From positions 1 to 58,304 of the forward strand of contig PLYM01000250.1 of NCBI GenBank assembly GCA_003153375.1: DNA of 58,304 bases, in the 5' to 3' direction. Under the pieces are notes generated by a model, which saw only the letters and a list, made by a program, of their open reading frames with translations, was not told the origin of the DNA and ran no database searches. This stretch comes from Planctomycetaceae bacterium (GTDB taxonomy: Bacteria > Planctomycetota > Planctomycetia > Pirellulales > PALSA-1355). How positions within the stretch are numbered: the first letter of the stretch is position 1; the number at the start of each line of letters is the position of its first letter. Made by a program: the position numbers and the translations under genes. This document shows positions 1 through 58,304 of this stretch, one piece after another.

Positions 1-43
1 CTAACGGCTTAACTTCGTGCCATTCACTCCCGTCCCCTTTTAG

Positions 44-1087
44 TTAGATCGCGATTTCCAGCCCGCGGCAGATCGTTTCGATCTGCTTCAAGAGCGACGG
101 CTCGACCGCGATGCCCTCGCGCAGCCGCTGCTCGCGCCGCACCGTTTCGACCTCGCCGGGCACGTAGATGCGATCGACCCCCTCGGCCGTCGGCGAGCTT
201 TTTACATGGGCGGCCAACTGGGCCACGCGGTTCTGAAAATCGGCCAGCGGGCCAAACTGCCGCACATCGATCGCGATCGCCAACATGCCGTCGCCGGGCG
301 TGGTGGGCCCAGGCTGGCAGGAGCCGGCCCCGGTCAGGGCGCCTGCCAGCACGTCGATCATGAACCCCAGGGCAAAACCCTTGTGGCCGGCCGAGCCACC
401 CAAAGGAAGCAACGCGCCGGAGGGGGTGCCATAAAAACGATTGGGGTCCGTCGTCGGATTTCCCTCGGCGTCGATCGTCCAGCCGGCCGGCAGTTGCTTG
501 CCCGCCTGATAATAGGTGCGCACCTTGCCTTCGGGCGCAATGCTCGAAGACATGTCGAGCACCACCGGAAACGGCCCGCCGGTGGGAGCCGCGATCGAAA
601 TCGGATTGGTCGAGAGCCGCCGTGCCGTGCCGCCGAACGGCGCGACCAGTTGCCCGCCACCGCCCGAGTTGACCATCGCCAGACCGACCAGCCCCGCTTC
701 GGCCGCCATCTGGGTGTACGTGCCAATGCGACCCGTGTGATGACAATTGCGCACCGTGACCGCGCCGATGGCGCCCGACTGGGCGATCTTGATTGCCAGC
801 AACATCGCGTCGCGACCGATCACCTGTCCAAAGCCCGCGTTGCCGTCGACCATCGCCGCCGAGCCCATCTCGCGCGTGACGTGCATCGCGCCGGCCGGCT
901 TCAACTTGCCCTCGCGAATCAATTCGACATACTGCGGCACGCGAATCACCCCATGCGAATCGTGCCCCGCCAAATTCGCCTCCACCAGATGCTCTGCCAC
1001 CGTGGCCGCGTGCTCGCGCGGAGCGCCCAGGCGCTCGAAGATCGTGACGGTGAGTTGTTCGAGCTGCGGTGCTGGAAGAGTGGGCAT
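44..1087 (-). CDS. Ldh family (malate/L-lactate-type) NAD(P)-dependent dehydrogenase
   Basis: A 347-residue cytoplasmic oxidoreductase of the type 2 malate/L-lactate/ureidoglycolate dehydrogenase family, which reduces or oxidises 2-hydroxy/2-oxo acids with NAD(P). Family hallmarks seen are the segment GHDSHGVIRVPQYVELI near residues 41-57, which contains the conserved histidine of the family, NCHHTGRIGTYT near residue 114, and a glycine-rich stretch following MVNSGGGG. Length is normal for the family. The ATG at 1087 begins a typical N-terminus (MPTLPAPQLEQL). It is the most downstream gene on this strand here, 110 bases after the DUF1501 gene, so co-transcription is possible but not shown. 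The substrate cannot be told from sequence; the nearby sugar and hydroxy-acid genes suggest a carbohydrate-derived 2-oxo acid, which is inference. Confidence 0.88.
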   Translation of the reverse strand: MPTLPAPQLEQLTVTIFERLGAPREHAATVAEHLVEANLAGHDSHGVIRVPQYVELIREGKLKPAGAMHVTREMGSAAMVDGNAGFGQVIGRDAMLLAIKIAQSGAIGAVTVRNCHHTGRIGTYTQMAAEAGLVGLAMVNSGGGGQLVAPFGGTARRLSTNPISIAAPTGGPFPVVLDMSSSIAPEGKVRTYYQAGKQLPAGWTIDAEGNPTTDPNRFYGTPSGALLPLGGSAGHKGFALGFMIDVLAGALTGAGSCQPGPTTPGDGMLAIAIDVRQFGPLADFQNRVAQLAAHVKSSPTAEGVDRIYVPGEVETVRREQRLREGIAVEPSLLKQIETICRGLEIAI

Positions 1088-1197
1088 TGTGTGTAGTGGT
1101 CAGTGGTTGGTGGTTGGTGACGGGGACTATGATATCGAGGTGCTGCGGCCCGCGAAAGCGACGTTCGCGAACGCGGCAGGGCGAGTGAAACCGGCTT

Positions 1198-2661
1198 TCA
1201 GGCCAGCAGCTTTTCGATGACGTTGCCGTGGACGTCGGTGAGGCGGAAGTCGCGGCCTTGGAAGCGATAGGTGAGTCGCTTGTGATCGAGGCCCAGCAGA
1301 TGCAGGATCGTGGCTTGCAGGTCGTGGATGTGAAACGAATCGCTCGTGGCGGCGCAGCCGAACTCGTCGGTCGTGCCGATTGTCTGCCCGGCTTTGACGC
1401 CGCCGCCGGCCAGCCACATCGTGAAGGCGGCGATATTGTGGTCGCGGCCCACATTCGCATCCTTCGGCCCCTGGGCCACCGAGCTGCGGCCAAACTCACC
1501 GCCCCACACCACCAACGTGTCGTCCAGCAGCCCGCGCGCGGCCAGGTCGGCCACCAGGGCCGCCGAGGGCTGGTCGGTTTGCCGGCATTGATTCGGCAAG
1601 CCGGTGCCCAGGTGCGAGTGATGGTCCCAATCGCCGTGGAACAATTGCACGAATCGCACGCCGCGTTCGACCAGCCGGCGGGCCAATAGGCAATTGCGGG
1701 CGAATGACGGCTGCGACCGATCGGCAATGCCATATTGCGAAAGCGTCGCCTCGGTCTCGCCCGACAGATCGAGCAGTTCTGGCGCGCTGGCCTGCATGCG
1801 AAACGCCATTTCATAGGCCGCGATGCGGGCGGCAATCTCGGGATCGCCGGTTTCCTCCAGTCGACGGGTGTTCAGCGCGTTAACCGCGTCGATCGTGCGC
1901 CGTTGCCGCTGGGGCGAAAAGCCGGCCGGCGAAGTGAGATTCAAAATCGGCTCGCCGCCCGAACGCAGCGGCACGCCTTGATAGGCCGATGGCAGAAAGC
2001 CCGTGGCATAGTTCGCGCTTTTTGCCCGCGGCGGCATGCCCGAGAGCAACACGGTGAAGCCCGGCAGATCGCGCGACTCGCTGCCCAGGCCATAGGCGAC
2101 CCACGAGCCCATGCTCGGCCGGCCAAACTGCCGCCAGCCGGTGTTGATCTGCAACTCGGCGAACAGATGGTTCGTATCGTCCGAGCGAAACGTCTTGACG
2201 ATCGACAGGCGATCGACAATTCCCGCCGTGTGCGGCAGCAGCTCCGAAACGTCGAGGCCCGACTGGCCGCGCCGGGCGAACTTCCAGGGGCTGCCCATCA
2301 GCCGCGGCTGCTTCTCCTGAATCTGCGCAAACTTGACCCCCTTCAAGAACGACTCTGGAATCGGCTCGCCGTCATGCTTCGCCAATTCCGTTTTGGGCTC
2401 GAACAGATCGAGCTGGCTGGGGCCGCCCAGCATATAGAGAAAGATCACCCGCTTGGCCCGCGAAGCGAAATGCGGCATGCGCGCCCCCGTCGGGCTTTCG
2501 ATCGCTGGCAAACCGCCCTGCGCGCTCGTCCCGCCCAGCGCCTCGCCCCCCACCGCCTCATCATCCAGCAGCGAGGCCAGCGCCAGCGGCGCCAGTCCGA
2601 CGCCACAGCGGCCGAAGAACTGCCGCCGCGTCGCACGCGATTCATTGTGGTCATCGCGCAT
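1198..2661 (-). CDS. DUF1501 family protein, Tat-exported
   Basis: A 487-residue member of the DUF1501 family, which is greatly expanded in planctomycetes and has a sulfatase/alkaline-phosphatase-like fold; its biochemical role is unproven. The N-terminus has a twin-arginine signal (ATRRQFFGRCGVGLAPLALA). Family motifs seen include FLYMLGGPSQLDLFEPK, SELLPHTAGIVDRLSIVKTF, LARRLVERGVRFVQLFHGDWDHH and VVWGGEFGRS. The start ATG at 2661 has a GGGAG ribosome site about 8 bases upstream. It begins 5 bases after the stop of the upstream PSCyt1/DUF1549/DUF1553 gene, the usual pairing in this phylum, so the two are surely co-transcribed. With its partner broken by a nonsense codon, expression of this gene may suffer from polarity. 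Confidence 0.93.
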   Translation of the reverse strand: MRDDHNESRATRRQFFGRCGVGLAPLALASLLDDEAVGGEALGGTSAQGGLPAIESPTGARMPHFASRAKRVIFLYMLGGPSQLDLFEPKTELAKHDGEPIPESFLKGVKFAQIQEKQPRLMGSPWKFARRGQSGLDVSELLPHTAGIVDRLSIVKTFRSDDTNHLFAELQINTGWRQFGRPSMGSWVAYGLGSESRDLPGFTVLLSGMPPRAKSANYATGFLPSAYQGVPLRSGGEPILNLTSPAGFSPQRQRRTIDAVNALNTRRLEETGDPEIAARIAAYEMAFRMQASAPELLDLSGETEATLSQYGIADRSQPSFARNCLLARRLVERGVRFVQLFHGDWDHHSHLGTGLPNQCRQTDQPSAALVADLAARGLLDDTLVVWGGEFGRSSVAQGPKDANVGRDHNIAAFTMWLAGGGVKAGQTIGTTDEFGCAATSDSFHIHDLQATILHLLGLDHKRLTYRFQGRDFRLTDVHGNVIEKLLA

Positions 2662-2666
2662 CGCGG

Positions 2667-5153
2667 CTACTCCCGGGTGACAAATTCATCGAGACTCAAA
2701 ATCGCCCGGCAGACGACCGTCCAGGCGGCATGATTGACGGTCCCAATATCGGCCGGACCTTCGCCCCCCACGATCTTGCGCGCGTCCTCGCCGCTGGCCA
2801 ACTCGGCCCGCTGTTCGGCGAGCAATCGCAGCAACTCATCGGCCTCGGCGTCGGCCGGCTGGCGGCTCAGGCAAATCGCAAACGCGCGGGCCAGTCGGGC
2901 CCGGTCGCCGGTTTCAGTTTCAACGGTCGAGGCTTCGATCGCCCGCAGCGCTAACGCGCGGGCACATTCCACAAATGTCGGATCGTTTAGCAGCGTCAAC
3001 GCCTGCACGGGCGTGTTCGAGCGATCGCGGCGCGTGCAGGCCATCGTCGCGTCGGGCGCGTCGAACAAGGGCAACATCGGATGCGGCGTGAGTCGCCAGG
3101 TCCAGGTATACAACCCGCGACGAAAACGGTCGTCGCCGGCGCTGGTGGTCCAGGTCGCCTTGCCGGCGCGGCCGTCGAGCACGCCCTCGGGCTGATAGGG
3201 ATAGACGCCGGGGCCGCCCAGCCGCGGGGCCAGCAAGCCGCCCGCCGAAAGCGACAGATCGCGAATGATCTCGGCCTCGACGCGCAGCCGCCGCTGGCGA
3301 GCCAGCAGCCGGTTGGCCGGGTCGATCGCCTGCAACTGGGGCCGCGCATTCGCCGATTGTCGATAGGTGGCCGAGCAGACGATCAGCCGATGCATGGCTT
3401 TCACGCTCCACCTACTGGCGATGAACTCCGTGGCCAGCCAGTCCAGCAGTTCTTGCTGCACTGGCGCCGGCGTCTGCACGCCGAAATCGTTCACCGGTTC
3501 GACCAGCCCCAGGCCGAAATAGCGCTGCCAGATGTGATTGACCGCCACGCGCGCCACCAGCGGGTTTTCGGGGGCCACGAGCCACCGGACGAAGTCGAGC
3601 CGCGTCGGCCGCGTGGAGTTCGCATTACTGAGCGGCGGCAAGAACGCGGGCACACCGGGCGCCACTTCGTCGCCAGGCCGCTCGGGGTTGCCGCGCACGA
3701 ACAATCGCGTGGTGCGCGACTCGGCGCGCATTGCCAACGTCGCTGGCAGCTTGGGCACTTGTTGGGCGAGCTCGTCAATGGCTCGCGACATCGCCTGATG
3801 CTCGGCATCGGTGCTCGCTCGTGCGGCCACGAGTTGCGAAACCTGATCGGGCGAACGATTCGTGGTCGACAGTACCGCCAGGGCTGGCGCGGGCAACTTG
3901 GCGCGCTCCTCAGCACTCAGTCCTTGCTCCCAGGCGGCCAACGACTCCTTGAGGGTGGCTTCATAGTCGGTGCGCCGCTTCTTCAACACGTCAACGCCGG
4001 CTTGCGCCGCATCGCGGGTCGCCTTTTCGGCGGGCGTGGCCAGCTCGAAATCGCCGATCGTGGCACTGTCGAAAAACGCGTAGAGCCCATAGTACTCGCG
4101 CTGCGTGAGCGGATCGTACTTGTGGCTATGGCACTGGGCACAGCCGACGGTCAGGCCCAGGAACACCGTGCCGGTTGTGTTCACCTGATCGAGCACCGCC
4201 TCCCAGCGCAGGTTCGGGTCGAGCATCGCGTTGCAATGAAACCCGGTGGCGATCGTGGCCTCTGTCGAAGCGCACGGCAACAGGTCGCCGGCAAGCTGCT
4301 CGATCACGAATCGATCGAACGGCAGATCGCGGTTCAGCGCGGCGACCACCCAATCGCGATAGCGTCACACGCTGCGCGGCGCGTCGAATTCATAGCCGCT
4401 GCTGTCGGCATAACGGGCCAGGTCGAGCCAGTGCCGGGCCCAGCGCTCGCCGAAATGGGGGGAATCGAGCATCCGATCGACCAGCCGATCGTACGAGTCC
4501 GCCGCCGGGTCCGCGACAAACCGCGCCACGTCCTCGGCGCTCGGCGGCAGCCCAGTGAGATCCAACGACAGCCGGCGAATCAGCGTGCGGCGATCAGCCT
4601 CCGGCGCCGGCGCAATTTTTTGTTCCCCGAGCTTCGCCGCCACGAAGGCATCAATTGGGTTGCGCACCCAGGCGTCATTCTTCGTCGCCGGGATGCCCGG
4701 TCGCTGGGGCCGTTTGAACGCCCAATGATCGGCCGCCTTGCTTTTCGCGACGGAAGTCTCGGGCCAGGCCGCCCCCGCATCGATCCACGCCCGCAACACG
4801 CCGATCTCGTCGGCCGACAGCCGCTCGCCCTCAGTCGGCATCACGATCTGCTTTTCATTCACGCCGGCCACGAACTGCACCAGCCGGCTGCCCGCGCCAT
4901 CGCCCGGCCTGATGGCCGGCCCACTCTTCCCGCCCGCCAGCGCCGCCTCCTTGCGATCCAGCCGCAGCCCACCCTCCTGCAAATCCTCGCCATGACACGC
5001 ATAACAATGCCGCGCCAACAACGGCTGCACGTCGAAGGCAAAGTCCACGGCCCACGCATCAACGCAGGAAATTACCCACCACGGCCAGATCAGCGCCAGC
5101 GCGCCGCAAGCTCTCCACCGATCACGATGACGGCGAAACCCCATGGGCAACAT
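2667..5153 (-). pseudogene. PSCyt1-DUF1549-DUF1553 protein interrupted by an in-frame TGA
   Basis: Read through, this is about 828 codons encoding a planctomycete cytochrome-like protein: signal peptide, PSCyt1 c-type haem domain (HCYACHGEDLQEGG), DUF1549 (DLTGLPPSAEDV, HFGERWARHWLDLARYADSSG, CAQCHSHKYDPL) and DUF1553 (NRLWQ-type motif as NHIWQRYFGLGLVEP, PVQALTLLNDPTFVE). A TGA at 4365-4367 falls inside the conserved segment DAPRSV-stop-RYRDWVVAALNRD with no frame change. In relatives this position is normally an aromatic residue; the paralogue at 19051 has Tyr (FAYKYRDYV), and Trp (TGG) would differ by one base. The two halves would be 4365-5153 and 2667 to about 4349 (a GTG lies there). 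The start could be ATG 5153 or 5144; a TTG lies at 5162. It is either a recent nonsense mutation or a sequencing error. Confidence 0.85.
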
Positions 5154-5297
5154 TCTCTGCAAAGCGCGAAACGGCAGGCATCAAGGCAGGGACAAATCAG
5201 CAGGCGGGCAGCGAAATCAGGCTAACGCAGGGCGCGGGGTGTGTCAAACTTGCAGACGGGCGGGCAGTAAGTCAGTTTGGAGATGAAACTCATGCCC

Positions 5298-5879
5298 TCA
5301 TTGGGCATCGCTCGGTGATGGCTCTGCCGCTGGAAGTTGAGCTAGGATTTTCTGATTGATGCCGGCAAGCCAAATGAATTGCCGGTCGGCACAGACGACG
5401 CGCATCGGCCTTTTCTTCAACAGCCCGTAAATCACCCCGGCAACAATTCCGCCGAACGCGACCGTTGCAAAGAGCACGTCCCCGACTGAATTGGGCTTTA
5501 TCCCAACCAGCCCAGGAATCGCGCCGATAGTTAAACCGCCGAGCACCAGAAGGAGAGTAATGAGAGTTGCCCGAGACTCGCCGCGCAAATGATTGGCACA
5601 CAGGCCAACATTGACGCGAGCGGTTGGCATAAAAAGCGCGAAGGCGCCCAAAATCGCTATCGGCGCTTTTCGCATCGAAAAAGTCTTACGGCCACTTTCT
5701 GGCGCGCCGCAGATCACGCACCCGCCGGGCAGTTGAGTGCCTGGAAACCGAACTGCCAAATTGGATCCGTCCCGAAATGCTGTTGGCAACGCCTCTGGGC
5801 TATTAGCGCCTGCAGTGTGTGGCGATTCGTACGGGTTCGTGGGCTGCATATTCCGAGGACTCGGTTCTTGGCGCTTCAT
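5298..5879 (-). CDS. Hypothetical membrane protein with NPYESP motif
   Basis: A 193-residue protein of unknown function. The N-terminus contains NPYESPH, a short motif that recurs at the start of many planctomycete hypothetical proteins. A Cys pair (CVICGAPESG, near residues 54-63) looks like half of a zinc knuckle, and a later Cys-His (GLCANHL) could complete it. Three hydrophobic stretches follow (APIAILGAFALFMPTA; LITLLLVLGGLTIGAIPGLVGI; VLFATVAFGGIVAGVIYGLL), so it is probably an inner-membrane protein with a cytoplasmic zinc-binding N-terminus. ATG at 5879 and an in-frame ATG at 5849 are both possible starts; neither has a clear ribosome site. It is flanked by gaps and does not look like part of an operon. 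Confidence 0.7.
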   Translation of the reverse strand: MKRQEPSPRNMQPTNPYESPHTAGANSPEALPTAFRDGSNLAVRFPGTQLPGGCVICGAPESGRKTFSMRKAPIAILGAFALFMPTARVNVGLCANHLRGESRATLITLLLVLGGLTIGAIPGLVGIKPNSVGDVLFATVAFGGIVAGVIYGLLKKRPMRVVCADRQFIWLAGINQKILAQLPAAEPSPSDAQ

Positions 5880-5902
5880 GTTACCGGGGAGAACTGAACT
5901 AC

Positions 5903-6158
5903 TACCGGCTGAAGCCGGTAGGTTGGAGGAGATCGTGATCTACGGACTGAAGTCCTTCGCTCACGATTCGGCAATTCGAAAATTGTCCCCACCACCGTCG
6001 GGCTCCGTGCCCTCTTGTTGGCAGGTGCTTTCCTGAATCACCCGGTAATCCACACAAAATGGCACTTCAGGTCACAATGGCTGTGCGAACTCGTTTGGTA
6101 CTTTTCCACCCCCAAATTCTCGCAAAGCGAAGAACCTAAAGGTTTCGCCTGAAGGCGA
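5903..6158. repeat. Cluster of small palindromes with TGAA/TAAA loops
   Basis: The 380-base gap between 5880 and 6259 holds no gene but at least four short palindromes of the same design, a GC-rich stem closed by a TGAA or TAAA loop. They are TACCGGC-TGAA-GCCGGTA (5903-5920), GGAC-TGAA-GTCC (5944-5955, enclosed by a second arm pair TCGTGA/TCACGA), AACC-TAAA-GGTT (6133-6144) and TCGCC-TGAA-GGCGA (6145-6158). Similar loops in different stems suggest an extragenic palindromic (REP/BIME-like) family rather than a terminator; no T-tract follows any of them. No RAYT-type transposase gene is present in the window. Confidence 0.55.
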
Positions 6159-6259
6159 GGGATTTAGACCCATCGCAAGGACATTAAAGGAGCAGCCGCC
6201 GGATCGCCGAGTAGATCAGCCCTTGGCCTGGCCTACGTGCTCCGGCACATCGTCTCGAC

Positions 6260-6526
6260 TCACTCCAACTCATGCAAATCGCACAGCTTGCGTTCCAGCA
6301 CGTCGCGGCGGGGCTCCCAGCTTTCGCGCATGCGGCCGCGGTCGATCATGCGCTTGGGCAAGTGGCCGGTGTTCATGGCTTCGCGGAGGGCGAACAGAAA
6401 GTGACCGAAGTGCAGGAAGTCGCGCAGCGGCATGGCCAGGCAGGGCGTGACGGTCATGCCGTCAATCAAGCGAAGTTCGATCTGGTCGGGCGCGACGAAC
6501 TTGGCTTCGGATATGCCCGTCACCAT
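6260..6526 (-). CDS. Small hypothetical protein (88 aa)
   Basis: An 88-residue soluble protein with no family that I recognise. It begins MVTGISEAKFVAPDQIELRLIDG, an alternating hydrophobic pattern suggesting beta strands, and the second half is charged and probably helical (RMRESWEPRRDVLERKLCDLHELE). The start is well supported: AAAGGAG lies 5 bases before the ATG at 6526, one of the best ribosome sites in the window. It stands alone between the palindrome cluster and the DUF1501 gene (145 bases from the latter's stop). A DUF2442-like fold was considered because of the N-terminal strand pattern, but the usual motifs are not seen. Confidence 0.65.
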   Translation of the reverse strand: MVTGISEAKFVAPDQIELRLIDGMTVTPCLAMPLRDFLHFGHFLFALREAMNTGHLPKRMIDRGRMRESWEPRRDVLERKLCDLHELE

Positions 6527-6670
6527 TGCGGCTCCTTTGCAGTCAACGAAGGTCCAGAATTGGGCGCTCCGCCAAGCGCAAGAAAAGAACGCCTATCATA
6601 GCCGCTCGAAGCCCAACCCTCAAATCGGGGGCCGGGTACTCGTGGCCAGAATCTGCGAAAGGCCGCCGGC

Positions 6671-8035
6671 TCAGACCAGCTCGGCCAGCGGCAGCGCGCC
6701 GTCGTCGACCAGATAGTGCGGGCGACCGTTCAGATCAGGCACCGTCGTGCGGCTGGCATCGATGCCCAGGTTGTGATAGAGCGTGGCGAACAACTCGCCA
6801 AACGTGACGGGGCGCTCGACGGCTTCGCCCCCCAGGCGGTCGGTGGCGCCGATAACCTGGCCGGTTTTCATGCCACCGCCGGCCAGCAGGGCGCAGGCCA
6901 CGCGCGGCCAGTGGTCGCGGCCGACGTTCTTATTGATCAGCGGCGTGCGGCCAAACTCGCCCCACACAGCCACGGTCACCTCCTTGTCCAGCCCCCGCTC
7001 GTGCAAGTCCTCGATCAGGGCCGAAAAGCCCTTGTCGAGCACGGTCAAATCTTCCTGGCAGCGATCGAAGCACGAGCCGTAGGGATGCCCGTGCCAGTCC
7101 CACTTGCTGTAGTTGAGCGTCACCACCCGGGCGCCGGCCTCGACCAGCCGCCGGGCGACCAGGAAACTTTGCGGCACCCGCGGGGCGCCGTTTTCGTCGA
7201 TGTGAATCTTTTCGTCCCCCGTGCCATAGCGGGCCACGACCTTGGGATCCTCTTTCGACAGGTCGAGCGCGTCGGCCAGCCGCGACGAGGTGAGAATGTC
7301 CATCGCCTGCGCGGTGAAGGCGTCCATGCCGTGCATCTTGCCGCTGGTGTCGGTCTCGCGGCGAAAGCGATCCAAACTGGCCAGCAGCGCCTTGCGATTG
7401 CCCAGTTGATCGCCCGTGATGCCCTGCAACACCATGTCGTCGCGAGCGCGGCCCATCGGCCGAAAGCTGTCGCGCGCCACGCCCAGGAAGCCGGGACCCG
7501 GTTCGTTATAAGGTCCGTGCGTGGCCGTGTAGCACAGGCTGACGAACGGCGGCACGCTCGGATCGCGCGGGCCTTGCAACTGCGAAACCACCGAGCCCAA
7601 CTGCGGCCATCCGCCCGAGGGCACGCCGATCTTGGGATGCCGCCCGGTGAAACACTGCGTGGCGTCGTGATCGTCCTGCGCGCCCACGACCGAGCGAATC
7701 GGCACCAGCTTGTCCATCATCCCGGCCAGCCGCGGCAGGTGTTCGCAGATTTCGATGCCCGGCACTTTGGTGCGAATCGGCCGGAACGGCCCGGCAATTT
7801 CGCGCGGCGCGGCTGTCTTGATGTCCAGAATGTCCTGGTGCGGCGGTCCGCCCACCAGGTAAATCAGAATGACCGACTTGTTCGACTTGCCGATGCCGGC
7901 CCGCTGCTCCGCCGCCAGCAACCGCGGCAGCGACAGCCCGCTGAGCCCCAGCCCCCCGATCTTCAAAAACTCCCGCCGGCTAACCCGATCGCAAAATCGG
8001 TTGCTGCCGCCAGAGCTTCCGAGAAGGTTGAGCAT
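6671..8035 (-). CDS. DUF1501 family protein, Tat-exported
   Basis: A 454-residue DUF1501 protein with a near-canonical twin-arginine signal (SRREFLKIGGLGLSGLSLPRLL, residues about 19-40). Conserved segments are VILIYLVGGPPHQDILDIKTA, EICEHLPRLAGMMDKLVPIR, VARRLVEAGARVVTLNYSKWDWHGH and VAVWGEFGRTPLINKNVGRDHWP. Compared with the other two DUF1501 proteins here it belongs to the subgroup with NK-x-GRDHWP near the C-terminus. Unlike them it has no adjacent PSCyt1/DUF1549 partner; the upstream neighbour is a sugar isomerase 134 bases away. The gap at 8036-8169 contains a purine-rich direct repeat (GAAGGATGAA units, 8043-8073). Export is likely; function is unproven. Confidence 0.92.
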   Translation of the reverse strand: MLNLLGSSGGSNRFCDRVSRREFLKIGGLGLSGLSLPRLLAAEQRAGIGKSNKSVILIYLVGGPPHQDILDIKTAAPREIAGPFRPIRTKVPGIEICEHLPRLAGMMDKLVPIRSVVGAQDDHDATQCFTGRHPKIGVPSGGWPQLGSVVSQLQGPRDPSVPPFVSLCYTATHGPYNEPGPGFLGVARDSFRPMGRARDDMVLQGITGDQLGNRKALLASLDRFRRETDTSGKMHGMDAFTAQAMDILTSSRLADALDLSKEDPKVVARYGTGDEKIHIDENGAPRVPQSFLVARRLVEAGARVVTLNYSKWDWHGHPYGSCFDRCQEDLTVLDKGFSALIEDLHERGLDKEVTVAVWGEFGRTPLINKNVGRDHWPRVACALLAGGGMKTGQVIGATDRLGGEAVERPVTFGELFATLYHNLGIDASRTTVPDLNGRPHYLVDDGALPLAELV

Positions 8036-8169
8036 GGGAAGAGAAGGATGAAGGCGGAAGGATGAAGGATGAAAACGAGGAAACGAAAACCGGCCGCTCA
8101 GCGTGATCTTGCCCCTTGTGGTCTTCTTCTGTCCGACCTTCAGCCTACAGTCTTCAGCCTATCTCCCCC

Positions 8170-9201
8170 CTACTGATACACCGGGTCTAGTTTACCCGTA
8201 ATGTACTCCATTGCCACCCGCCAACTTTCGGCGGGCGAGACGCGGATGGTGTCGAGGTCGTGGTTGATCCAGCCCTGATACTTGCGATCGGCCAGCATCC
8301 GCATCAGGGGCACGAAGTCAATTTGGCCGCGGCCCAGCTCGAACACCGAGTTGAAGAAGCGGCCCTCGTGCGAGTCGCCGGCAAAGCGCTGGCCGCTGGG
8401 GGCCACGTAGTCCTCGCTGGTCGGATTGCGCGTGGCGTCTTTGAAGTCGGTGTAGACGATGCGGTCGATCGACTTGGCAAACGTCGCTTGCACGTCGCAG
8501 CCGCCCAGGTGCAGATGCGCGGTGTCCCAGGCGCAGAACACGAACCGCGGATCGGTGCCCTCCAGAAACCGATCGACCTGCGACTGGTTTTCGATCAGCG
8601 AGTCGGTGTGATTGTGCAGGCCCATGCGGATGCCGTAGTCGTCGATGGCCATCTTGCCCAGCTCGTTGAGAAACTGGAACGAGCGCCGCAGAACTTCGGC
8701 CTCCTGATCGGCCGGCACCGGACCCGGCGGAAAATAGACCATGGCCTTGGCGCCAAACCGCTGGTGCGCCGCCAACGCGTCACGGGCCCGCTGGCGAATC
8801 TCGAGCTGCTTCTCGCGATTGTGATACTCGCCGCCGAAAGAGACCGTGGAGAACCGCAGCCCGCGACGGGCCATCTCCTCTCCATACTGTTCCACGGTCA
8901 GCCGGTTGCGCTCCAGGATGTCAGGAAAACCAGTCAGCCGCACGCCGTTAAAGCCCGCGGCCGCCGTCTCGTCCAATATCTGCAACAGCGGCACCGGCTG
9001 CCGGTCGGGCGCCACGCGTCCCCACGACCCCGTCGACAGGGCATAGAGGATGTTCGGCCGTTCGCGCGGTTTCGTCGGTTCGGCTGGCTTGTCCGGCTCT
9101 GCGGCGGCCAGTCGTCGCCCGTCCAATACGGAACTGGTCAGCGCGGCGGCACCCGCCAGCGTGGCCGCGGCGCCCAGGAATTCTCTGCGGGTCGATCGCA
9201 T
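8170..9201 (-). CDS. Sugar phosphate isomerase/epimerase family (xylose isomerase-like TIM barrel), Tat signal
   Basis: A 343-residue protein with a twin-arginine signal (MRSTRREFLGAAATLAGAAALTSS) followed by an AP endonuclease 2/xylose isomerase-like TIM barrel. Supporting segments are ILDETAAAGFNGVRLTGFPDIL, AIDDYGIRMGLHNHTDSLI (metal-ligand region), FCAWDTAHLHLGGCDV and RIVYTDFKDATRNPTS, ending in YQGWINHDLDTIRVSPAESW. The open frame extends upstream, but the ATG at 9201 is chosen because it starts the Tat signal and lies 29 bases after the preceding gene. It is the last gene of the probable operon 14862-8170. Such exported isomerase-like proteins are common in planctomycetes; the substrate is unknown. 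Confidence 0.88.
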   Translation of the reverse strand: MRSTRREFLGAAATLAGAAALTSSVLDGRRLAAAEPDKPAEPTKPRERPNILYALSTGSWGRVAPDRQPVPLLQILDETAAAGFNGVRLTGFPDILERNRLTVEQYGEEMARRGLRFSTVSFGGEYHNREKQLEIRQRARDALAAHQRFGAKAMVYFPPGPVPADQEAEVLRRSFQFLNELGKMAIDDYGIRMGLHNHTDSLIENQSQVDRFLEGTDPRFVFCAWDTAHLHLGGCDVQATFAKSIDRIVYTDFKDATRNPTSEDYVAPSGQRFAGDSHEGRFFNSVFELGRGQIDFVPLMRMLADRKYQGWINHDLDTIRVSPAESWRVAMEYITGKLDPVYQ

Positions 9202-9230
9202 CGTGATTGGCTCCTGAAAACAAATCCTGC

Positions 9231-10169
9231 TCAACCGCGCTGGGCAAACGGCCACAGCCGCAAGGCCGTGCCGCCCAGAATCCAACGCCGGTCGTCGTCG
9301 TTGAAGAACTTGATCTCGTCGCGATACAGCGCCAGGGCGCGGCCATAGCCGCAATACTCTTCGACTCCGGGCCAATCGGTGCCCCACATCAACCGTCGCG
9401 GACCGAAAGCATCATACAGCCGCCGCACCTGCTCGTGCGTGTCGCGATAAGGATATTCCTGCCGCGACAGGGACCACAAATGACTGAGCTTGACGAACAC
9501 CCGCGGATAGCGGGCCAAGGCCAGCAGCTTTTGCAGCTCGGCCGGCTGGTCGATCGGGCAATCGGCCATGTGATCGATGCACACATCGAGCCGCTCGGCG
9601 TGCCGCGCCACGAGGCGTTCGACGTCCGGCAGTCGTTCGGTGCCGCACAGCACGCACAGCGGAACCTTCAGCTCGGCCGCCCGCGTGCAAATCGCGTCCA
9701 TCTGCTTGCGGTCGTTGATCCACTCGCCCCCCGGCCCCGCCGCCGGGCTCAGCCGCACGCCGGCCAGCCCCGCCGCGACCCAATGATCGAGATCCGCCGT
9801 GGGCGTCGCGCTCTGGGGATCGATGCGGCAGACGCCGGCGAACTGATCGCGATGCTCACTCACCACGGCCGCCGTATAGCGGCAGTCCCAGCGGTAGTAG
9901 ATCACGTGTACGATCACCGTCCGTTCGACGCCGTGCTGTTGCATCAACTGCAAGAGCGTCTCCGGCAGCGCATCCCGCCCCGGCGGACTGGTCAACTCCG
10001 CCGGCCACGGAAATCGCGGATCGTTCTTCCAGACATGTACATGCGGATCAACGATCCGCACCCCCCCGCCATCCGCCATGCTTCGTCCTCCCATGGGCCC
10101 GCCGGCAGCCACCGCCGCCGCTGTCCGAGCGAGCCAAGCGCGTCGCGTGATCGAGTCGGCCGTTGCCAT
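9231..10169 (-). CDS. Amidohydrolase 2 family protein (lactonase-like), possible Tat signal
   Basis: A 312-residue metal-dependent hydrolase of the amidohydrolase 2 family, which includes L-fucono- and L-rhamnono-lactonases and various decarboxylases. Seen are the N-terminal metal motif DPHVHVW (near residue 41), a strand-end histidine in VCIDHMADCP, and GTDWPGVEEY near the C-terminus. The N-terminus (SITRRAWLARTAAAVAAGG) resembles a twin-arginine signal, so it may be exported. It lies 88 bases after the cyclase gene and 29 before the isomerase gene on the same strand. Next to an HpaI-type aldolase and a Gfo/Idh oxidoreductase, a sugar-lactone hydrolase is the most attractive role, but that is inference from context. 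Confidence 0.85.
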   Translation of the reverse strand: MATADSITRRAWLARTAAAVAAGGPMGGRSMADGGGVRIVDPHVHVWKNDPRFPWPAELTSPPGRDALPETLLQLMQQHGVERTVIVHVIYYRWDCRYTAAVVSEHRDQFAGVCRIDPQSATPTADLDHWVAAGLAGVRLSPAAGPGGEWINDRKQMDAICTRAAELKVPLCVLCGTERLPDVERLVARHAERLDVCIDHMADCPIDQPAELQKLLALARYPRVFVKLSHLWSLSRQEYPYRDTHEQVRRLYDAFGPRRLMWGTDWPGVEEYCGYGRALALYRDEIKFFNDDDRRWILGGTALRLWPFAQRG

Positions 10170-10257
10170 CGGATTCTCCGCGGCTCGCCATGCCGCGATT
10201 CATGGTGCCAGAAAGCCAGGAATCGTTTGTAGTAGTATACGAACTTCGCGCGGCCCG

Positions 10258-10953
10258 CTACACAATCGCCAGCGCCCGCACGGGCGAGCCGTCGCGGCCG
10301 GCGATCTTGAGCGGGGTGGCGATGAGCTCGAAAAGGTCGCCGGGGATGGCGTCGAGGTTGGTGAGGTTCTCGACGATCAAGACGCCGTTGCCCAACAGCG
10401 CCAGGTGGGCCTCGAACGGCGGGCGATCGACCGAGGGGGTGTCGACGCCCACGAGCACCACGCCCCAGTCGACCAGCAACTGCCCGGCGGCGCCAGTGAT
10501 CAGAGGATGCTCGGTGAAGTAATTGTCGGCGCCCCAGCGATGATGCCAGGCCGTGTTCAACACCACGCGGCGGGCCGATCGCAATTGCGACTCATAAGCC
10601 GCCAGGTGCCGGGGCTCAATCGTCAGGCCATCGGTCGTCCACGGCAACCGGAGGTGTACGGTCGGGCCCATCGTGTGTTCCAGCAGCACGCGGTCGATCG
10701 TCAGACCGTCGCCGAAGAAATGAAACGGGGCATCCATGTGCGTGCCACAGTGCAAGCTCATCGCCAGGTGGCTACAGTTCAGGTGCCGCTCGCCGGCGGT
10801 GCTCGCTGTCGAGGTCGAATCAAAGATCGTGATCGCAACCGGCGGATCGCCCGGAAAGGCCTGCGTGGCCGCCGAGAGCGGATGGCTCAGGTCGATGATC
10901 GTGCGCTGGGAACGATCGGTCGTCGGTCGTGTGGTCATCGGTTGCGGGGTCAT
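10258..10953 (-). CDS. Cyclase family protein (kynurenine formamidase-like)
   Basis: A 231-residue metal-dependent hydrolase of the cyclase family. The defining motif HCGTHMDAPFHFFGDG is present near residues 70-85, preceded by IIDLSHPLSAATQAFPGDPP, the usual first strand of the fold, and followed by VVLVGVDTPSVDR. The open frame continues far upstream inside the oxidoreductase gene, but the true start is the ATG at 10953, whose first bases overlap the preceding stop as ATGA, a classic translational coupling arrangement; a second ATG lies at 10938. Third-to-last position in the operon argues for a catabolic role with the aldolase and the oxidoreductase. A true kynurenine formamidase is unlikely without tryptophan genes nearby. 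Confidence 0.88.
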   Translation of the reverse strand: MTPQPMTTRPTTDRSQRTIIDLSHPLSAATQAFPGDPPVAITIFDSTSTASTAGERHLNCSHLAMSLHCGTHMDAPFHFFGDGLTIDRVLLEHTMGPTVHLRLPWTTDGLTIEPRHLAAYESQLRSARRVVLNTAWHHRWGADNYFTEHPLITGAAGQLLVDWGVVLVGVDTPSVDRPPFEAHLALLGNGVLIVENLTNLDAIPGDLFELIATPLKIAGRDGSPVRALAIV

Positions 10954-11981
10954 AGATCGGGCACTTCGATGATGCGGCCCGCGGCGAGCGACTCGCTGGC
11001 CGCCGCGGCCAATTTCATGCCGGCCAGGCCGTCGACGCCCGTCACCGGGGGCGGCGCGTCGCGGGCGATATGTTCGACAAACACCTGCACGTGCTCGACC
11101 AGTGAATCGTAGAACGCGTCGCTGCCGACGAAATGATTCGGCGCGAACGTCTGCTGCCGATCCGGGTCGCTCTCGATAAGCGAAACGCGACGGGTGACGT
11201 CCTCGACCACGATCGCGCCTGTCGTGCCGCCCAGCTCCAGCCACTCGGCCGTGCGCGTCTGGCCGTCGCGGTAGCCGGCCACGATCGTGCCGACCGCGCC
11301 GCCGGCAAATTGAAACGACAGCGAGACGCTGCGCATCAACTCGCCGGCCGGTTCGCGCCCACACACAGCCTGCACCTGGCGGATGGGTCCGCCATAAAAG
11401 CGCAGCAGGTCGAAGAAGTGGGTCAGAAAGGTCGTCAGCATCACCTGCGGATGGCGGGCCACGGCAGCCCGCGGCGTACGATCGCTGGCGCGAATCACGC
11501 AATACTTCAGTTCGCCAATCCTGCCGGCCGCTAGTAATTCCTGGGCGGTGCGATAGCCGAAGGCGAAGCGTCGGTTGTAATCGACCGCCAGGTACACGCC
11601 CCGCTCGGCGGCAGTGGTCACCACCCGCTCGGCTTCCATTGGGCTCGTGGCCAGCGGCTTTTCGCAAAACACGTGACAGCCGGCGCCCAACGCCGCGAGC
11701 GTCGGCTCGACGTGCAGGTGGTCGGGCGTGGCAATCGTGACCGCGTCGAGCGCTTCGCCGGCCAGCATTTCCTGATCGGTCGCATGGGCCCGCACGTTCC
11801 AGCGAGCCGCCGCCTGGTCACGTCGGGCAGCATCCGGATCGCACACGGCCACAAGCCGCGCATGCGGCGAACCGGAAATCGCCCGAGCGTGCAGATTGCC
11901 AATCGGCCCGCAACCGACAACCGCCATCCGCAGCTTCTTCGCGGCTGACTCGCTCACACTTGTCTCGCCGGCGCGGCTCAT
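10950..11981 (-). CDS. Gfo/Idh/MocA family NAD(P)-dependent oxidoreductase
   Basis: A 343-residue dehydrogenase of the glucose-fructose oxidoreductase/inositol dehydrogenase family. The Rossmann motif VVGCGPIGNLHARAI lies near residues 19-33, the family signature VFCEKPLATSPMEAERV follows at about 100, and the C-terminal alpha/beta domain includes HFFDLLRFYGGPIRQVQA and a conserved SDAFYDSLVEHVQVFVEHI. There is no export signal, so it is cytoplasmic. Both ends overlap neighbours by the ATGA pattern (start 11981 with the aldolase stop; stop with the cyclase start), so it is tightly co-translated. It probably oxidises or epimerises a sugar or polyol; the substrate is not visible from sequence. 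Confidence 0.93.
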   Translation of the reverse strand: MSRAGETSVSESAAKKLRMAVVGCGPIGNLHARAISGSPHARLVAVCDPDAARRDQAAARWNVRAHATDQEMLAGEALDAVTIATPDHLHVEPTLAALGAGCHVFCEKPLATSPMEAERVVTTAAERGVYLAVDYNRRFAFGYRTAQELLAAGRIGELKYCVIRASDRTPRAAVARHPQVMLTTFLTHFFDLLRFYGGPIRQVQAVCGREPAGELMRSVSLSFQFAGGAVGTIVAGYRDGQTRTAEWLELGGTTGAIVVEDVTRRVSLIESDPDRQQTFAPNHFVGSDAFYDSLVEHVQVFVEHIARDAPPPVTGVDGLAGMKLAAAASESLAAGRIIEVPDL

Positions 11982-12745
11982 GGGCGTGACCCCGCGTCAG
12001 CCGCTCGTTTCCGCAACTCGGACAGCAGGCCCGCGCCGGCCGAGACGAACAGCTCGGCTTCCGACTTGAAGGTGATGCAGTCGAAGCCTTGCGCGATCTT
12101 TTCCTGCACGTCGCTCATCGAATAGGTGTTCGAGCAAGCCAGCTTGCCGTGAGCCTGGCAGGCGGCCAGCGTGCGGGCCATCGCGGCGCGGTGATCGGGG
12201 TGCCGCTCATAGTCGCTGCGCGGCAAACCCATCGACAGCGCCAGATCCGTGGGACCGATGAAACAGCCGTCGACGCCCGGCAGCGCCATGATCGCCTCGA
12301 CGTTGCGCACCGACTCAATGTGCTCGACCTGCACCAATAGCAGGGTGTCGGTGTTGGCCCGTTCCGGATAGTCAGCGCCATAGTGCCGGGCCGGGTCGCC
12401 CCCCAACGAGCGATGCCCGAGCGGCGGATACTTGGCCGCCAGGGCCACGGCCTGGGCCTCGGCCAGCGAGTTGACCATCGGCACCACCACGCCGCGCGCG
12501 CCCAGATCGAGCGCCCGCTGCACTTCGCTGGGCACGCCCACGCTAACCCGCAACAGCGGTTTCGTGCCGCCAGCCCGCAACGTGTGAATGCACTCATAGG
12601 CCGTTTCGGTCGTCATGCAGCCGTGCTGCATATCGAGGATCACCCAGTCCCAACCTTGTTGGGCCAGATAGCGCGAAACCATCGGCAGCGGAAAGTTCTG
12701 CCAGATGCCCACGACCAGCGGCGCGTGACGCGAAGCGGCGGTCAT
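11978..12745 (-). CDS. HpcH/HpaI family aldolase (2-oxo-3-deoxy-acid aldolase type)
   Basis: A 255-residue class II pyruvate-dependent aldolase of the HpaI/RhmA family, which cleaves 2-keto-3-deoxy sugar acids or related compounds to pyruvate and an aldehyde. Seen are DWVILDMQHGCMTTETAYE, the strand with Arg and a Gly-rich turn (LDLGARGVVVPMVNSLAEA), the metal-ligand Glu in LVQVEHIESVRNVEAI, and GVDGCFIGPTDLALSMG with the second ligand Asp. The ATG at 12745 shares one base with the stop of the upstream gene (TGATG); a TTG one codon earlier is less likely. The four tightly joined genes suggest breakdown of an unusual sugar acid released by the upstream glycoside-hydrolase-like protein. Confidence 0.92.
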   Translation of the reverse strand: MTAASRHAPLVVGIWQNFPLPMVSRYLAQQGWDWVILDMQHGCMTTETAYECIHTLRAGGTKPLLRVSVGVPSEVQRALDLGARGVVVPMVNSLAEAQAVALAAKYPPLGHRSLGGDPARHYGADYPERANTDTLLLVQVEHIESVRNVEAIMALPGVDGCFIGPTDLALSMGLPRSDYERHPDHRAAMARTLAACQAHGKLACSNTYSMSDVQEKIAQGFDCITFKSEAELFVSAGAGLLSELRKRAADAGSRP

Positions 12746-14862
12746 CAATCTTCGATGCCTTCAAACACGACCATCTGGTGAATCAGCACCTCGGGCACGG
12801 TCACTTCGACGCGCCCACCCACCGGGCGCCAGGCCAGTTCGACTTTCGAGGGAGCCAGATAGACTTTGGTCGGCTTGCTCGGCAGCGAAACCTGGCAGCG
12901 AATGTCGCGCACCGGCGAGACGTTTTCGAGCGTATAGCGTTTGTCGCCGCGCTGCCGCTCGGCGTGAAAGTTCAGCAAGTGCAACACGCGCCGGCCGGGC
13001 TGCGCCATCAGATTCACCTCGACCGACAGCGGAGCCCGCACGTCGAGCAGCCGGTCGTCACTGGGCAACAACTGTTCGAGCACGTTGGCCATCACGTTGC
13101 GCGGCGCCAAGGTGGGCGTGCCATAGAAAACCGACAGCAGTGGCAAGCCGACATACGCAGCCTGTCCCTTGCCGTGCCGGTGCGACGTGATGGCCGGGCC
13201 CGAGGGCTTGTCCGAGGCCGGCGGGCCGGCGTGGCCATAGAAATCGACGCCAATCGGCATCACGGCGGAAAACAACGTCTCCGTTCCGGAAGTCGCGACG
13301 ACGTCGCGAAACGTAGCGCCCACCAGCATGTCCATCTTCGGTAGCCCGCGCTGCATCGCCACGTTGCTGGGCCGCAGATAGCCGCTCTTGAACTTAGCGC
13401 TCGGCTCGGCCCTTTCGACACCCAGGGCGGTTTTCAGCGCGCCCGCCTCGCCGGACAGGTCGAGATCCACCGCCAGCAGACGCCCACCCTTGGCAACATA
13501 GTCGGCCAACCGTTGAACCACGGCCGGCGGTGGCGGCGGGTTGGCGCCCGGCAGAACGATCAGCCGGTAACGATCAAAATCCTCGTCCTGGTCGATGACG
13601 TCGAAGTGCTGGTGCAACTCGGTCAGGCAGGTAACCGCGCCGTAGAGGGCATTGTCGGGCTCGGCCCAGCCAAAGTATCCCAGTTGATTGGGCGCCAGCA
13701 CCGCGATCTCGGGCACGCTCACCGAGCCCAGGCACCAGGGCTCGCGCTCGCGCGCGAAGGCAAACGCCTCTCCCAGCCGCTCGTAGGCCGGTCCTTCGAG
13801 CTGCACGTGGTGCGGCACCTGGTCGACCACGGTGCCGATGCCGCCGCTGGCCAACATGCTGGCCAACTCATACTCGAGCATCTGTTCGCTCTTGAGCGTG
13901 CCAAACCGGCCATAGCCGACGTCAAAGCGGTTGGTCACGCCGCCAAACGGCTGGCCCAGCGTGCGCACGTAGCGGGCGTAGGTCGGAAAATAGGTATAGT
14001 TCAACAGTGGAATCGGCGACTCGACGTTGCTCAGGTCTTCATAAGCCAAGGCCTCGCGCATGCCGAGCTTGGTCAGATGATTGAAGTGCAGCACGATCGA
14101 AGGCCGGATCTTTTTCAGCCGCCCGTGTACCTCGCGCACCACTTCGCGCACCAACTCCTCGGTGAAGTGATAGCGCTGCTCCTTGTTGTTCAGATCGACC
14201 TTTTGCTCGGTGGCTTTCGCTTGGCAGTGCTGACAGAAGCAGCGGTCCTGATAGTAGCCCATCATGTCGATCCACAATCCGTCGACCGGATAGTTCCGCA
14301 CCACTTCCTCCAACTGCGGAATGAAGACCTGCTCGCGATAGGGGCTGTTGAAGCAGACGGCGCTGAAGTTGCCTTCGTTCTGCCGGCCCCCTTCGTGTAC
14401 CTGTCGCCAATCGGCGTGGTGTTCATTCTGATAGGCGTCGACGTTGGCGCTGAAATAGGCGAAGCAAAAGATGCCCCGCTCGTGCAAGGCTTTCGCCTGC
14501 GCGCCGAGCAAATCGAAATTTAACTGCGGATGCCGCACGCCAGCCTTGGTCGGATAATAGGCAAAGCCGTGATGGCACTTGGCGAACACGACCGCCGAAC
14601 TGCAATTGGCAGCCGCGATCGTGTCGGCAAACTGTTTGGCGTCGAACTTCTCGCCCACCTTGGCCCACTTAGGCGTGTGAAAGTCGATGTGGACGTTGCG
14701 CGCGACGCGGGGGAACCACTCAGGCGGCTGCTTGAAACGCGGCTTCGCCCGTGGCAAAAGCTCGCTGCGGCCCGCGTCCTCCGCGGCGGTCGCGGGCACG
14801 GCCATGGCGAAGAGCAGGAGGATGGTCACGATTCGAGGCAGGTTGTTCCATCGCGTGTTCAT
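12745..14862 (-). CDS. Secreted glycoside-hydrolase-like protein with beta-galactosidase-type trimerisation domain
   Basis: A 705-residue protein with a signal peptide (TILLLFAMAVPATAA). Residues about 50-400 resemble the TIM barrel of alpha-fucosidase/GH42-like proteins: NVHIDFHTPKWA, AVVFAKCHHGFAYYPTKAG and YPVDGLWIDMMGYY, the last followed by a Cys cluster (CFCQHC). Residues about 390-560 look like the GH42 trimerisation domain, which has a glutamine-amidotransferase-like fold (IAVLAPNQLGYFGW, YRLIVLPGANPPPPPAVVQRL). A beta-sandwich C-terminus follows. It heads the operon and is divergent from the sugar-binding lipoprotein at 15013, with 150 bases between the two starts. The fold assignment is reasonably sure; the substrate and catalytic residues are not. 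Confidence 0.8.
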   Translation of the reverse strand: MNTRWNNLPRIVTILLLFAMAVPATAAEDAGRSELLPRAKPRFKQPPEWFPRVARNVHIDFHTPKWAKVGEKFDAKQFADTIAAANCSSAVVFAKCHHGFAYYPTKAGVRHPQLNFDLLGAQAKALHERGIFCFAYFSANVDAYQNEHHADWRQVHEGGRQNEGNFSAVCFNSPYREQVFIPQLEEVVRNYPVDGLWIDMMGYYQDRCFCQHCQAKATEQKVDLNNKEQRYHFTEELVREVVREVHGRLKKIRPSIVLHFNHLTKLGMREALAYEDLSNVESPIPLLNYTYFPTYARYVRTLGQPFGGVTNRFDVGYGRFGTLKSEQMLEYELASMLASGGIGTVVDQVPHHVQLEGPAYERLGEAFAFAREREPWCLGSVSVPEIAVLAPNQLGYFGWAEPDNALYGAVTCLTELHQHFDVIDQDEDFDRYRLIVLPGANPPPPPAVVQRLADYVAKGGRLLAVDLDLSGEAGALKTALGVERAEPSAKFKSGYLRPSNVAMQRGLPKMDMLVGATFRDVVATSGTETLFSAVMPIGVDFYGHAGPPASDKPSGPAITSHRHGKGQAAYVGLPLLSVFYGTPTLAPRNVMANVLEQLLPSDDRLLDVRAPLSVEVNLMAQPGRRVLHLLNFHAERQRGDKRYTLENVSPVRDIRCQVSLPSKPTKVYLAPSKVELAWRPVGGRVEVTVPEVLIHQMVVFEGIED

Positions 14863-15012
14863 CGTCGACCCGTGCGTGTGTCCGTGAGGTGTTCAAGTCC
14901 GGTGGTGTCGAAGGCGAGTCTAAACGGCCCACAAAGCCTTGACAAGCAACGCGGCGGGGCCGAAGGTTGAGCTCTGGCGATCGTCCCCACACTCCGGCTT
15001 GCGTGCCCAGGC

Positions 15013-16044
15013 ATGTCCGATTTATCCGTCAGCGTTCGCGCTGGCTCGATCCGTTCGCTAAGACTCCTGCTTGCGCTTGGAATCGCGCTGGCTGCGGGCT
15101 GTTCTCCGGGCTCGAGCGGCCAGGGGGCTGCGGCCAAGCCGGCGCGTGACAAGTTGCTCTTCGCCGTGGTGCCCAAGGCCACGTCGCACGAGTTCTGGAA
15201 ATCGGTGCACGCCGGCGCCGAACAGGGCAAGGAGAAGGCAAATGTCGACATCATCTGGAAGGGACCGATCACCGAGAGCGATCGCGAACAGCAGATCAAT
15301 CTGATCCAGGACTTCATCGCTCAGAACGTCGACGGCATCTGTTTGGCGCCCCTCGATTCCCAGGCTTTGATTCCGGTGGTTCGCGAAGCCAAATTGGCCG
15401 GCATTCCCACAGTCATCTTCGACAGCGGCCTGGACGACGAGACCGACATCGTCAGCTTCGTCGCCACCGACAACTATCACGGCGGACAGATCGCCGGTCG
15501 CCACCTGGGAAAACTCTTGGACGGCAAAGGTCGCGTGATCGTGTTGCGGCAGGCCGTCGGCAGCCAAAGCAGCGAGCGGCGCGAGCAAGGCTGCCTCGAC
15601 GTGCTGGCCCAGGAGTTTCCCGCGATCGAAATCCTCTCGTCCAACGAATACGCCGGCGACACCTCGGACAAGGCGCTGGTCAAGGCGCAGCAACTGCTGC
15701 TCACCTTCGGCGATCGCGTCGACGGCATCTTCACGCCCGGCCAGCACGTCTCGACCGGCATGTTGCGGGCACTCGAAGAACAAAACCTGGCCGGCAAGGT
15801 GAAGTTCGTCGGCTTTGATTTCGGGCCCGAGCTGGTGCTGGCTCTGCGGGCCCGCAAGATGCACGGAATCGTGCTGCAAGACCCCGTGCGCATGGCCGAG
15901 TTGGCCGTCACCACGCTGGCCGATCATCTGCACGGCAAACAGGTCGAGCACCACATCGCCACCGGCGAGACGTTGGCCACGCCGGACAACATGGACGAGC
16001 CGGCGGTCAAGGCACTGCTGCATCCGCCGCTTTATGATGACTGA
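15013..16044 (+). CDS. Sugar ABC transporter substrate-binding lipoprotein (ribose-type)
   Basis: A 343-residue periplasmic binding protein of the ribose/galactose (Peripla_BP_4) family. A lipoprotein signal ends in the lipobox LAAGC with Cys30. The mature part shows SHEFWKSVHAGAEQGKEKANVDIIWKGP, NLIQDFIAQNVDGICLAPLD, FDSGLDDETDIVSFVATDN and a hinge region DGIFTPGQHVSTGMLRAL. Length is normal. No permease or ATPase gene lies beside it, so it must use components encoded elsewhere or act as a sensor. It is divergent from the catabolic operon starting at 14862, which suggests it delivers or senses that operon's substrate. A TTGACA at 14939-14944 lies upstream but has no convincing -10 partner. 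Confidence 0.9.
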   Translation: MSDLSVSVRAGSIRSLRLLLALGIALAAGCSPGSSGQGAAAKPARDKLLFAVVPKATSHEFWKSVHAGAEQGKEKANVDIIWKGPITESDREQQINLIQDFIAQNVDGICLAPLDSQALIPVVREAKLAGIPTVIFDSGLDDETDIVSFVATDNYHGGQIAGRHLGKLLDGKGRVIVLRQAVGSQSSERREQGCLDVLAQEFPAIEILSSNEYAGDTSDKALVKAQQLLLTFGDRVDGIFTPGQHVSTGMLRALEEQNLAGKVKFVGFDFGPELVLALRARKMHGIVLQDPVRMAELAVTTLADHLHGKQVEHHIATGETLATPDNMDEPAVKALLHPPLYDD

Positions 16045-16072
16045 TTGCCGGCGACTGATTTCTGGCGACTGA

Positions 16073-16558
16073 CTACTCGCCCTTCTTTTGCAGTTGTTCC
16101 CTGGCGATCAGCATGTAGGTTGAATCGCCGAGCGCCACTTCCTTGCCGGCCGCGTCGGTCACCGTGGCCGTGGCGTGTACGATCTGCCGGCCCGCGCGCA
16201 CGGTGCGCGCTTCACACAGCACGCGCCCGGCGGAGACGGGCCGCAGATACTTGAGCCGCAAGTCGATCGTCACCATGCCGCCCCCTTGCGCACGGATCGC
16301 CAGGTGCTGGGGCGTGAGCAGAATCGCCTGGGCGATCGCCGTGTCGACCAGCGAGGCCAACACGCCGCCGTGCATGATGCCGGCCGGCTGACACAAGTCC
16401 TCGCGCCAGGTGGCGGCCAGCACGGCGCGCCCCGGCTCGATGTCCACCAACTCGATGCCCATCAACTTGAAAAACGGAAAGTCCTTGAAGTACGTCATCA
16501 ATTCCTGACGCGCTTTTTCGACATAGTCGGCGGCCGCGAAATAATTGGGCTCGGTCAT
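16073..16558 (-). CDS. PaaI/YdiI-type hotdog-fold thioesterase
   Basis: A 161-residue acyl-CoA thioesterase-like protein of the hotdog fold. The family signature GIMHGGVLASLVDTAIAQAI is present at about residues 62-81, after LMGIELVDIEPGRAVLAATW, and VTIDLRLKYLRPVSAGRVLCEA follows. The frame stays open upstream, but the ATG at 16558 begins the recognisable N-terminus (MTEPNYFAAADYVEKA). It ends 28 bases from the convergent binding-protein gene. The alcohol dehydrogenase gene starts upstream on the same strand and ends at 16660, 101 bases away, so they may be co-transcribed. The acyl substrate is unknown. Confidence 0.9.
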   Translation of the reverse strand: MTEPNYFAAADYVEKARQELMTYFKDFPFFKLMGIELVDIEPGRAVLAATWREDLCQPAGIMHGGVLASLVDTAIAQAILLTPQHLAIRAQGGGMVTIDLRLKYLRPVSAGRVLCEARTVRAGRQIVHATATVTDAAGKEVALGDSTYMLIAREQLQKKGE

Positions 16559-16659
16559 GATGGCTCGAGGGGTTGAATCGTGAGTCGTTGCGATGGCCGT
16601 AAGCAACGTAGCAAAATTGAAACCGTTTGGGCACTCCGCGGCGCGAGCCTGAAAACCGG

Positions 16660-17664
16660 CTACGAGAGGGCGGATACCGCGCCCGTGACCAGTACAGCGG
16701 CGCCAGTGAGCCGGCCCAATCGCAAATCGGCCAATGCTTCGTTGGCCTGCTCGAGCGGATATGTCTTGGCTTCGACGCGCACGGGCACTTGCGGCGCCAG
16801 AGACAGAAACTCTTCTCCGTCGCGACGCGTGAGGTTGGCCACCGAGCGCACCACGCGCTCTTCCCACAACAGCCGATAGGCAAAGCTGGGAATATCGCTC
16901 ATGTGAATGCCGGCGCAAACCACGGTGCCCCCTTTGGCCGTGGCCGCCAGCGCCGCGGGCACCAGGCCGCCCACCGGCGCAAAGATAATCGCGGCGTCCA
17001 ACAGCTCCGGCGGCAGATCGTTCGAGCCGCCCGTCCACACGGCACCGAGTCCGCGAGCGAACTGCTGCGCCGCCGTGTCGCCATCGCGCGTGAAGGCGAA
17101 CAGCCGACGGCGCTGGTACACCGCGACCTGTGCGATCAAGTGGGCTGCCGCGCCAAAGCCATACATTCCCAGCCGTCGGGCATCACCGGCCATCACCAAC
17201 GAGCGATAGCCAATCAAGCCCGCGCACATCAAGGGCGCGGCGTGAACATCGTCATAGCTTTCGGGAATCGCAAAGCAGAAGCGCTGGTCGGCGGCCGTGA
17301 ATTCCGCGTAGCCCCCGTCGATCGAGTAGCCCGTGAAGCGCGGGTTGTCACAGAGGTTTTCGCGTCCCGCGCAGCAGAAGGCGCACCTTCCGCAGGTGCT
17401 GCCGAGCCAGGGCACGCCCACGCGCTGTCCGACCGCAAAGCGGGTCGCATCGGCCGCGCGATCGGCGACGACTCCCACGATCTCGTGACCCGGAATGAGC
17501 GGCAATTTGGGATCGGGTAACTCGCCGTCGACGACGTGCAGATCGGTGCGACAGACTCCGCATGCATGTACACGAATCAGAATCTGTCCCGGTCCAAGTT
17601 CTGGAATTGGGACTTGGGCAATCCGCAGCGGCGCCCCCGGCCGGTCGAGGACCATGGCCAACAT
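16660..17664 (-). CDS. Zinc-dependent alcohol dehydrogenase
   Basis: A 334-residue medium-chain dehydrogenase/reductase. Catalytic zinc ligands are visible in HACGVCRTDLHVVDGELP and in LPLIPGHEIVGVV. The structural zinc lobe has its four cysteines in GSTCGRCAFCCAGRENLC, and the nucleotide-binding turn is MYGFGAAAHLIAQVAVYQ, where the usual GxGxxG reads GFGAAA. The start is the ATG at 17664, which has GGGAGG ten bases upstream and the canonical MLAMVLDRPG opening; a longer frame to 17715 lacks such a site. It resembles the AdhP-like single-domain alcohol dehydrogenases that turn alcohols into aldehydes with NAD(P). Confidence 0.93.
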   Translation of the reverse strand: MLAMVLDRPGAPLRIAQVPIPELGPGQILIRVHACGVCRTDLHVVDGELPDPKLPLIPGHEIVGVVADRAADATRFAVGQRVGVPWLGSTCGRCAFCCAGRENLCDNPRFTGYSIDGGYAEFTAADQRFCFAIPESYDDVHAAPLMCAGLIGYRSLVMAGDARRLGMYGFGAAAHLIAQVAVYQRRRLFAFTRDGDTAAQQFARGLGAVWTGGSNDLPPELLDAAIIFAPVGGLVPAALAATAKGGTVVCAGIHMSDIPSFAYRLLWEERVVRSVANLTRRDGEEFLSLAPQVPVRVEAKTYPLEQANEALADLRLGRLTGAAVLVTGAVSALS

Positions 17665-17851
17665 CGTGCGACGCCCTCCCGAAGTATGGTCTGACTCCTT
17701 GTACGTTTTACTCAAACCGCTTCCAGAATGGCAGCTGATTGACCGAGCGAGCGGTCAGCCCATGACCAGTTCGCCCAGCCGTTGTGCGGCGTTCGCACAG
17801 GGATTACGCAGAAATTGCCCTAACTCGGCCATTTCGGCCATTTATCGGTTG

Positions 17852-17868
17852 TTGGCACAATATTCGCT
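17852..17868 (+). promoter_or_regulatory. Possible sigma-54 promoter upstream of the BON gene
   Basis: TTGGCACAATATTCGCT matches the -24/-12 consensus TTGGCACG-N4-TTGC[T/A], with GG and GC separated by exactly ten bases; the mismatches are G to A after CAC and T to C just before the GC. The predicted start would fall near 17878, about 43 bases before the ATG of the BON-domain gene. No enhancer-binding regulator gene is nearby. Confidence 0.4.
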
Positions 17869-17920
17869 ACGATTCAAGGACAAAAAGCATCGCACACCAG
17901 CAGGGAGCTAGAGGCCGACA

Positions 17921-18226
17921 ATGATTGTGATCGCCAATCCGCAATATTTTGAGTTTCCGGTCGTCGAAGATCGGCAGCTCCACGCTGCCGCCACGGCAGC
18001 GTTGACCTCGAGCCAATATGGGGCGTTGCGGAAATTGGACTGCCAGGTCGCCGATGGGGTGGTTGAGATCTCGGGCACGGTGCCCAGCTTCTACCTGAAG
18101 CAGTTGGCCCAGGCCGCCGTGATGCACCTCTATCCCGAAGCTCAAGTGCGGAACCTCGTCGAAGTCAGCGACGAGTCGTCGGTCATCGTGGCCACGAGTT
18201 GCAATCGAACGGAGAGGCGTCGCTAA
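17921..18226 (+). CDS. BON domain protein
   Basis: A 101-residue protein carrying one BON (bacterial OsmY and nodulation) domain, seen as LDCQVADGVVEISGTVPSFYLKQLAQ, MHLYPEAQVRNLVEV. BON domains are thought to bind phospholipids or small ligands and often appear in stress-induced proteins. There is no signal peptide, so it is probably cytoplasmic. The ATG at 17921 begins MIVIANPQYFEFPV; AGAGG lies about 8 bases upstream. It is convergent with the universal stress protein gene, and a sigma-54-like promoter precedes it, which together hint at a stress or starvation role. Confidence 0.85.
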   Translation: MIVIANPQYFEFPVVEDRQLHAAATAALTSSQYGALRKLDCQVADGVVEISGTVPSFYLKQLAQAAVMHLYPEAQVRNLVEVSDESSVIVATSCNRTERRR

Positions 18227-18322
18227 GCTCTTCGCCGCCGGCCACGGTCTATCTGCCGTGACCGCCAGCCCCACCGTGGTCATTCGGCCGCGGGAATGGG
18301 CCCTTTCGCCCGCCAATCCGGC

Positions 18323-18763
18323 TCACGCTTTTGCCGGTTTGTCGACGTGCTTGATCGTCAGCACCGGACACGACGCGTGCCGCATCACGAGCTCGGCCAC
18401 GCTGCCCATCAGCACTCGGCTCAAACCGGTTCGGCCGTGTGTGCCCATCACGATCAGATCGGCGTGCTCTTCAGCGGCAATCCGCACGATCTCTTCCGAC
18501 GCTGATCCCTGCACGAGCTTGTGCTCGTAGGGAACGCTTTTGTCCAGCGGAACGACCTTGTCGAGCAGATGGCGTATTTCAGGATTCGGATACTCCGGCT
18601 GCGGCATGTACATTTCGCCGCCCACATAGGGCAGCGGCAACTCTTCGATGTGCGTGATCAGCAGCGTCGCGCCCGAGTCGCGCGCCAACGACGTCGCATA
18701 CACCAGCGCCTCGTCGCTGGTCGCCGAGAAGTCGGTCGCCACGAGAATTTTTTTCCAGTTCAT
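18323..18763 (-). CDS. Universal stress protein (UspA family)
   Basis: A 146-residue cytoplasmic UspA-type protein. It opens with KKILVATDFSATSDEALVYA, the usual first strand with Asp, and has the ATP-binding signature G-x2-G-x9-G-S in VMGTHGRTGLSRVLMGSVAE near residues 107-126, so it should belong to the ATP-binding subgroup. It ends with HASCPVLTIKHVDK. The ATG at 18763 has GAGGAG about 10 bases upstream. The 287-base gap to 19050 holds this gene's own upstream region and the promoter of the following PSCyt1 gene. Proteins of this kind respond to energy, oxidative or DNA stress. Confidence 0.95.
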   Translation of the reverse strand: MNWKKILVATDFSATSDEALVYATSLARDSGATLLITHIEELPLPYVGGEMYMPQPEYPNPEIRHLLDKVVPLDKSVPYEHKLVQGSASEEIVRIAAEEHADLIVMGTHGRTGLSRVLMGSVAELVMRHASCPVLTIKHVDKPAKA

Positions 18764-18958
18764 GGGTCGTGCTCCTCGGTGATGAAGACAGTCGTATCAA
18801 ACGGGCGCCAAGAGCAGCAGCTTGGTGAACGCTCCTCGCTTCTCAAGGCGCAACTCGTCTGCCAATCGGCGTTAATCGTTTTCTCCGCGCCACAATTCTA
18901 CGCCGATTTGGCGCACTTGGCACATTTAATTCTGGGCTGCTTGGGGGCCTGAAAACCA

Positions 18959-18988
18959 TTGTGGCCGGGTGTGGCCGGCGGATACAAT
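18959..18988 (+). promoter_or_regulatory. Possible sigma-70 promoter of the PSCyt1/DUF1501 pair
   Basis: TTGTGG (18959-18964) and TACAAT (18983-18988) are separated by 18 bases and lie about 60 bases before the ATG at 19051. The -10 box matches the consensus at five of six positions. Confidence 0.4.
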
Positions 18989-19050
18989 GGCCGGGGTACC
19001 CGCCACGGATCCGCTAGTCCTTCCCGCCCCCAGATCCAGCCAGGTCGATC

Positions 19051-21705
19051 ATGCTCGCAATGCGTTATGGGCTCTTGTCGGTCCTGCTGTGTGCGCTGGC
19101 CTCGGCTCCGTCATGGGCCGTCGATGCACCGGCCGCCGGCCCCACGACGGTGTTCGAACGCGACATCCGCCCGATTCTCAAGGCCAACTGCTTTCGTTGC
19201 CACGGCGGCGAGGAGGAGTCCAAAGGAGGCCTCGACCTGCGGCTGCGGCGATTCATGGTCACCGGCGGCGACTCGGGAGCCGCGATCACGCCGGGCAAAC
19301 GGGACGAAAGTCTGCTGTTCGAGCGCGTTCGCAGCGGCGAAATGCCCCCCACCGACCGCAAGCTTTCGGCCGACGAAGTGGCCCGCATCGGCGTCTGGAT
19401 CGACCAGGGCGCGCCGACCACGGCGGCCGAACCCGAGAAGCTCGACCCGGGCCTGGAGATCACGCCCGAAGAACGGGCCTTTTGGTCCTTCCAGCCGATT
19501 CCCACGGCAGTGCCCATTCCAGCCTTCGGTTCGGCCGATCGCGTGCGGACGCCGATCGACGCCTTCTTGGCTCAGGCCCTGCACGGCAAGGGGCTGGCCT
19601 TTTCGGCCGACGCCGACAAACGGGTGCTGTTGATTCGGGCATATCTCGACCTGATCGGCATCCCCCCCACTCGCGAAGAGCTGGCAAGCTTCCTGGCCGA
19701 CTCGGATTCGGAGTCGTATGAAAAGGCGATCGACCGGCTGCTCGATTCGCCCCACTACGGCGAGCGCTGGGGCCGCTATTGGCTCGACGTGGCCGGCTAC
19801 GCCGACTCCGATGGCTACACGGCCGCCGACCCGCCGCGTCCGTTCGCCTACAAGTATCGCGACTACGTGATCCGCAGCCTGAATGCCGACAAGCCGCTCG
19901 ATCGCTTCGTCGCCGAACAACTGGGCGGCGATGAACTGACGGTCGGCGACCGCGCGAATCTCGCGCCCGAAGACATCGAACGGCTGGCCGCGACGGGCTT
20001 TTTGCGGATGTCGGCCGATGGCACCTCGAGCGGCGGTGTCGATGCCGACGTGGCCCGCAATCAGGTAATGGCCGACACGATCAAAATTGTCTCGACGTCG
20101 CTGTTGGGATTGAGCGTCGGCTGCGCGCAGTGCCACGACCATCGCTACGATCCGATTCCGCAAGCCGACTACTATCGTCTGCGGGCCGTGTTCGAGCCGG
20201 CCTACGACTGGAAACATTGGCGCGCGCCGGGCGAACGGCTGGTGTCGCTGTGGACTCCGGCCGATCGGGCCAAGGCGGCCGAAGTGGATGCCGAAGCGAA
20301 CAAGGTCGCCGCCGAACGCCAGGCCCGCCAGGATGTGTACATGGCCGAGGCGCTCGACAAGGAACTGGAAAAGTACGACGACGAACTGCAAGGCGCGATA
20401 CGTGTTGCCTTGGGCACGGCCAAGGACAAACGCATCCCGGAGCAGCAAAAGTTGCTCGACGAAAACCCGAGCGCCAGCTTCTCGCCGGGCCTTCTCTATC
20501 AATACAACCAGGCCGCGGCCGACGAGCTCAAGAAGTTCGATGCCCGCATTGCCGAAATCCAGGCCAAGAAGCCCTTTCAGGATTTCGTGCCCGTGCTCGA
20601 TGAAGTGCCAGGGCAGGTTTCGCCCACCGTGCTCTTTCATCGCGGCGATCACCGCCAGCCCAAAAACGAGATCGGCCCCGGTGGCCTGACCGTCTGCGCG
20701 GAGCCCGGCGAGCGATTGCAGATCGCGCCGCAGGACCCGGCGCGCAAAACGACCGGCCGGCGATTGGCACTAGCCCAATGGCTGACGGGCGACCGGAACC
20801 CGCTCACCGCTCGCGTGCTGGTGAACCGGGTCTGGATGAATCATTTCGGGCGGGGGCTGGTCAACACCCCGAGCGACTTCGGCTCGTTGGGCGAAGCGCC
20901 CTCGCATCCGCAACTGCTCGACTGGCTGGCGCGCGACCTGATGGCCGGCGGCTGGAAGCTGAAGCGGATGCACAAAATGATCATGACCTCGACCGCCTAT
21001 CGGCAAAGCTCGGCGCGCGATCCGCGACGGGCCGAGCTCGATCCCGAGGATCGCTACTACTGGCGCATGAGCGTGCGGCGTCTCGATGCCGAAACGGTCC
21101 GCGATCGCATTCTAGCCTCCAGCGGCGTGCTCAACCGCAAGCTGTTTGGCGCCAGCGTGCCCGTGAAAGAAGACACCGTGGGCCAGGTCGTCGTCGGCGT
21201 CGATCCGCCCGCGGGCAACGAGCCGCCGGTGGGCCATGAGGCGTTCCGCCGCAGCATCTACATCCAGGTGCGCCGCAGCCAGCCGTTGGCCATGCTGCAC
21301 GTGTTCGATCAACCGGTGATGGAAACCAATTGCGAGCGGCGCACCGTGTCGACCGTGGCCACGCAATCGCTGATGCTGCTCAACAGCGACTTCATCTTGC
21401 AGCAATCCAACTACATGGCCACTCGCATTCGCAAGGAAGCTGCTGGCGATCCGACGGCACAGGTACACGCGGCCTGGCAATTGGCCTTCGCGCGAGCGCC
21501 GCAGCCGAAGGAACTGGAGACCGCACTGGCTTTCCTGGCCGCCCAGTCAGCCCCCACCGCCGCTCCGCCCCCGGCCACGGTGACCGCCGGCGCCGCGGGC
21601 GCCACACCGCCGGCGGCCGCACCCCCGGCCGAGCCGCCAGTCGATGCCTTGGCCAGCTTGTGCCAAATTCTGCTCAGCACGAACGAATTCCTGTATGTGG
21701 AATAG
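19051..21705 (+). CDS. PSCyt1-DUF1549-DUF1553 protein (planctomycete cytochrome-like)
   Basis: An 884-residue exported protein, the intact paralogue of the broken gene at 2667-5153. After a signal peptide (residues about 5-24) comes the PSCyt1 haem domain with CFRCHGG (Cys47, Cys50, His51), then DUF1549 with YLDLIGIPPTREELASFL, HYGERWGRYWLDVAGYADSDG and GCAQCHDHRYDPI, a coiled lysine/glutamate-rich insert, and DUF1553 with NRVWMNHFGRGLVNTPSDFG, HKMIMTSTAYRQSS and STVATQSLMLLNSDFI. An Ala/Pro-rich stretch near residues 830-865 precedes the last helix and is unusual. It is followed after 10 bases by the DUF1501 gene, its normal partner. The pair is thought to act in the periplasm, perhaps in polysaccharide breakdown or electron transfer; no biochemical role is established. 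Confidence 0.95.
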   Translation: MLAMRYGLLSVLLCALASAPSWAVDAPAAGPTTVFERDIRPILKANCFRCHGGEEESKGGLDLRLRRFMVTGGDSGAAITPGKRDESLLFERVRSGEMPPTDRKLSADEVARIGVWIDQGAPTTAAEPEKLDPGLEITPEERAFWSFQPIPTAVPIPAFGSADRVRTPIDAFLAQALHGKGLAFSADADKRVLLIRAYLDLIGIPPTREELASFLADSDSESYEKAIDRLLDSPHYGERWGRYWLDVAGYADSDGYTAADPPRPFAYKYRDYVIRSLNADKPLDRFVAEQLGGDELTVGDRANLAPEDIERLAATGFLRMSADGTSSGGVDADVARNQVMADTIKIVSTSLLGLSVGCAQCHDHRYDPIPQADYYRLRAVFEPAYDWKHWRAPGERLVSLWTPADRAKAAEVDAEANKVAAERQARQDVYMAEALDKELEKYDDELQGAIRVALGTAKDKRIPEQQKLLDENPSASFSPGLLYQYNQAAADELKKFDARIAEIQAKKPFQDFVPVLDEVPGQVSPTVLFHRGDHRQPKNEIGPGGLTVCAEPGERLQIAPQDPARKTTGRRLALAQWLTGDRNPLTARVLVNRVWMNHFGRGLVNTPSDFGSLGEAPSHPQLLDWLARDLMAGGWKLKRMHKMIMTSTAYRQSSARDPRRAELDPEDRYYWRMSVRRLDAETVRDRILASSGVLNRKLFGASVPVKEDTVGQVVVGVDPPAGNEPPVGHEAFRRSIYIQVRRSQPLAMLHVFDQPVMETNCERRTVSTVATQSLMLLNSDFILQQSNYMATRIRKEAAGDPTAQVHAAWQLAFARAPQPKELETALAFLAAQSAPTAAPPPATVTAGAAGATPPAAAPPAEPPVDALASLCQILLSTNEFLYVE

Positions 21706-21715
21706 GATCGCAACG

Positions 21716-23152
21716 ATGACCCCACTCGATTTGCGCACCCGCCGCCAGTTCTTGTCGCAACAGGCCCTCGGCTTGGGAGGCGTCGCCCTGGCGTGGCTGA
21801 TGCGCGAAGAGCGACTGCTCGCCGCGCCGCACATTCCGCGCGAGATCCACGCCTTCGACATGCTGGCCAAGCCGCCCCAGACGCCGCCGCGCGCCCGGGC
21901 GATGATTTCGCTGTTCATGCACGGCGGCCCCAGTCATGTCGACCTGCTCGATCCCAAGCCCGAACTGACCAAGCGCAGTGGCAACGACTATCAGGGCGAA
22001 GTCATCTACAGCTTTGCCAACCGCGCCAGCAAGAAACTCTTTGGCAGCCCCTGGAAGTTCGAAAAGCGGGGGCAATGCGGCACCGAGGTTTCCGAATTGC
22101 TGCCTCACCTGAGCGGCATCGTCGACGACATCGCCGTGGTTCGCTCGATGCAAACCGGCTTCAACGGCCACGAATCGTCGATCTGGTACATGAACACCGG
22201 CAAGTCGCAGCCAGGCCGTCCGGCGCTGGGCTCGTGGCTCACCTATGGCCTAGGCTCCGAGAGTCAGGACCTGCCAGCCTATGTCGTGCTGAGTGATCCT
22301 GATGGTCATCCGGTCGACGGCGTCCGCAATTGGTCGAACGGTTGGCTGCCCCCGCTGTTCCAGGGCACGGTGATCCGCTCGCGCGAGCCGCGGATCTTGA
22401 ATCTCGATCCTCCTGCTCACCTGCGCGGCGCGCGCCAGCAGCAAAACCTGGCCCTGCTGGGCGAGTTGAATCGCCAACACCTCGAGCGTCATCCGGGCGA
22501 AGCCGATCTCGAAGCCCGCATCGCCAGCTATGAACTGGCCGCGCGGATGCAAACGGCGGCCAAGGAAGCGCTCGACATCTCGACCGAGACCGACGCCACG
22601 AAGAAACTTTATGGACTCGACGACCCCGCCACGGCCGAATATGGCGCGCGCTGCCTGATCGCCCGACGGCTGGTCGAGCGCGGCGTGCGCTTCGTGCAAT
22701 TGTTTCTGGCCGGGCAGCCCTGGGACACGCACACCAACATCCGCGAGCAGCTTCCCAAAATCTGCCGCCGCACCGATCAACCCAGCGTGGCGCTGGTCAA
22801 GGATCTCAAAGCCCGCGGGCTGCTCGACACCACGCTCGTACACTGGGGCGGTGAAATCGGCCGCCTGCCGGTCACCGAAGGCGACGGCGACAAGTGCGGC
22901 CGCGACCACAACGGCCAAGGCTTCACGATGTGGCTGGCCGGCGGCGGCATCAAGGGCGGCATCACCTATGGCCAAAGCGACGAGTTCGGCCACAAGGCGG
23001 CGGTCGACACCGTGAGCCCCAACGATTATCAGGCCACGCTCATGCACCTGTTCGGCATGAACCACGACAAGCTGGTTTATCACTACAACGGTCAGGAACA
23101 AAAACTGACCGACAATCGTCCGGCGCGCATCGTCCAAGAATTGCTGGCCTGA
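21716..23152 (+). CDS. DUF1501 family protein, Tat-exported
   Basis: A 478-residue DUF1501 protein with a twin-arginine signal (LRTRRQFLSQQALGLGGVALAWLM). Conserved blocks are ISLFMHGGPSHVDLLDPKPEL, SPWKFEKRGQCGTEVSELLPHL, LIARRLVERGVRFVQLFLAGQPWDTH and VHWGGEIGRLPVTE, ending in HLFGMNHDKLVYHYNGQEQKL. The frame runs upstream into the preceding gene, but the ATG at 21716 begins the Tat signal and sits 10 bases after the previous stop. It resembles the DUF1501 protein at 1198 more than the solitary one at 6671, for example in the shared GSPWKF segment. Confidence 0.95.
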   Translation: MTPLDLRTRRQFLSQQALGLGGVALAWLMREERLLAAPHIPREIHAFDMLAKPPQTPPRARAMISLFMHGGPSHVDLLDPKPELTKRSGNDYQGEVIYSFANRASKKLFGSPWKFEKRGQCGTEVSELLPHLSGIVDDIAVVRSMQTGFNGHESSIWYMNTGKSQPGRPALGSWLTYGLGSESQDLPAYVVLSDPDGHPVDGVRNWSNGWLPPLFQGTVIRSREPRILNLDPPAHLRGARQQQNLALLGELNRQHLERHPGEADLEARIASYELAARMQTAAKEALDISTETDATKKLYGLDDPATAEYGARCLIARRLVERGVRFVQLFLAGQPWDTHTNIREQLPKICRRTDQPSVALVKDLKARGLLDTTLVHWGGEIGRLPVTEGDGDKCGRDHNGQGFTMWLAGGGIKGGITYGQSDEFGHKAAVDTVSPNDYQATLMHLFGMNHDKLVYHYNGQEQKLTDNRPARIVQELLA

Positions 23153-23189
23153 CGCCGCGAAGACCGCAAATCCTCGAGCGCGGCGACTT

Positions 23190-23207
23190 CATTACGAACA
23201 TGTAATG
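23190..23207. promoter_or_regulatory. Palindrome upstream of the HTH-PTS IIA gene
   Basis: CATTAC-GAACAT-GTAATG is a 6-base inverted repeat with a 6-base spacer, 67 bases before the ATG at 23274. It is unusually AT-rich for this region and is suited to a dimeric regulator, possibly the HTH protein encoded next to it. Confidence 0.3.
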
Positions 23208-23273
23208 TTGCCATGATTGACGCATTTTGCCAGCCGGGCTAGGTTCCGGATGGCGACCCAAGGAATTCTCTTC

Positions 23274-24047
23274 ATGCAATTGGATGTGCGCGCGGCAGCC
23301 GCAGCGCTGAAAATACCCGAAACCACCCTCTTTCGCTGGATCGATCAGAAGCGACTGCCGGCCACCGGCGTCGACGGCCACTATCGATTTGGACGGGCCG
23401 AGTTGCTCGAGTGGGTCGCGAGCAATCGGGCCGATCTGGCCTGCGACCTGTTTGGCGAAGACTCCTCGATCAATCAGCCGCTGTTGCTCACCCCTGCGCT
23501 GGAAGCCGGCGGCATCCATTACGACCTGCCGGCCAGCAGCAAGCAGGAAGCGCTGCGCTCGCTGACGGGTAAGATTCCGCTACCGGCCGATTGCACGGGC
23601 GAAATGCTCTATCAACTCTTGCTGGCCCGCGATGCCATCGGCATTACGGTCGTGGGTCAGGGAATCGCCATCCCACATCCCCGTTGCCCGTTGATCCTGT
23701 CCGTTCCCCGCCCGACCTTGAGCTTGTGCGCCTTTTCGCCTCCGCTCGATCTGTCGCCCACGATTCGCCACGGCCTGAAGGCCCTGTTCGTGTTGATCAG
23801 CCCCACGATTCGCGATCATCTGCAACTCGTGGCCCGGCTGATGAGCCTGGTGCGTGACGACCGCTTTGTGCAGGCGTTGGCCGCGCAAAAATCGCCCGAG
23901 GCGATGCTGGCCGAGGTCCGCCGCATCGAAAAGGCCTTCTCCCCCACCGCCGCCTCGGCGACGACCAACGGCAGCTCGAAATCCGCCGGCTCCAAGAACG
24001 GCAACGTGCCAACTGCCAAGGGGCCCAAGAAGCCCGTTAGGTCATAG
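23274..24047 (+). CDS. HTH (excisionase/MerR-type) fused to PTS EIIA (nitrogen/fructose-type) domain
   Basis: A 257-residue protein with two domains. Residues 1-50 form an excisionase-like helix-turn-helix (VRAAAAALKIPETTLFRWIDQKRLPATGV, then HYRFGRAELLEW). Residues about 85-225 form a PTS EIIA type 2 domain with the phosphorylation-site histidine in GQGIAIPHPR (His135). The last 35 residues are a Ser/Lys/Gly-rich tail. The ATG at 23274 has AAGGA about 9 bases upstream. Proteins of this layout are known in planctomycetes and other phyla and probably respond to phosphorylation by the PTSNtr chain. The next gene downstream, 139 bases away, starts the hydrogenase-like pair and has its own promoter candidate. 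No EI or HPr gene is in the window. Confidence 0.9.
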   Translation: MQLDVRAAAAALKIPETTLFRWIDQKRLPATGVDGHYRFGRAELLEWVASNRADLACDLFGEDSSINQPLLLTPALEAGGIHYDLPASSKQEALRSLTGKIPLPADCTGEMLYQLLLARDAIGITVVGQGIAIPHPRCPLILSVPRPTLSLCAFSPPLDLSPTIRHGLKALFVLISPTIRDHLQLVARLMSLVRDDRFVQALAAQKSPEAMLAEVRRIEKAFSPTAASATTNGSSKSAGSKNGNVPTAKGPKKPVRS

Positions 24048-24080
24048 CCGTCCTTCGGCTCTTCATAGCTTCCTGCGCCG

Positions 24081-24109
24081 TCGACATCCGGTCGCGCGCC
24101 TCCTATATT
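24081..24109 (+). promoter_or_regulatory. Possible sigma-70 promoter of the hydrogenase-like pair
   Basis: TCGACA (24081-24086) and TATATT (24104-24109), spacer 17 bases, both five of six to consensus. The predicted start near 24116 gives a leader of about 70 bases to the ATG at 24187. Confidence 0.5.
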
Positions 24110-24186
24110 GAGTCTTCCAGGCGAGCCGGTTGAGACCACGGATTCGGCGGCAGCGCGGCGGCGAGTCGCCTGATAGAGAACCGTTG

Positions 24187-25716
24187 ATGGCCACATCGTA
24201 CGCTCAGTTGTCGCGCATTCCGCTGGCCGAGGCCGTGCGTCTGGCCGACATTCCCCGACTCCCGCTCGAGGCCTTTCGCGGCGCACTGTTCGACGAAACG
24301 AATCAGGGTAGCCGTGTCGCGGCCCTGTTTGGCCGGCCCCAATCGCCGCAGCTCGTTCGGCTCTATGCCGTGCTGACGCACGCCGTCGACGGCACGATCT
24401 CGCTGATCTCGTGCGATGTTTCCGATCGTTACGAATCGTTCACGCCGGCCTGCCCACAGGTCCATTGGTTCGAGCGCGAGATCGCCGAACAGTGGGGCGT
24501 CGTGCCCGAGGGACATCCCTGGCTCAAGCCCATTCGCTTTCATGCCTCGTATCGGCCGGGCCACGACGCCTGGTCGCGGACCGTGGGCGCCACGATCTGG
24601 CCCAGCGTCACTGACTTCTTCCAGGTCGAGGGACGCGAAGTACACGAGGTCGGCGTCGGTCCGGTGCACGCCGGCGTGATCGAGCCCGGGCACTTCCGCT
24701 TCCAGTGTCACGGCGAGCACGTGTTTCATTTGGAAATCTCGCTCGGCTTCCAGCATCGGGGCATCGAGCGGGCCCTGATCGGCGGTCCCAACAAGCGCAC
24801 GATCCCCTTCATGGAGACGCTGGCCGGCGACACCTCGATCGGTCACACGACCGCCTATTGCCAGGCGATCGAAACGCTCAGCCGCCGCCAACCGCCGCTG
24901 AGAGCGCAAGCCCTGCGCGGGATCGCGCTCGAGCTCGAACGGCTGGCCAATCACACGGGCGATCTGGGCGCGCTGGCGGGCGACGTGGGCTATTTGCCAA
25001 CGATGGCCTACTGCGGTCGGCTGCGCGGCGACTTCCTCAATGCCACGGCCGCGATCTGCGGCAATCGGTTTGGGCGCTCGATGGTGCGGCCCGGGGGGGT
25101 GCTGTGGGACGTCGATGCGGTTCGCGGCGAGCAACTCGCTTCGCGCTTGGCGCCGGCGTTAGTCGACGTCGACGGCGCGGCCGAGCTGCTCTGGAATTCA
25201 CGCTCGGTCGTCACACGTTTCGAGGACACCGGCCGCGTGACCAAGGAAGTGGCCGAAGCCCTGGGCCTGGTCGGGCCGGCGGCTCGCGCCAGCGGCATCG
25301 ATCGTGACGTGCGCCGCGACTTCCCCAGCGGCATCTATCGCTTTGCCCTGGTGCCGGCCATGCTCTGGACCACCGGCGACGTGTTTGCGCGAGCTTACGT
25401 TCGCTGGCTCGAAATTCAGCGCTCGGGCCAGTTCGTGCTCGAACAACTTCATGCCCTGCCGGCCACTGATCTGCGTGCCGAGACCGGACCTTTGGCGCCC
25501 GATTCGCTGGCCGTGTCGCTGGTCGAGGGTTGGCGCGGTGAGATCTGCCACGTGGCCATCACCGACCAGGCCGGCGCGTGTGCCCATTACAAGATCGTCG
25601 ATCCCTCGTTTCACAATTGGATCGGCCTGGCCATGTCCTTGCGCGATCAGGCGATCTCCGACTTTCCGCTGTGCAACAAGAGTTTCAACCTTTCGTACTG
25701 CGGACACGATCTCTAG
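24187..25716 (+). CDS. Complex I NuoC/NuoD-like fusion (hydrogenase-4/HycE-like large subunit without [NiFe] ligands)
   Basis: A 509-residue protein fusing a NuoC-like domain (residues 1-135, signature VHWFEREIAEQWG) to a NuoD/[NiFe] large-subunit-like domain (GVGPVHAGVIEPGHFRFQC and then LEISLGFQHRGIERALIGG). This is the layout of HycE/HyfG and of energy-converting-hydrogenase-related (Ehr) proteins. The first cysteine pair expected in a hydrogenase is absent (TLAGDTSIGHTTAYCQA, residues 211-227). The C-terminal DPCxxC is replaced by NLSYCGHDL (501-509), so [NiFe] binding is not expected. The ATG at 24187 starts MATSYAQLSR; an upstream GTG/ATG extension is arginine-rich and unlikely. The ferredoxin-NuoB gene begins 9 bases downstream. 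The true electron acceptor or substrate is unknown. Confidence 0.85.
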   Translation: MATSYAQLSRIPLAEAVRLADIPRLPLEAFRGALFDETNQGSRVAALFGRPQSPQLVRLYAVLTHAVDGTISLISCDVSDRYESFTPACPQVHWFEREIAEQWGVVPEGHPWLKPIRFHASYRPGHDAWSRTVGATIWPSVTDFFQVEGREVHEVGVGPVHAGVIEPGHFRFQCHGEHVFHLEISLGFQHRGIERALIGGPNKRTIPFMETLAGDTSIGHTTAYCQAIETLSRRQPPLRAQALRGIALELERLANHTGDLGALAGDVGYLPTMAYCGRLRGDFLNATAAICGNRFGRSMVRPGGVLWDVDAVRGEQLASRLAPALVDVDGAAELLWNSRSVVTRFEDTGRVTKEVAEALGLVGPAARASGIDRDVRRDFPSGIYRFALVPAMLWTTGDVFARAYVRWLEIQRSGQFVLEQLHALPATDLRAETGPLAPDSLAVSLVEGWRGEICHVAITDQAGACAHYKIVDPSFHNWIGLAMSLRDQAISDFPLCNKSFNLSYCGHDL

Positions 25717-25725
25717 GAACGGTCC

Positions 25726-26526
25726 ATGTTCAACGTCATCGCCCAGCGGCTGCAACAGGGGTTTCGCACCAGCGCCTATCCCAAGACCGAGCCGCAATTG
25801 CCCGACCGCTTTCGCGGCCTGCCGATCGTCGATGCCACGAAGTGCCCCGATGGTTGCCAAATTTGTGCCGACGCCTGCCCCACCAACGCCATGCTGACGG
25901 GCGACGGCACACTGCGCGTCGACATGGGCCGCTGTTTGTTCTGCGTCGAGTGCGCCACGGCCTGCCCCGCCGGCGCGGTGAGTTACAGCCAGGAATATCG
26001 CCTGGCCAGCCGCACGCGCGAGGGGCTGATCACCGATGGCCGCGGCTTCGAACTGGCCCAAGCGCTCGAGGGCACGACACGGCGACTCTTTGGCCGTTCG
26101 CTCAAACTGCGTCAAGTCAGCGCGGGCGGGTGCAATGGCTGCGAAGCTGACGTGAACGTGCTCAGCACCGTGGTCTTCGACCTGGCCCGCTTCGGCATCC
26201 AGTTCGTCGCCTCGCCGCGCCACGCCGACGGCCTGCTGATCACGGGCCCGGTGACCGAGAACATGCGGTTCGCGCTCGAGCAAACCTACGAAGCCACGCC
26301 CGCGCCCAAGATCGTGATTGCCGTCGGAGCCTGCGCCATCTCGGGCGGGCCTTACATCGATCTGGAACAAACCCACAACGGCGCCGACAGCGTGGTGCCG
26401 GTCGATCTCTACATTCCCGGCTGCCCGCCGCACCCTTGGACCATTCTGGATGGCCTGCTGCGGCTGCTCGGTCGGCTGGAAGAAGGTTCGCTCGAACGCC
26501 CCGCGCCCGCGGCGGCCGGCAAGTAG
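25726..26526 (+). CDS. Ferredoxin-NuoB fusion (hydrogenase-4/HyfI-like small subunit)
   Basis: A 266-residue protein. Residues 36-90 hold two [4Fe-4S] ferredoxin motifs: C40-x3-C44-x2-C47-x3-C51-P, with one extra residue after the first Cys, and C70-x2-C73-x2-C76-x3-C80-P. Residues about 125-255 form a NuoB/HycG-like domain with all four ligands of the proximal cluster (GGCNGCE Cys136/139, GACAISGG Cys203, PGCPPHPW Cys233). So an electron wire of three clusters is intact even though the partner lacks the [NiFe] site. In formate hydrogenlyase-type complexes these are two separate subunits (HycF/HyfH and HycG/HyfI); here they are fused. It is convergent with the enolase-superfamily gene, with 2 bases between the stops. 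Confidence 0.9.
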   Translation: MFNVIAQRLQQGFRTSAYPKTEPQLPDRFRGLPIVDATKCPDGCQICADACPTNAMLTGDGTLRVDMGRCLFCVECATACPAGAVSYSQEYRLASRTREGLITDGRGFELAQALEGTTRRLFGRSLKLRQVSAGGCNGCEADVNVLSTVVFDLARFGIQFVASPRHADGLLITGPVTENMRFALEQTYEATPAPKIVIAVGACAISGGPYIDLEQTHNGADSVVPVDLYIPGCPPHPWTILDGLLRLLGRLEEGSLERPAPAAAGK

Positions 26527-26528
26527 CC

Positions 26529-27647
26529 TTATTCGCATCGGCACTCGCGCGCCAGTTGCCAGTCGACTTCCACACCCAAGCCGCTCTGGTCGCTGATCGT
26601 CGTGATCGGCCCCTCGATGCGCACCGGGTTCTTGGCGACGCGAATCTCGTGATAATCGGCGCCCAACATGTCGCCCGGATATTTTTCGACCTGCATGTTC
26701 GGACACGCCGCGACCAGGTGGGCCATGGCGGCCGTGGCCACGTCGAGTTCCAGGTTGGAACCGATCGAACAGGCCACGCCGTGCGCGGCCGCAAAGTCGA
26801 CGATCTGCTTCGCCTTGCGAATCCCCCCCTGCTTGCCCGGATAAACGCTGATGACGTCGCAACAATCGTTGCGCACCAGCTCCTGGGCGTGCACCAGGTT
26901 GAAGCAAATGTCGTCGGCCATGATCGGCACCCCGGTTTCACGCCGCACGCGGGCCAGCGCCGCGTAGTCCCCATCGGGCGTCGGCTGTTCCACCAGGGCC
27001 AGCTGGCAGTCGGCCAACTGTTGCACGCAGTCGATGGCGGTCTCGACGTCCCAACCGCAATTGGCGTCGATCGTCAACGCTATCTCGGGACCAATCGCCG
27101 CGCGCACCGCGCGAACGCGCTCGACGTCGGCCCGGGCGTCGCGCCCCACCTTGACTTTGATCGTCGTGAAGCCGGCCGCGACCAGCTCGCGCGCCCGCGC
27201 CTGCGCCCGCTCCGGTTCGTAGGCGCCCATGCTATAGCGGCTGCGCGTCGCCAGCGGCCGCACGGCTCCGCCCAACAGCTCGAAGACCGGCTTGCCGGCC
27301 GCCTTGCCGCGCAGATCCCAGCAGGCCATTTCGATGGCGCTCTTGGCAAACCAGTTGTGAATGCTCGAGGCGTCCATGAGCCGATCGATTTCGGCGATGT
27401 TCTCGGGATCCTGGCCGATCAACTCCGGCGCCAGCACGCGGTCGATCAGGGCCTGCGCGCCCCACACGGTCTCGCCGCTCCAGCGCGGGATGACCGTGGC
27501 CTCGCCGGCGCCCTCCAAGCCCGTATCGGTCAGCACCCGCACCAGCACGTAGCGCGAGACGGTGTGCTGTCCCAGCGCGCTGATCATCCGCCGCTCGGGT
27601 TTGACGGGAATCGTGACCGGATAGGTTTCGATGTGCGTGATTTTCAT
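26529..27647 (-). CDS. Mandelate racemase/muconate lactonising enzyme family protein (enolase superfamily)
   Basis: A 372-residue enolase-superfamily enzyme of the muconate-lactonising subgroup, which also holds dipeptide epimerases and o-succinylbenzoate synthases. Catalytic elements: K164-x-K166 at the end of the second strand (TIKVKVGRD), metal ligands Asp194 (LTIDANCGWD), Glu220 (LVEQPTPDGD) and Asp245 (IMADDICFN), and the opposite Lys272 (YPGKQGG). The N-terminal capping domain is normal. The ATG at 27647 opens MKITHIETYPVTIPV, the standard start of the family. The reaction cannot be fixed: cycloisomerase, epimerase or sugar-acid dehydratase-like activities are all possible, though the KxK/K arrangement favours the first two. 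Confidence 0.92.
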   Translation of the reverse strand: MKITHIETYPVTIPVKPERRMISALGQHTVSRYVLVRVLTDTGLEGAGEATVIPRWSGETVWGAQALIDRVLAPELIGQDPENIAEIDRLMDASSIHNWFAKSAIEMACWDLRGKAAGKPVFELLGGAVRPLATRSRYSMGAYEPERAQARARELVAAGFTTIKVKVGRDARADVERVRAVRAAIGPEIALTIDANCGWDVETAIDCVQQLADCQLALVEQPTPDGDYAALARVRRETGVPIMADDICFNLVHAQELVRNDCCDVISVYPGKQGGIRKAKQIVDFAAAHGVACSIGSNLELDVATAAMAHLVAACPNMQVEKYPGDMLGADYHEIRVAKNPVRIEGPITTISDQSGLGVEVDWQLARECRCE

Positions 27648-27652
27648 GCCAG

Positions 27653-27681
27653 TTGCACCGCGCGCGGACCGTCGTTATTCT
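27653..27681 (+). promoter_or_regulatory. Possible sigma-70 promoter of the multidomain haem protein
   Basis: TTGCAC (27653-27658) and TATTCT (27676-27681), spacer 17 bases; predicted start near 27689, about 50 bases before the ATG at 27741. Confidence 0.4.
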
Positions 27682-27708
27682 GCAATTCAACCCACCTCGA
27701 GCCACGCC

Positions 27709-27738
27709 AATCTAGGGGCCCTGCAACGGGCCTGTCAA
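27709..27738 (-). promoter_or_regulatory. Possible sigma-70 promoter of the enolase-superfamily gene
   Basis: On the minus strand, a perfect TTGACA (27733-27738) and TAGATT (27709-27714) are separated by 18 bases. The predicted start near 27702 would overlap the divergent transcript that starts near 27689, so the two promoters may interfere. Confidence 0.4.
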
Positions 27739-27740
27739 AC

Positions 27741-30700
27741 ATGCGGCCCTCTGACGCTTGCTTCGTTCGCTCTCTGGCCGCGCTGCTGTTGGCAATCGCC
27801 GGCTTCGCTCCGCTTGCCGCCACGGCTGCCGATGCGGTTCCCAAAAAAATCGTGCTCATTGCCGGCACCATGCACCAGGGACCGCAGGGTCATCCGGCCG
27901 GCACGCACGAATATGAGCTCACGGCGCGGTTGTTGAAGCACGCGTTGGAAACCGCGCCTAACGTGAAAGGCGTGAAGGCTGAGGTACACCTGCAAGGTTG
28001 GCCGCGCGACGAGCACACGCTCGATGACGCCGACACGATCGTCGTGATCTCCGACGGCGCCGATCGCAATGCCCAGGACCATCCGCTGTTGGTCGGCGAC
28101 CGCTGGAAGACGCTGAAGCAGCAGATGGATCGCGGCTGCGGGCTGGTGGCCATTCATTGGTCGCTGTTTGTCCCCCGACAGCCGGCGGGTGACGATTTGC
28201 TGGAATGGATCGGCGGCTATTTCGACTACGAGTCGGGCAGCGGAGCGAACAAGTGGTACTCCAAGATCCAAACCACGGCCACCACGCCACGGCCCGCCTC
28301 GCCCGATCATCCAATCAGTCGCGGCCTGGCGCCGTTTCCGCTGCGCGAGGAATACTATTACGCGATTCGCTTTCGACCGCAAGATGCGCGGCTGACGCCG
28401 ATTCTGAGCACGTCCATTCCCGGCGAAGCGCAAGAGCAGGTCGTGGCCTGGGCCGTCCAACGCGACGGCGGCGGGCGCGGCTTCGGATTCACCGGCGGGC
28501 ACTTCTTCGAAAACTGGGGCAGCGAGTATTTCCGGCGGATGGTCTTGAATGCCCTGCTGTGGACCGCGCACGTCGACGTGCCCAGCGGCGGCGTGCAATC
28601 GGCGGTCTCAGTGAAAGGCGATCCGCCCGTGGCATCCGACGACCAGCCGATTCAGACCGTGATCGTCACCGGCCATCAACACGCCGCGCACGCCTGGCGC
28701 GAGACGACACCGGCGCTCCAGGAAGCGCTGGCGCAAGACCGTCGATTTCAAATCACCGTGGTCACCGATCCCGAATTCCTGGCCACGAAGAATCTGCTGA
28801 GCTACGACCTGGTGGTGCTCAACTACTGCAATTGGCAACGGCCGGGACTGAGTGAGGAGGCCCAGGCGAATTTCCAGAAATATCTCTCCGATGGCGGCGG
28901 GCTGACGATCATTCACTTCGCCAACGGCGCGTTCCACGCCTCGTTGCCCGAGACCCCCAATTCCGACTGGCCCGAGTATCGCAATATCTGTCGCCGCATC
29001 TGGGATCACGCGGCCGGCAAGAGCAGCCACGATCCGTTTGGCCGCTTCGAGGTATCCATCTCGAAGGATCACCCGATCACGCACGGCCTGAACTCGTTCG
29101 AGACTCTCGACGAGTTGTATTGCAACCAGCAAGGCACCGCGCCCATCGAGGTGCTGGCCACAGCCCATTCGACGATCACCGGGCGCGACGAACCGATGGC
29201 GTTTGTTTATGACTATGGGCGAGGCCGCGTGTTTCAAACGGTGTTGGGCCATGCCGCCGAGTCGATTCGCAATCCGGGCGAGGCCGCCCTGATCCGCCGC
29301 GGCAGCGTCTGGGCCGCGAATCGACCGCAACGTGCCATCGGCACGGTCGCGACTGCTCCGACCACCACCGCGCCCCAGCTGATTCCCGAGGGCCGCTTTG
29401 GCTCGGCGCTCGACCCGCGGCGCGGGCCGGCCTGGGCGGCGCGGAAGGATGCGTATGGCAAACGCCCGCTGACTGTCGAATGCTGGTGCAAACTCAACAG
29501 CAAGAGCGGCTTTAACATTCTCGTCGCCAGCGACGCCAAGGAGTCGGCCGAGCATTGGGAGCTGTACAGCTATGTTGGCGGCGGCGATTTGAGTCTCTAC
29601 CTGCCCGGCTTCGCCCCGGCCGAGATTCGCTCGGGCGTCGACGTGGCCGACGGCCAGTGGCATTACGTCGCGGCCGCCTTCGACGAACAACAAGCCAGAC
29701 TCTTTGTCGACGGCAAACTGGTCAAGGAAGCTGCAATGGCGCGGCAGCGGTCCGGCGGACCCACCACGTCACTTTATTTCGGCGGCTACCCGCCCCAAGC
29801 GATTGGCTGCGACGGGCTGATCGACGACGTGCGCATCAGCCGCACGTTGCGCGACCTCACGGCCGCGCCGAGTAGTCCGCTGATCGCCGACGATTCGACC
29901 ATCGGGCTATGGCACTTCGATCGCATTGAAGGCACGGGAGTTGAGGATATCTCGGCCAGCAAAAATCCGGCGGTGACCGCAGGGCGACCGGATACGGCCT
30001 CGCCGCTGTTGTCGCGCCGCGTCGTCGATCCCGATTTAAAGCTGGTCACGATCGACACCTCGCCCGACGAGTCGTTCCTGTCGATTCGCACCGACACCGT
30101 GGGACGGCTATTTGTCGGAGGACGCGAAGCCCTGTTCGTCTACGAGCCCGATCCGCAGGGCGGCTATCAGCCCAAACAGCTGCTCTATCGATTTCCGCCC
30201 GACACCTGGGTCACCGACGTCGAGATTCGTGGCGACGATCTTTATGTCATGACCAATGCCGCGCTCTATCTCATTCCCGGTGGCCGGATCCAGCGCGAAC
30301 GCATCTCGCCAAAGCGGTTGCTGTGGGGTTCACCGGTCGATCTGCACGTCACGTGGCACGGGCTGGCCTGGGGTCCCGAGGGCGACCTGTACTTTTCCTC
30401 CGGCGATCCGTTGCTGAACTTTGGCGATTTTCAGAATCGGCCCGACCACTGGGGTCACTGGACGATCTACGCCCACGATGGAACCAAGACCCCTTACACC
30501 GGCCAGGGCGGCTATTTCCGTTGCCGGCCCGATGGCAGCCGTTTTCAGGTCGTGGCCGGCGGCACGCGCGGCGCGGTGGGCCTGGCCTTCGATCGGCGCT
30601 GGAATTTGTTTTCGAACGACAACGATCACGAGTCGATTGCCGATCGTTATTCGCCGGCGCGGCTGCTGCACGTGACCCCGAAGGCCAATTTCTTCTGGCC

Positions 30701-32987
30701 GCGCGGCTGGATCGCCAGCATGTCGCCCGAGCGGTCGGATCTGCTGGAGATTGCCAACGCGTCGATGGGGCGCGAAGCGCCGGTGGGTCAATCCTATTAC
30801 GACGACGCCTGGCTCGGCCCCAAGTATCGCGATAGCGTGCTGGTCGCGCGCTGGGGCCAGCGCAAGGTCGACGGCTTTGCACTGGCGCCGCGCGGGGCCA
30901 GCTTTCGCGCCCAGGAGTTTTCCATCCTCGACGGCGCCGAGTCGGCCCGGCCGGTCGGCGTGGCGGTGGGACGCGGCGGTCGCATCTTCGCGGCCCTGTC
31001 CTACATGGCCGGCAACGAGTGGTCTCCCAAGTATCCGAGCGAATTGGTGATGATCACCCGCCGCGATGATGGGCCGGCCTATCCGTTCGAGGCCTACGAC
31101 GCCCCTGCCGCCACACCCCAGCGGCTGTGGCAGGAATTGTCCAACGATTCCTGGTCGCGCAGGCGTCAAGCGCACCTTGAGATCCTGCGCCGCGGCGGGC
31201 CCTTGCTTGTCGAAGCCGCACAGCGGCTGAAGGTCATCCAACCGCGCGACCCGGCGACGATGCACCTGCCGTGGCTGGCGGCGGCCGGCGAGACGCCCGC
31301 GGCTCGCGCGGCGATCCTGCCACTCGCCGGGCATGCCGATCCGAATGTGCGCGCGCAGGCCATCCGCGCCTTGTCCGAGTTTCCCGGTCTGAAAGCGGCG
31401 GATGATGTCTTTGCCAAGGCACTGGCCGACTCGAACTTGCACGTGGAGCACGCGGCGATCGTGGCGCTGTTCGATCGCCCGGCGCCATTGGCCGAAGCAG
31501 TCTTCGCGGGACCGGCACGCAGCACCGATACCTACCTGCGACAGGCGACGGCGCTGCTGATTGCCGAGCGCGGCACGCCCGAGCAGATCGAGGGGCTGCT
31601 CGAATCGAGCGACCCTCTGCGGCGATTGGCCGGCGTGTTGGCGGCCGGGTTTCGCCTGACTCTGCCGGCGGCGGTCGCGCCGTTGCCGGCCGAGTTGCCG
31701 CTGCGCTACGAATCGCAGAACGCCCAGTTCGTCATCCAATATGCCGACGAGTCGGTCGATCTGAAGAAGCTCGGCTCCATGGGCAGCTTCACGATTGCCG
31801 AGCGTTGGAAAGCCCTGCCGCATAGCACGCAAGAGCAGCAACTCTTTCAGCAATTGATCGATCGCCTGGGTGACCCGGACGGTCGGGTCGCCTATCAGGC
31901 CGGATATTTTCTGTCGCTGCTCGACGATCCGCGGAGCGAGCCGCTGGTGGCCCAGTCTCGCCGCGCGATCGCGCTAGGCCAATTGGCGTCGGCGCCCACG
32001 CGGCCGGTCACGCAGGTCTGGCAGGCCGGTCCCTGGAACGACGGCGCCGACGGCTTCGCTACGGTCCATCAACCCGAGCGCGGCGCCATCGATCTGGCAG
32101 CCCCGCTCGAAGGAACGATTAACCAAGACGCGTGGCGCATCGTGACCGGCGAGGGGCGCTTCGATTTGCCCGCACTTCCCGCGGGTGTGCCGGGCGCGTC
32201 GAGCTATGCCTACTTTCGGCTGCAATCGTTCGAGCCCCAGCGTGTCGCGCTGACCGTCGAAACGCCCACGCCATTCAAAGTGTGGCACAATGGCCGCCTG
32301 GTCGCGGGGCCAAGCCCGGTGCTGCTCATGCTCGAGCCGGGCAGCAACGACGTGCTGCTGCGCGTTGCGCATGCCGCCACGGCGGGCACCCTGTCGATCG
32401 GAGTGCAAGCTGCCGGACGGGTTGAGGCCACGCTGCCCCAGCCCCTGACCGCCGGCAGCCTGGCGGAGCGATTGAAGAACGCCGGCTCGAGTTCCAACGG
32501 AGCGCCCGGCCGCGTGCCCCGCGAGTTTCTCGACGTCGATTGGGCTAGCGCCGCGCAAACCGGCGACGCGGCCAGCGGACGACGCTTGTTTGGCGCCGAC
32601 GCCTTGGGTTGCGTGAAGTGTCACGCCATCGGCGCCAGCCAAAAGGGCGGCGGCGCCCCGTCGCTGGCCGGTGCGGTCAACCGGTTCACCGTCGCGCATC
32701 TGGTCGAGTCGATTCTGGTGCCCGACAAGCAAGTCGCACCCATCTTCGGCACCACGTCGATCGTCACCACCGACGGTCAGGCGCTCTCGGGCTTGGTCGT
32801 CGAGGAAGACGAACGGCAGTTGGTGTTGCTGCTGCCTACCGCCAGACGTCAAACCGTGGCCAAGAGCGACATCGAAGAGCGCCGGTTGCAGGCCACCTCG
32901 CCCATGCCCAGCGGACTGGTAAAAACCACCGCCGAGCTGCGCGATCTGCTGGCCTATCTGTTGAGTCCGAACCCTCAAGCGCCCTAA
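27741..32987 (+). CDS. Giant exported ThuA-ThuA-LamG-dehydrogenase-HEAT-cytochrome c protein
   Basis: A 1748-residue protein with a signal peptide (residues about 9-30). Domains in order: ThuA-like (about 33-285, KKIVLIAGTMHQGPQGHP, GFTGGHFFENWG); a second ThuA-like domain (about 308-530, TVIVTGHQHAAHAWRET, GGLTIIHFANGAFH); a LamG/concanavalin-like domain (about 555-735, LTVECWCKLNS, DGQWHYVAAAFDEQQARLFVDG); a beta-propeller-like planctomycete dehydrogenase domain (about 760-1110); HEAT-like repeats (about 1130-1330); a beta-sandwich; and a C-terminal haem domain with CVKCH at 1624-1628 followed by VPDKQVAPIFGTTSIVTTDG, typical of the planctomycete haem-binding family. The long frame continues upstream, but the ATG at 27741 starts the signal peptide. 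It probably acts in periplasmic carbohydrate oxidation, which is inference. Confidence 0.9.
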   Translation: MRPSDACFVRSLAALLLAIAGFAPLAATAADAVPKKIVLIAGTMHQGPQGHPAGTHEYELTARLLKHALETAPNVKGVKAEVHLQGWPRDEHTLDDADTIVVISDGADRNAQDHPLLVGDRWKTLKQQMDRGCGLVAIHWSLFVPRQPAGDDLLEWIGGYFDYESGSGANKWYSKIQTTATTPRPASPDHPISRGLAPFPLREEYYYAIRFRPQDARLTPILSTSIPGEAQEQVVAWAVQRDGGGRGFGFTGGHFFENWGSEYFRRMVLNALLWTAHVDVPSGGVQSAVSVKGDPPVASDDQPIQTVIVTGHQHAAHAWRETTPALQEALAQDRRFQITVVTDPEFLATKNLLSYDLVVLNYCNWQRPGLSEEAQANFQKYLSDGGGLTIIHFANGAFHASLPETPNSDWPEYRNICRRIWDHAAGKSSHDPFGRFEVSISKDHPITHGLNSFETLDELYCNQQGTAPIEVLATAHSTITGRDEPMAFVYDYGRGRVFQTVLGHAAESIRNPGEAALIRRGSVWAANRPQRAIGTVATAPTTTAPQLIPEGRFGSALDPRRGPAWAARKDAYGKRPLTVECWCKLNSKSGFNILVASDAKESAEHWELYSYVGGGDLSLYLPGFAPAEIRSGVDVADGQWHYVAAAFDEQQARLFVDGKLVKEAAMARQRSGGPTTSLYFGGYPPQAIGCDGLIDDVRISRTLRDLTAAPSSPLIADDSTIGLWHFDRIEGTGVEDISASKNPAVTAGRPDTASPLLSRRVVDPDLKLVTIDTSPDESFLSIRTDTVGRLFVGGREALFVYEPDPQGGYQPKQLLYRFPPDTWVTDVEIRGDDLYVMTNAALYLIPGGRIQRERISPKRLLWGSPVDLHVTWHGLAWGPEGDLYFSSGDPLLNFGDFQNRPDHWGHWTIYAHDGTKTPYTGQGGYFRCRPDGSRFQVVAGGTRGAVGLAFDRRWNLFSNDNDHESIADRYSPARLLHVTPKANFFWPRGWIASMSPERSDLLEIANASMGREAPVGQSYYDDAWLGPKYRDSVLVARWGQRKVDGFALAPRGASFRAQEFSILDGAESARPVGVAVGRGGRIFAALSYMAGNEWSPKYPSELVMITRRDDGPAYPFEAYDAPAATPQRLWQELSNDSWSRRRQAHLEILRRGGPLLVEAAQRLKVIQPRDPATMHLPWLAAAGETPAARAAILPLAGHADPNVRAQAIRALSEFPGLKAADDVFAKALADSNLHVEHAAIVALFDRPAPLAEAVFAGPARSTDTYLRQATALLIAERGTPEQIEGLLESSDPLRRLAGVLAAGFRLTLPAAVAPLPAELPLRYESQNAQFVIQYADESVDLKKLGSMGSFTIAERWKALPHSTQEQQLFQQLIDRLGDPDGRVAYQAGYFLSLLDDPRSEPLVAQSRRAIALGQLASAPTRPVTQVWQAGPWNDGADGFATVHQPERGAIDLAAPLEGTINQDAWRIVTGEGRFDLPALPAGVPGASSYAYFRLQSFEPQRVALTVETPTPFKVWHNGRLVAGPSPVLLMLEPGSNDVLLRVAHAATAGTLSIGVQAAGRVEATLPQPLTAGSLAERLKNAGSSSNGAPGRVPREFLDVDWASAAQTGDAASGRRLFGADALGCVKCHAIGASQKGGGAPSLAGAVNRFTVAHLVESILVPDKQVAPIFGTTSIVTTDGQALSGLVVEEDERQLVLLLPTARRQTVAKSDIEERRLQATSPMPSGLVKTTAELRDLLAYLLSPNPQAP

Positions 32988-33028
32988 ACTAGACCGCGTC
33001 ACGCCCCTCGAGCCCAGCGAGTTGAAAC

Positions 33029-34288
33029 ATGGTCAATCTCCAACGACGTCGCCTGTTGCAATCCGCCTCGCTGCTCGTCGGCAGCGGCACCATGGGGTCG
33101 CTGTTCGCCGCTGATGCCCCCAGCGCGCCCCAGTTCTCGCCGGCTCCCGGCTTCAGCCCGAAGGCCTTGTTTCTTACCTGGCAGCGCGATCCGACGACGA
33201 CCATGACCATTCAATGGATTGGCACGCCCGAGGAAGGCGCCGAGCGGCCGATCTGGTTTGCCAAAGCCGGTTCGCTCGACTGGCGCCGGGCGGTCAGCAC
33301 GCCGCGGCCCTACCCCATGACCAACGACCAGGTATTTCGCACCGAGTTGACCGGGCTGGACCCCGATACGACCTATCATTTTCGCGTCGGGCTCGATGCG
33401 GCGGAGCGCAAGTTTCGCACCATGCCGGCCAAGGCGACCAACACGATCGATTTCATCTCAGGGGGCGATTCGGGTATCGGCCGCGAGGCCCAGATGTCGA
33501 ACCGCGTGGCGGCCACGCAGGCACCCAAGTTCGTGTTGATCGGCGGCGACCTGGCCTATGAAAACGGCGTCGACGCCAGGGTCTTCCAGCAATTCCTGCA
33601 AAACTACTCCGAGCAGGTCATCGATGATCATGGCCACATGATTCCGGTGATCACGTGCATCGGCAATCACGAGGTGCGTGGCGGCTATGAAAAGACCCGC
33701 AAGGAAGCGCCGTTCTTCTACGCGCTGTTCGACGGGCTGTTCACCGACACCGGCTACGCCGCGCTCGACTTTGGCGACTACCTGTCGATCGTGCTGCTCG
33801 ACACGAACCACACCAGTCCGGTCGGCGGCGATCAGACCGATTGGCTGGCCAAAAACCTCAAGCAGCGCGAAGAGCGCGACAATCTGTTTGTCGCCTATCA
33901 CGTGCCGTCCTATCCCTCCTTCCGGCCGTTCGTCGCCGATTCCGACGAGAGCGGCACGGGGCACGACAGCCGCAAGCACTGGGTGCCGCTGATGGAGCGG
34001 TATAACGTCGACGCGGTGTTCGAACACCACGACCACACCTACAAGCGCACCCAACCGCTGCTCGGGGGCCACGCCGACGCCAACGGCATTCCTTATCTCG
34101 GTGACGGGTCGTGGGGCAAGCTTCGCCGGCCCAAGACACCCGAGGAGCGCCCCTATCTGGCCGTGGTACACGAGACCTATCACCTCACGCTGCACCGCAT
34201 CGAAGGCAAACAGCGCTTTCACGTGGCCTTGTCCGACAAGGGCCGGATCATGGACATCTCGACCACGAAGAAGAGAGCGCACAGCTAG
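33029..34288 (+). CDS. Purple acid phosphatase-like metallophosphoesterase, possible Tat signal
   Basis: A 419-residue protein. An arginine-rich signal (NLQRRRLLQSASLLVGSG) suggests Tat export. Residues about 45-135 are an FN3-like N-terminal domain typical of purple acid phosphatases (TMTIQWIGTPEE, TELTGLDPDTTYHFRVGLD). The metallophosphoesterase core shows the ligands in order: GGDSGIG, GGDLAYENG, CIGNHEV, AYHVPSY and EHHDHTYKR. The gene begins 41 bases after the giant haem-protein gene and is probably co-transcribed. It should hydrolyse phosphate esters in the periplasm; metal content and substrate are unknown. It ends 3 bases from the convergent phospholipase D-like gene. Confidence 0.92.
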   Translation: MVNLQRRRLLQSASLLVGSGTMGSLFAADAPSAPQFSPAPGFSPKALFLTWQRDPTTTMTIQWIGTPEEGAERPIWFAKAGSLDWRRAVSTPRPYPMTNDQVFRTELTGLDPDTTYHFRVGLDAAERKFRTMPAKATNTIDFISGGDSGIGREAQMSNRVAATQAPKFVLIGGDLAYENGVDARVFQQFLQNYSEQVIDDHGHMIPVITCIGNHEVRGGYEKTRKEAPFFYALFDGLFTDTGYAALDFGDYLSIVLLDTNHTSPVGGDQTDWLAKNLKQREERDNLFVAYHVPSYPSFRPFVADSDESGTGHDSRKHWVPLMERYNVDAVFEHHDHTYKRTQPLLGGHADANGIPYLGDGSWGKLRRPKTPEERPYLAVVHETYHLTLHRIEGKQRFHVALSDKGRIMDISTTKKRAHS

Positions 34289-34291
34289 CTT

Positions 34292-35500
34292 CTAAAGCCA
34301 GTTGCGCATCGACCAGGCGGTGCGATTCAAAAGCCGCTGCCACCACGACCGGCGCCGGCACTGAGCGGCGCTGATCCGCCGGCTGTCGCGAATCTCCTGC
34401 TGGCAGATACTCGCCAACGTCCGAGCTAGGTGCGACGAACGCACCAGCGCAAAGCACTCCAGGTTCCAGCGCAAGCTGCGGGCGTCGAGATTGCACGAGC
34501 CGATCACCGACCACTGACCGTCGACGACCAGCACCTTGCTGTGCAACATGCGGTCCTTGCGCTCATAGATGCGGATGCCCCGCTTGATCAGAAACTCGTA
34601 GACGTGACGCGTCGCCCATTGCACGGCCCTCACGTCGCTGCGGCCGGGCACGATGATCTGCACGCGCACGCCGCGTTTGCGTGCCTTGAGCAGCTCGCGC
34701 AGAATGCCGCCGGTCGGCACGAAATAGGCCATGGCCAACGTCACCTCGTGACGGGCCTGGCGAATCAACGGAATCAACAGGCGGTGCGGCCGGCGAAATT
34801 TGAATCGCGGACGCGAGTCGAAGAAATAGATCGCATCGTGCGCGGTCTGCAAAATCGATTGCACGTCCCAGGGCCGCTGCTTGGGCCGGCGCTGCCGATG
34901 CGCTCGCTTCCACAGCCAGGCAACCGACGCCGCGATCTCGGCTTGAGCGGGACCGACCAATCGCACGTGGACGTCGCGCCATCCGGCCGACGCCGGCAGG
35001 TGGCGCTGTTTGGCATCGGCTTTGGAGTGAATGCCGCTTTGGTCGACGATGTTCATGCCGCCGAAATAGGCGATCCCCTCGTCGATCACCAGCAGCTTGC
35101 GGTGGTTCCGCTGGTTGAGCACCTGCAGGAACTTCAGGCGATGAAAGATGGCCTCGCCCAAAGCGTGAAAAACGTGCACCTTGACGCCGGCGGCTCGCAG
35201 ACGGTTGAACAGTGCGGTGCGCGTGCTGAAGCTTCCCCAGGCGTCGACCATCAGCCGCACGTCCACACCCGCCACGGCCCGCTCGGCCAACGCCTCGGCC
35301 ACGGCCAGACCGGCCGCGTCGGCCGTAAAGATGTAGCTCTCCATCCACACCCGGCGCTTGGCCGCGCGGATGTCATCGACCATCGCCGCGATCAGCGAGT
35401 CCGAATCCTCATAGAGCGTCAGATCGTGGCCGGCCACCTCGAGCCGACCTGGCAAGTGCGGCGAGATTTCGGACAGCGATGGTGGTTCGTTTCGATGCAT
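34292..35500 (-). CDS. Phospholipase D-like / cardiolipin synthase (ClsB type)
   Basis: A 402-residue protein of the phospholipase D superfamily with two HKD motifs, NHRKLLVIDEG (about residue 136) and LHSKVLVVDGQWSVIGSCN (about 322), each H-x-K-x4-D. Between them is a basic stretch (KRAHRQRRPKQR) that could contact acidic phospholipid. There are no N-terminal transmembrane helices, which fits the shorter ClsB-type cardiolipin synthases better than ClsA. The reaction would join phosphatidylglycerol with another lipid or polyol at the inner membrane. The ATG at 35500 opens MHRNEPPSLSE. A nuclease of the same superfamily cannot be excluded but is less likely given MESYIFTADAAGLAVAEAL. Confidence 0.88.
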   Translation of the reverse strand: MHRNEPPSLSEISPHLPGRLEVAGHDLTLYEDSDSLIAAMVDDIRAAKRRVWMESYIFTADAAGLAVAEALAERAVAGVDVRLMVDAWGSFSTRTALFNRLRAAGVKVHVFHALGEAIFHRLKFLQVLNQRNHRKLLVIDEGIAYFGGMNIVDQSGIHSKADAKQRHLPASAGWRDVHVRLVGPAQAEIAASVAWLWKRAHRQRRPKQRPWDVQSILQTAHDAIYFFDSRPRFKFRRPHRLLIPLIRQARHEVTLAMAYFVPTGGILRELLKARKRGVRVQIIVPGRSDVRAVQWATRHVYEFLIKRGIRIYERKDRMLHSKVLVVDGQWSVIGSCNLDARSLRWNLECFALVRSSHLARTLASICQQEIRDSRRISAAQCRRRSWWQRLLNRTAWSMRNWL

Positions 35501-35713
35501 GGCCCCAACTCGTCGACCGCCTGACGAAAATGAGACCCCCGCCTAAGGTGAGGTCCATCGAATTGTAGCTCCCGGCTGGGCAGGCGGCGGAGCATTTCGC
35601 ACAGCCCATCAGAAAGGCTCGTTTTCGCGGTGCTTTTGCCACATCCAGCAGGCCCGACTCGTGCGGGAACGCGTGCGACACCTCGGCCCGCTGGCAATCG
35701 TGGCCCTCGGGCG

Positions 35714-36592
35714 TCATTCGACGGCTACGAACTCCATGACTCTTCCAGATTTCGACAGGCTCACGACGTAGTAACCCTTGACTGGGTTGGTGAGTGACTT
35801 GGGAAGTCGCCACACGACGACACGCCAGTGATCGGCAAGAAACTGGAGCTGGGGTTCGAGCTGGTTCGCCGGGTGCGACGTCCGCCTGGTCACTTCGGCC
35901 AGGGCCACCTCCCGAATCTCGCTCTCAGTCAACACCGATGCCTTGAGCGTGTCGACCTCGTCACCGAGGATGTCCCGGGCCGATTCCGGGTCCCGGTTGC
36001 CGTCGAGGATTCCATGGCGCAACCCTTCTCGCCGGTTGGCATCCATGCGCCGCTCTTCGTACATGATCAGACCACACGCGATGCCCACCGCCGTGAAGGC
36101 GACAAATAAGCTCCTCAATCCGAACTGGCCCGTTTCGGCCGCCGACTCGGCCGCCGTGGCCATGAACACCCGCCGGTCGAAGACCAACCCGATCAACCAG
36201 CCCGCCAGCACGAAGGGCAAGGAATAGAACGGAATGAACAGCAGTGCGATCGAGGCCGTCGAACTCGAGGTCAGGTCGAGTATTGCGTGGTAATAGGCGG
36301 GCACGGCAAACCCCAGCACCGCCGGAAACCACACGCTCCGCACATGGCGATACGTCAGCGTCGCCAGCAGGATGCTGCCCCAACAGATGGCGTTAAAGCC
36401 ACCAAAGAAGATGAACGCGTCGATTCCACTGCCCAGGTACGACGTGAACCAACTGACTCCGTGAGCGGGGATTCCCGGGATGCGCATCGCATAGGGGAGC
36501 AGGATGCCCACCAAGACTACGAGCCCGCGCGCGACGGTCATCCGCCGTCCGAAGTTAAACCAGGGCTTGCGCGCGCTCTGGGCTGAATCCAT
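35714..36592 (-). CDS. Hypothetical multi-spanning membrane protein
   Basis: A 292-residue protein of no recognised family. Five hydrophobic segments can be read: residues about 19-38 (VARGLVVLVGILLPYAM), 52-80, 86-105 (VWFPAVLGFAVPAYYHAIL), 112-140 (SIALLFIPFYSLPFVLAGWLIGLVF) and 160-178. The last is followed by a charged soluble tail of about 110 residues (ERRMDANRREGLRHG and on). The tail ends in YYVVSLSKSGRVMEFVAVE, which looks like beta structure. It lies between a phospholipase D-like gene (213 bases) and an amidohydrolase gene (51 bases) on the same strand. Nothing indicates a function beyond the membrane location. Confidence 0.75.
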   Translation of the reverse strand: MDSAQSARKPWFNFGRRMTVARGLVVLVGILLPYAMRIPGIPAHGVSWFTSYLGSGIDAFIFFGGFNAICWGSILLATLTYRHVRSVWFPAVLGFAVPAYYHAILDLTSSSTASIALLFIPFYSLPFVLAGWLIGLVFDRRVFMATAAESAAETGQFGLRSLFVAFTAVGIACGLIMYEERRMDANRREGLRHGILDGNRDPESARDILGDEVDTLKASVLTESEIREVALAEVTRRTSHPANQLEPQLQFLADHWRVVVWRLPKSLTNPVKGYYVVSLSKSGRVMEFVAVE

Positions 36593-36643
36593 GCCGGGTA
36601 TTGTAGCCGTTACGACACGACGAGGTGCAAACTAGAAGGGGGT

Positions 36644-38014
36644 TCAGTCCTTCGGAACCAGCTTCAACAGGTCGGCGGGGCGACACACGATTCCCCCGCG
36701 GATGACCAGTTCGATGCGGCGCGTGTGACGGATGTCGTCCAGCGGGTTGGCGGCCAGCAACACGATGTCGGCCAGTTTGCCGGGCGTGATCGAACCAAGG
36801 CGCTCCTGTTCGCGCAGGGCCGTCGCGTTGTGCAGCGTGGCCGACCGCAGAGCCGCGGCCGGCGGAAGGCCCGATTCGACCAGCATTTCGAGTTCCTGGT
36901 GCAACGAAAAACCAGGCGGCACTTGGGGCTCGGGCGCGTCGGTGCCGGCCAGCAGCAGCACGCCGGCGCGAAACAACTTGCGAGTCAGCTCCTGATACTT
37001 GGCGAACTCGCGACGGCGCTGTTCCAGCGTGCCGCCTTGCGGACAACCCGATCGTTGCAAATAGGTCGGCCAAAACTCCCGCAAGCGGCGCGGGGCCAGA
37101 TCGTTGTCGGGCGAGTCGCGGACCTCGGGCACGTCGGGAAGCAAAATCATGTTGCGGAACACGGCCAGCGTGGGATCGACATACGTTTTGGAACGGACCA
37201 GTTCCGCGACCAGCGCGTCGCACAGCGGATTATCCAAATCGAGCGTCCCGCGATGGCCTGGCTGCGCGGCGACTTGCGGAGGGATCACATAATTGAACAC
37301 CGACCAGATGTGCTCCAGCCCGTCGATGCCGTCGGCGACGGCCTGTTGCGCCGAGTACTTGCCCAAGTGGGCCGTCACGAACAACCCGCGGCGGTGTCCC
37401 TCGTCGATGATGGTCCGCCCCACGTCGCGGCCGGTGCCCGCGTAGATCTTGAGCGTGGTCACGTGCCACCGTTGCAGATCATCGAGCACGCCCGCGACCT
37501 GGGCCGGATCGGTCACGGCTCGACCGACATCGCGATGGATCGGTGGCTCGCCATCCAACAACGGGCTGCACGTAAAGACCCGAGGGCTGGAGGCCGGATG
37601 CGCCGCGGCGAAGCGGGCCACGAGCGTGGCGGCCACAATCTCATCGCCCGTGCTGCGCAGGCTCGTGACTCCGGCCGCCAGATAGAGCGGCAGCACCTCG
37701 TCGCCGGTGACATGGGCAAAATCCAACACATGCACCAGGTGTACGTGGGCATCGATCAGCCCCGGCAGCGCGAACTTTCCTCGACCGTCGACGTGCACCG
37801 CATCGGCCGGCACGTCCACGCCCTCGCCCAGCGCCGCGACCGCGACAATCTGCTCTCCGCGAACGACGATCGTGCGCTCCGGAAGCATCTTGCCCGACTC
37901 GGGGTCGAACACCGCGCAGCGTTCAATACACAGCGACGTTTCGCCCGCCTGTGACAGACAGGCCATGACCAGGCACAGCACGATCGGCGCGCAGGTGCGC
38001 AACGACGAACTCAC
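36644..38014 (-). CDS. Exported amidohydrolase (imidazolonepropionase-like)
   Basis: A 456-residue metal-dependent hydrolase. An N-terminal signal peptide (SLRTCAPIVLCLVMACLSQAG) is followed by the small beta domain (DPESGKMLPERTIVVRGEQIVAV) and the amidohydrolase barrel: metal motif GLIDAHVHLVHVL, second-site histidine in FVTAHLGKYSAQQAV, GIDGLEHIWSVFNY and the acidic ligand in LLLAGTDAPEPQVPPG. The C-terminus ends SITPGKLADIVLLAANPLDDIRH, the standard closing segment. The start is uncertain: the GTG at 38014 gives a proper signal peptide, whereas a TTG at 38053 would add 13 residues; neither has a clear ribosome site. The closest known relatives act on peptides, lactones or cyclic amides. 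Confidence 0.88.
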   Translation of the reverse strand: MSSSLRTCAPIVLCLVMACLSQAGETSLCIERCAVFDPESGKMLPERTIVVRGEQIVAVAALGEGVDVPADAVHVDGRGKFALPGLIDAHVHLVHVLDFAHVTGDEVLPLYLAAGVTSLRSTGDEIVAATLVARFAAAHPASSPRVFTCSPLLDGEPPIHRDVGRAVTDPAQVAGVLDDLQRWHVTTLKIYAGTGRDVGRTIIDEGHRRGLFVTAHLGKYSAQQAVADGIDGLEHIWSVFNYVIPPQVAAQPGHRGTLDLDNPLCDALVAELVRSKTYVDPTLAVFRNMILLPDVPEVRDSPDNDLAPRRLREFWPTYLQRSGCPQGGTLEQRRREFAKYQELTRKLFRAGVLLLAGTDAPEPQVPPGFSLHQELEMLVESGLPPAAALRSATLHNATALREQERLGSITPGKLADIVLLAANPLDDIRHTRRIELVIRGGIVCRPADLLKLVPKD

Positions 38015-38093
38015 CCAGTCAGTTGGCGGTCGGCTGTTTGCGAAGTTGGACAACTTTGAACTCCGGTGACGAGCGACAACTCGCGATGGCCAT

Positions 38094-39029
38094 CTAGGAT
38101 AATCGGAAAGCGCGCGAGATGCTCGGCTCGAACGCCCGGGAGCGGCCGGTGGATGCGGCGGTGAACTTCCGCTGCGCGATGATCAGAACGACCAGCAGCG
38201 GAATCGCAACGCACGCCAGGCGGGCCATGACGCGCCAGGAGGGCGCCAGCTTCCGCAGCCGGGGCAACTCGACCGTCCAGGCCCCCAGCGGCGCCAACAG
38301 CAGGCAGGCGGCCAGGCTCGTTGAAAGTGCGCCGAAAAACCGGCCCATGATCACCACCGCAAAGATGCCGATCACGCTCATTCCCAAACTGCCGCGGGTC
38401 GATGGCTGTGGCCGGGAGATGGACGAAGCCAGCGTTGCTCCTGCGATCGCTCCGGCCAGGCCCAGGCCTAGCAGTCCTCCACGGTAGTAACCGGAGAGCA
38501 TGACGGTGAGGGCCGTCGCTGACGCATCGAGAGCCAGCACCCCGTGGACAGCCTGGCTCGAACTTCGCCGTTCGAGCCCACTCATTAGCGTCCAGACGAT
38601 CGCCAGCAGTGCCGCCAGTCCGCACAACACAACGGTTGCCTCGGCGAGCGACCACTCGGCCGAGTCGCGACCGCTCAGGTGGGCGAGATAGACCGAGTTG
38701 TGCAACAGGATCGGCGCCGCAATGGCCGCCAGACCGAGACGCACGAGCCACGCGATGCCCCGCGACGGCAGGATCGCCGCCCAGGTCTCGACCGCCAACG
38801 TCAGCGGCAGCAGCAGCGTCAGGAATCGCGCGCGGTCCTCGAGCGCCGGCCAATGCGGCCACTGATCGGTCGCGCCACTGGCGGCCAGCACCCCGACGCC
38901 GACGGCCCAACTCCAGCACGCATCACGCCGCCAGGGAGGCGGGGTGCCGCGACAGGCCAACCCCATGATGCCTGCCGCGACAAGCGCCCCAATGAGCACT
39001 GCTTTTGCCAGCGCGACCGTTTCAAACAT
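38094..39029 (-). CDS. Hypothetical polytopic membrane protein
   Basis: A 311-residue, very hydrophobic protein with about nine predicted membrane segments, starting with ETVALAKAVLIGALVAAGIMGLA. Other segments include FLTLLLPLTLAVETWAAIL, LVRLGLAAIAAPILLHNSVYL, TVVLCGLAALLAIVWTLM, VMARLACVAIPLLVVLIIAQR and a Gly/Ala-rich one (LLGLGLAGAIAGATLAS). No family signature is recognised; related unnamed membrane proteins occur in planctomycetes. The ATG at 39029 lies 45 bases after the YceI gene's stop, so co-transcription is likely. The positive-inside C-terminus (RKFTAASTGRSRAFEPS) suggests a cytoplasmic end. Confidence 0.75.
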   Translation of the reverse strand: MFETVALAKAVLIGALVAAGIMGLACRGTPPPWRRDACWSWAVGVGVLAASGATDQWPHWPALEDRARFLTLLLPLTLAVETWAAILPSRGIAWLVRLGLAAIAAPILLHNSVYLAHLSGRDSAEWSLAEATVVLCGLAALLAIVWTLMSGLERRSSSQAVHGVLALDASATALTVMLSGYYRGGLLGLGLAGAIAGATLASSISRPQPSTRGSLGMSVIGIFAVVIMGRFFGALSTSLAACLLLAPLGAWTVELPRLRKLAPSWRVMARLACVAIPLLVVLIIAQRKFTAASTGRSRAFEPSISRAFRLS

Positions 39030-39074
39030 GCGCGTCCAACATGCGCGTCACGCATTCGCTCCAACTCAGGCCGC

Positions 39075-39665
39075 TCACTTGGCCGCTTCAATGCCGACTG
39101 TGATCGGAATCTCATCGCCCAGGCCGCCGAGCTCGGCGTTGACGCCAAAATCGCTGCGCACGATCGAGAACGTGGAAGTCAGGCCGATGCGCTTGATTCC
39201 CTTGGGAAACTCAACGACTTTGTCGCCCCCCTTGAGCGTGAAGGAAATCGGCTTGGTGACTCCGTGCAGGGTCAGGTCGCCGGTGACCTCAAAACCACCG
39301 TCAACCGGTTTGACCTTCGTGCTCTGAAACGTCATCGTCGGAAACTGCTTGACGTTGAAATAGTCGGGAGCGCGCAGGTGTTCATCCCGCTTGGTGTTGT
39401 TCGTGTCGATGCTCTCCACCGGAATCGACAGCGCGAACGACGACTTCGTGGGGTCGTCGCTGTTGATCGTGATCTTTCCCGAGAAGTTATTGAACCGTCC
39501 GTGAATGTTGCTGATCTTCTGGTGCGAGATCATGAACGAAATCGAGGAATGGATCGGGTCGACCAGATACGTGTCGGCCGCGCGTGCCGCATTGCCGCCA
39601 GCCACCGTGCTGCCCGCCATCAGAATCGTCGCCAAAGCCAACCGTCGAATTGCCGCCGCTGTCAT
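39075..39665 (-). CDS. YceI family periplasmic protein
   Basis: A 196-residue lipocalin-like protein of the YceI family, which binds isoprenoids or other hydrophobic molecules in the periplasm. A signal peptide (ALATILMAGSTVAGGNAARAA) is cut before DTYLVDPIHSSISFMISHQ. Further family segments are NIHGRFNNFSGKI and FNVKQFPTMTFQSTKVKPVD, then GDLTLHGVTKPISFTLKGGD. The ATG at 39665 has AAGG about 8 bases upstream and begins MTAAAIRRLALA; a TTG at 39683 would add six residues and is less likely. The 269 bases from here to the tRNA gene hold no gene that I can support. Confidence 0.93.
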   Translation of the reverse strand: MTAAAIRRLALATILMAGSTVAGGNAARAADTYLVDPIHSSISFMISHQKISNIHGRFNNFSGKITINSDDPTKSSFALSIPVESIDTNNTKRDEHLRAPDYFNVKQFPTMTFQSTKVKPVDGGFEVTGDLTLHGVTKPISFTLKGGDKVVEFPKGIKRIGLTSTFSIVRSDFGVNAELGGLGDEIPITVGIEAAK

Positions 39666-39934
39666 ATTTGCACCTTTACCCAAGGTTTCGAGGAATCAAC
39701 GCCAGAGCATGATAACGCCTTGCGGTGACGAACTCCAACAAGGCGGTCAAAAGCCAGGAAGCGTCCGAAGATTGCCCAGAAAGTGAGCGCCAATCTCGCA
39801 GTCGGCGGGTCACCGGGCAACTGAGAGGGAGAATCCAGTCTCGGCGCCCCGCGGTCTTTGCGCCCTTCAGCGCCTTGACCCAAGAGACCGGGGCGCGAAT
39901 GCAGCATGCACCCCGGCGATCAAAATTATTCAAC

Positions 39935-40008
39935 TACGCCCGACAGGATTCGAACCTGTAACCCTCGGTTCCGAAGACCGATGCGCTATCCAATTGCGCC
40001 ACGGGCGC
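39935..40008 (-). tRNA. tRNA-Arg (anticodon TCG)
   Basis: A 74-base tRNA reads on the minus strand from 40008. The acceptor stem is GCGCCCG with CGGGCGT (one G-T at the first pair), discriminator A. The D stem is GCGC/GCGC, the anticodon stem TCGGT/ACCGA closing the loop CTTCGGA with anticodon TCG, the variable loop GGGTT, and the T arm ACAGG-TTCGAAT-CCTGT. It reads CGA (and by wobble CGN) arginine codons. CCA is not encoded. All arms pair without a mismatch apart from the G-T. Confidence 0.95.
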
Positions 40009-40021
40009 GAACTCGAAACTC

Positions 40022-40050
40022 AGGATACGGTGTGCCGGGTGAATCGACAA
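40022..40050 (-). promoter_or_regulatory. Possible promoter of tRNA-Arg
   Basis: On the minus strand TTGTCG (40045-40050) and TATCCT (40022-40027) are separated by 17 bases, and the -10 box ends 13 bases before the tRNA's first base. Confidence 0.5.
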
Positions 40051-40182
40051 GCGCTGGGCTGTTCGACCATGGCCCGCTAGCGCTGCGGGCACGACCCGGC
40101 AAAGAGGCCCACAAGCGGACCGTTTTTTTGCGCATTTCGGGCTCGGCAATTGCTCCGCACAACCCGCGAAGTGCTGGCCCGC

Positions 40183-40211
40183 TTGAGCGCTGAGCAAGGG
40201 CATGTTATAAG
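40183..40211 (+). promoter_or_regulatory. Possible sigma-70 promoter of the FHA gene
   Basis: TTGAGC (40183-40188) and TATAAG (40206-40211) are spaced by 17 bases, in the 344-base gap 40009-40352 between the tRNA and the FHA gene. The gap otherwise holds only the tRNA promoter on the other strand and a GC-rich leader; I see no gene in it. Confidence 0.5.
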
Positions 40212-40352
40212 CGCAGCAGGTCGATCTCACGGCGTCCCGCCGGTTGCACATGCCGTGGGCCGCCGAAGAATCGGGGGCGGATGGGTCAAGTCTGGCGGTT
40301 CACGCCGTGGACCGAGGGCCGCCCAGATGAGCACCTGGGTATTGCAATCGTT

Positions 40353-41030
40353 ATGGCTCAGATCAATCTTCGCGTTCTTGACGGCGCCGATCGCGGTCGT
40401 GTGTTCGACGAACTGTCGACGCCCGTGACGATCGGTCGCGAGGAAGGCAACTCGCTGCAGCTCAACGACGAGCGCGTCAGCCGATTCCACGTCAAGATTC
40501 AGGAAGATCAAGACAAGATCGTGATCACGGATCTGGGCAGCACCAACGGCACCAAAGTGAACGGCGAGGATACGACCTTGCGCATCCTGCGCTATGGCGA
40601 CATCATGAGCCTGGGGCGCTCGGTGCTGTTGTTCGGCTCGCGCGAACAAATCGCCGGCCGCCTGGCCGACTTGCGCGGCGAAATCTCCCCCTCGGGCACG
40701 CACAGCCGCGAAGACCCCGCGCGGTCGGGCCGCGCTGCCTCGCTCGACTTCGAGCTCAACTGGAGTGCCGATCCCGACATCCAAAGCACGCTGCACACGC
40801 TGCAAGCCCCCGAACTGCCCGATCGCATGAGCCCGGGCCAGGCCGCGCAGCTTTGCGAGCTGCTGGAGTATTTGCACATTCGCATCCGCGATCTGCTCGG
40901 CTCGGTCCACATCAAACCCGATGCCGAGCGGGTGGTGATCGAACCGCGGCAATGGCAGAACGTGATCGATCTGCAAGCCCGGCTGGCGTCGTATCTGCGC
41001 TCGATCGGACAACCGTCCGACGACGAGTAG
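40353..41030 (+). CDS. FHA domain protein
   Basis: A 225-residue cytoplasmic protein with an N-terminal forkhead-associated domain (residues about 5-95), which binds phosphothreonine. Its motifs are VTIGREEGNSLQLNDERVS (Gly-Arg), RFHVKIQ (the Ser-x-x-His region) and VITDLGSTNGTKVNGE. The remaining 125 residues are less conserved, with a helical segment (ELPDRMSPGQAAQLCELLEYL) and no other recognised domain. The ATG at 40353 begins the usual MAQINLRVLDGADRG; an in-frame ATG at 40281 would add 24 residues and has no better ribosome site. Partners are probably Ser/Thr kinases, one of which is encoded at 55982. The DNA polymerase gene follows after 122 bases. Confidence 0.9.
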   Translation: MAQINLRVLDGADRGRVFDELSTPVTIGREEGNSLQLNDERVSRFHVKIQEDQDKIVITDLGSTNGTKVNGEDTTLRILRYGDIMSLGRSVLLFGSREQIAGRLADLRGEISPSGTHSREDPARSGRAASLDFELNWSADPDIQSTLHTLQAPELPDRMSPGQAAQLCELLEYLHIRIRDLLGSVHIKPDAERVVIEPRQWQNVIDLQARLASYLRSIGQPSDDE

Positions 41031-41152
41031 GCGGCGACTTTTCCGTCGAATCGGGCCTCGATCGGCCACGTTTGTTCTCCCCCCTTCGTTCGCTCTGGCG
41101 AACCGGCTAGAATGCGCCGGGGACGGATCTTCTCGACGCCGGGGACATCGCG

Positions 41153-44100
41153 ATGAGCGCGCCGCCATTTGTTCATTTGCACTGCCACAGCCACTTCAGC
41201 CTGCTGGACGGGGCGAGCCCGATCCAAGGACTCGTCGATCGAGCCAAGGCCCAGGGAATGACCGGCCTGGCGCTGACCGATCACGGCAATCTCTACGGCG
41301 CGCTCGAGTTCTATCGCAAGGCTCGCGCCGCGGGCATCAATCCGATTCTCGGCTACGAAGCCTACATCGCCCCCGGCAGCCGGTTCCAGAAAGACGCCGG
41401 CGGCATGAAGGAGGCCAGCTACCACCTGACCCTGCTGGCCCAAAACAAGACGGGCTTCAAGAACCTGATCAAGCTGGCTTCGCTGGCCTTTTTCGAGGGC
41501 TTCTATTTCAAGCCCCGCATCGACAAAGAAACGCTCCAGGCGCACAGCGAGGGGCTGATCTGCCTCAGCGGCTGCGTCTCGGGCGAGTTCAGCCGCAGCA
41601 TTCTGCAGCAACATGGCGACGTCGCCGACATGAAGCAGGCCATGGAGGTGGCGGCCTGGTTTCACAAGACGTTTGGCGATCGCTACTTCATCGAGATCCA
41701 GAACAACGGGCTTGAAATCCAGCGGATCGCGCTCGAAGGCGCCGTCGACGTCGCCCGCCGGATGGGCCTGCCGATGGTGGCCACCAGCGACGCCCATTAC
41801 GTGAATCGCGAGGACGCCGAGGCGCAGGACGTGCTGTTGTGCATCAACACCGGCAAGTTTCGCACCGACACCCAGCGAATGCGGATGGAGGGCGACCAGT
41901 TCTATCTCCGCAGCGGCGAGGAAATGTATGTGGCCTTGAAAGGCCACGAAGAAGCCCTGGCCCAAAGCCAGCGCATCGCCGACAGCGTTGACATCCAACT
42001 CGATCTGGGCAAGCGCCACTTTCCCAAGTATCCGCTGCCGGCGGAAAAGACCTCGCAGGACTATCTCCGCGAACTGTGCCTCGAAGGCCTGCTCGACCGC
42101 TATGTCGGCGATCCAGAGCGGATGGTCGACGGGCAACTGAACGCCGCGGTCATGGAACGGCTGGACTTCGAGTTGTCGGTCATCAACAAGTTGGGCTTCT
42201 CGAACTACTTCCTGATCGTTTGGGACTTCGTCCGTTATTCGCGGCAGCGCGACATTCCGGCTACGGCACGCGGCAGCGGCGTCGGTTCGCTCGTTTCTTA
42301 CGCGCTCTATCTGAGCCATGTCTGCCCCATCCGGTTTGACTTGCTCTTCGAGCGCTTTCTCGACGAAAGCCGGCTGGAAGCGCCCGATATCGACATCGAC
42401 TTTTGCAAGGACCGCCGCGGCGATGTCATTCAATACGTCAAGGACAAGTACGGCGAAGCCAACGTGGCCCAGATCGGCACGTTTGGCACGTTGGCCGCCC
42501 GCGCCGCCATTCGCGACGTGGCTCGCGCCTTGGGCTGGCCTATTCCGCGCGTTGACTCGATCGTGGCCCTGGTGCCCGAGGAGTTACACATCACGTTGCC
42601 CAAGGCGCTCGAAGCCAGCCCCGATCTGAAGAAGGCCTACGACTCGGATCCCGACGTGCGCGAGTTGTTGAACCTGGCCATGAAGATCGAGGGCCTGGCC
42701 CGCAACGTCGGCACGCACGCCGCGGCCGTGGTTATCGCCGATCAGCCGCTGGTCGAATACGTGCCCTTGGGCCGCGTGACGGGCAAGGACGAAGTCATCA
42801 CGCAATGGGCCATGGGCGACGTCGAAGCCGCCGGTCTGTTGAAGATGGACTTCCTGGGCCTGCGCAACTTGACGATCCTGTCGAAGGCCGTCGACCTGAT
42901 CGAACAGACCACGGGCAAGCGCGTCGATCCGCACAAGTTCCCGCTCGACGACAAGCCCACGTTCGAGCTCCTGTGCCGCGGCGAAACCAAGGGCATCTTC
43001 CAGTTGGAAAGCGGCGGCATTCGCGACCTGCTGCAGAAGATGAAGCCCGATCATTTTCGCGACATCATCGCCACCAACGCCCTCTATCGCCCCGGCCCGC
43101 TCGAAGGCGGCATGGTCGACGACTATGTGCAGGTCAAGCACGGCCGCAAGCCAGCGGTCTATCCGCACCCCGTCATGAAAGACGTGCTCGAGGAAACGCA
43201 CGGCGTGATGGTCTATCAGGAACAGGTGATGCGGATCCTCAATCGGCTGGGAGGCATCGACCTGCCGAATGCCTACAGCTGCATCAAGGCCATCAGCAAG
43301 AAGAAACTGCCGCTGATCGCCAAGTATCGCGAGCAATTCGTCGAAGGCACGGTGGCCAAGGGCCTGGACAAGGCCAAGGCCATCGACCTGTTCGAGATGA
43401 TCGAAAAATTCGCCGGCTACGGCTTCAACAAGAGCCATTCGACCGCCTATGCGCTGATCGCCTACATGACGGCCTATCTCAAGGCCCACTACCCGGTCGA
43501 ATTCATGGCCGCGCTGCTCTCGGGCGACATCGACGGGCGCAACTTCAAGAAGAAGGATGCCCTGGTCGAGCACATGGAAGATTGCCGCCGCATGAACATC
43601 GAGGTGGTTCCACCCGACGCCAATCGGTCGGAGGCCGACTTCACCGTGGCCGACGGCAAGATTTATGTCGGGCTGTGCGCGATCAAAGGCTGTGGCGAGG
43701 GGGCCGTCGCGGCGCTGTCCAAGGCTCGTCGTGAGGGCGGAGCCTTCAAGAGCATCTTTGACATCTGCGAACGGGTCGATCCCTCACAGTTGAATCGTTC
43801 GACGATCGAAACGCTGATCAAGGCCGGCGCGCTCGACTCGCTGGGCGCCAAGCGTTCGCAAAACATGGCCGTCATCGAACGCGCCATGCAGTCGGGCGCC
43901 TCGCTGCACTCGGATCGCCGCAGCGGCCAGAAGGGATTGTTCGACGCCGTCGAAGAGCCCGCCGAGCGCGGCGCAGGCGCGGGCGGTTCGTTGCCGCAGT
44001 TGGACGAATGGGACGATCGCACCCGGCTGAATGCTGAGAAGGAGGTGCTCGGCTTTTATCTCACCAGCCATCCGCTGGCCGAATACGAACAAGCGCTCAC

Positions 44101-44734
44101 GACCTATTGCTCGCACACGATCGCACAAGTGTCCAGCTTGCAACATCGCACCGAGGTCGTCCTGGGCGGCATGCTGTCGTCGATCAAATACTCACAAACC
44201 AAAAATCCCCGCACCCCGGGGGCCAGCACCAAGTATGCGATGTTCGACCTCGAGGATACGACCGGCGCGATGCGCTCGATCATCTGGCCCGAGGAGTTCT
44301 CGCAACACGGTCACCTGGTCGAGGCCGACGCCACGCTCGTGGTGCGCGGCTCGGTCGACCGCCGGCCCGGCAGCGAGGAAGCCAATCTGATCGTCAACGA
44401 GTTGATCCCCTTCTCGGAATTGGCCGGACGCTTCACGCGCGGCATCGTGGTGCGCCTCAACGAACAGGAACACGGCGAGCGGCGGCTCGAATCGCTGTAT
44501 GAAATTCTCCGCGGCTATCCGGGCAATTGCGAGTTGCAACTGGTTCTCTGCCTGGCCGATGGCAGCCGGGTGACGATGAAAAGCGAGGGCGTGCGCGTCG
44601 AGCTGAACGGGGAAATGCGCGGCCGCGTCGACGCCCTGCTGGGGCCGGGCAACGTACGGCTGATCGCGGCGGCGCCGGTTTCCGGCGCCCCGCCCAAAAA
44701 GGCTCACGCCGGCCGGGCGCTCGCCCGCCAGTAA
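41153..44734 (+). CDS. dnaE: DNA polymerase III subunit alpha
   Basis: A 1193-residue replicative DNA polymerase of the C family, DnaE type. The N-terminal PHP domain begins FVHLHCHSHFSLLDGASPIQ and includes LTDHGNLYG and ATSDAHYV. The catalytic palm contains the metal-binding PDIDIDF (Asp412, Asp414) and later segments such as GTHAAAVVIADQPL, FQLESGGIRDLLQKMKPD and NALYRPGPLEGGM. The fingers include GYGFNKSHSTAYALIAY. The tandem HhH region and an OB domain (VVLGGMLSSIKYSQTKNP) complete the usual order. Length is normal. A weak promoter candidate (TTCGTT at 41085, TAGAAT at 41108) precedes the ATG. Confidence 0.98.
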   Translation: MSAPPFVHLHCHSHFSLLDGASPIQGLVDRAKAQGMTGLALTDHGNLYGALEFYRKARAAGINPILGYEAYIAPGSRFQKDAGGMKEASYHLTLLAQNKTGFKNLIKLASLAFFEGFYFKPRIDKETLQAHSEGLICLSGCVSGEFSRSILQQHGDVADMKQAMEVAAWFHKTFGDRYFIEIQNNGLEIQRIALEGAVDVARRMGLPMVATSDAHYVNREDAEAQDVLLCINTGKFRTDTQRMRMEGDQFYLRSGEEMYVALKGHEEALAQSQRIADSVDIQLDLGKRHFPKYPLPAEKTSQDYLRELCLEGLLDRYVGDPERMVDGQLNAAVMERLDFELSVINKLGFSNYFLIVWDFVRYSRQRDIPATARGSGVGSLVSYALYLSHVCPIRFDLLFERFLDESRLEAPDIDIDFCKDRRGDVIQYVKDKYGEANVAQIGTFGTLAARAAIRDVARALGWPIPRVDSIVALVPEELHITLPKALEASPDLKKAYDSDPDVRELLNLAMKIEGLARNVGTHAAAVVIADQPLVEYVPLGRVTGKDEVITQWAMGDVEAAGLLKMDFLGLRNLTILSKAVDLIEQTTGKRVDPHKFPLDDKPTFELLCRGETKGIFQLESGGIRDLLQKMKPDHFRDIIATNALYRPGPLEGGMVDDYVQVKHGRKPAVYPHPVMKDVLEETHGVMVYQEQVMRILNRLGGIDLPNAYSCIKAISKKKLPLIAKYREQFVEGTVAKGLDKAKAIDLFEMIEKFAGYGFNKSHSTAYALIAYMTAYLKAHYPVEFMAALLSGDIDGRNFKKKDALVEHMEDCRRMNIEVVPPDANRSEADFTVADGKIYVGLCAIKGCGEGAVAALSKARREGGAFKSIFDICERVDPSQLNRSTIETLIKAGALDSLGAKRSQNMAVIERAMQSGASLHSDRRSGQKGLFDAVEEPAERGAGAGGSLPQLDEWDDRTRLNAEKEVLGFYLTSHPLAEYEQALTTYCSHTIAQVSSLQHRTEVVLGGMLSSIKYSQTKNPRTPGASTKYAMFDLEDTTGAMRSIIWPEEFSQHGHLVEADATLVVRGSVDRRPGSEEANLIVNELIPFSELAGRFTRGIVVRLNEQEHGERRLESLYEILRGYPGNCELQLVLCLADGSRVTMKSEGVRVELNGEMRGRVDALLGPGNVRLIAAAPVSGAPPKKAHAGRALARQ

Positions 44735-44821
44735 ACCGGCCCGATTCGCCCATTTTTCCGGATAATCGGACTTTCTCCGCAATCGCCCGTCGCAGTCCCG
44801 CTCTGGGCGAGGGCCCGTCCG

Positions 44822-44850
44822 TTGCTTTACCCAGTTTGCCTAATTAAGAT
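44822..44850 (+). promoter_or_regulatory. Possible sigma-70 promoter of the first DUF1598-like gene
   Basis: TTGCTT (44822-44827) and TAAGAT (44845-44850) are spaced by 17 bases. The predicted start near 44857 gives a leader of about 118 bases that contains the strong hairpin at 44892-44935. Confidence 0.4.
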
Positions 44851-44891
44851 CGAGGAGTATCTTGCAGGACGCTCTGAAAACGTCCATTATC

Positions 44892-44935
44892 ACGCTTCCA
44901 CCCCTGTTTCTCACCGATTCACGGGGTGGAAGCGT
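44892..44935 (+). promoter_or_regulatory. 13-base-pair leader hairpin
   Basis: ACGCTTCCACCCC (44892-44904) and GGGGTGGAAGCGT (44923-44935) form a perfect 13-pair inverted repeat around an 18-base loop. It lies in the leader of the DUF1598-like gene, 39 bases before the ATG at 44975. No T-tract follows, so it is not a standard terminator; it may be a regulatory or mRNA-stabilising element, or a binding site for a dimeric protein. Confidence 0.6.
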
Positions 44936-44974
44936 ATCCGGAACACGTCTTTTCGCTCGCGGAGCACTTTGGGC

Positions 44975-46429
44975 ATGCGCTGCCATGATCGCCACGTCTT
45001 CAATCTGTCGTTGGCTGCCGCGCTCTGCCTGAGCCTTTGTACCGCGGCCGCGGCGCAAGTCGCCGGCGGTGTTGGCGGCGTCGGGGGTGTCGGGGGTGTC
45101 TCACGCCCCACGACAGGCGTAAGCAACTTCAACAGCGGTGGCGCCAGCGGCGCCAACGGCGTGATTGTTGACGCCGAAGGTGTCTTGCGATTGCAGCACT
45201 TCCCCGATCCGGGGGGCATGCTGGCCCGCAAACGCATCGCCGAAGCCAAGGCGCACCTGAACCCCCAAGTGGCCAAGACCAGTAAGCTTCGCAAGGTGTC
45301 GCTCAATCGTCTCGAGGCGGCCGTCCGTGCACGGCTCGACGCGGGCAGTCCGGCCAGCGAAGAGATGCAGTTTCTCGCCGGCCTCACGCAGCTGCGCTAC
45401 GTGTTCTACTATCCCCAAACCAAAGACATCGTGCTGGCCGGCCCGGCCGAAGGTTGGGCTTCGGATCCCTCCGGCCGCATCTGCGGCATCGATTCCGGAC
45501 GGCCCGCCTTGCAGTTACAGGACCTGATCGTGGCCCTGCGAGCGTTTGCCCCCGGCGAGCGCGAAGCACCGGTGATTCTCTGTTCGATCGACCCAACCCC
45601 CGAGGGCCTGGCCCGCATGCAGCAATTTCTGCGCAGCGTGGGCTCGCAAATCTCGCCGGCCGACACCGAGATGATCGTCGACGGCCTGCGCACGAACCTC
45701 GGCATGCAAAACATTCGCGTCGGCGGCGTCGCGCCCAACACGCATTTCGCCCAGGTGCTGCTCGAGTGCGACTATCGCATGAAGTTGATCGGCATCGGCT
45801 TGGAAAAACCCCCCGTGCGGATGGTCAGCTATGTCGATGCCGCCAAGCCCGGCGGCAGCCGTAACGCCCTGACCCGCTGGTACTTCATTCCCGACTACAA
45901 CTGCGTGCGCGTGGCGGGCGACAAGCTGGGACTCGAACTGGTGGGCGACGTCGTCAAGCTCGTCACCGAAGACCAACTGGTCAATCGCGACGGCAGCCGT
46001 GCGGTCACCGGCAAAGCCAATCGGGCCAGCGACGTGTTCACCAAGGCCTTCACGCAAAAGTATTCGGAGCTGGCGGCCCGCGTGCCGGTGTTTGCCGAAA
46101 TGCGCAATTGCATCGACCTGGCCATCGCCGCGGCGTTCATCCATCAGCAGGACTTCTACGGCCAGTCGAGCTGGCAGGCCGAGACCTTCAACAACGAACA
46201 AGCCGTCAAGGTCGAGACCTACCAGGCCCCCTTGCGCGTGCAAACGGTCTGCACGGCGGTTTGGAAAGGCAACCAGTTGATGACCCCCGTCGGCGGCGGC
46301 GTGACGATCCACCCCGACCGGGCCCTGCAAAGCAAGAACGTTCTGCCGGACGAGGACGACAAGGTCGCGGGAGTCCGCGAAGAAGTGAGTATGGAAAATA
46401 TTCCGGCCGATCGTTGGTGGTGGGATTAG
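44975..46429 (+). CDS. Exported planctomycete protein resembling DUF1598 (paralogue 1)
   Basis: A 484-residue protein with a signal peptide (HVFNLSLAAALCLSLCTAAAAQ) followed by a Gly/Val repeat (four GGV units) and then the conserved body from NSGGASGANGVIVDAEGVL to the C-terminal DRWWWD. I believe the family is DUF1598, known almost only from planctomycetes, but this is from memory and not checked. The body is clearly homologous to the next gene over about 430 residues. It contains IDPTPEGLARMQQFLRSVGSQ and the very conserved stretch that follows ADTEMIVDGLRTNLGMQ. No catalytic motif is recognised. The ATG at 44975 is chosen because it starts the signal peptide; the frame is open from 44822. 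Location is probably periplasmic or cell-surface. Confidence 0.85.
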   Translation: MRCHDRHVFNLSLAAALCLSLCTAAAAQVAGGVGGVGGVGGVSRPTTGVSNFNSGGASGANGVIVDAEGVLRLQHFPDPGGMLARKRIAEAKAHLNPQVAKTSKLRKVSLNRLEAAVRARLDAGSPASEEMQFLAGLTQLRYVFYYPQTKDIVLAGPAEGWASDPSGRICGIDSGRPALQLQDLIVALRAFAPGEREAPVILCSIDPTPEGLARMQQFLRSVGSQISPADTEMIVDGLRTNLGMQNIRVGGVAPNTHFAQVLLECDYRMKLIGIGLEKPPVRMVSYVDAAKPGGSRNALTRWYFIPDYNCVRVAGDKLGLELVGDVVKLVTEDQLVNRDGSRAVTGKANRASDVFTKAFTQKYSELAARVPVFAEMRNCIDLAIAAAFIHQQDFYGQSSWQAETFNNEQAVKVETYQAPLRVQTVCTAVWKGNQLMTPVGGGVTIHPDRALQSKNVLPDEDDKVAGVREEVSMENIPADRWWWD

Positions 46430-46487
46430 CCTCGCGCTGCATCAAGTGCGGGCAGCCGACAGCGGTCGAAGTGCTGGCACTGATTTT

Positions 46488-46515
46488 TTGATTAAATTCG
46501 CCAAGAATCTATAAT
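46488..46515 (+). promoter_or_regulatory. Strong sigma-70 promoter of the second DUF1598-like gene
   Basis: TTGATT (46488-46493), 16 bases, then a perfect TATAAT (46510-46515), in an AT-rich patch that stands out from its surroundings. The leader to the ATG at 46650 would be about 128 bases. Confidence 0.6.
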
Positions 46516-46649
46516 TGGGATTGTTCGTTTCAGCCAAACTTCACGGTGTCGGCATGTCACTTCAGACAAGGTGCCAAGGCAGCCGTTTCCTTTCCCTACT
46601 CCCCATTCGGACGAAGCGCCGCTGGCGCCAATTTGACGGAGAAGTCTCC

Positions 46650-48815
46650 ATGGCCCGTACATCGAAGTTGAGTCTTCTCGCCGCCGTGATGGCGTCGAGC
46701 ATGCTGCTGGCAACGGCCGCCCAGGCACAGACGATCGTCGTGCCGATCGCGCAATGGCGGTTCGAGCCGGCAAATTTCTATGGCGACACGAGTGGCAATG
46801 CGAACACGCTGGTCGACGGCGCGGGTGCTAGCGTGGCAGTCCACAGCACGGCAACCATCGGACCGGCCGGCGGAACGGGCAGCGCCCAGTTCACCGGCAC
46901 CGCCGTGTTGCGCACCGCGGCCACGCTCGATCTGCGCGGCGCGACCCATTTGCGCATCAGTTGGATCCAACGCAATAATGCCACGGTGCTAGTTCAACCG
47001 CGGTTCCTGTTCGAACACACGACCAACTACACGCTCTTCCGCGGGGCTTTTGCCGCCGCGGCCAATAGCGACCTGACGGGCACTACCGATCCGACGACCC
47101 AAGGCTATGTCGCGCTGCAAGGCATTGGCCTGGTTTCGGATCTGTTTCCCATGAACGCGGGCATCGTGGCGCCAGGCGGCGCCTGGCAGCAGTTCACGAC
47201 CGACATCGACCTGACCACCGGGGTGCCGACTCCTATTGGGATTACCGATGTCAATGGAGTAGCGATTGGCGTGCCTTTGAACAACGGCGGCGCTCCCGCA
47301 ACCTTCGTCAACGACATTTTCTACATCGGCGCGCGCGGCAACACGGCCACCAACGGGTTCATCGGCAACATCGACGAACTCACGATCGACAGCATCGTCA
47401 ACGCCACCGGCGGTGGTGGTGCCGGCGGTGGTGGTGGCGCCGGCACGGGCGCAGGAACCGGCACGGGCGTGGGCACGGGAATCGTTGGCAATGGCCTGTT
47501 CGGCACCACGCCCTTCAATAGCGGCGGCGCCAGCGGCGCCAACGGCGTGATCGTCGATGCCGACGGCGTGCTGCGCATGCAACACTTTCCCGACCCGAAT
47601 GGAATGCTGACCAAGCGACGCATTCTCGAATCTCGCGCCCGGCTGAATCCTCATGTGGCCCGAGCCAGCACGCTGCGCAAGATTTCGCTCAATCGCTTGG
47701 AAGCGGCCGTCCGCGCCCGCGTCGACGGCGGAAATCCGCCGACCGAGGAAATGCAATACCTCGCCGGCATCACCCGGGTCCGCTATCTCTTCTACTATCC
47801 CGATACCAAGGACATCGTGCTGGCCGGCCCGGCCGAGCCGTGGGCCGCCGACTTGTCGGGTCTCGTCCGCGGCACCGACAGCGGCCATCCGACCTTGGAA
47901 TTGCAAGATCTCATCGCGGCCCTGCGTGCGTTCGCCCCCGGGCAACGCCAGGCGCCGGTGATCCTCTGCTCGATCGACCCGACCCCCGAGGGCCTGGCCC
48001 GCATGCAGCAATTCCTGCGCGGCATCGGCTCGCAAATCTCGCCGGCCGACACCGAGATGATCGTCGATGGCCTGCGCACGAACCTTGGCATGCAAAGCAT
48101 TCGCGTCGGCGGAGTAGCCCCCAGCACTCATTTCGCCCAGGTGCTGCTCGAGTGCGACTATCGCATGAAGCTGATCGGCATCGGCCTGGAAAAGCCGCCG
48201 GTACGGATGGTCAGCTATGTCGATGCCGCCAAGCCCGGCGGCAGCCGTAACGCCCTGACCCGCTGGTACTTCATTCCCGACTACAACTGCGTGCGCGTGG
48301 CCGATGACAAGCTGGGCCTCGAGCTGCTGGGCGACGGCGTCAAGCTCGTCACCGAAGATCAGATCGTGGCCAATGACGGAAACCGCGCGGTGAGCGGCAA
48401 GGGCAACAAGGCCAGCGACACGTTCACCAAGAACTTCACGCAAAAGTATTCCGAGCTGGCGGCTCGCGTGCCGGTGTTTGCCGAGATGCGTAACTGCATT
48501 GACCTGGCCATCGCCGCGGCATTCATCCACCAGCAGGACTTCTACCGCAAAGCCGATTGGAACGCCGCCACCTTTAACGACGAGCAATCCCTGGCCGTCG
48601 AAACCAGCACGGCGCCCATGCAGGTCGAAACGGTCTGCACGGCGGTTTGGAAGGGCAATCACCTGATGACGCCGGTCGGTGGCGGCGTGACGATTCATGC
48701 TCAACAAGCCTTGCAGAGCAAGAACGTGCAGCCCGACAAGGACGGCGCGGTCACGGAAGCCCGCGAGGCGGTCGGCATGGACAAGATTCCGGCCGAGCGT
48801 TGGTGGTGGGACTAG
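46650..48815 (+). CDS. Exported LamG-like plus DUF1598-like protein (paralogue 2)
   Basis: A 721-residue protein with a signal peptide (KLSLLAAVMASSMLLATAAQAQ). Residues about 25-245 resemble a LamG/concanavalin-like fold (VPIAQWRFEPANFYGDTSGN, FVNDIFYIGARGNTATNGFIG, NIDELTIDSIV). A Gly-rich linker of about 30 residues follows, then the same conserved body as the preceding gene, from NSGGASGANGVIVDADGVL to AERWWWD. It arose by tandem duplication, with either gain of the LamG-like part here or its loss upstream. The ATG at 46650 follows GGAGAAG by about 6 bases. No enzymatic motif is seen; the LamG-like domain suggests binding of sugars or a surface partner. Confidence 0.85.
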   Translation: MARTSKLSLLAAVMASSMLLATAAQAQTIVVPIAQWRFEPANFYGDTSGNANTLVDGAGASVAVHSTATIGPAGGTGSAQFTGTAVLRTAATLDLRGATHLRISWIQRNNATVLVQPRFLFEHTTNYTLFRGAFAAAANSDLTGTTDPTTQGYVALQGIGLVSDLFPMNAGIVAPGGAWQQFTTDIDLTTGVPTPIGITDVNGVAIGVPLNNGGAPATFVNDIFYIGARGNTATNGFIGNIDELTIDSIVNATGGGGAGGGGGAGTGAGTGTGVGTGIVGNGLFGTTPFNSGGASGANGVIVDADGVLRMQHFPDPNGMLTKRRILESRARLNPHVARASTLRKISLNRLEAAVRARVDGGNPPTEEMQYLAGITRVRYLFYYPDTKDIVLAGPAEPWAADLSGLVRGTDSGHPTLELQDLIAALRAFAPGQRQAPVILCSIDPTPEGLARMQQFLRGIGSQISPADTEMIVDGLRTNLGMQSIRVGGVAPSTHFAQVLLECDYRMKLIGIGLEKPPVRMVSYVDAAKPGGSRNALTRWYFIPDYNCVRVADDKLGLELLGDGVKLVTEDQIVANDGNRAVSGKGNKASDTFTKNFTQKYSELAARVPVFAEMRNCIDLAIAAAFIHQQDFYRKADWNAATFNDEQSLAVETSTAPMQVETVCTAVWKGNHLMTPVGGGVTIHAQQALQSKNVQPDKDGAVTEAREAVGMDKIPAERWWWD

Positions 48816-48839
48816 ATTCGCCCACGCTGACGTGAGCGC

Positions 48840-50207
48840 TTACTCGCGATTGACCAGCACCACGCGAACGTCGCAAACGTTCGTATGTGTGGGTCCGGTC
48901 TTCAGCAGGCCGTCGAGCGCCTCGAAGAACGAATAGGCATCGTTGCGGCGCAGATAATCGCCCGGTTCGATCCGCAGTTCCTGAGCGCGGGCCAGCAGCG
49001 AGCCATCGGCCACCGCGCCGGCCGCGTCGGTCGGGCCATCCTCGCCATCGGTGCCGCCGGAGAGGATCACCAGGTCCTGCCCTCGTGCGGCGGCGAATCG
49101 TTCGGCCTCCAAATGCTCGACCGCCGCCAAAACCAATTGTTGATTGCGCCCGCCGCGCCCGCGCTCGGCCTGGGCGATCAGCTTGACGGTCGGCTCGCCG
49201 CCGCTGATCAAACAGTCGCTGCCCCCGTCGCGCAACATGGCCAGCGCCGCGTTGGCCAGTTCGCGCCCGATCACTTCGGCTGGCCCCTCCGACTGGGGCG
49301 CTGACGAGGCCCGCGGCAAGTAGCCCAATCGACGGGCCTCGGCGGCAGCGGCCTGCACGGCCACGGCATTGTTGCCGATCACGAGGTTCGTCACCTGGCA
49401 GGACCACGTCTCGGCGGCCCGCTCGGCACGTCGTGTCAGCGATTCGAACACGCGCGGTGAAATCCCAGCTTCGCGGGCGCCATAACGTTCGAGCACGGCC
49501 AGGGCGTCGGCGGGCGTGGAACGGTCGACCACCGTGGGGCCCGAGCCGATCGTGTCGAGCGGATCGCCCAGCACGTCCGAGATCACGAGCGTCGCCAGTC
49601 GGCCGGCGCGGCAGGCCGCGGCCAGTTTGCCCCCCTTGATGCGGCTCAACTGCTTGCGGACCGTATTGAGATCCTCGATCGGCGCGCCGGCCGCGCTCAG
49701 GTGACGCGTGACGAGCAGCTTGTCGTCCAGCGACACACCCTCGATCGGATCGGGCAGCAAGGCCGATGCCCCGCCCGAGATCAACGCGATGCACAGATCG
49801 TCGCTTCCCAGCGAACCAACCAGCCGCAGGATTTCCCGCGAGCCGGCGACACCCTCGGGCGACGGCTCGTTGACGCCGGCCTCGCGCGCGGCGTGCAGAT
49901 GAATGGCTTCGAACGGCACGACACAGTCGGCCGGCACGTTCACCCAACCGCTGACGCGCTTGTCGCGCACGATGCGCGGCCCCAAGGCTTCGACCAGCCC
50001 GCGCGACATGCCGGCGCCCGCCTTGCCGGCGCCGACCACCGCAATGCGGCCGACGCGTTTCAGGTCGATCGGCTGACCTCCGATTTCCAGCCGGTCGCCA
50101 TCGACCACGACCGCCTGCCGCACCAGGTGGTCGGAGCGCACCGCCTCGACGCCCGCTTGCCAGATGGCTAGCGCGTCGGCCCGCAATGGCTTGGCGGAAG
50201 ATGTCAT
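48840..50207 (-). CDS. Glycerate kinase (GckA/TtuD, MOFRL family)
   Basis: A 455-residue glycerate 2-kinase of the DUF4147/MOFRL family, which phosphorylates D-glycerate to 2-phosphoglycerate. Conserved blocks are RIAVVGAGKAGAGMSRGLVEAL, CIALISGGASALLPDPIEGVSL, LNTVRKQLSRIKGGKLA, SDVLGDPLDTIGSGPTV and the C-terminal MOFRL segment ILSGGTDGEDGPTDAAGAV. The frame is open to 50333, but the ATG at 50207 begins the usual N-terminal helix (ADALAIWQAGVEAV). Some family members were named hydroxypyruvate reductase in older annotation. It would feed glycerate from sugar-acid breakdown or photorespiration-like salvage into glycolysis. It is convergent with the DUF1598-like gene and divergent from the next. 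Confidence 0.93.
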   Translation of the reverse strand: MTSSAKPLRADALAIWQAGVEAVRSDHLVRQAVVVDGDRLEIGGQPIDLKRVGRIAVVGAGKAGAGMSRGLVEALGPRIVRDKRVSGWVNVPADCVVPFEAIHLHAAREAGVNEPSPEGVAGSREILRLVGSLGSDDLCIALISGGASALLPDPIEGVSLDDKLLVTRHLSAAGAPIEDLNTVRKQLSRIKGGKLAAACRAGRLATLVISDVLGDPLDTIGSGPTVVDRSTPADALAVLERYGAREAGISPRVFESLTRRAERAAETWSCQVTNLVIGNNAVAVQAAAAEARRLGYLPRASSAPQSEGPAEVIGRELANAALAMLRDGGSDCLISGGEPTVKLIAQAERGRGGRNQQLVLAAVEHLEAERFAAARGQDLVILSGGTDGEDGPTDAAGAVADGSLLARAQELRIEPGDYLRRNDAYSFFEALDGLLKTGPTHTNVCDVRVVLVNRE

Positions 50208-50326
50208 GGTCGCGGTTTCGAGGGGGTCGGTTCGTGGGCGCGTCGTGATCGATTTTCCCTTCTCGCCGAGCGTCTGGGAAGAGGTTAGGCTATCGGGAGT
50301 TCGCGCTCTCTCGGTCAGGGCATTCG

Positions 50327-52426
50327 ATGACACGCTACGCCGTTACGATCTTCTTGAGCGCGTTCTTGCTGTTCCAGGTCCAGCCGCTGGTGGGCAAGTT
50401 CATCTTGCCCTGGTTCGGTGGCACCCCGGCGGTCTGGACCACTTGCATGCTCTTCTTTCAGGTGCTGTTGCTGGGCGGCTATAGCTATGCGCACCTGTTG
50501 ACGAGCACGCTGAAGATCGGGCAGCAGCGCGGCTTGCACCTGACCCTGTTGGCGGCATCGCTCGTGTTTCTGCCGATCGTGCCCAGCGAGGCCTGGAAGC
50601 CCGTCGGCGCCCAAATGCCGGTGACCGACATCCTGTTGCTGCTGCTGGCGACGATCGGCCTGCCCTACTTCCTGCTGTCTTCGACCGGGCCGCTGTTGCA
50701 AGAGAGCTTTCGCCGCGAGACCGGTAGAATCCCTTATCGGCTCTATTCGCTGTCGAACATCGGCTCGCTGCTGGCGCTGGTCACCTACCCGTTCGTGTTC
50801 GAGCCGCAACTAACGCGCCGTGCGCAGATCTATGCCTGGTCGGTCGGCTACCTGGTGTTCTTCGCCTGCTGTGCCTGGTGCGCTTGGCGCTTCGCGCCGA
50901 TCGCACCGCCGAGCGATGCGCGTGGCAACGCCGACCACCGGGCCTCGCAAGAGGTAGCGGACAAGCCAAGGCGGGGGCAGATCCTGCTCTGGCTGGCGCT
51001 GGCTGCATGCGGGTCGACGATGCTGCTGGCCACCACCAATCAACTCTGCCAGGAAGTCTCGTCGGTGCCGTTTCTGTGGGTGCTGCCGCTGGCCATCTAC
51101 CTGGTGACCTTCATCCTTTGTTTCGATCACGATCGCTGGTATTACCGCAATGGCTTTTTGTTTTTGTTGACCGTCGTGATCGTGTTGGCGGGCATCACCT
51201 TGGACCTGGGCCGCGCGCTGAGCCTGCGCAACCAATTGGCGGCCTACTTGCTCACGCTGTTCGTCTGCTGCATGGTCTGCCACGGAGAACTGGCCGGCGC
51301 CAAACCAGCGCCGCGCTTCGCCACGCTGTTCTATTTGATCGTCTCGGCCGGCGGCGCCGTGGGAGGCATTCTGGTGGCGATTGTCGCGCCGCTCGTCTTC
51401 TCCGGCTATTGGGAATATCAGCTCGGCCTGGTGGCCACGGTCGTGCTGGCGCTGGTGGCCACGTTTGGGTCCTCGGCGGCCCGCGCGGCAATCCCGCACC
51501 GTCAGTTCGTGATCGGCGGCACCATCGCCCTGGGCACCGGATTGGCGATCGTCTTGATCCTTCACTTTTCGTCGGAACCCTTGGGCAACGAGGAAAAGCT
51601 GGCCAGCTCGCGAAATTTCTACGGCGTGTTGCGCGTCAATCGCAGCGGCGAACTCGACCGAAACGGACCCCGCAACGAACTGATGCACGGGCAGACACAG
51701 CACGGCTTCCAACTTCTCGATTCCGACAAGCTCCGCTGGCCCACTTCCTATTATGGCAAGACGAGCGGAGTCGGCCTGGCCTTGCGCCATCATCCCCGCC
51801 GCCATGCCGCCGATGCCGAGCAGCGCACCTTGCGCATCGGCATTGTTGGCTTAGGCTGCGGCACGCTGGCCGCTTATGGCCAGCCGGGCGACACGATTCG
51901 GTTCTACGAGCTCAATCCCGAAGTCCAGCGACTGGCCGCCGAGTATTTCACCTATTGCAAGGACTCGGAGGCCACGATCGACGTCGTCCTGGGCGATGCC
52001 CGCATCAGCCTGGAACGCGAGCTGGCGGAAGGCCACGCGCCGAAATTCGACGTGCTGGTCGTCGATGCTTTCAGCAGCGATGCGATTCCGATGCACCTGC
52101 TGACCAAGGAGTGCGTCGAATTATATCGCTCTCGCCTGGAGCCCGACGGGCTGCTCTGCTTGCACATCTCGAATAGCTTCCTCGATGTCAGCGGCGTCGT
52201 CTACGGAATCGCGCAGGCCGTGGGCAGCCGTTGCGAATTCATCGAGAGCGATGGCGACCCGGCCCTGAGCACCGACATGGCCACGTGGGCCATCGTGACC
52301 GCGAACGACGATTTTCTGCGCACGCCCGAGGTGCGACGCGCCTTGACGCCCAGGTATCCGAGCCAGCATCCGCCGGTCGTTTGGACCGACGACTACAGCA
52401 GCCTGTGGCAAGTGTTGCGGCCCTAG
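50327..52426 (+). CDS. Fused membrane/spermidine synthase-like protein
   Basis: A 699-residue protein. The N-terminal 430 residues are strongly hydrophobic with about ten membrane helices, opening with RYAVTIFLSAFLLFQVQPLVGKFILPWFGG, the hallmark of the membrane spermidine synthase-like family. The C-terminal part (about 495-690) has the Rossmann methyltransferase-like fold of aminopropyltransferases: IGIVGLGCGTLAAYGQPGD, IRFYELNPEVQRLA, VVLGDARISLEREL and VLVVDAFSSDAIPMHLLT. The GDAR and DAFSSDA motifs match the family, but true polyamine synthesis has rarely been shown for this type. The start ATG at 50327 is 120 bases from the divergent glycerate kinase start. It ends 7 bases from the convergent gene at 52434. 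Confidence 0.9.
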   Translation: MTRYAVTIFLSAFLLFQVQPLVGKFILPWFGGTPAVWTTCMLFFQVLLLGGYSYAHLLTSTLKIGQQRGLHLTLLAASLVFLPIVPSEAWKPVGAQMPVTDILLLLLATIGLPYFLLSSTGPLLQESFRRETGRIPYRLYSLSNIGSLLALVTYPFVFEPQLTRRAQIYAWSVGYLVFFACCAWCAWRFAPIAPPSDARGNADHRASQEVADKPRRGQILLWLALAACGSTMLLATTNQLCQEVSSVPFLWVLPLAIYLVTFILCFDHDRWYYRNGFLFLLTVVIVLAGITLDLGRALSLRNQLAAYLLTLFVCCMVCHGELAGAKPAPRFATLFYLIVSAGGAVGGILVAIVAPLVFSGYWEYQLGLVATVVLALVATFGSSAARAAIPHRQFVIGGTIALGTGLAIVLILHFSSEPLGNEEKLASSRNFYGVLRVNRSGELDRNGPRNELMHGQTQHGFQLLDSDKLRWPTSYYGKTSGVGLALRHHPRRHAADAEQRTLRIGIVGLGCGTLAAYGQPGDTIRFYELNPEVQRLAAEYFTYCKDSEATIDVVLGDARISLERELAEGHAPKFDVLVVDAFSSDAIPMHLLTKECVELYRSRLEPDGLLCLHISNSFLDVSGVVYGIAQAVGSRCEFIESDGDPALSTDMATWAIVTANDDFLRTPEVRRALTPRYPSQHPPVVWTDDYSSLWQVLRP

Positions 52427-52433
52427 AGCGCGC

Positions 52434-55181
52434 CTAGCGAGCGCCGGCCGCCATCGGCACGCCCGGTGGCAAGTCCTTGGGCGGGTTTTGCCGCGAAATG
52501 ATTTGAATCGCGATGTCGTCGATCCACGCTTCACCCAGTCCGGCCAAGGCAAACGTCACGGCCATCGGACCCGAGCGCGGCACGGCCCGATAGAGCGTGA
52601 ACTGCCGCCAGGCCGGCTCGAGCGTGCTTCGCAGCGCCAACGCTTCTCCCGCCAGCGAGTCGATCACGAGCAGTCCGTCGACGGTGCCCGAAATCGGCGC
52701 CGCGATTTTCAACCAGCCCTGAATTTGCACCACGTCGCCCTGTTCGACGTGAACCGGGGCACTTGTGACCCACAACGGGGATGTCTCGATCAGGCTGGGC
52801 TTATTCTTCGGATCTTCCGGGGCGGCCCACAACCGCATGCCGGTGCTGCCCCAATGGACCGCCTTGGGTGACAGGTCGACGCCGGTCTTCACGCCCTCTT
52901 GCTTGTGCTCATAGTGCTTCCAACCGGCCCGCATCATGGCTTCGAGATCTTCGCAGCCCCCTTCCGGCAGCCGGCTTTCGCCCCGAGTGGCTTTCGACAT
53001 TTCGTGCGCGAAGCGATAGTGATCGGGCAACGTGATGAACGTGGCCGTCAGCGCCGACGCCAACGGCCAGGCTGTCGCGGGCACGGCCTGATCCCAGTGC
53101 GCTCGCTGCACGATTCGCAAGGACTGCTGCGCCAAGCGGGCCTGGTAATACGCCGCCTCGGGCTCGGTCTTCAGCTTTTCCTCCGACGTCGCCAGGTATT
53201 TGAGGGCCTCGTCGATACGGCGACGCGTGCCATTGCCGCGAATCGGACGGCCGATCTCGATCAATCGCTGTTCGGTGACTTCCGTGTCCACCAACTCGGC
53301 GTTCACCACCTCGCGCGTCAGCCGCGCGGCCCGTTGGCGAATATCGCCCAGCCCCATCCGCAAGCTGCGGATCACGGTCTCGTCGCGCGTGAACACGATC
53401 AGCGAGTCGCGCTCCGTAATCAGCGAGTTGCCGTCTGATTGGCCCAACATGACTTTCGTGCCCCCGGCTTTCCGCTCCGCGTGCAGCGGGCGAAAGCTGG
53501 TCAGTGACAGTTCATAGGCGTTGTCTCCCTCGGGCACGCCCGAAACCGTGAACGTCGGCTTGGGGATCACGGGGTTGCCCATTACCAACTGCGCATGCGG
53601 CGGCGAATAGATCGGCAGCATCAGCCGGCTGCGATCGGTCGCGAGCACCGCGCCCCCGACCGTTCCGTCGTTGGTCGCCGGGGCCGGCGAGGCGCCGCCC
53701 GAGGCGGGCCAGCGCTCGATCAAGTGCAGCTCCAGGTTCACCAGTTCCAGGATCGCCGCCCGGCGCTTGGTGACCGCGTCCGGGGCATCGAGCCGCGAAG
53801 AGGACGTGAAACACAGACCTAGCGCGCGCGAAGCCAACGCGGAATGAACCAACATGCGGATTTGCGACTCTTGCAATCCGAACGGCCTCGCCTGCCCGTT
53901 CGACAGCAGCTCGACCTGCCGCACCAACTCGCGCGAGGGCTCGGTTTGAATCGTGACCCACAGCGGCGTGCCGCCGCGGGCCAATTGCGATCGTTCGCGC
54001 AGCCAATCGGTGTGAGCGTTAATGGCTAAGGTCGTGCCTAGCGGATCGCGGCGAGCCACGAGAATGTTGACGAACCGGGTGTAGTCGCGCAAATCCGACT
54101 CGGCGTCGCAGACCATCGGACGCCGGCGAGGGTCGGCTCCTTGCACCAGCTTGGACCAATGCCGCGTGGCCTCCAATTCACTCGTCGCCAGCCCGTTGCC
54201 CAAGTCCCAGGCTAGCACCGGATCGAACTGCCCAGAGATCTTTAGCCCGCCCATCTCGCCGGGGCTCGCTTCCAATTGCCGCGCGGCCGGAGGGGGAGCG
54301 ATCAGCCACATGCCCGAGGCCGCCGCTTCGGTCAACAGCGCCGGCGTGGGCGCTTTGAGGACCCGAACCGCGTTGAAGCCCAACGATTTGAGAAACTCCA
54401 ACGGCTCGCCACGATAATCGATCGACCGCGGAAAGAACGGTTTGCCCCCCACCAACAACAACGAGCTGCGCAGCTCAACCTTGGGCACCGCATCGGCTCG
54501 CGCGCCCGTCGCCCGATCGTCGGTAGCCGGCAACGGCTGCGTGACGCGCGATGCAACGCTGGCGGTGATCTCGGTCGCTTCGCGGCCAACCACGCCGGTC
54601 ACTTCCAGATCATCGATCCAGACGTTGGTCACCCCCGGCCCACCATAGAGATTGAGCACGATGCGATCGACGTAGGCCTCGCCCGCGTCGACTCCGCCAT
54701 ATTGCGTCCGCAACACGCGCGTTTGCCGCTCGACTAACAAAGGCAGGTTGTCGATGCGCAACTGCTGCCAGCTGCCAACCTGGCGATAGTCGCCGCCGCG
54801 GACCAGCATCGACAGCGGCTTTCCGGTCGCGGGATCCTTGCTGCGCGGCAGCACGACGTGGGCCATGATCTGCAGACCGTCGCGATCGGATTTGAGCCAC
54901 AAGTGCGGCGACAGCTCGGAGATAATGCGGGCTGGCGGAATCGTGTGGCCAAAATAAACCGCCGTGCCGTTGTTGCCCGCGATGCGAATGCGTTCGCACC
55001 ACCGGCCCGAGTGGGCCCCCTGCTGCACGCGCTCGTGGGCCTCGACCTTGTAGGTGGCATCGCCCCCGGCATCTCGGAAGCTTGTCTCCGGACCCTCAAA
55101 GTCGTCCCGCCCAGCGGTCTGGGCGCGGGCCACCAGCGGAGTGGCCAGCAGCATGACGATGACCGCGAGACGCCCCAGCAT
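52434..55181 (-). CDS. Large exported hypothetical protein with carbohydrate-binding-like domains
   Basis: A 915-residue protein with a signal peptide (RLAVIVMLLATPLVARAQ) but no recognised name. Residues about 20-200 read as a jelly-roll or galactose-binding-like domain (VEAHERVQQGAHSGRWCERIRI, NVWIDDLEVTGVVG). Residues 235-480 look like a TIM-barrel-like region (FFPRSIDYRGEPLEFLKSLGFNAVRV, FDPVLAWDLGNGLAT, FVNILVARRDPLG), then a helical middle part, and a second jelly roll near the C-terminus (VEQGDVVQIQGWLKI, GEAWIDDIAIQII). The frame is open to 55301, but the ATG at 55181 starts the signal peptide. It could be a cell-surface glycosidase or lectin relative, but no catalytic pair can be named. 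Confidence 0.8.
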   Translation of the reverse strand: MLGRLAVIVMLLATPLVARAQTAGRDDFEGPETSFRDAGGDATYKVEAHERVQQGAHSGRWCERIRIAGNNGTAVYFGHTIPPARIISELSPHLWLKSDRDGLQIMAHVVLPRSKDPATGKPLSMLVRGGDYRQVGSWQQLRIDNLPLLVERQTRVLRTQYGGVDAGEAYVDRIVLNLYGGPGVTNVWIDDLEVTGVVGREATEITASVASRVTQPLPATDDRATGARADAVPKVELRSSLLLVGGKPFFPRSIDYRGEPLEFLKSLGFNAVRVLKAPTPALLTEAAASGMWLIAPPPAARQLEASPGEMGGLKISGQFDPVLAWDLGNGLATSELEATRHWSKLVQGADPRRRPMVCDAESDLRDYTRFVNILVARRDPLGTTLAINAHTDWLRERSQLARGGTPLWVTIQTEPSRELVRQVELLSNGQARPFGLQESQIRMLVHSALASRALGLCFTSSSRLDAPDAVTKRRAAILELVNLELHLIERWPASGGASPAPATNDGTVGGAVLATDRSRLMLPIYSPPHAQLVMGNPVIPKPTFTVSGVPEGDNAYELSLTSFRPLHAERKAGGTKVMLGQSDGNSLITERDSLIVFTRDETVIRSLRMGLGDIRQRAARLTREVVNAELVDTEVTEQRLIEIGRPIRGNGTRRRIDEALKYLATSEEKLKTEPEAAYYQARLAQQSLRIVQRAHWDQAVPATAWPLASALTATFITLPDHYRFAHEMSKATRGESRLPEGGCEDLEAMMRAGWKHYEHKQEGVKTGVDLSPKAVHWGSTGMRLWAAPEDPKNKPSLIETSPLWVTSAPVHVEQGDVVQIQGWLKIAAPISGTVDGLLVIDSLAGEALALRSTLEPAWRQFTLYRAVPRSGPMAVTFALAGLGEAWIDDIAIQIISRQNPPKDLPPGVPMAAGAR

Positions 55182-55538
55182 GCTTCTTCTCAGGTCTGAA
55201 GGTGGGAGGATGATTTGCGTGACTGGGCTTTGTGTGACGGGGCTTCGCAGGACTGGGCCGGCGGCGCGCGTTTCCCAGCGAGCCATGCCGCGAAAACGCA
55301 ACGTGGGGCGGGGCCCGTCGATTTTATGTAACTCGTGCTTGTATCAGCCTTTGCGATGCGGGACCAGATCAGGTGTTTCGTTTTTCCGCCGTCGCCCGTT
55401 TTGATGACTCGACAGCCGGCGAATGCAACTGGTTATACTGAAAGGCCTTAAGGCTCACGTCTCGAATCGTCCTGGAGTTCTGGCACAGCGAGTGCTTTTA
55501 AGTCGGCTGTCCAACCCAATCCGGAGATCAACCAGCCC
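55182..55538. other. 357-base gap with a possible promoter
   Basis: No gene is supported here. It starts with short direct repeats of a GTGACTGGGCT/GTGACGGGGCT type (about 55217-55245). It also holds a TATACT -10-like box (55434-55439) with TCGACA (55409-55414) at a rather long 19-base spacing, which may drive the small gene at 55539. Confidence 0.3.
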
Positions 55539-55829
55539 ATGAGTCACGCTTCGCGGATCGTCAAGCGAGAAGAGCACGAATTGCCCACCGACGTCGTCGA
55601 GTTGGCCAAGGCCCTGGCCGAGCTCCCCGGCGAACACCGCCAGCGGATTGAGCCGCTGATCAAGAGCGTGTTGGAGAGCACCAAGCGGCGCCGTCGCATT
55701 CTGGGGCTGGTCCAGGACGCCCTCGGCCAGTTGCGGCTCGACATGCGGTACTTGATGTTCGATCTCGAGGCCACGCGGCGCGAGCGTGACGAGTTTCGCC
55801 GCAAACTCGAGGAGGCCAATGGCCCCTGA
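55539..55829 (+). CDS. Small charged helical protein (96 aa)
   Basis: A 96-residue soluble protein, strongly charged and probably all helical. The first half (HELPTDVVELAKALAELPGEHRQRIEPLIKSV) and the second half (LGQLRLDMRYLMFDLEATRRERDEFRRKLEE) each show heptad-like spacing, suggesting a helical hairpin or coiled-coil dimer. I do not recognise a named family, though similar small proteins occur beside kinases in planctomycetes. The ATG at 55539 has CGGAG about 13 bases upstream, which is a weak site. The kinase gene follows after 152 bases on the same strand but has its own promoter candidate. Its role is unknown; an adaptor for the kinase is one guess. Confidence 0.7.
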   Translation: MSHASRIVKREEHELPTDVVELAKALAELPGEHRQRIEPLIKSVLESTKRRRRILGLVQDALGQLRLDMRYLMFDLEATRRERDEFRRKLEEANGP

Positions 55830-55856
55830 ACCGCCGGCTCTCCCCCCACGATCGCG

Positions 55857-55885
55857 TTGCGAGCCCGGCGGCCGTGGAATAGTAT
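55857..55885 (+). promoter_or_regulatory. Possible sigma-70 promoter of the kinase gene
   Basis: TTGCGA (55857-55862) and TAGTAT (55880-55885) are spaced by exactly 17 bases, about 96 bases before the ATG at 55982. Confidence 0.45.
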
Positions 55886-55981
55886 GGGGAAACAAGCCCG
55901 AGTCAGAAGCACTTTCCCCAACGGAGGACTGGATTGGGAAAGCGTTGATAAGGTGGACGAGGGGATGGAGAACGGCGTCAT

Positions 55982-57475
55982 ATGGTCGAGCTGTCTGCTG
56001 AACAATTCGCTCAGCGCGCCTTCGACCTGAACCTGCTCGACGAGCGCCAGTTCAAGGACGTCATGGCCCAAATCGGCAGCCGCCAGCTCTCGGGCGGCGA
56101 ATTCCAGCAACTGCTGTTGCGCCGAGAACTGCTCACCAACTATCAGACCGAACGGCTGCTGCGCGGCGATCGCAGCGGCTTCTTCTACGGCGCCTACAAG
56201 GTGCTGTATCTGATCGGCACCGGCACCTTCGCCCGCGTCTATCGGGCTTCTCATCGGACCAACGGGCAGATCGTGGCCCTCAAGGTGCTGCGTCGACGTT
56301 TTGCCGAGGATCCGGAGCAGGCCGACCGCTTCTATCGCGAAGGCCAGATGGGCGCCACGCTCAAGCATCCGAACATCGTGCCGATCATGGAAGTCGTGGC
56401 CGAGCGCGACACGCACTTTCTGGTGATGAAATTCATCGAGGGGCGCAATCTTCGCGAGTTCATCAAGATTCGCAAGAAGTTCTCACCCGTCGACGCCACG
56501 CGCATCGTGGCCGACGTGGCCGCGGGACTGAGCTACGCCTTCGAGCGCGGCATCTGCCATCGCGACTTGAAGATGTCGAACGTGCTCGTCTCGAGCCACG
56601 GTCAGGCGATGCTCGTCGACTTCGGCCTGGCCGCCGCCGATAAGAACCTGTCGGACGACGCGGTCGCCAATTCACCCAATCCCCGCACGATCGATTACGC
56701 CGGGCTCGAACGGGCCACCGGCGTGCGCAAGGACGACCCTCGCAGCGACATCTACTTCCTGGGCTGCATCTACTACCACATTCTCTGTGGCCAACCGCCG
56801 ATCGTCGAAACCCGCGATCGTATCCAGCGCTTGAGCAAGGGACGCTTTCAAGACGTCACGCCCATTTTGAAAATTGACCCGGAGATTCCCCGGCCGATCG
56901 TGGCCGTCGTGAATCGGGCCATGGAGATGAACGTCAACAATCGCTTTCAATCGCCGGGCGAGATGCTGGCCGAAATGAAAAGCGTGATGCAGAAGCTCAA
57001 CGAGCCGTACACGCCGGCCGCGGTGGAAGAAGCCCCGCCACCGGTGAAAGCGGCCGCCGATGCCCCGCCCTCGACGCCGCTGCCGTCGCTGATGTTCGTC
57101 GAATCGAACGTGGCCTTGCAAGACATTCTGCGACAGCGGCTCAAGAAGAATGGCTATCGCGTGCTGGTCACGGCCGACCCCGACCGCGCGCTCAGCCGGT
57201 TTACCGCCGATTCGCAGGCGGCCGACTGCGTGATCTTCAGCACCGGCGAGCTGGGCGTCGCCGCCCTCGAGGCGTTCAATCGCTTTGGCGAGGGCCAGCA
57301 CACCGCCCGCATTCCGGCCGTGCTGCTGCTGGACGAGCATCACCTCGATTGGAAAGCCAAGGCCAAGCTGAACAAGCACCGCGTCGTGATTTCGATGCCC
57401 ATCAAACTGCGCGCGCTGCGCGAAGTGTTGTCCAAGCTCGTCCCGACCACGGTCGCCGACAGCAAGATCAGTTAG
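55982..57475 (+). CDS. Ser/Thr protein kinase with C-terminal receiver-like domain
   Basis: A 497-residue soluble kinase. The first 70 residues are a helical region (LNLLDERQFKDVMAQIGSRQ), common in planctomycete kinases. The kinase domain (about 71-340) has the Gly loop IGTGTFARVYRAS, Lys101 (IVALKVLRR), an alpha-C Glu120, the catalytic loop HRDLKMSN (193-200) and DFGLAA (213-218). The P+1 loop reads TIDYAGLERA where APE is usual. A Pro/Ala linker follows, then a response-regulator-like domain (about 369-490). Its acidic pocket is partly kept (MFVESN), but the expected phosphorylated Asp is Ser420 (DCVIFSTGELG) and the Lys is shifted (SMPIKL), so it is likely a pseudo-receiver. There is no membrane segment. 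The FHA protein at 40353 could recognise its products. Confidence 0.9.
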   Translation: MVELSAEQFAQRAFDLNLLDERQFKDVMAQIGSRQLSGGEFQQLLLRRELLTNYQTERLLRGDRSGFFYGAYKVLYLIGTGTFARVYRASHRTNGQIVALKVLRRRFAEDPEQADRFYREGQMGATLKHPNIVPIMEVVAERDTHFLVMKFIEGRNLREFIKIRKKFSPVDATRIVADVAAGLSYAFERGICHRDLKMSNVLVSSHGQAMLVDFGLAAADKNLSDDAVANSPNPRTIDYAGLERATGVRKDDPRSDIYFLGCIYYHILCGQPPIVETRDRIQRLSKGRFQDVTPILKIDPEIPRPIVAVVNRAMEMNVNNRFQSPGEMLAEMKSVMQKLNEPYTPAAVEEAPPPVKAAADAPPSTPLPSLMFVESNVALQDILRQRLKKNGYRVLVTADPDRALSRFTADSQAADCVIFSTGELGVAALEAFNRFGEGQHTARIPAVLLLDEHHLDWKAKAKLNKHRVVISMPIKLRALREVLSKLVPTTVADSKIS

Positions 57476-57510
57476 CCACACGCGCGATGTGGGGCCGTGG
57501 AGCACCACGG

Positions 57511-57557
57511 CAAAAAAAGGCAAGGCCGCGAAGCTTCGCAGCCTTGCCCTTGGTTTT
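57511..57557. terminator. Bidirectional intrinsic terminator
   Basis: GGCAAGGC (57519-57526) pairs with GCCTTGCC (57541-57548) around an inner palindrome GCGAAGCTTCGC (57528-57539). On the minus strand the stem is followed by seven T (complement of 57512-57518), an excellent terminator for the PEP-CTERM gene; on the plus strand the run is weaker (TTGGTTTT). It lies between the two convergent stops at 57475 and 57591. Confidence 0.85.
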
Positions 57558-57590
57558 AGGCATCACCGATCGATTGCCAAGTCGTCCCGC

Positions 57591-58256
57591 CTATCGCGAG
57601 ATGCCGCTACGCCGACGCCAGCCATAGCCCAGCACGCCGGCCAGGCCGAGGCCGAGCAGCGTCACGCTCGCGGGCTCCGGAGCCACCAGATCAACATGGG
57701 TCGGACCCTGTGAAGGAATCCAGGTGTTGCCGCCGTCGAGCGACAATTCCGTAAACACGTCAAAGAAGCTGTCGATGTGGAAATTCCCGCCGCCGATCGG
57801 GGTGATCGTCGTCTGGCCAATTGATGGCAGCGTGGGCGATTCACGAACCATGATGCCGCCGCCAAGACTCAAATCCAACTGCAACATTTCCGTGCTGAAA
57901 GTGCCCGTCGCACCCGGTGAATAGCCCGAGACCTGCACCGTGACAGGGGCCGTTCCGGCGACCGGGATCGCGGGTCCGCCGTTGATGCTCACGTCGCCCG
58001 TGACCGATGAATTGAATTGCTCCAGGTCGTCCGTACCGCCGTTGACGGGCGTATGCGTTACCGCGCCGGGAACACCGTTGCCGAACGGCTGATGGACCAC
58101 GTTGGAGAGCACGACAGACAGTCCTGGCCCGTTATACATTGCATGAACGTCCGCGGGCGTTAGATAAACGCCGGCTGGCGGCAAGTCCGGATTGTTTTGA
58201 TCGACGCCTCCACCAGGGAGGTATGCAGCGACGAAAGCCGCGCAGGGAGCCAACAC
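57591..58256 (-). CDS. PEP-CTERM sorting-domain protein
   Basis: A protein of about 221 residues ending in the PEP-CTERM sorting signal: APEPASVTLLGLGLAGVLGYG (hydrophobic helix), then WRRRSGISR. Such proteins are exported and handled by an exosortase. The middle part is beta-rich (VTVQVSGYSPGATGTFSTEML, GGNFHIDSFFDVFTELSLDGG) and resembles other planctomycete PEP-CTERM structural proteins without known function. The start is doubtful. The GTG at 58256 gives only part of a signal peptide; the same frame continues upstream as LFIVAGV, which would complete one, to a TGA near 58279. The only nearby ATG (58281) is in another frame, so a frameshift close to the start is possible. Confidence 0.7.
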   Translation of the reverse strand: MLAPCAAFVAAYLPGGGVDQNNPDLPPAGVYLTPADVHAMYNGPGLSVVLSNVVHQPFGNGVPGAVTHTPVNGGTDDLEQFNSSVTGDVSINGGPAIPVAGTAPVTVQVSGYSPGATGTFSTEMLQLDLSLGGGIMVRESPTLPSIGQTTITPIGGGNFHIDSFFDVFTELSLDGGNTWIPSQGPTHVDLVAPEPASVTLLGLGLAGVLGYGWRRRSGISR

Positions 58257-58304
58257 CCCGGCGACGATGAAGAGCTCTCATACGAACCACTGAAATTGCT
58301 TGCG

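Follow-up and report, generated by a model that had tools for sequence, protein, structure and literature searches.

Two adjacent genes in a planctomycete genome are predicted to code for EhrL and EhrS, which would form the peripheral arm of an Ehr (Ech-hydrogenase-related) complex. We found no membrane-arm genes at this locus. Membrane arms of the Ehr type are present on other contigs of the same genome, and in trees these orphan arms group with another Ehr lineage than the one to which the catalytic pair belongs. On balance we favor an Ehr complex assembled from separate loci, in which the arm on contig C28 is supplied in trans to the pair.

Organization of the locus

We analyzed a stretch of 58,304 nucleotides (the window; G000:C237:1-58304) from a genome assembled in 291 contigs, 96% complete and 4% contaminated. 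The features discussed below are:

23274..24047, + strand: regulator with HTH_17 and PTS EIIA type-2 domains (Pfam), upstream of EhrL
24081..24109, + strand: promoter-like site TCGACA, 17, TATATT, between the regulator and EhrL (consensus match only)
24187..25716, + strand: EhrL, NuoC-NuoD-like (HycE-like) large subunit without [NiFe] cysteines (open reading frame, 509 aa)
24817..24846, + strand: former first [NiFe] motif (L1), TLAGDTSIGH, EhrL residues 211-220 (alignment)
25675..25713, + strand: former second [NiFe] motif (L2), NKSFNLSYCGHDL, EhrL residues 497-509, at the C-terminus (alignment)
25726..26526, + strand: EhrS, NuoB-like small subunit with an N-terminal two-cluster ferredoxin domain (open reading frame, 266 aa)

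Both open reading frames lie where the preliminary description had placed them, and the Pfam domains of EhrL (Complex1_30kDa and Complex1_49kDa) confirmed the NuoC- and NuoD-like architecture it had given the large subunit. The two genes are separated by 9 bp. As had also been described, they stand alone between the PTS regulator and a convergent enolase-superfamily gene downstream of EhrS, both recognized by Pfam. The junction between the regulator and EhrL is 139 bp (24048-24186). It was the one such site in 3.6 kb searched between and around these genes, versus a mean of 0.3 in shuffles. Elsewhere in the window, a 300-bp stretch (5890-6190) is 96% identical to part of contig C174 and is perhaps a mobile element.

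EhrS contains Oxidored_q6 and 4Fe-4S domains. Alignment bore out the earlier statement that it keeps all four NuoB-type cysteines (C136, C139, C203 and C233) and two ferredoxin motifs (C40/44/47/51 and C70/73/76/80). In the 90 small-subunit rows kept of 93, each of these 12 positions has a letter in 88-90 rows, of which 82 or more show the cysteine.

The former metal site of EhrL

Relatives of EhrL in GTDB genomes number at least 581, and the best-matching 80 were kept, a sample that leans to close relatives. These 80 come from Planctomycetota, Verrucomicrobiota, Myxococcota, Acidobacteriota, Elusimicrobiota and Thermodesulfobacteriota (Geobacteraceae), among other phyla. The set of 97 Ehr large subunits used below consists of 101 aligned rows minus four distant ones (L074, L075 and the second matches in L107 and L148); two identical sequences, L073 and L135, are both counted.

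Alignment with E. coli HycE and HyfG showed that both motifs are replaced in EhrL, the first cysteine pair at residues 213-216 (CGIC to AGDT, or VCGIC to LAGDT) and the second motif at residues 501-506 (DPCYSC to NLSYCG). The absence of both [NiFe] cysteine pairs, noticed in the preliminary description, was thus confirmed. None of the 97 Ehr large subunits, the window included, has either CxxC pair, so the missing ligands are a family trait. The proposal that lack of HypD argues against [NiFe] chemistry in this organism was dropped, because HypD is present on C3; no match to PF00374 was found in the window genome.

The altered positions are strongly conserved. E166, G214, D215, S503 and G506 are identical in 97/97 large subunits, and there are four near-invariant cysteines, C174 (97/97), C276 (95/97), C291 (97/97) and C505 (96/97), at positions that are non-cysteine in HycE, HyfG and NuoCD. 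E166 and G214 align with His38 and Tyr87 of Thermus Nqo4 (positions counted on the alignment), which we take to be the quinone-binding residues. On this alignment the EhrL pocket is therefore not of the [NiFe] kind, and it is not a standard quinone site either.

An AlphaFold model of EhrL built with 16 sequences has a clear fold (mean pLDDT 76, pTM 0.82), with pLDDT below 50 in the two stretches around the old metal pocket (residues 138-187 and 489-509). The best fold match to the model is HycE (7z0s_E, TM 0.79).

Placement in the Ehr family

Among solved sequences, the closest to EhrL are HycE of formate hydrogenlyase and then MBH alpha, with NuoD and other complex I subunits behind. Lacking the two [NiFe]-binding CxxC motifs, EhrL does not classify with the group 4 [NiFe] hydrogenases, and with E166 and G214 in place of the quinone-site His and Tyr of NuoD it does not classify with complex I. 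Two features of Ehr systems are present, a large subunit without [NiFe] CxxC pairs and a NuoB-type small subunit with four cluster cysteines; a third, antiporter-like and NuoH-like membrane genes in the same cluster, is absent from the window locus. In the EhrL tree the window sequence falls inside a group with Geobacter, Geomonas and other arm-carrying loci (the named G. sulfurreducens EhrL is absent from the alignment), which bears out the suggested resemblance to Ehr proteins. The other PF00346 proteins of the window genome, on C201 and C291, are just 27% identical to EhrL. The window pair adds two proteins to an established family, in a variant arrangement.

The window pair has the same fold and subunit plan as E. 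coli formate hydrogenlyase (HycE, HycG, HycF) and hydrogenase 4 (HyfG, HyfI). The first part of EhrS aligns with HycF and its second part with HycG. Unlike HycE and HyfG, EhrL lacks the [NiFe] cysteine pairs and ends directly after the second motif. The NuoC/NuoD and NuoB domains are shared with respiratory complex I (NuoB, NuoC, NuoD), although Nqo4 His38 and Tyr87 are replaced. Pyrococcus MBH alpha, the second-best solved match, keeps the first [NiFe] pair (CGIC), whereas EhrL does not.

The founding papers on Ehr are reportedly those of Coppi (2005) and Marreiros (2013). In Geobacter sulfurreducens, GSU0739-45 is described as Ehr, with EhrA, EhrC, EhrL and EhrS named in PMC7894505. The Geobacter large and small subunits belong to the same families as the window pair and likewise lack the [NiFe] ligands; the large subunit of Geobacter argillaceus (L147) is 55% identical to window EhrL. 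The Geobacter and Geomonas loci that we retrieved have arm genes beside the catalytic genes, unlike the window locus.

PMC10284858 and PMC6349859 place Ehr near group 4 hydrogenases, without [NiFe] ligands. The former states that its function is unknown, and the latter suspects that it couples cytoplasmic redox reactions to charge movement, perhaps with formate dehydrogenase. PMC7894505 reports that Geobacter Ehr subunits are more abundant on formate and suggests a link to hydrogen formation; this link is hard to accept because the metal site is missing. PMC13194489 treats Geobacter Ehr as non-functional. We considered a formate dehydrogenase partner in the window genome and rejected it: the best match to a formate dehydrogenase alpha subunit lies some 13 kb away from the C28 orphan arm, is of the FdhF/YdeP family and falls below the formate dehydrogenase cut-off. 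A second match is on C162.

Membrane-arm genes in the window, in a sister genome and on other contigs

No membrane-arm gene was detected in the 58-kb window at a threshold of 1e-8, and there was no PF00361 match on the contig. At a laxer limit there was one 50-residue match near 43 kb (E 0.005). A search of the junction for arm remnants, with the limit set at 10, gave short weak matches only, none of them convincing, the best being a HyfF-type match on the other strand (E 0.008).

In the sister genome G001 the corresponding locus has the order regulator, HyfB-, HyfC-, HyfE- and HyfF-type genes, large subunit, small subunit and convergent enolase gene, and its flanks match those of the window locus. 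The closest match in the window genome to the HyfF-type protein of this G001 locus is 48% identical (the C27 and C28 copies).

Searching the rest of the window genome for HyfB/HyfE/HyfF-like genes, we found two orphan arms, a HyfB-HyfC-HyfE-HyfF-type set of four open genes on C28 and a near copy on C27, whose DNA is 92% identical to it over 6.2 kb. The stretches around both arms were searched for catalytic genes and for remnants of them, and none was found. The C27 copy sits on a 12-kb contig, and its HyfE-like gene (L024, 5336-5965) has an altered end and gave no Pfam match; the C28 counterpart gave only a weak one. Several Ehr clusters (L103, L118, L122, L125, L133 and others) carry tandem HyfB-like genes, and the window genome's orphan arms carry one each. 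A Verrucomicrobia contig has a second, distant Ehr-like cluster (L148, 12464-19874; 40% identity) directly after the first.

Other antiporter-like genes of the window genome were rejected as Ehr arms. Those on C201 and C291 are on complex I-type contigs that carry NuoD-type genes, those on C257 are NuoM/NuoN-like, and those on contigs C73 and C174 adjoin DabA. The last two contigs hold two DabA-DabB-type inorganic carbon transporter modules (L022, 7854-13856, and L023, 4153-10162), each with NuoL-like and NuoM-like genes.

Frequency of the split arrangement

An arm gene lies within 9 kb at 88 of 96 EhrL loci (a census that omits L135), and at five more the contig ends within 7 kb on the 5' side. 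The remaining three, without arm genes, are the window and two loci of the planctomycete G007, one of which has 8.5 kb on the 3' side while the other is cut at 1.2 kb. Other contigs of G007 carry two orphan arms, so that both genomes with armless EhrL loci hold orphan Ehr-type arms. At one G007 locus (L059, 8477-10006, on C175) the large subunit is beside the regulator, and a small subunit was not found nearby. The split arrangement is unusual. A search of the open-licence literature (titles and abstract starts) found no description of an Ehr complex whose two arms are encoded apart.

Across 296 genomes of the order, the large subunit was found in 17 and an arm gene in 18, with both in 17/17 (hypergeometric 1e-26), at limits (about E 1e-100 for EhrL, E 1e-90 for the arm) that were fixed after the EhrL list had been seen. 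Of the 279 genomes without EhrL at these limits, one has an arm gene, which lies at the end of a contig. Both limits exclude G066, which shows 29% identity and has distant arm genes of its own. This co-occurrence is expected because the genes are mostly neighbors, and only the split genomes make it informative on pairing in trans.

Two Ehr lineages in one genome

The window and G001 large subunits are sisters (support 98) and belong to a planctomycete clade A (97) that includes G007, G031, G187, G221, G245 and others. In a tree of joined HyfC, HyfE and HyfF proteins (87 of 88 joined arms used), the arms of G007, G031, G187, G221, G245 and others make up a corresponding clade A (99). G000 and G001 have orphan arms that group instead in a clade B with G141, G051, G025, L103 and L122 (99), and the G001 arm at the Ehr locus is of a third type. 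The clade A arm is often already set apart from the catalytic genes, lying divergent to the pair in G187 and G245 and before the regulator in G221.

AU tests rejected trees in which the large subunits of the window and G001 were constrained to clade B (p 0.014) and trees in which the orphan arms of G000 and G001 were constrained to clade A (p = 0.0003); the groups were named after the first trees had been seen, which weakens both p-values. Support in the small-subunit tree was too low to speak for or against a placement of EhrS or a lineage mismatch. From these trees, the orphan arms of the window genome and its catalytic pair appear to belong to separate branches of the Ehr family.

Conservation of the pair and drift of the regulator

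Between the window and G001, dN/dS was 0.14 for EhrL, 0.18 for EhrS, 0.13 and 0.10 for two neighboring genes, and 0.33 for the regulator; these values average over the whole split (dS near 1) and have little say on recent time. Relative-rate counts gave no significant speed-up of EhrL or EhrS (chi-square 0.02 to 2.6). The window regulator was significantly faster (chi-square 6.9 to 13), with 34-41 versus 13-19 unique changes over five outgroups. Window EhrL breaks 0/81 positions that are invariant in the other rows; 75 of the 97 EhrL rows, the window included, have no such break. Thus the pair looks to have been kept while the regulator drifted.

We rejected the idea that a foreign arm had brought the G001 regulator along with it, because the regulators of G001 and the window pair up as sisters in the tree (97), and the window copy is the fast one. 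Across phyla, an HTH and PTS-EIIA regulator lies within 9 kb of 60/96 Ehr large-subunit genes (23274-24047 in the window; loci L100-L179). Its recurrence suggests phosphotransfer control of Ehr expression. No description of a conserved PTS-EIIA/HTH regulator beside Ehr was found in titles and abstract starts of the open-licence literature.

Proposed assembly in trans and its alternatives

In a complex assembled in trans, ferredoxin would be the electron donor. Electrons would enter via the two ferredoxin-type clusters of EhrS, as its motifs indicate, and would pass through the NuoB-type cluster to the EhrL pocket, which would correspond in position to the [NiFe] site of hydrogenases and the quinone site of complex I. 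By homology to complex I and formate hydrogenlyase, the reaction would presumably be coupled to ion movement by the membrane arm. The orphan HyfB-C-E-F-type arm on C28 would partner the pair despite its different Ehr branch. In favor of this reading are the family to which EhrL belongs, the orphan arms of the window genome and of G007, the clade A arms that are already set apart, and the constraint on EhrL and EhrS. The lineage mismatch could mean that the C28 arm and EhrL/EhrS do not fit. The N-terminal domains of E. coli HycE and NuoCD are key determinants of the assembly of their own complexes, according to PMC7050243; if these domains steer assembly in the same way here, partner fit would be a real question for a cross-lineage Ehr pair.

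The preliminary description had raised the idea of a soluble electron-transfer enzyme, to hold if no antiporter-like membrane genes sat elsewhere in the genome and to give way to an ordinary complex if related genomes carried arm genes next to the pair. In such a reading the pair would be a ferredoxin-dependent oxidoreductase without a membrane arm, and the C28 arm would serve something else. The arm missing from the 58 kb, the different lineage of the orphan arms, the pair's own promoter-like site (a consensus match only) and the conservation of EhrL and EhrS are all consistent with this. It is weakened by the HyfB-HyfC-HyfE-HyfF-type genes on C27 and C28, by the arm that G001 has between its counterparts of the regulator and EhrL, and by the arm genes within 9 kb at 88/96 related loci. 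The orphan arms in both genomes with armless loci, and the finding of EhrL without an arm gene in 0/296 genomes at the limits used, also speak against it, and we regard a soluble enzyme as unlikely.

A decaying remnant, left after deletion of the arm in this lineage, would be in line with the arm that G001 has at the same locus, and with the treatment of Geobacter Ehr as non-functional in PMC13194489. The fast-evolving regulator could reflect such decay of the locus. Decay is nevertheless distinctly improbable given that both open reading frames are intact, that no invariant EhrL position is broken and that neither EhrL nor EhrS shows a significant rate increase. We also considered an assembly artefact in which an arm between the regulator and EhrL was dropped from the contig. 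The 291 contigs and 4% contamination leave some room for it, but synteny with G001 continues on both sides of the junction, the window genome has nothing closer than 48% to the HyfF-type protein of the G001 locus, and G007 also has a regulator and EhrL without an intervening arm; an artefact is very improbable. Assembly in trans thus remains the reading that we prefer.

Ehr complexes are widespread. Few parts of the family are as well conserved as the altered metal pocket, and this speaks against Ehr as a dead hydrogenase. As a tentative proposal, the halves of Ehr may be exchangeable, with a catalytic arm of one lineage running in this genus on a membrane arm of another lineage that is encoded elsewhere and was re-paired with it in evolution. 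A natural case of arms with separate loci and different lineages would point to peripheral and ion-pumping arms being swappable, which bears on how complex I arose.
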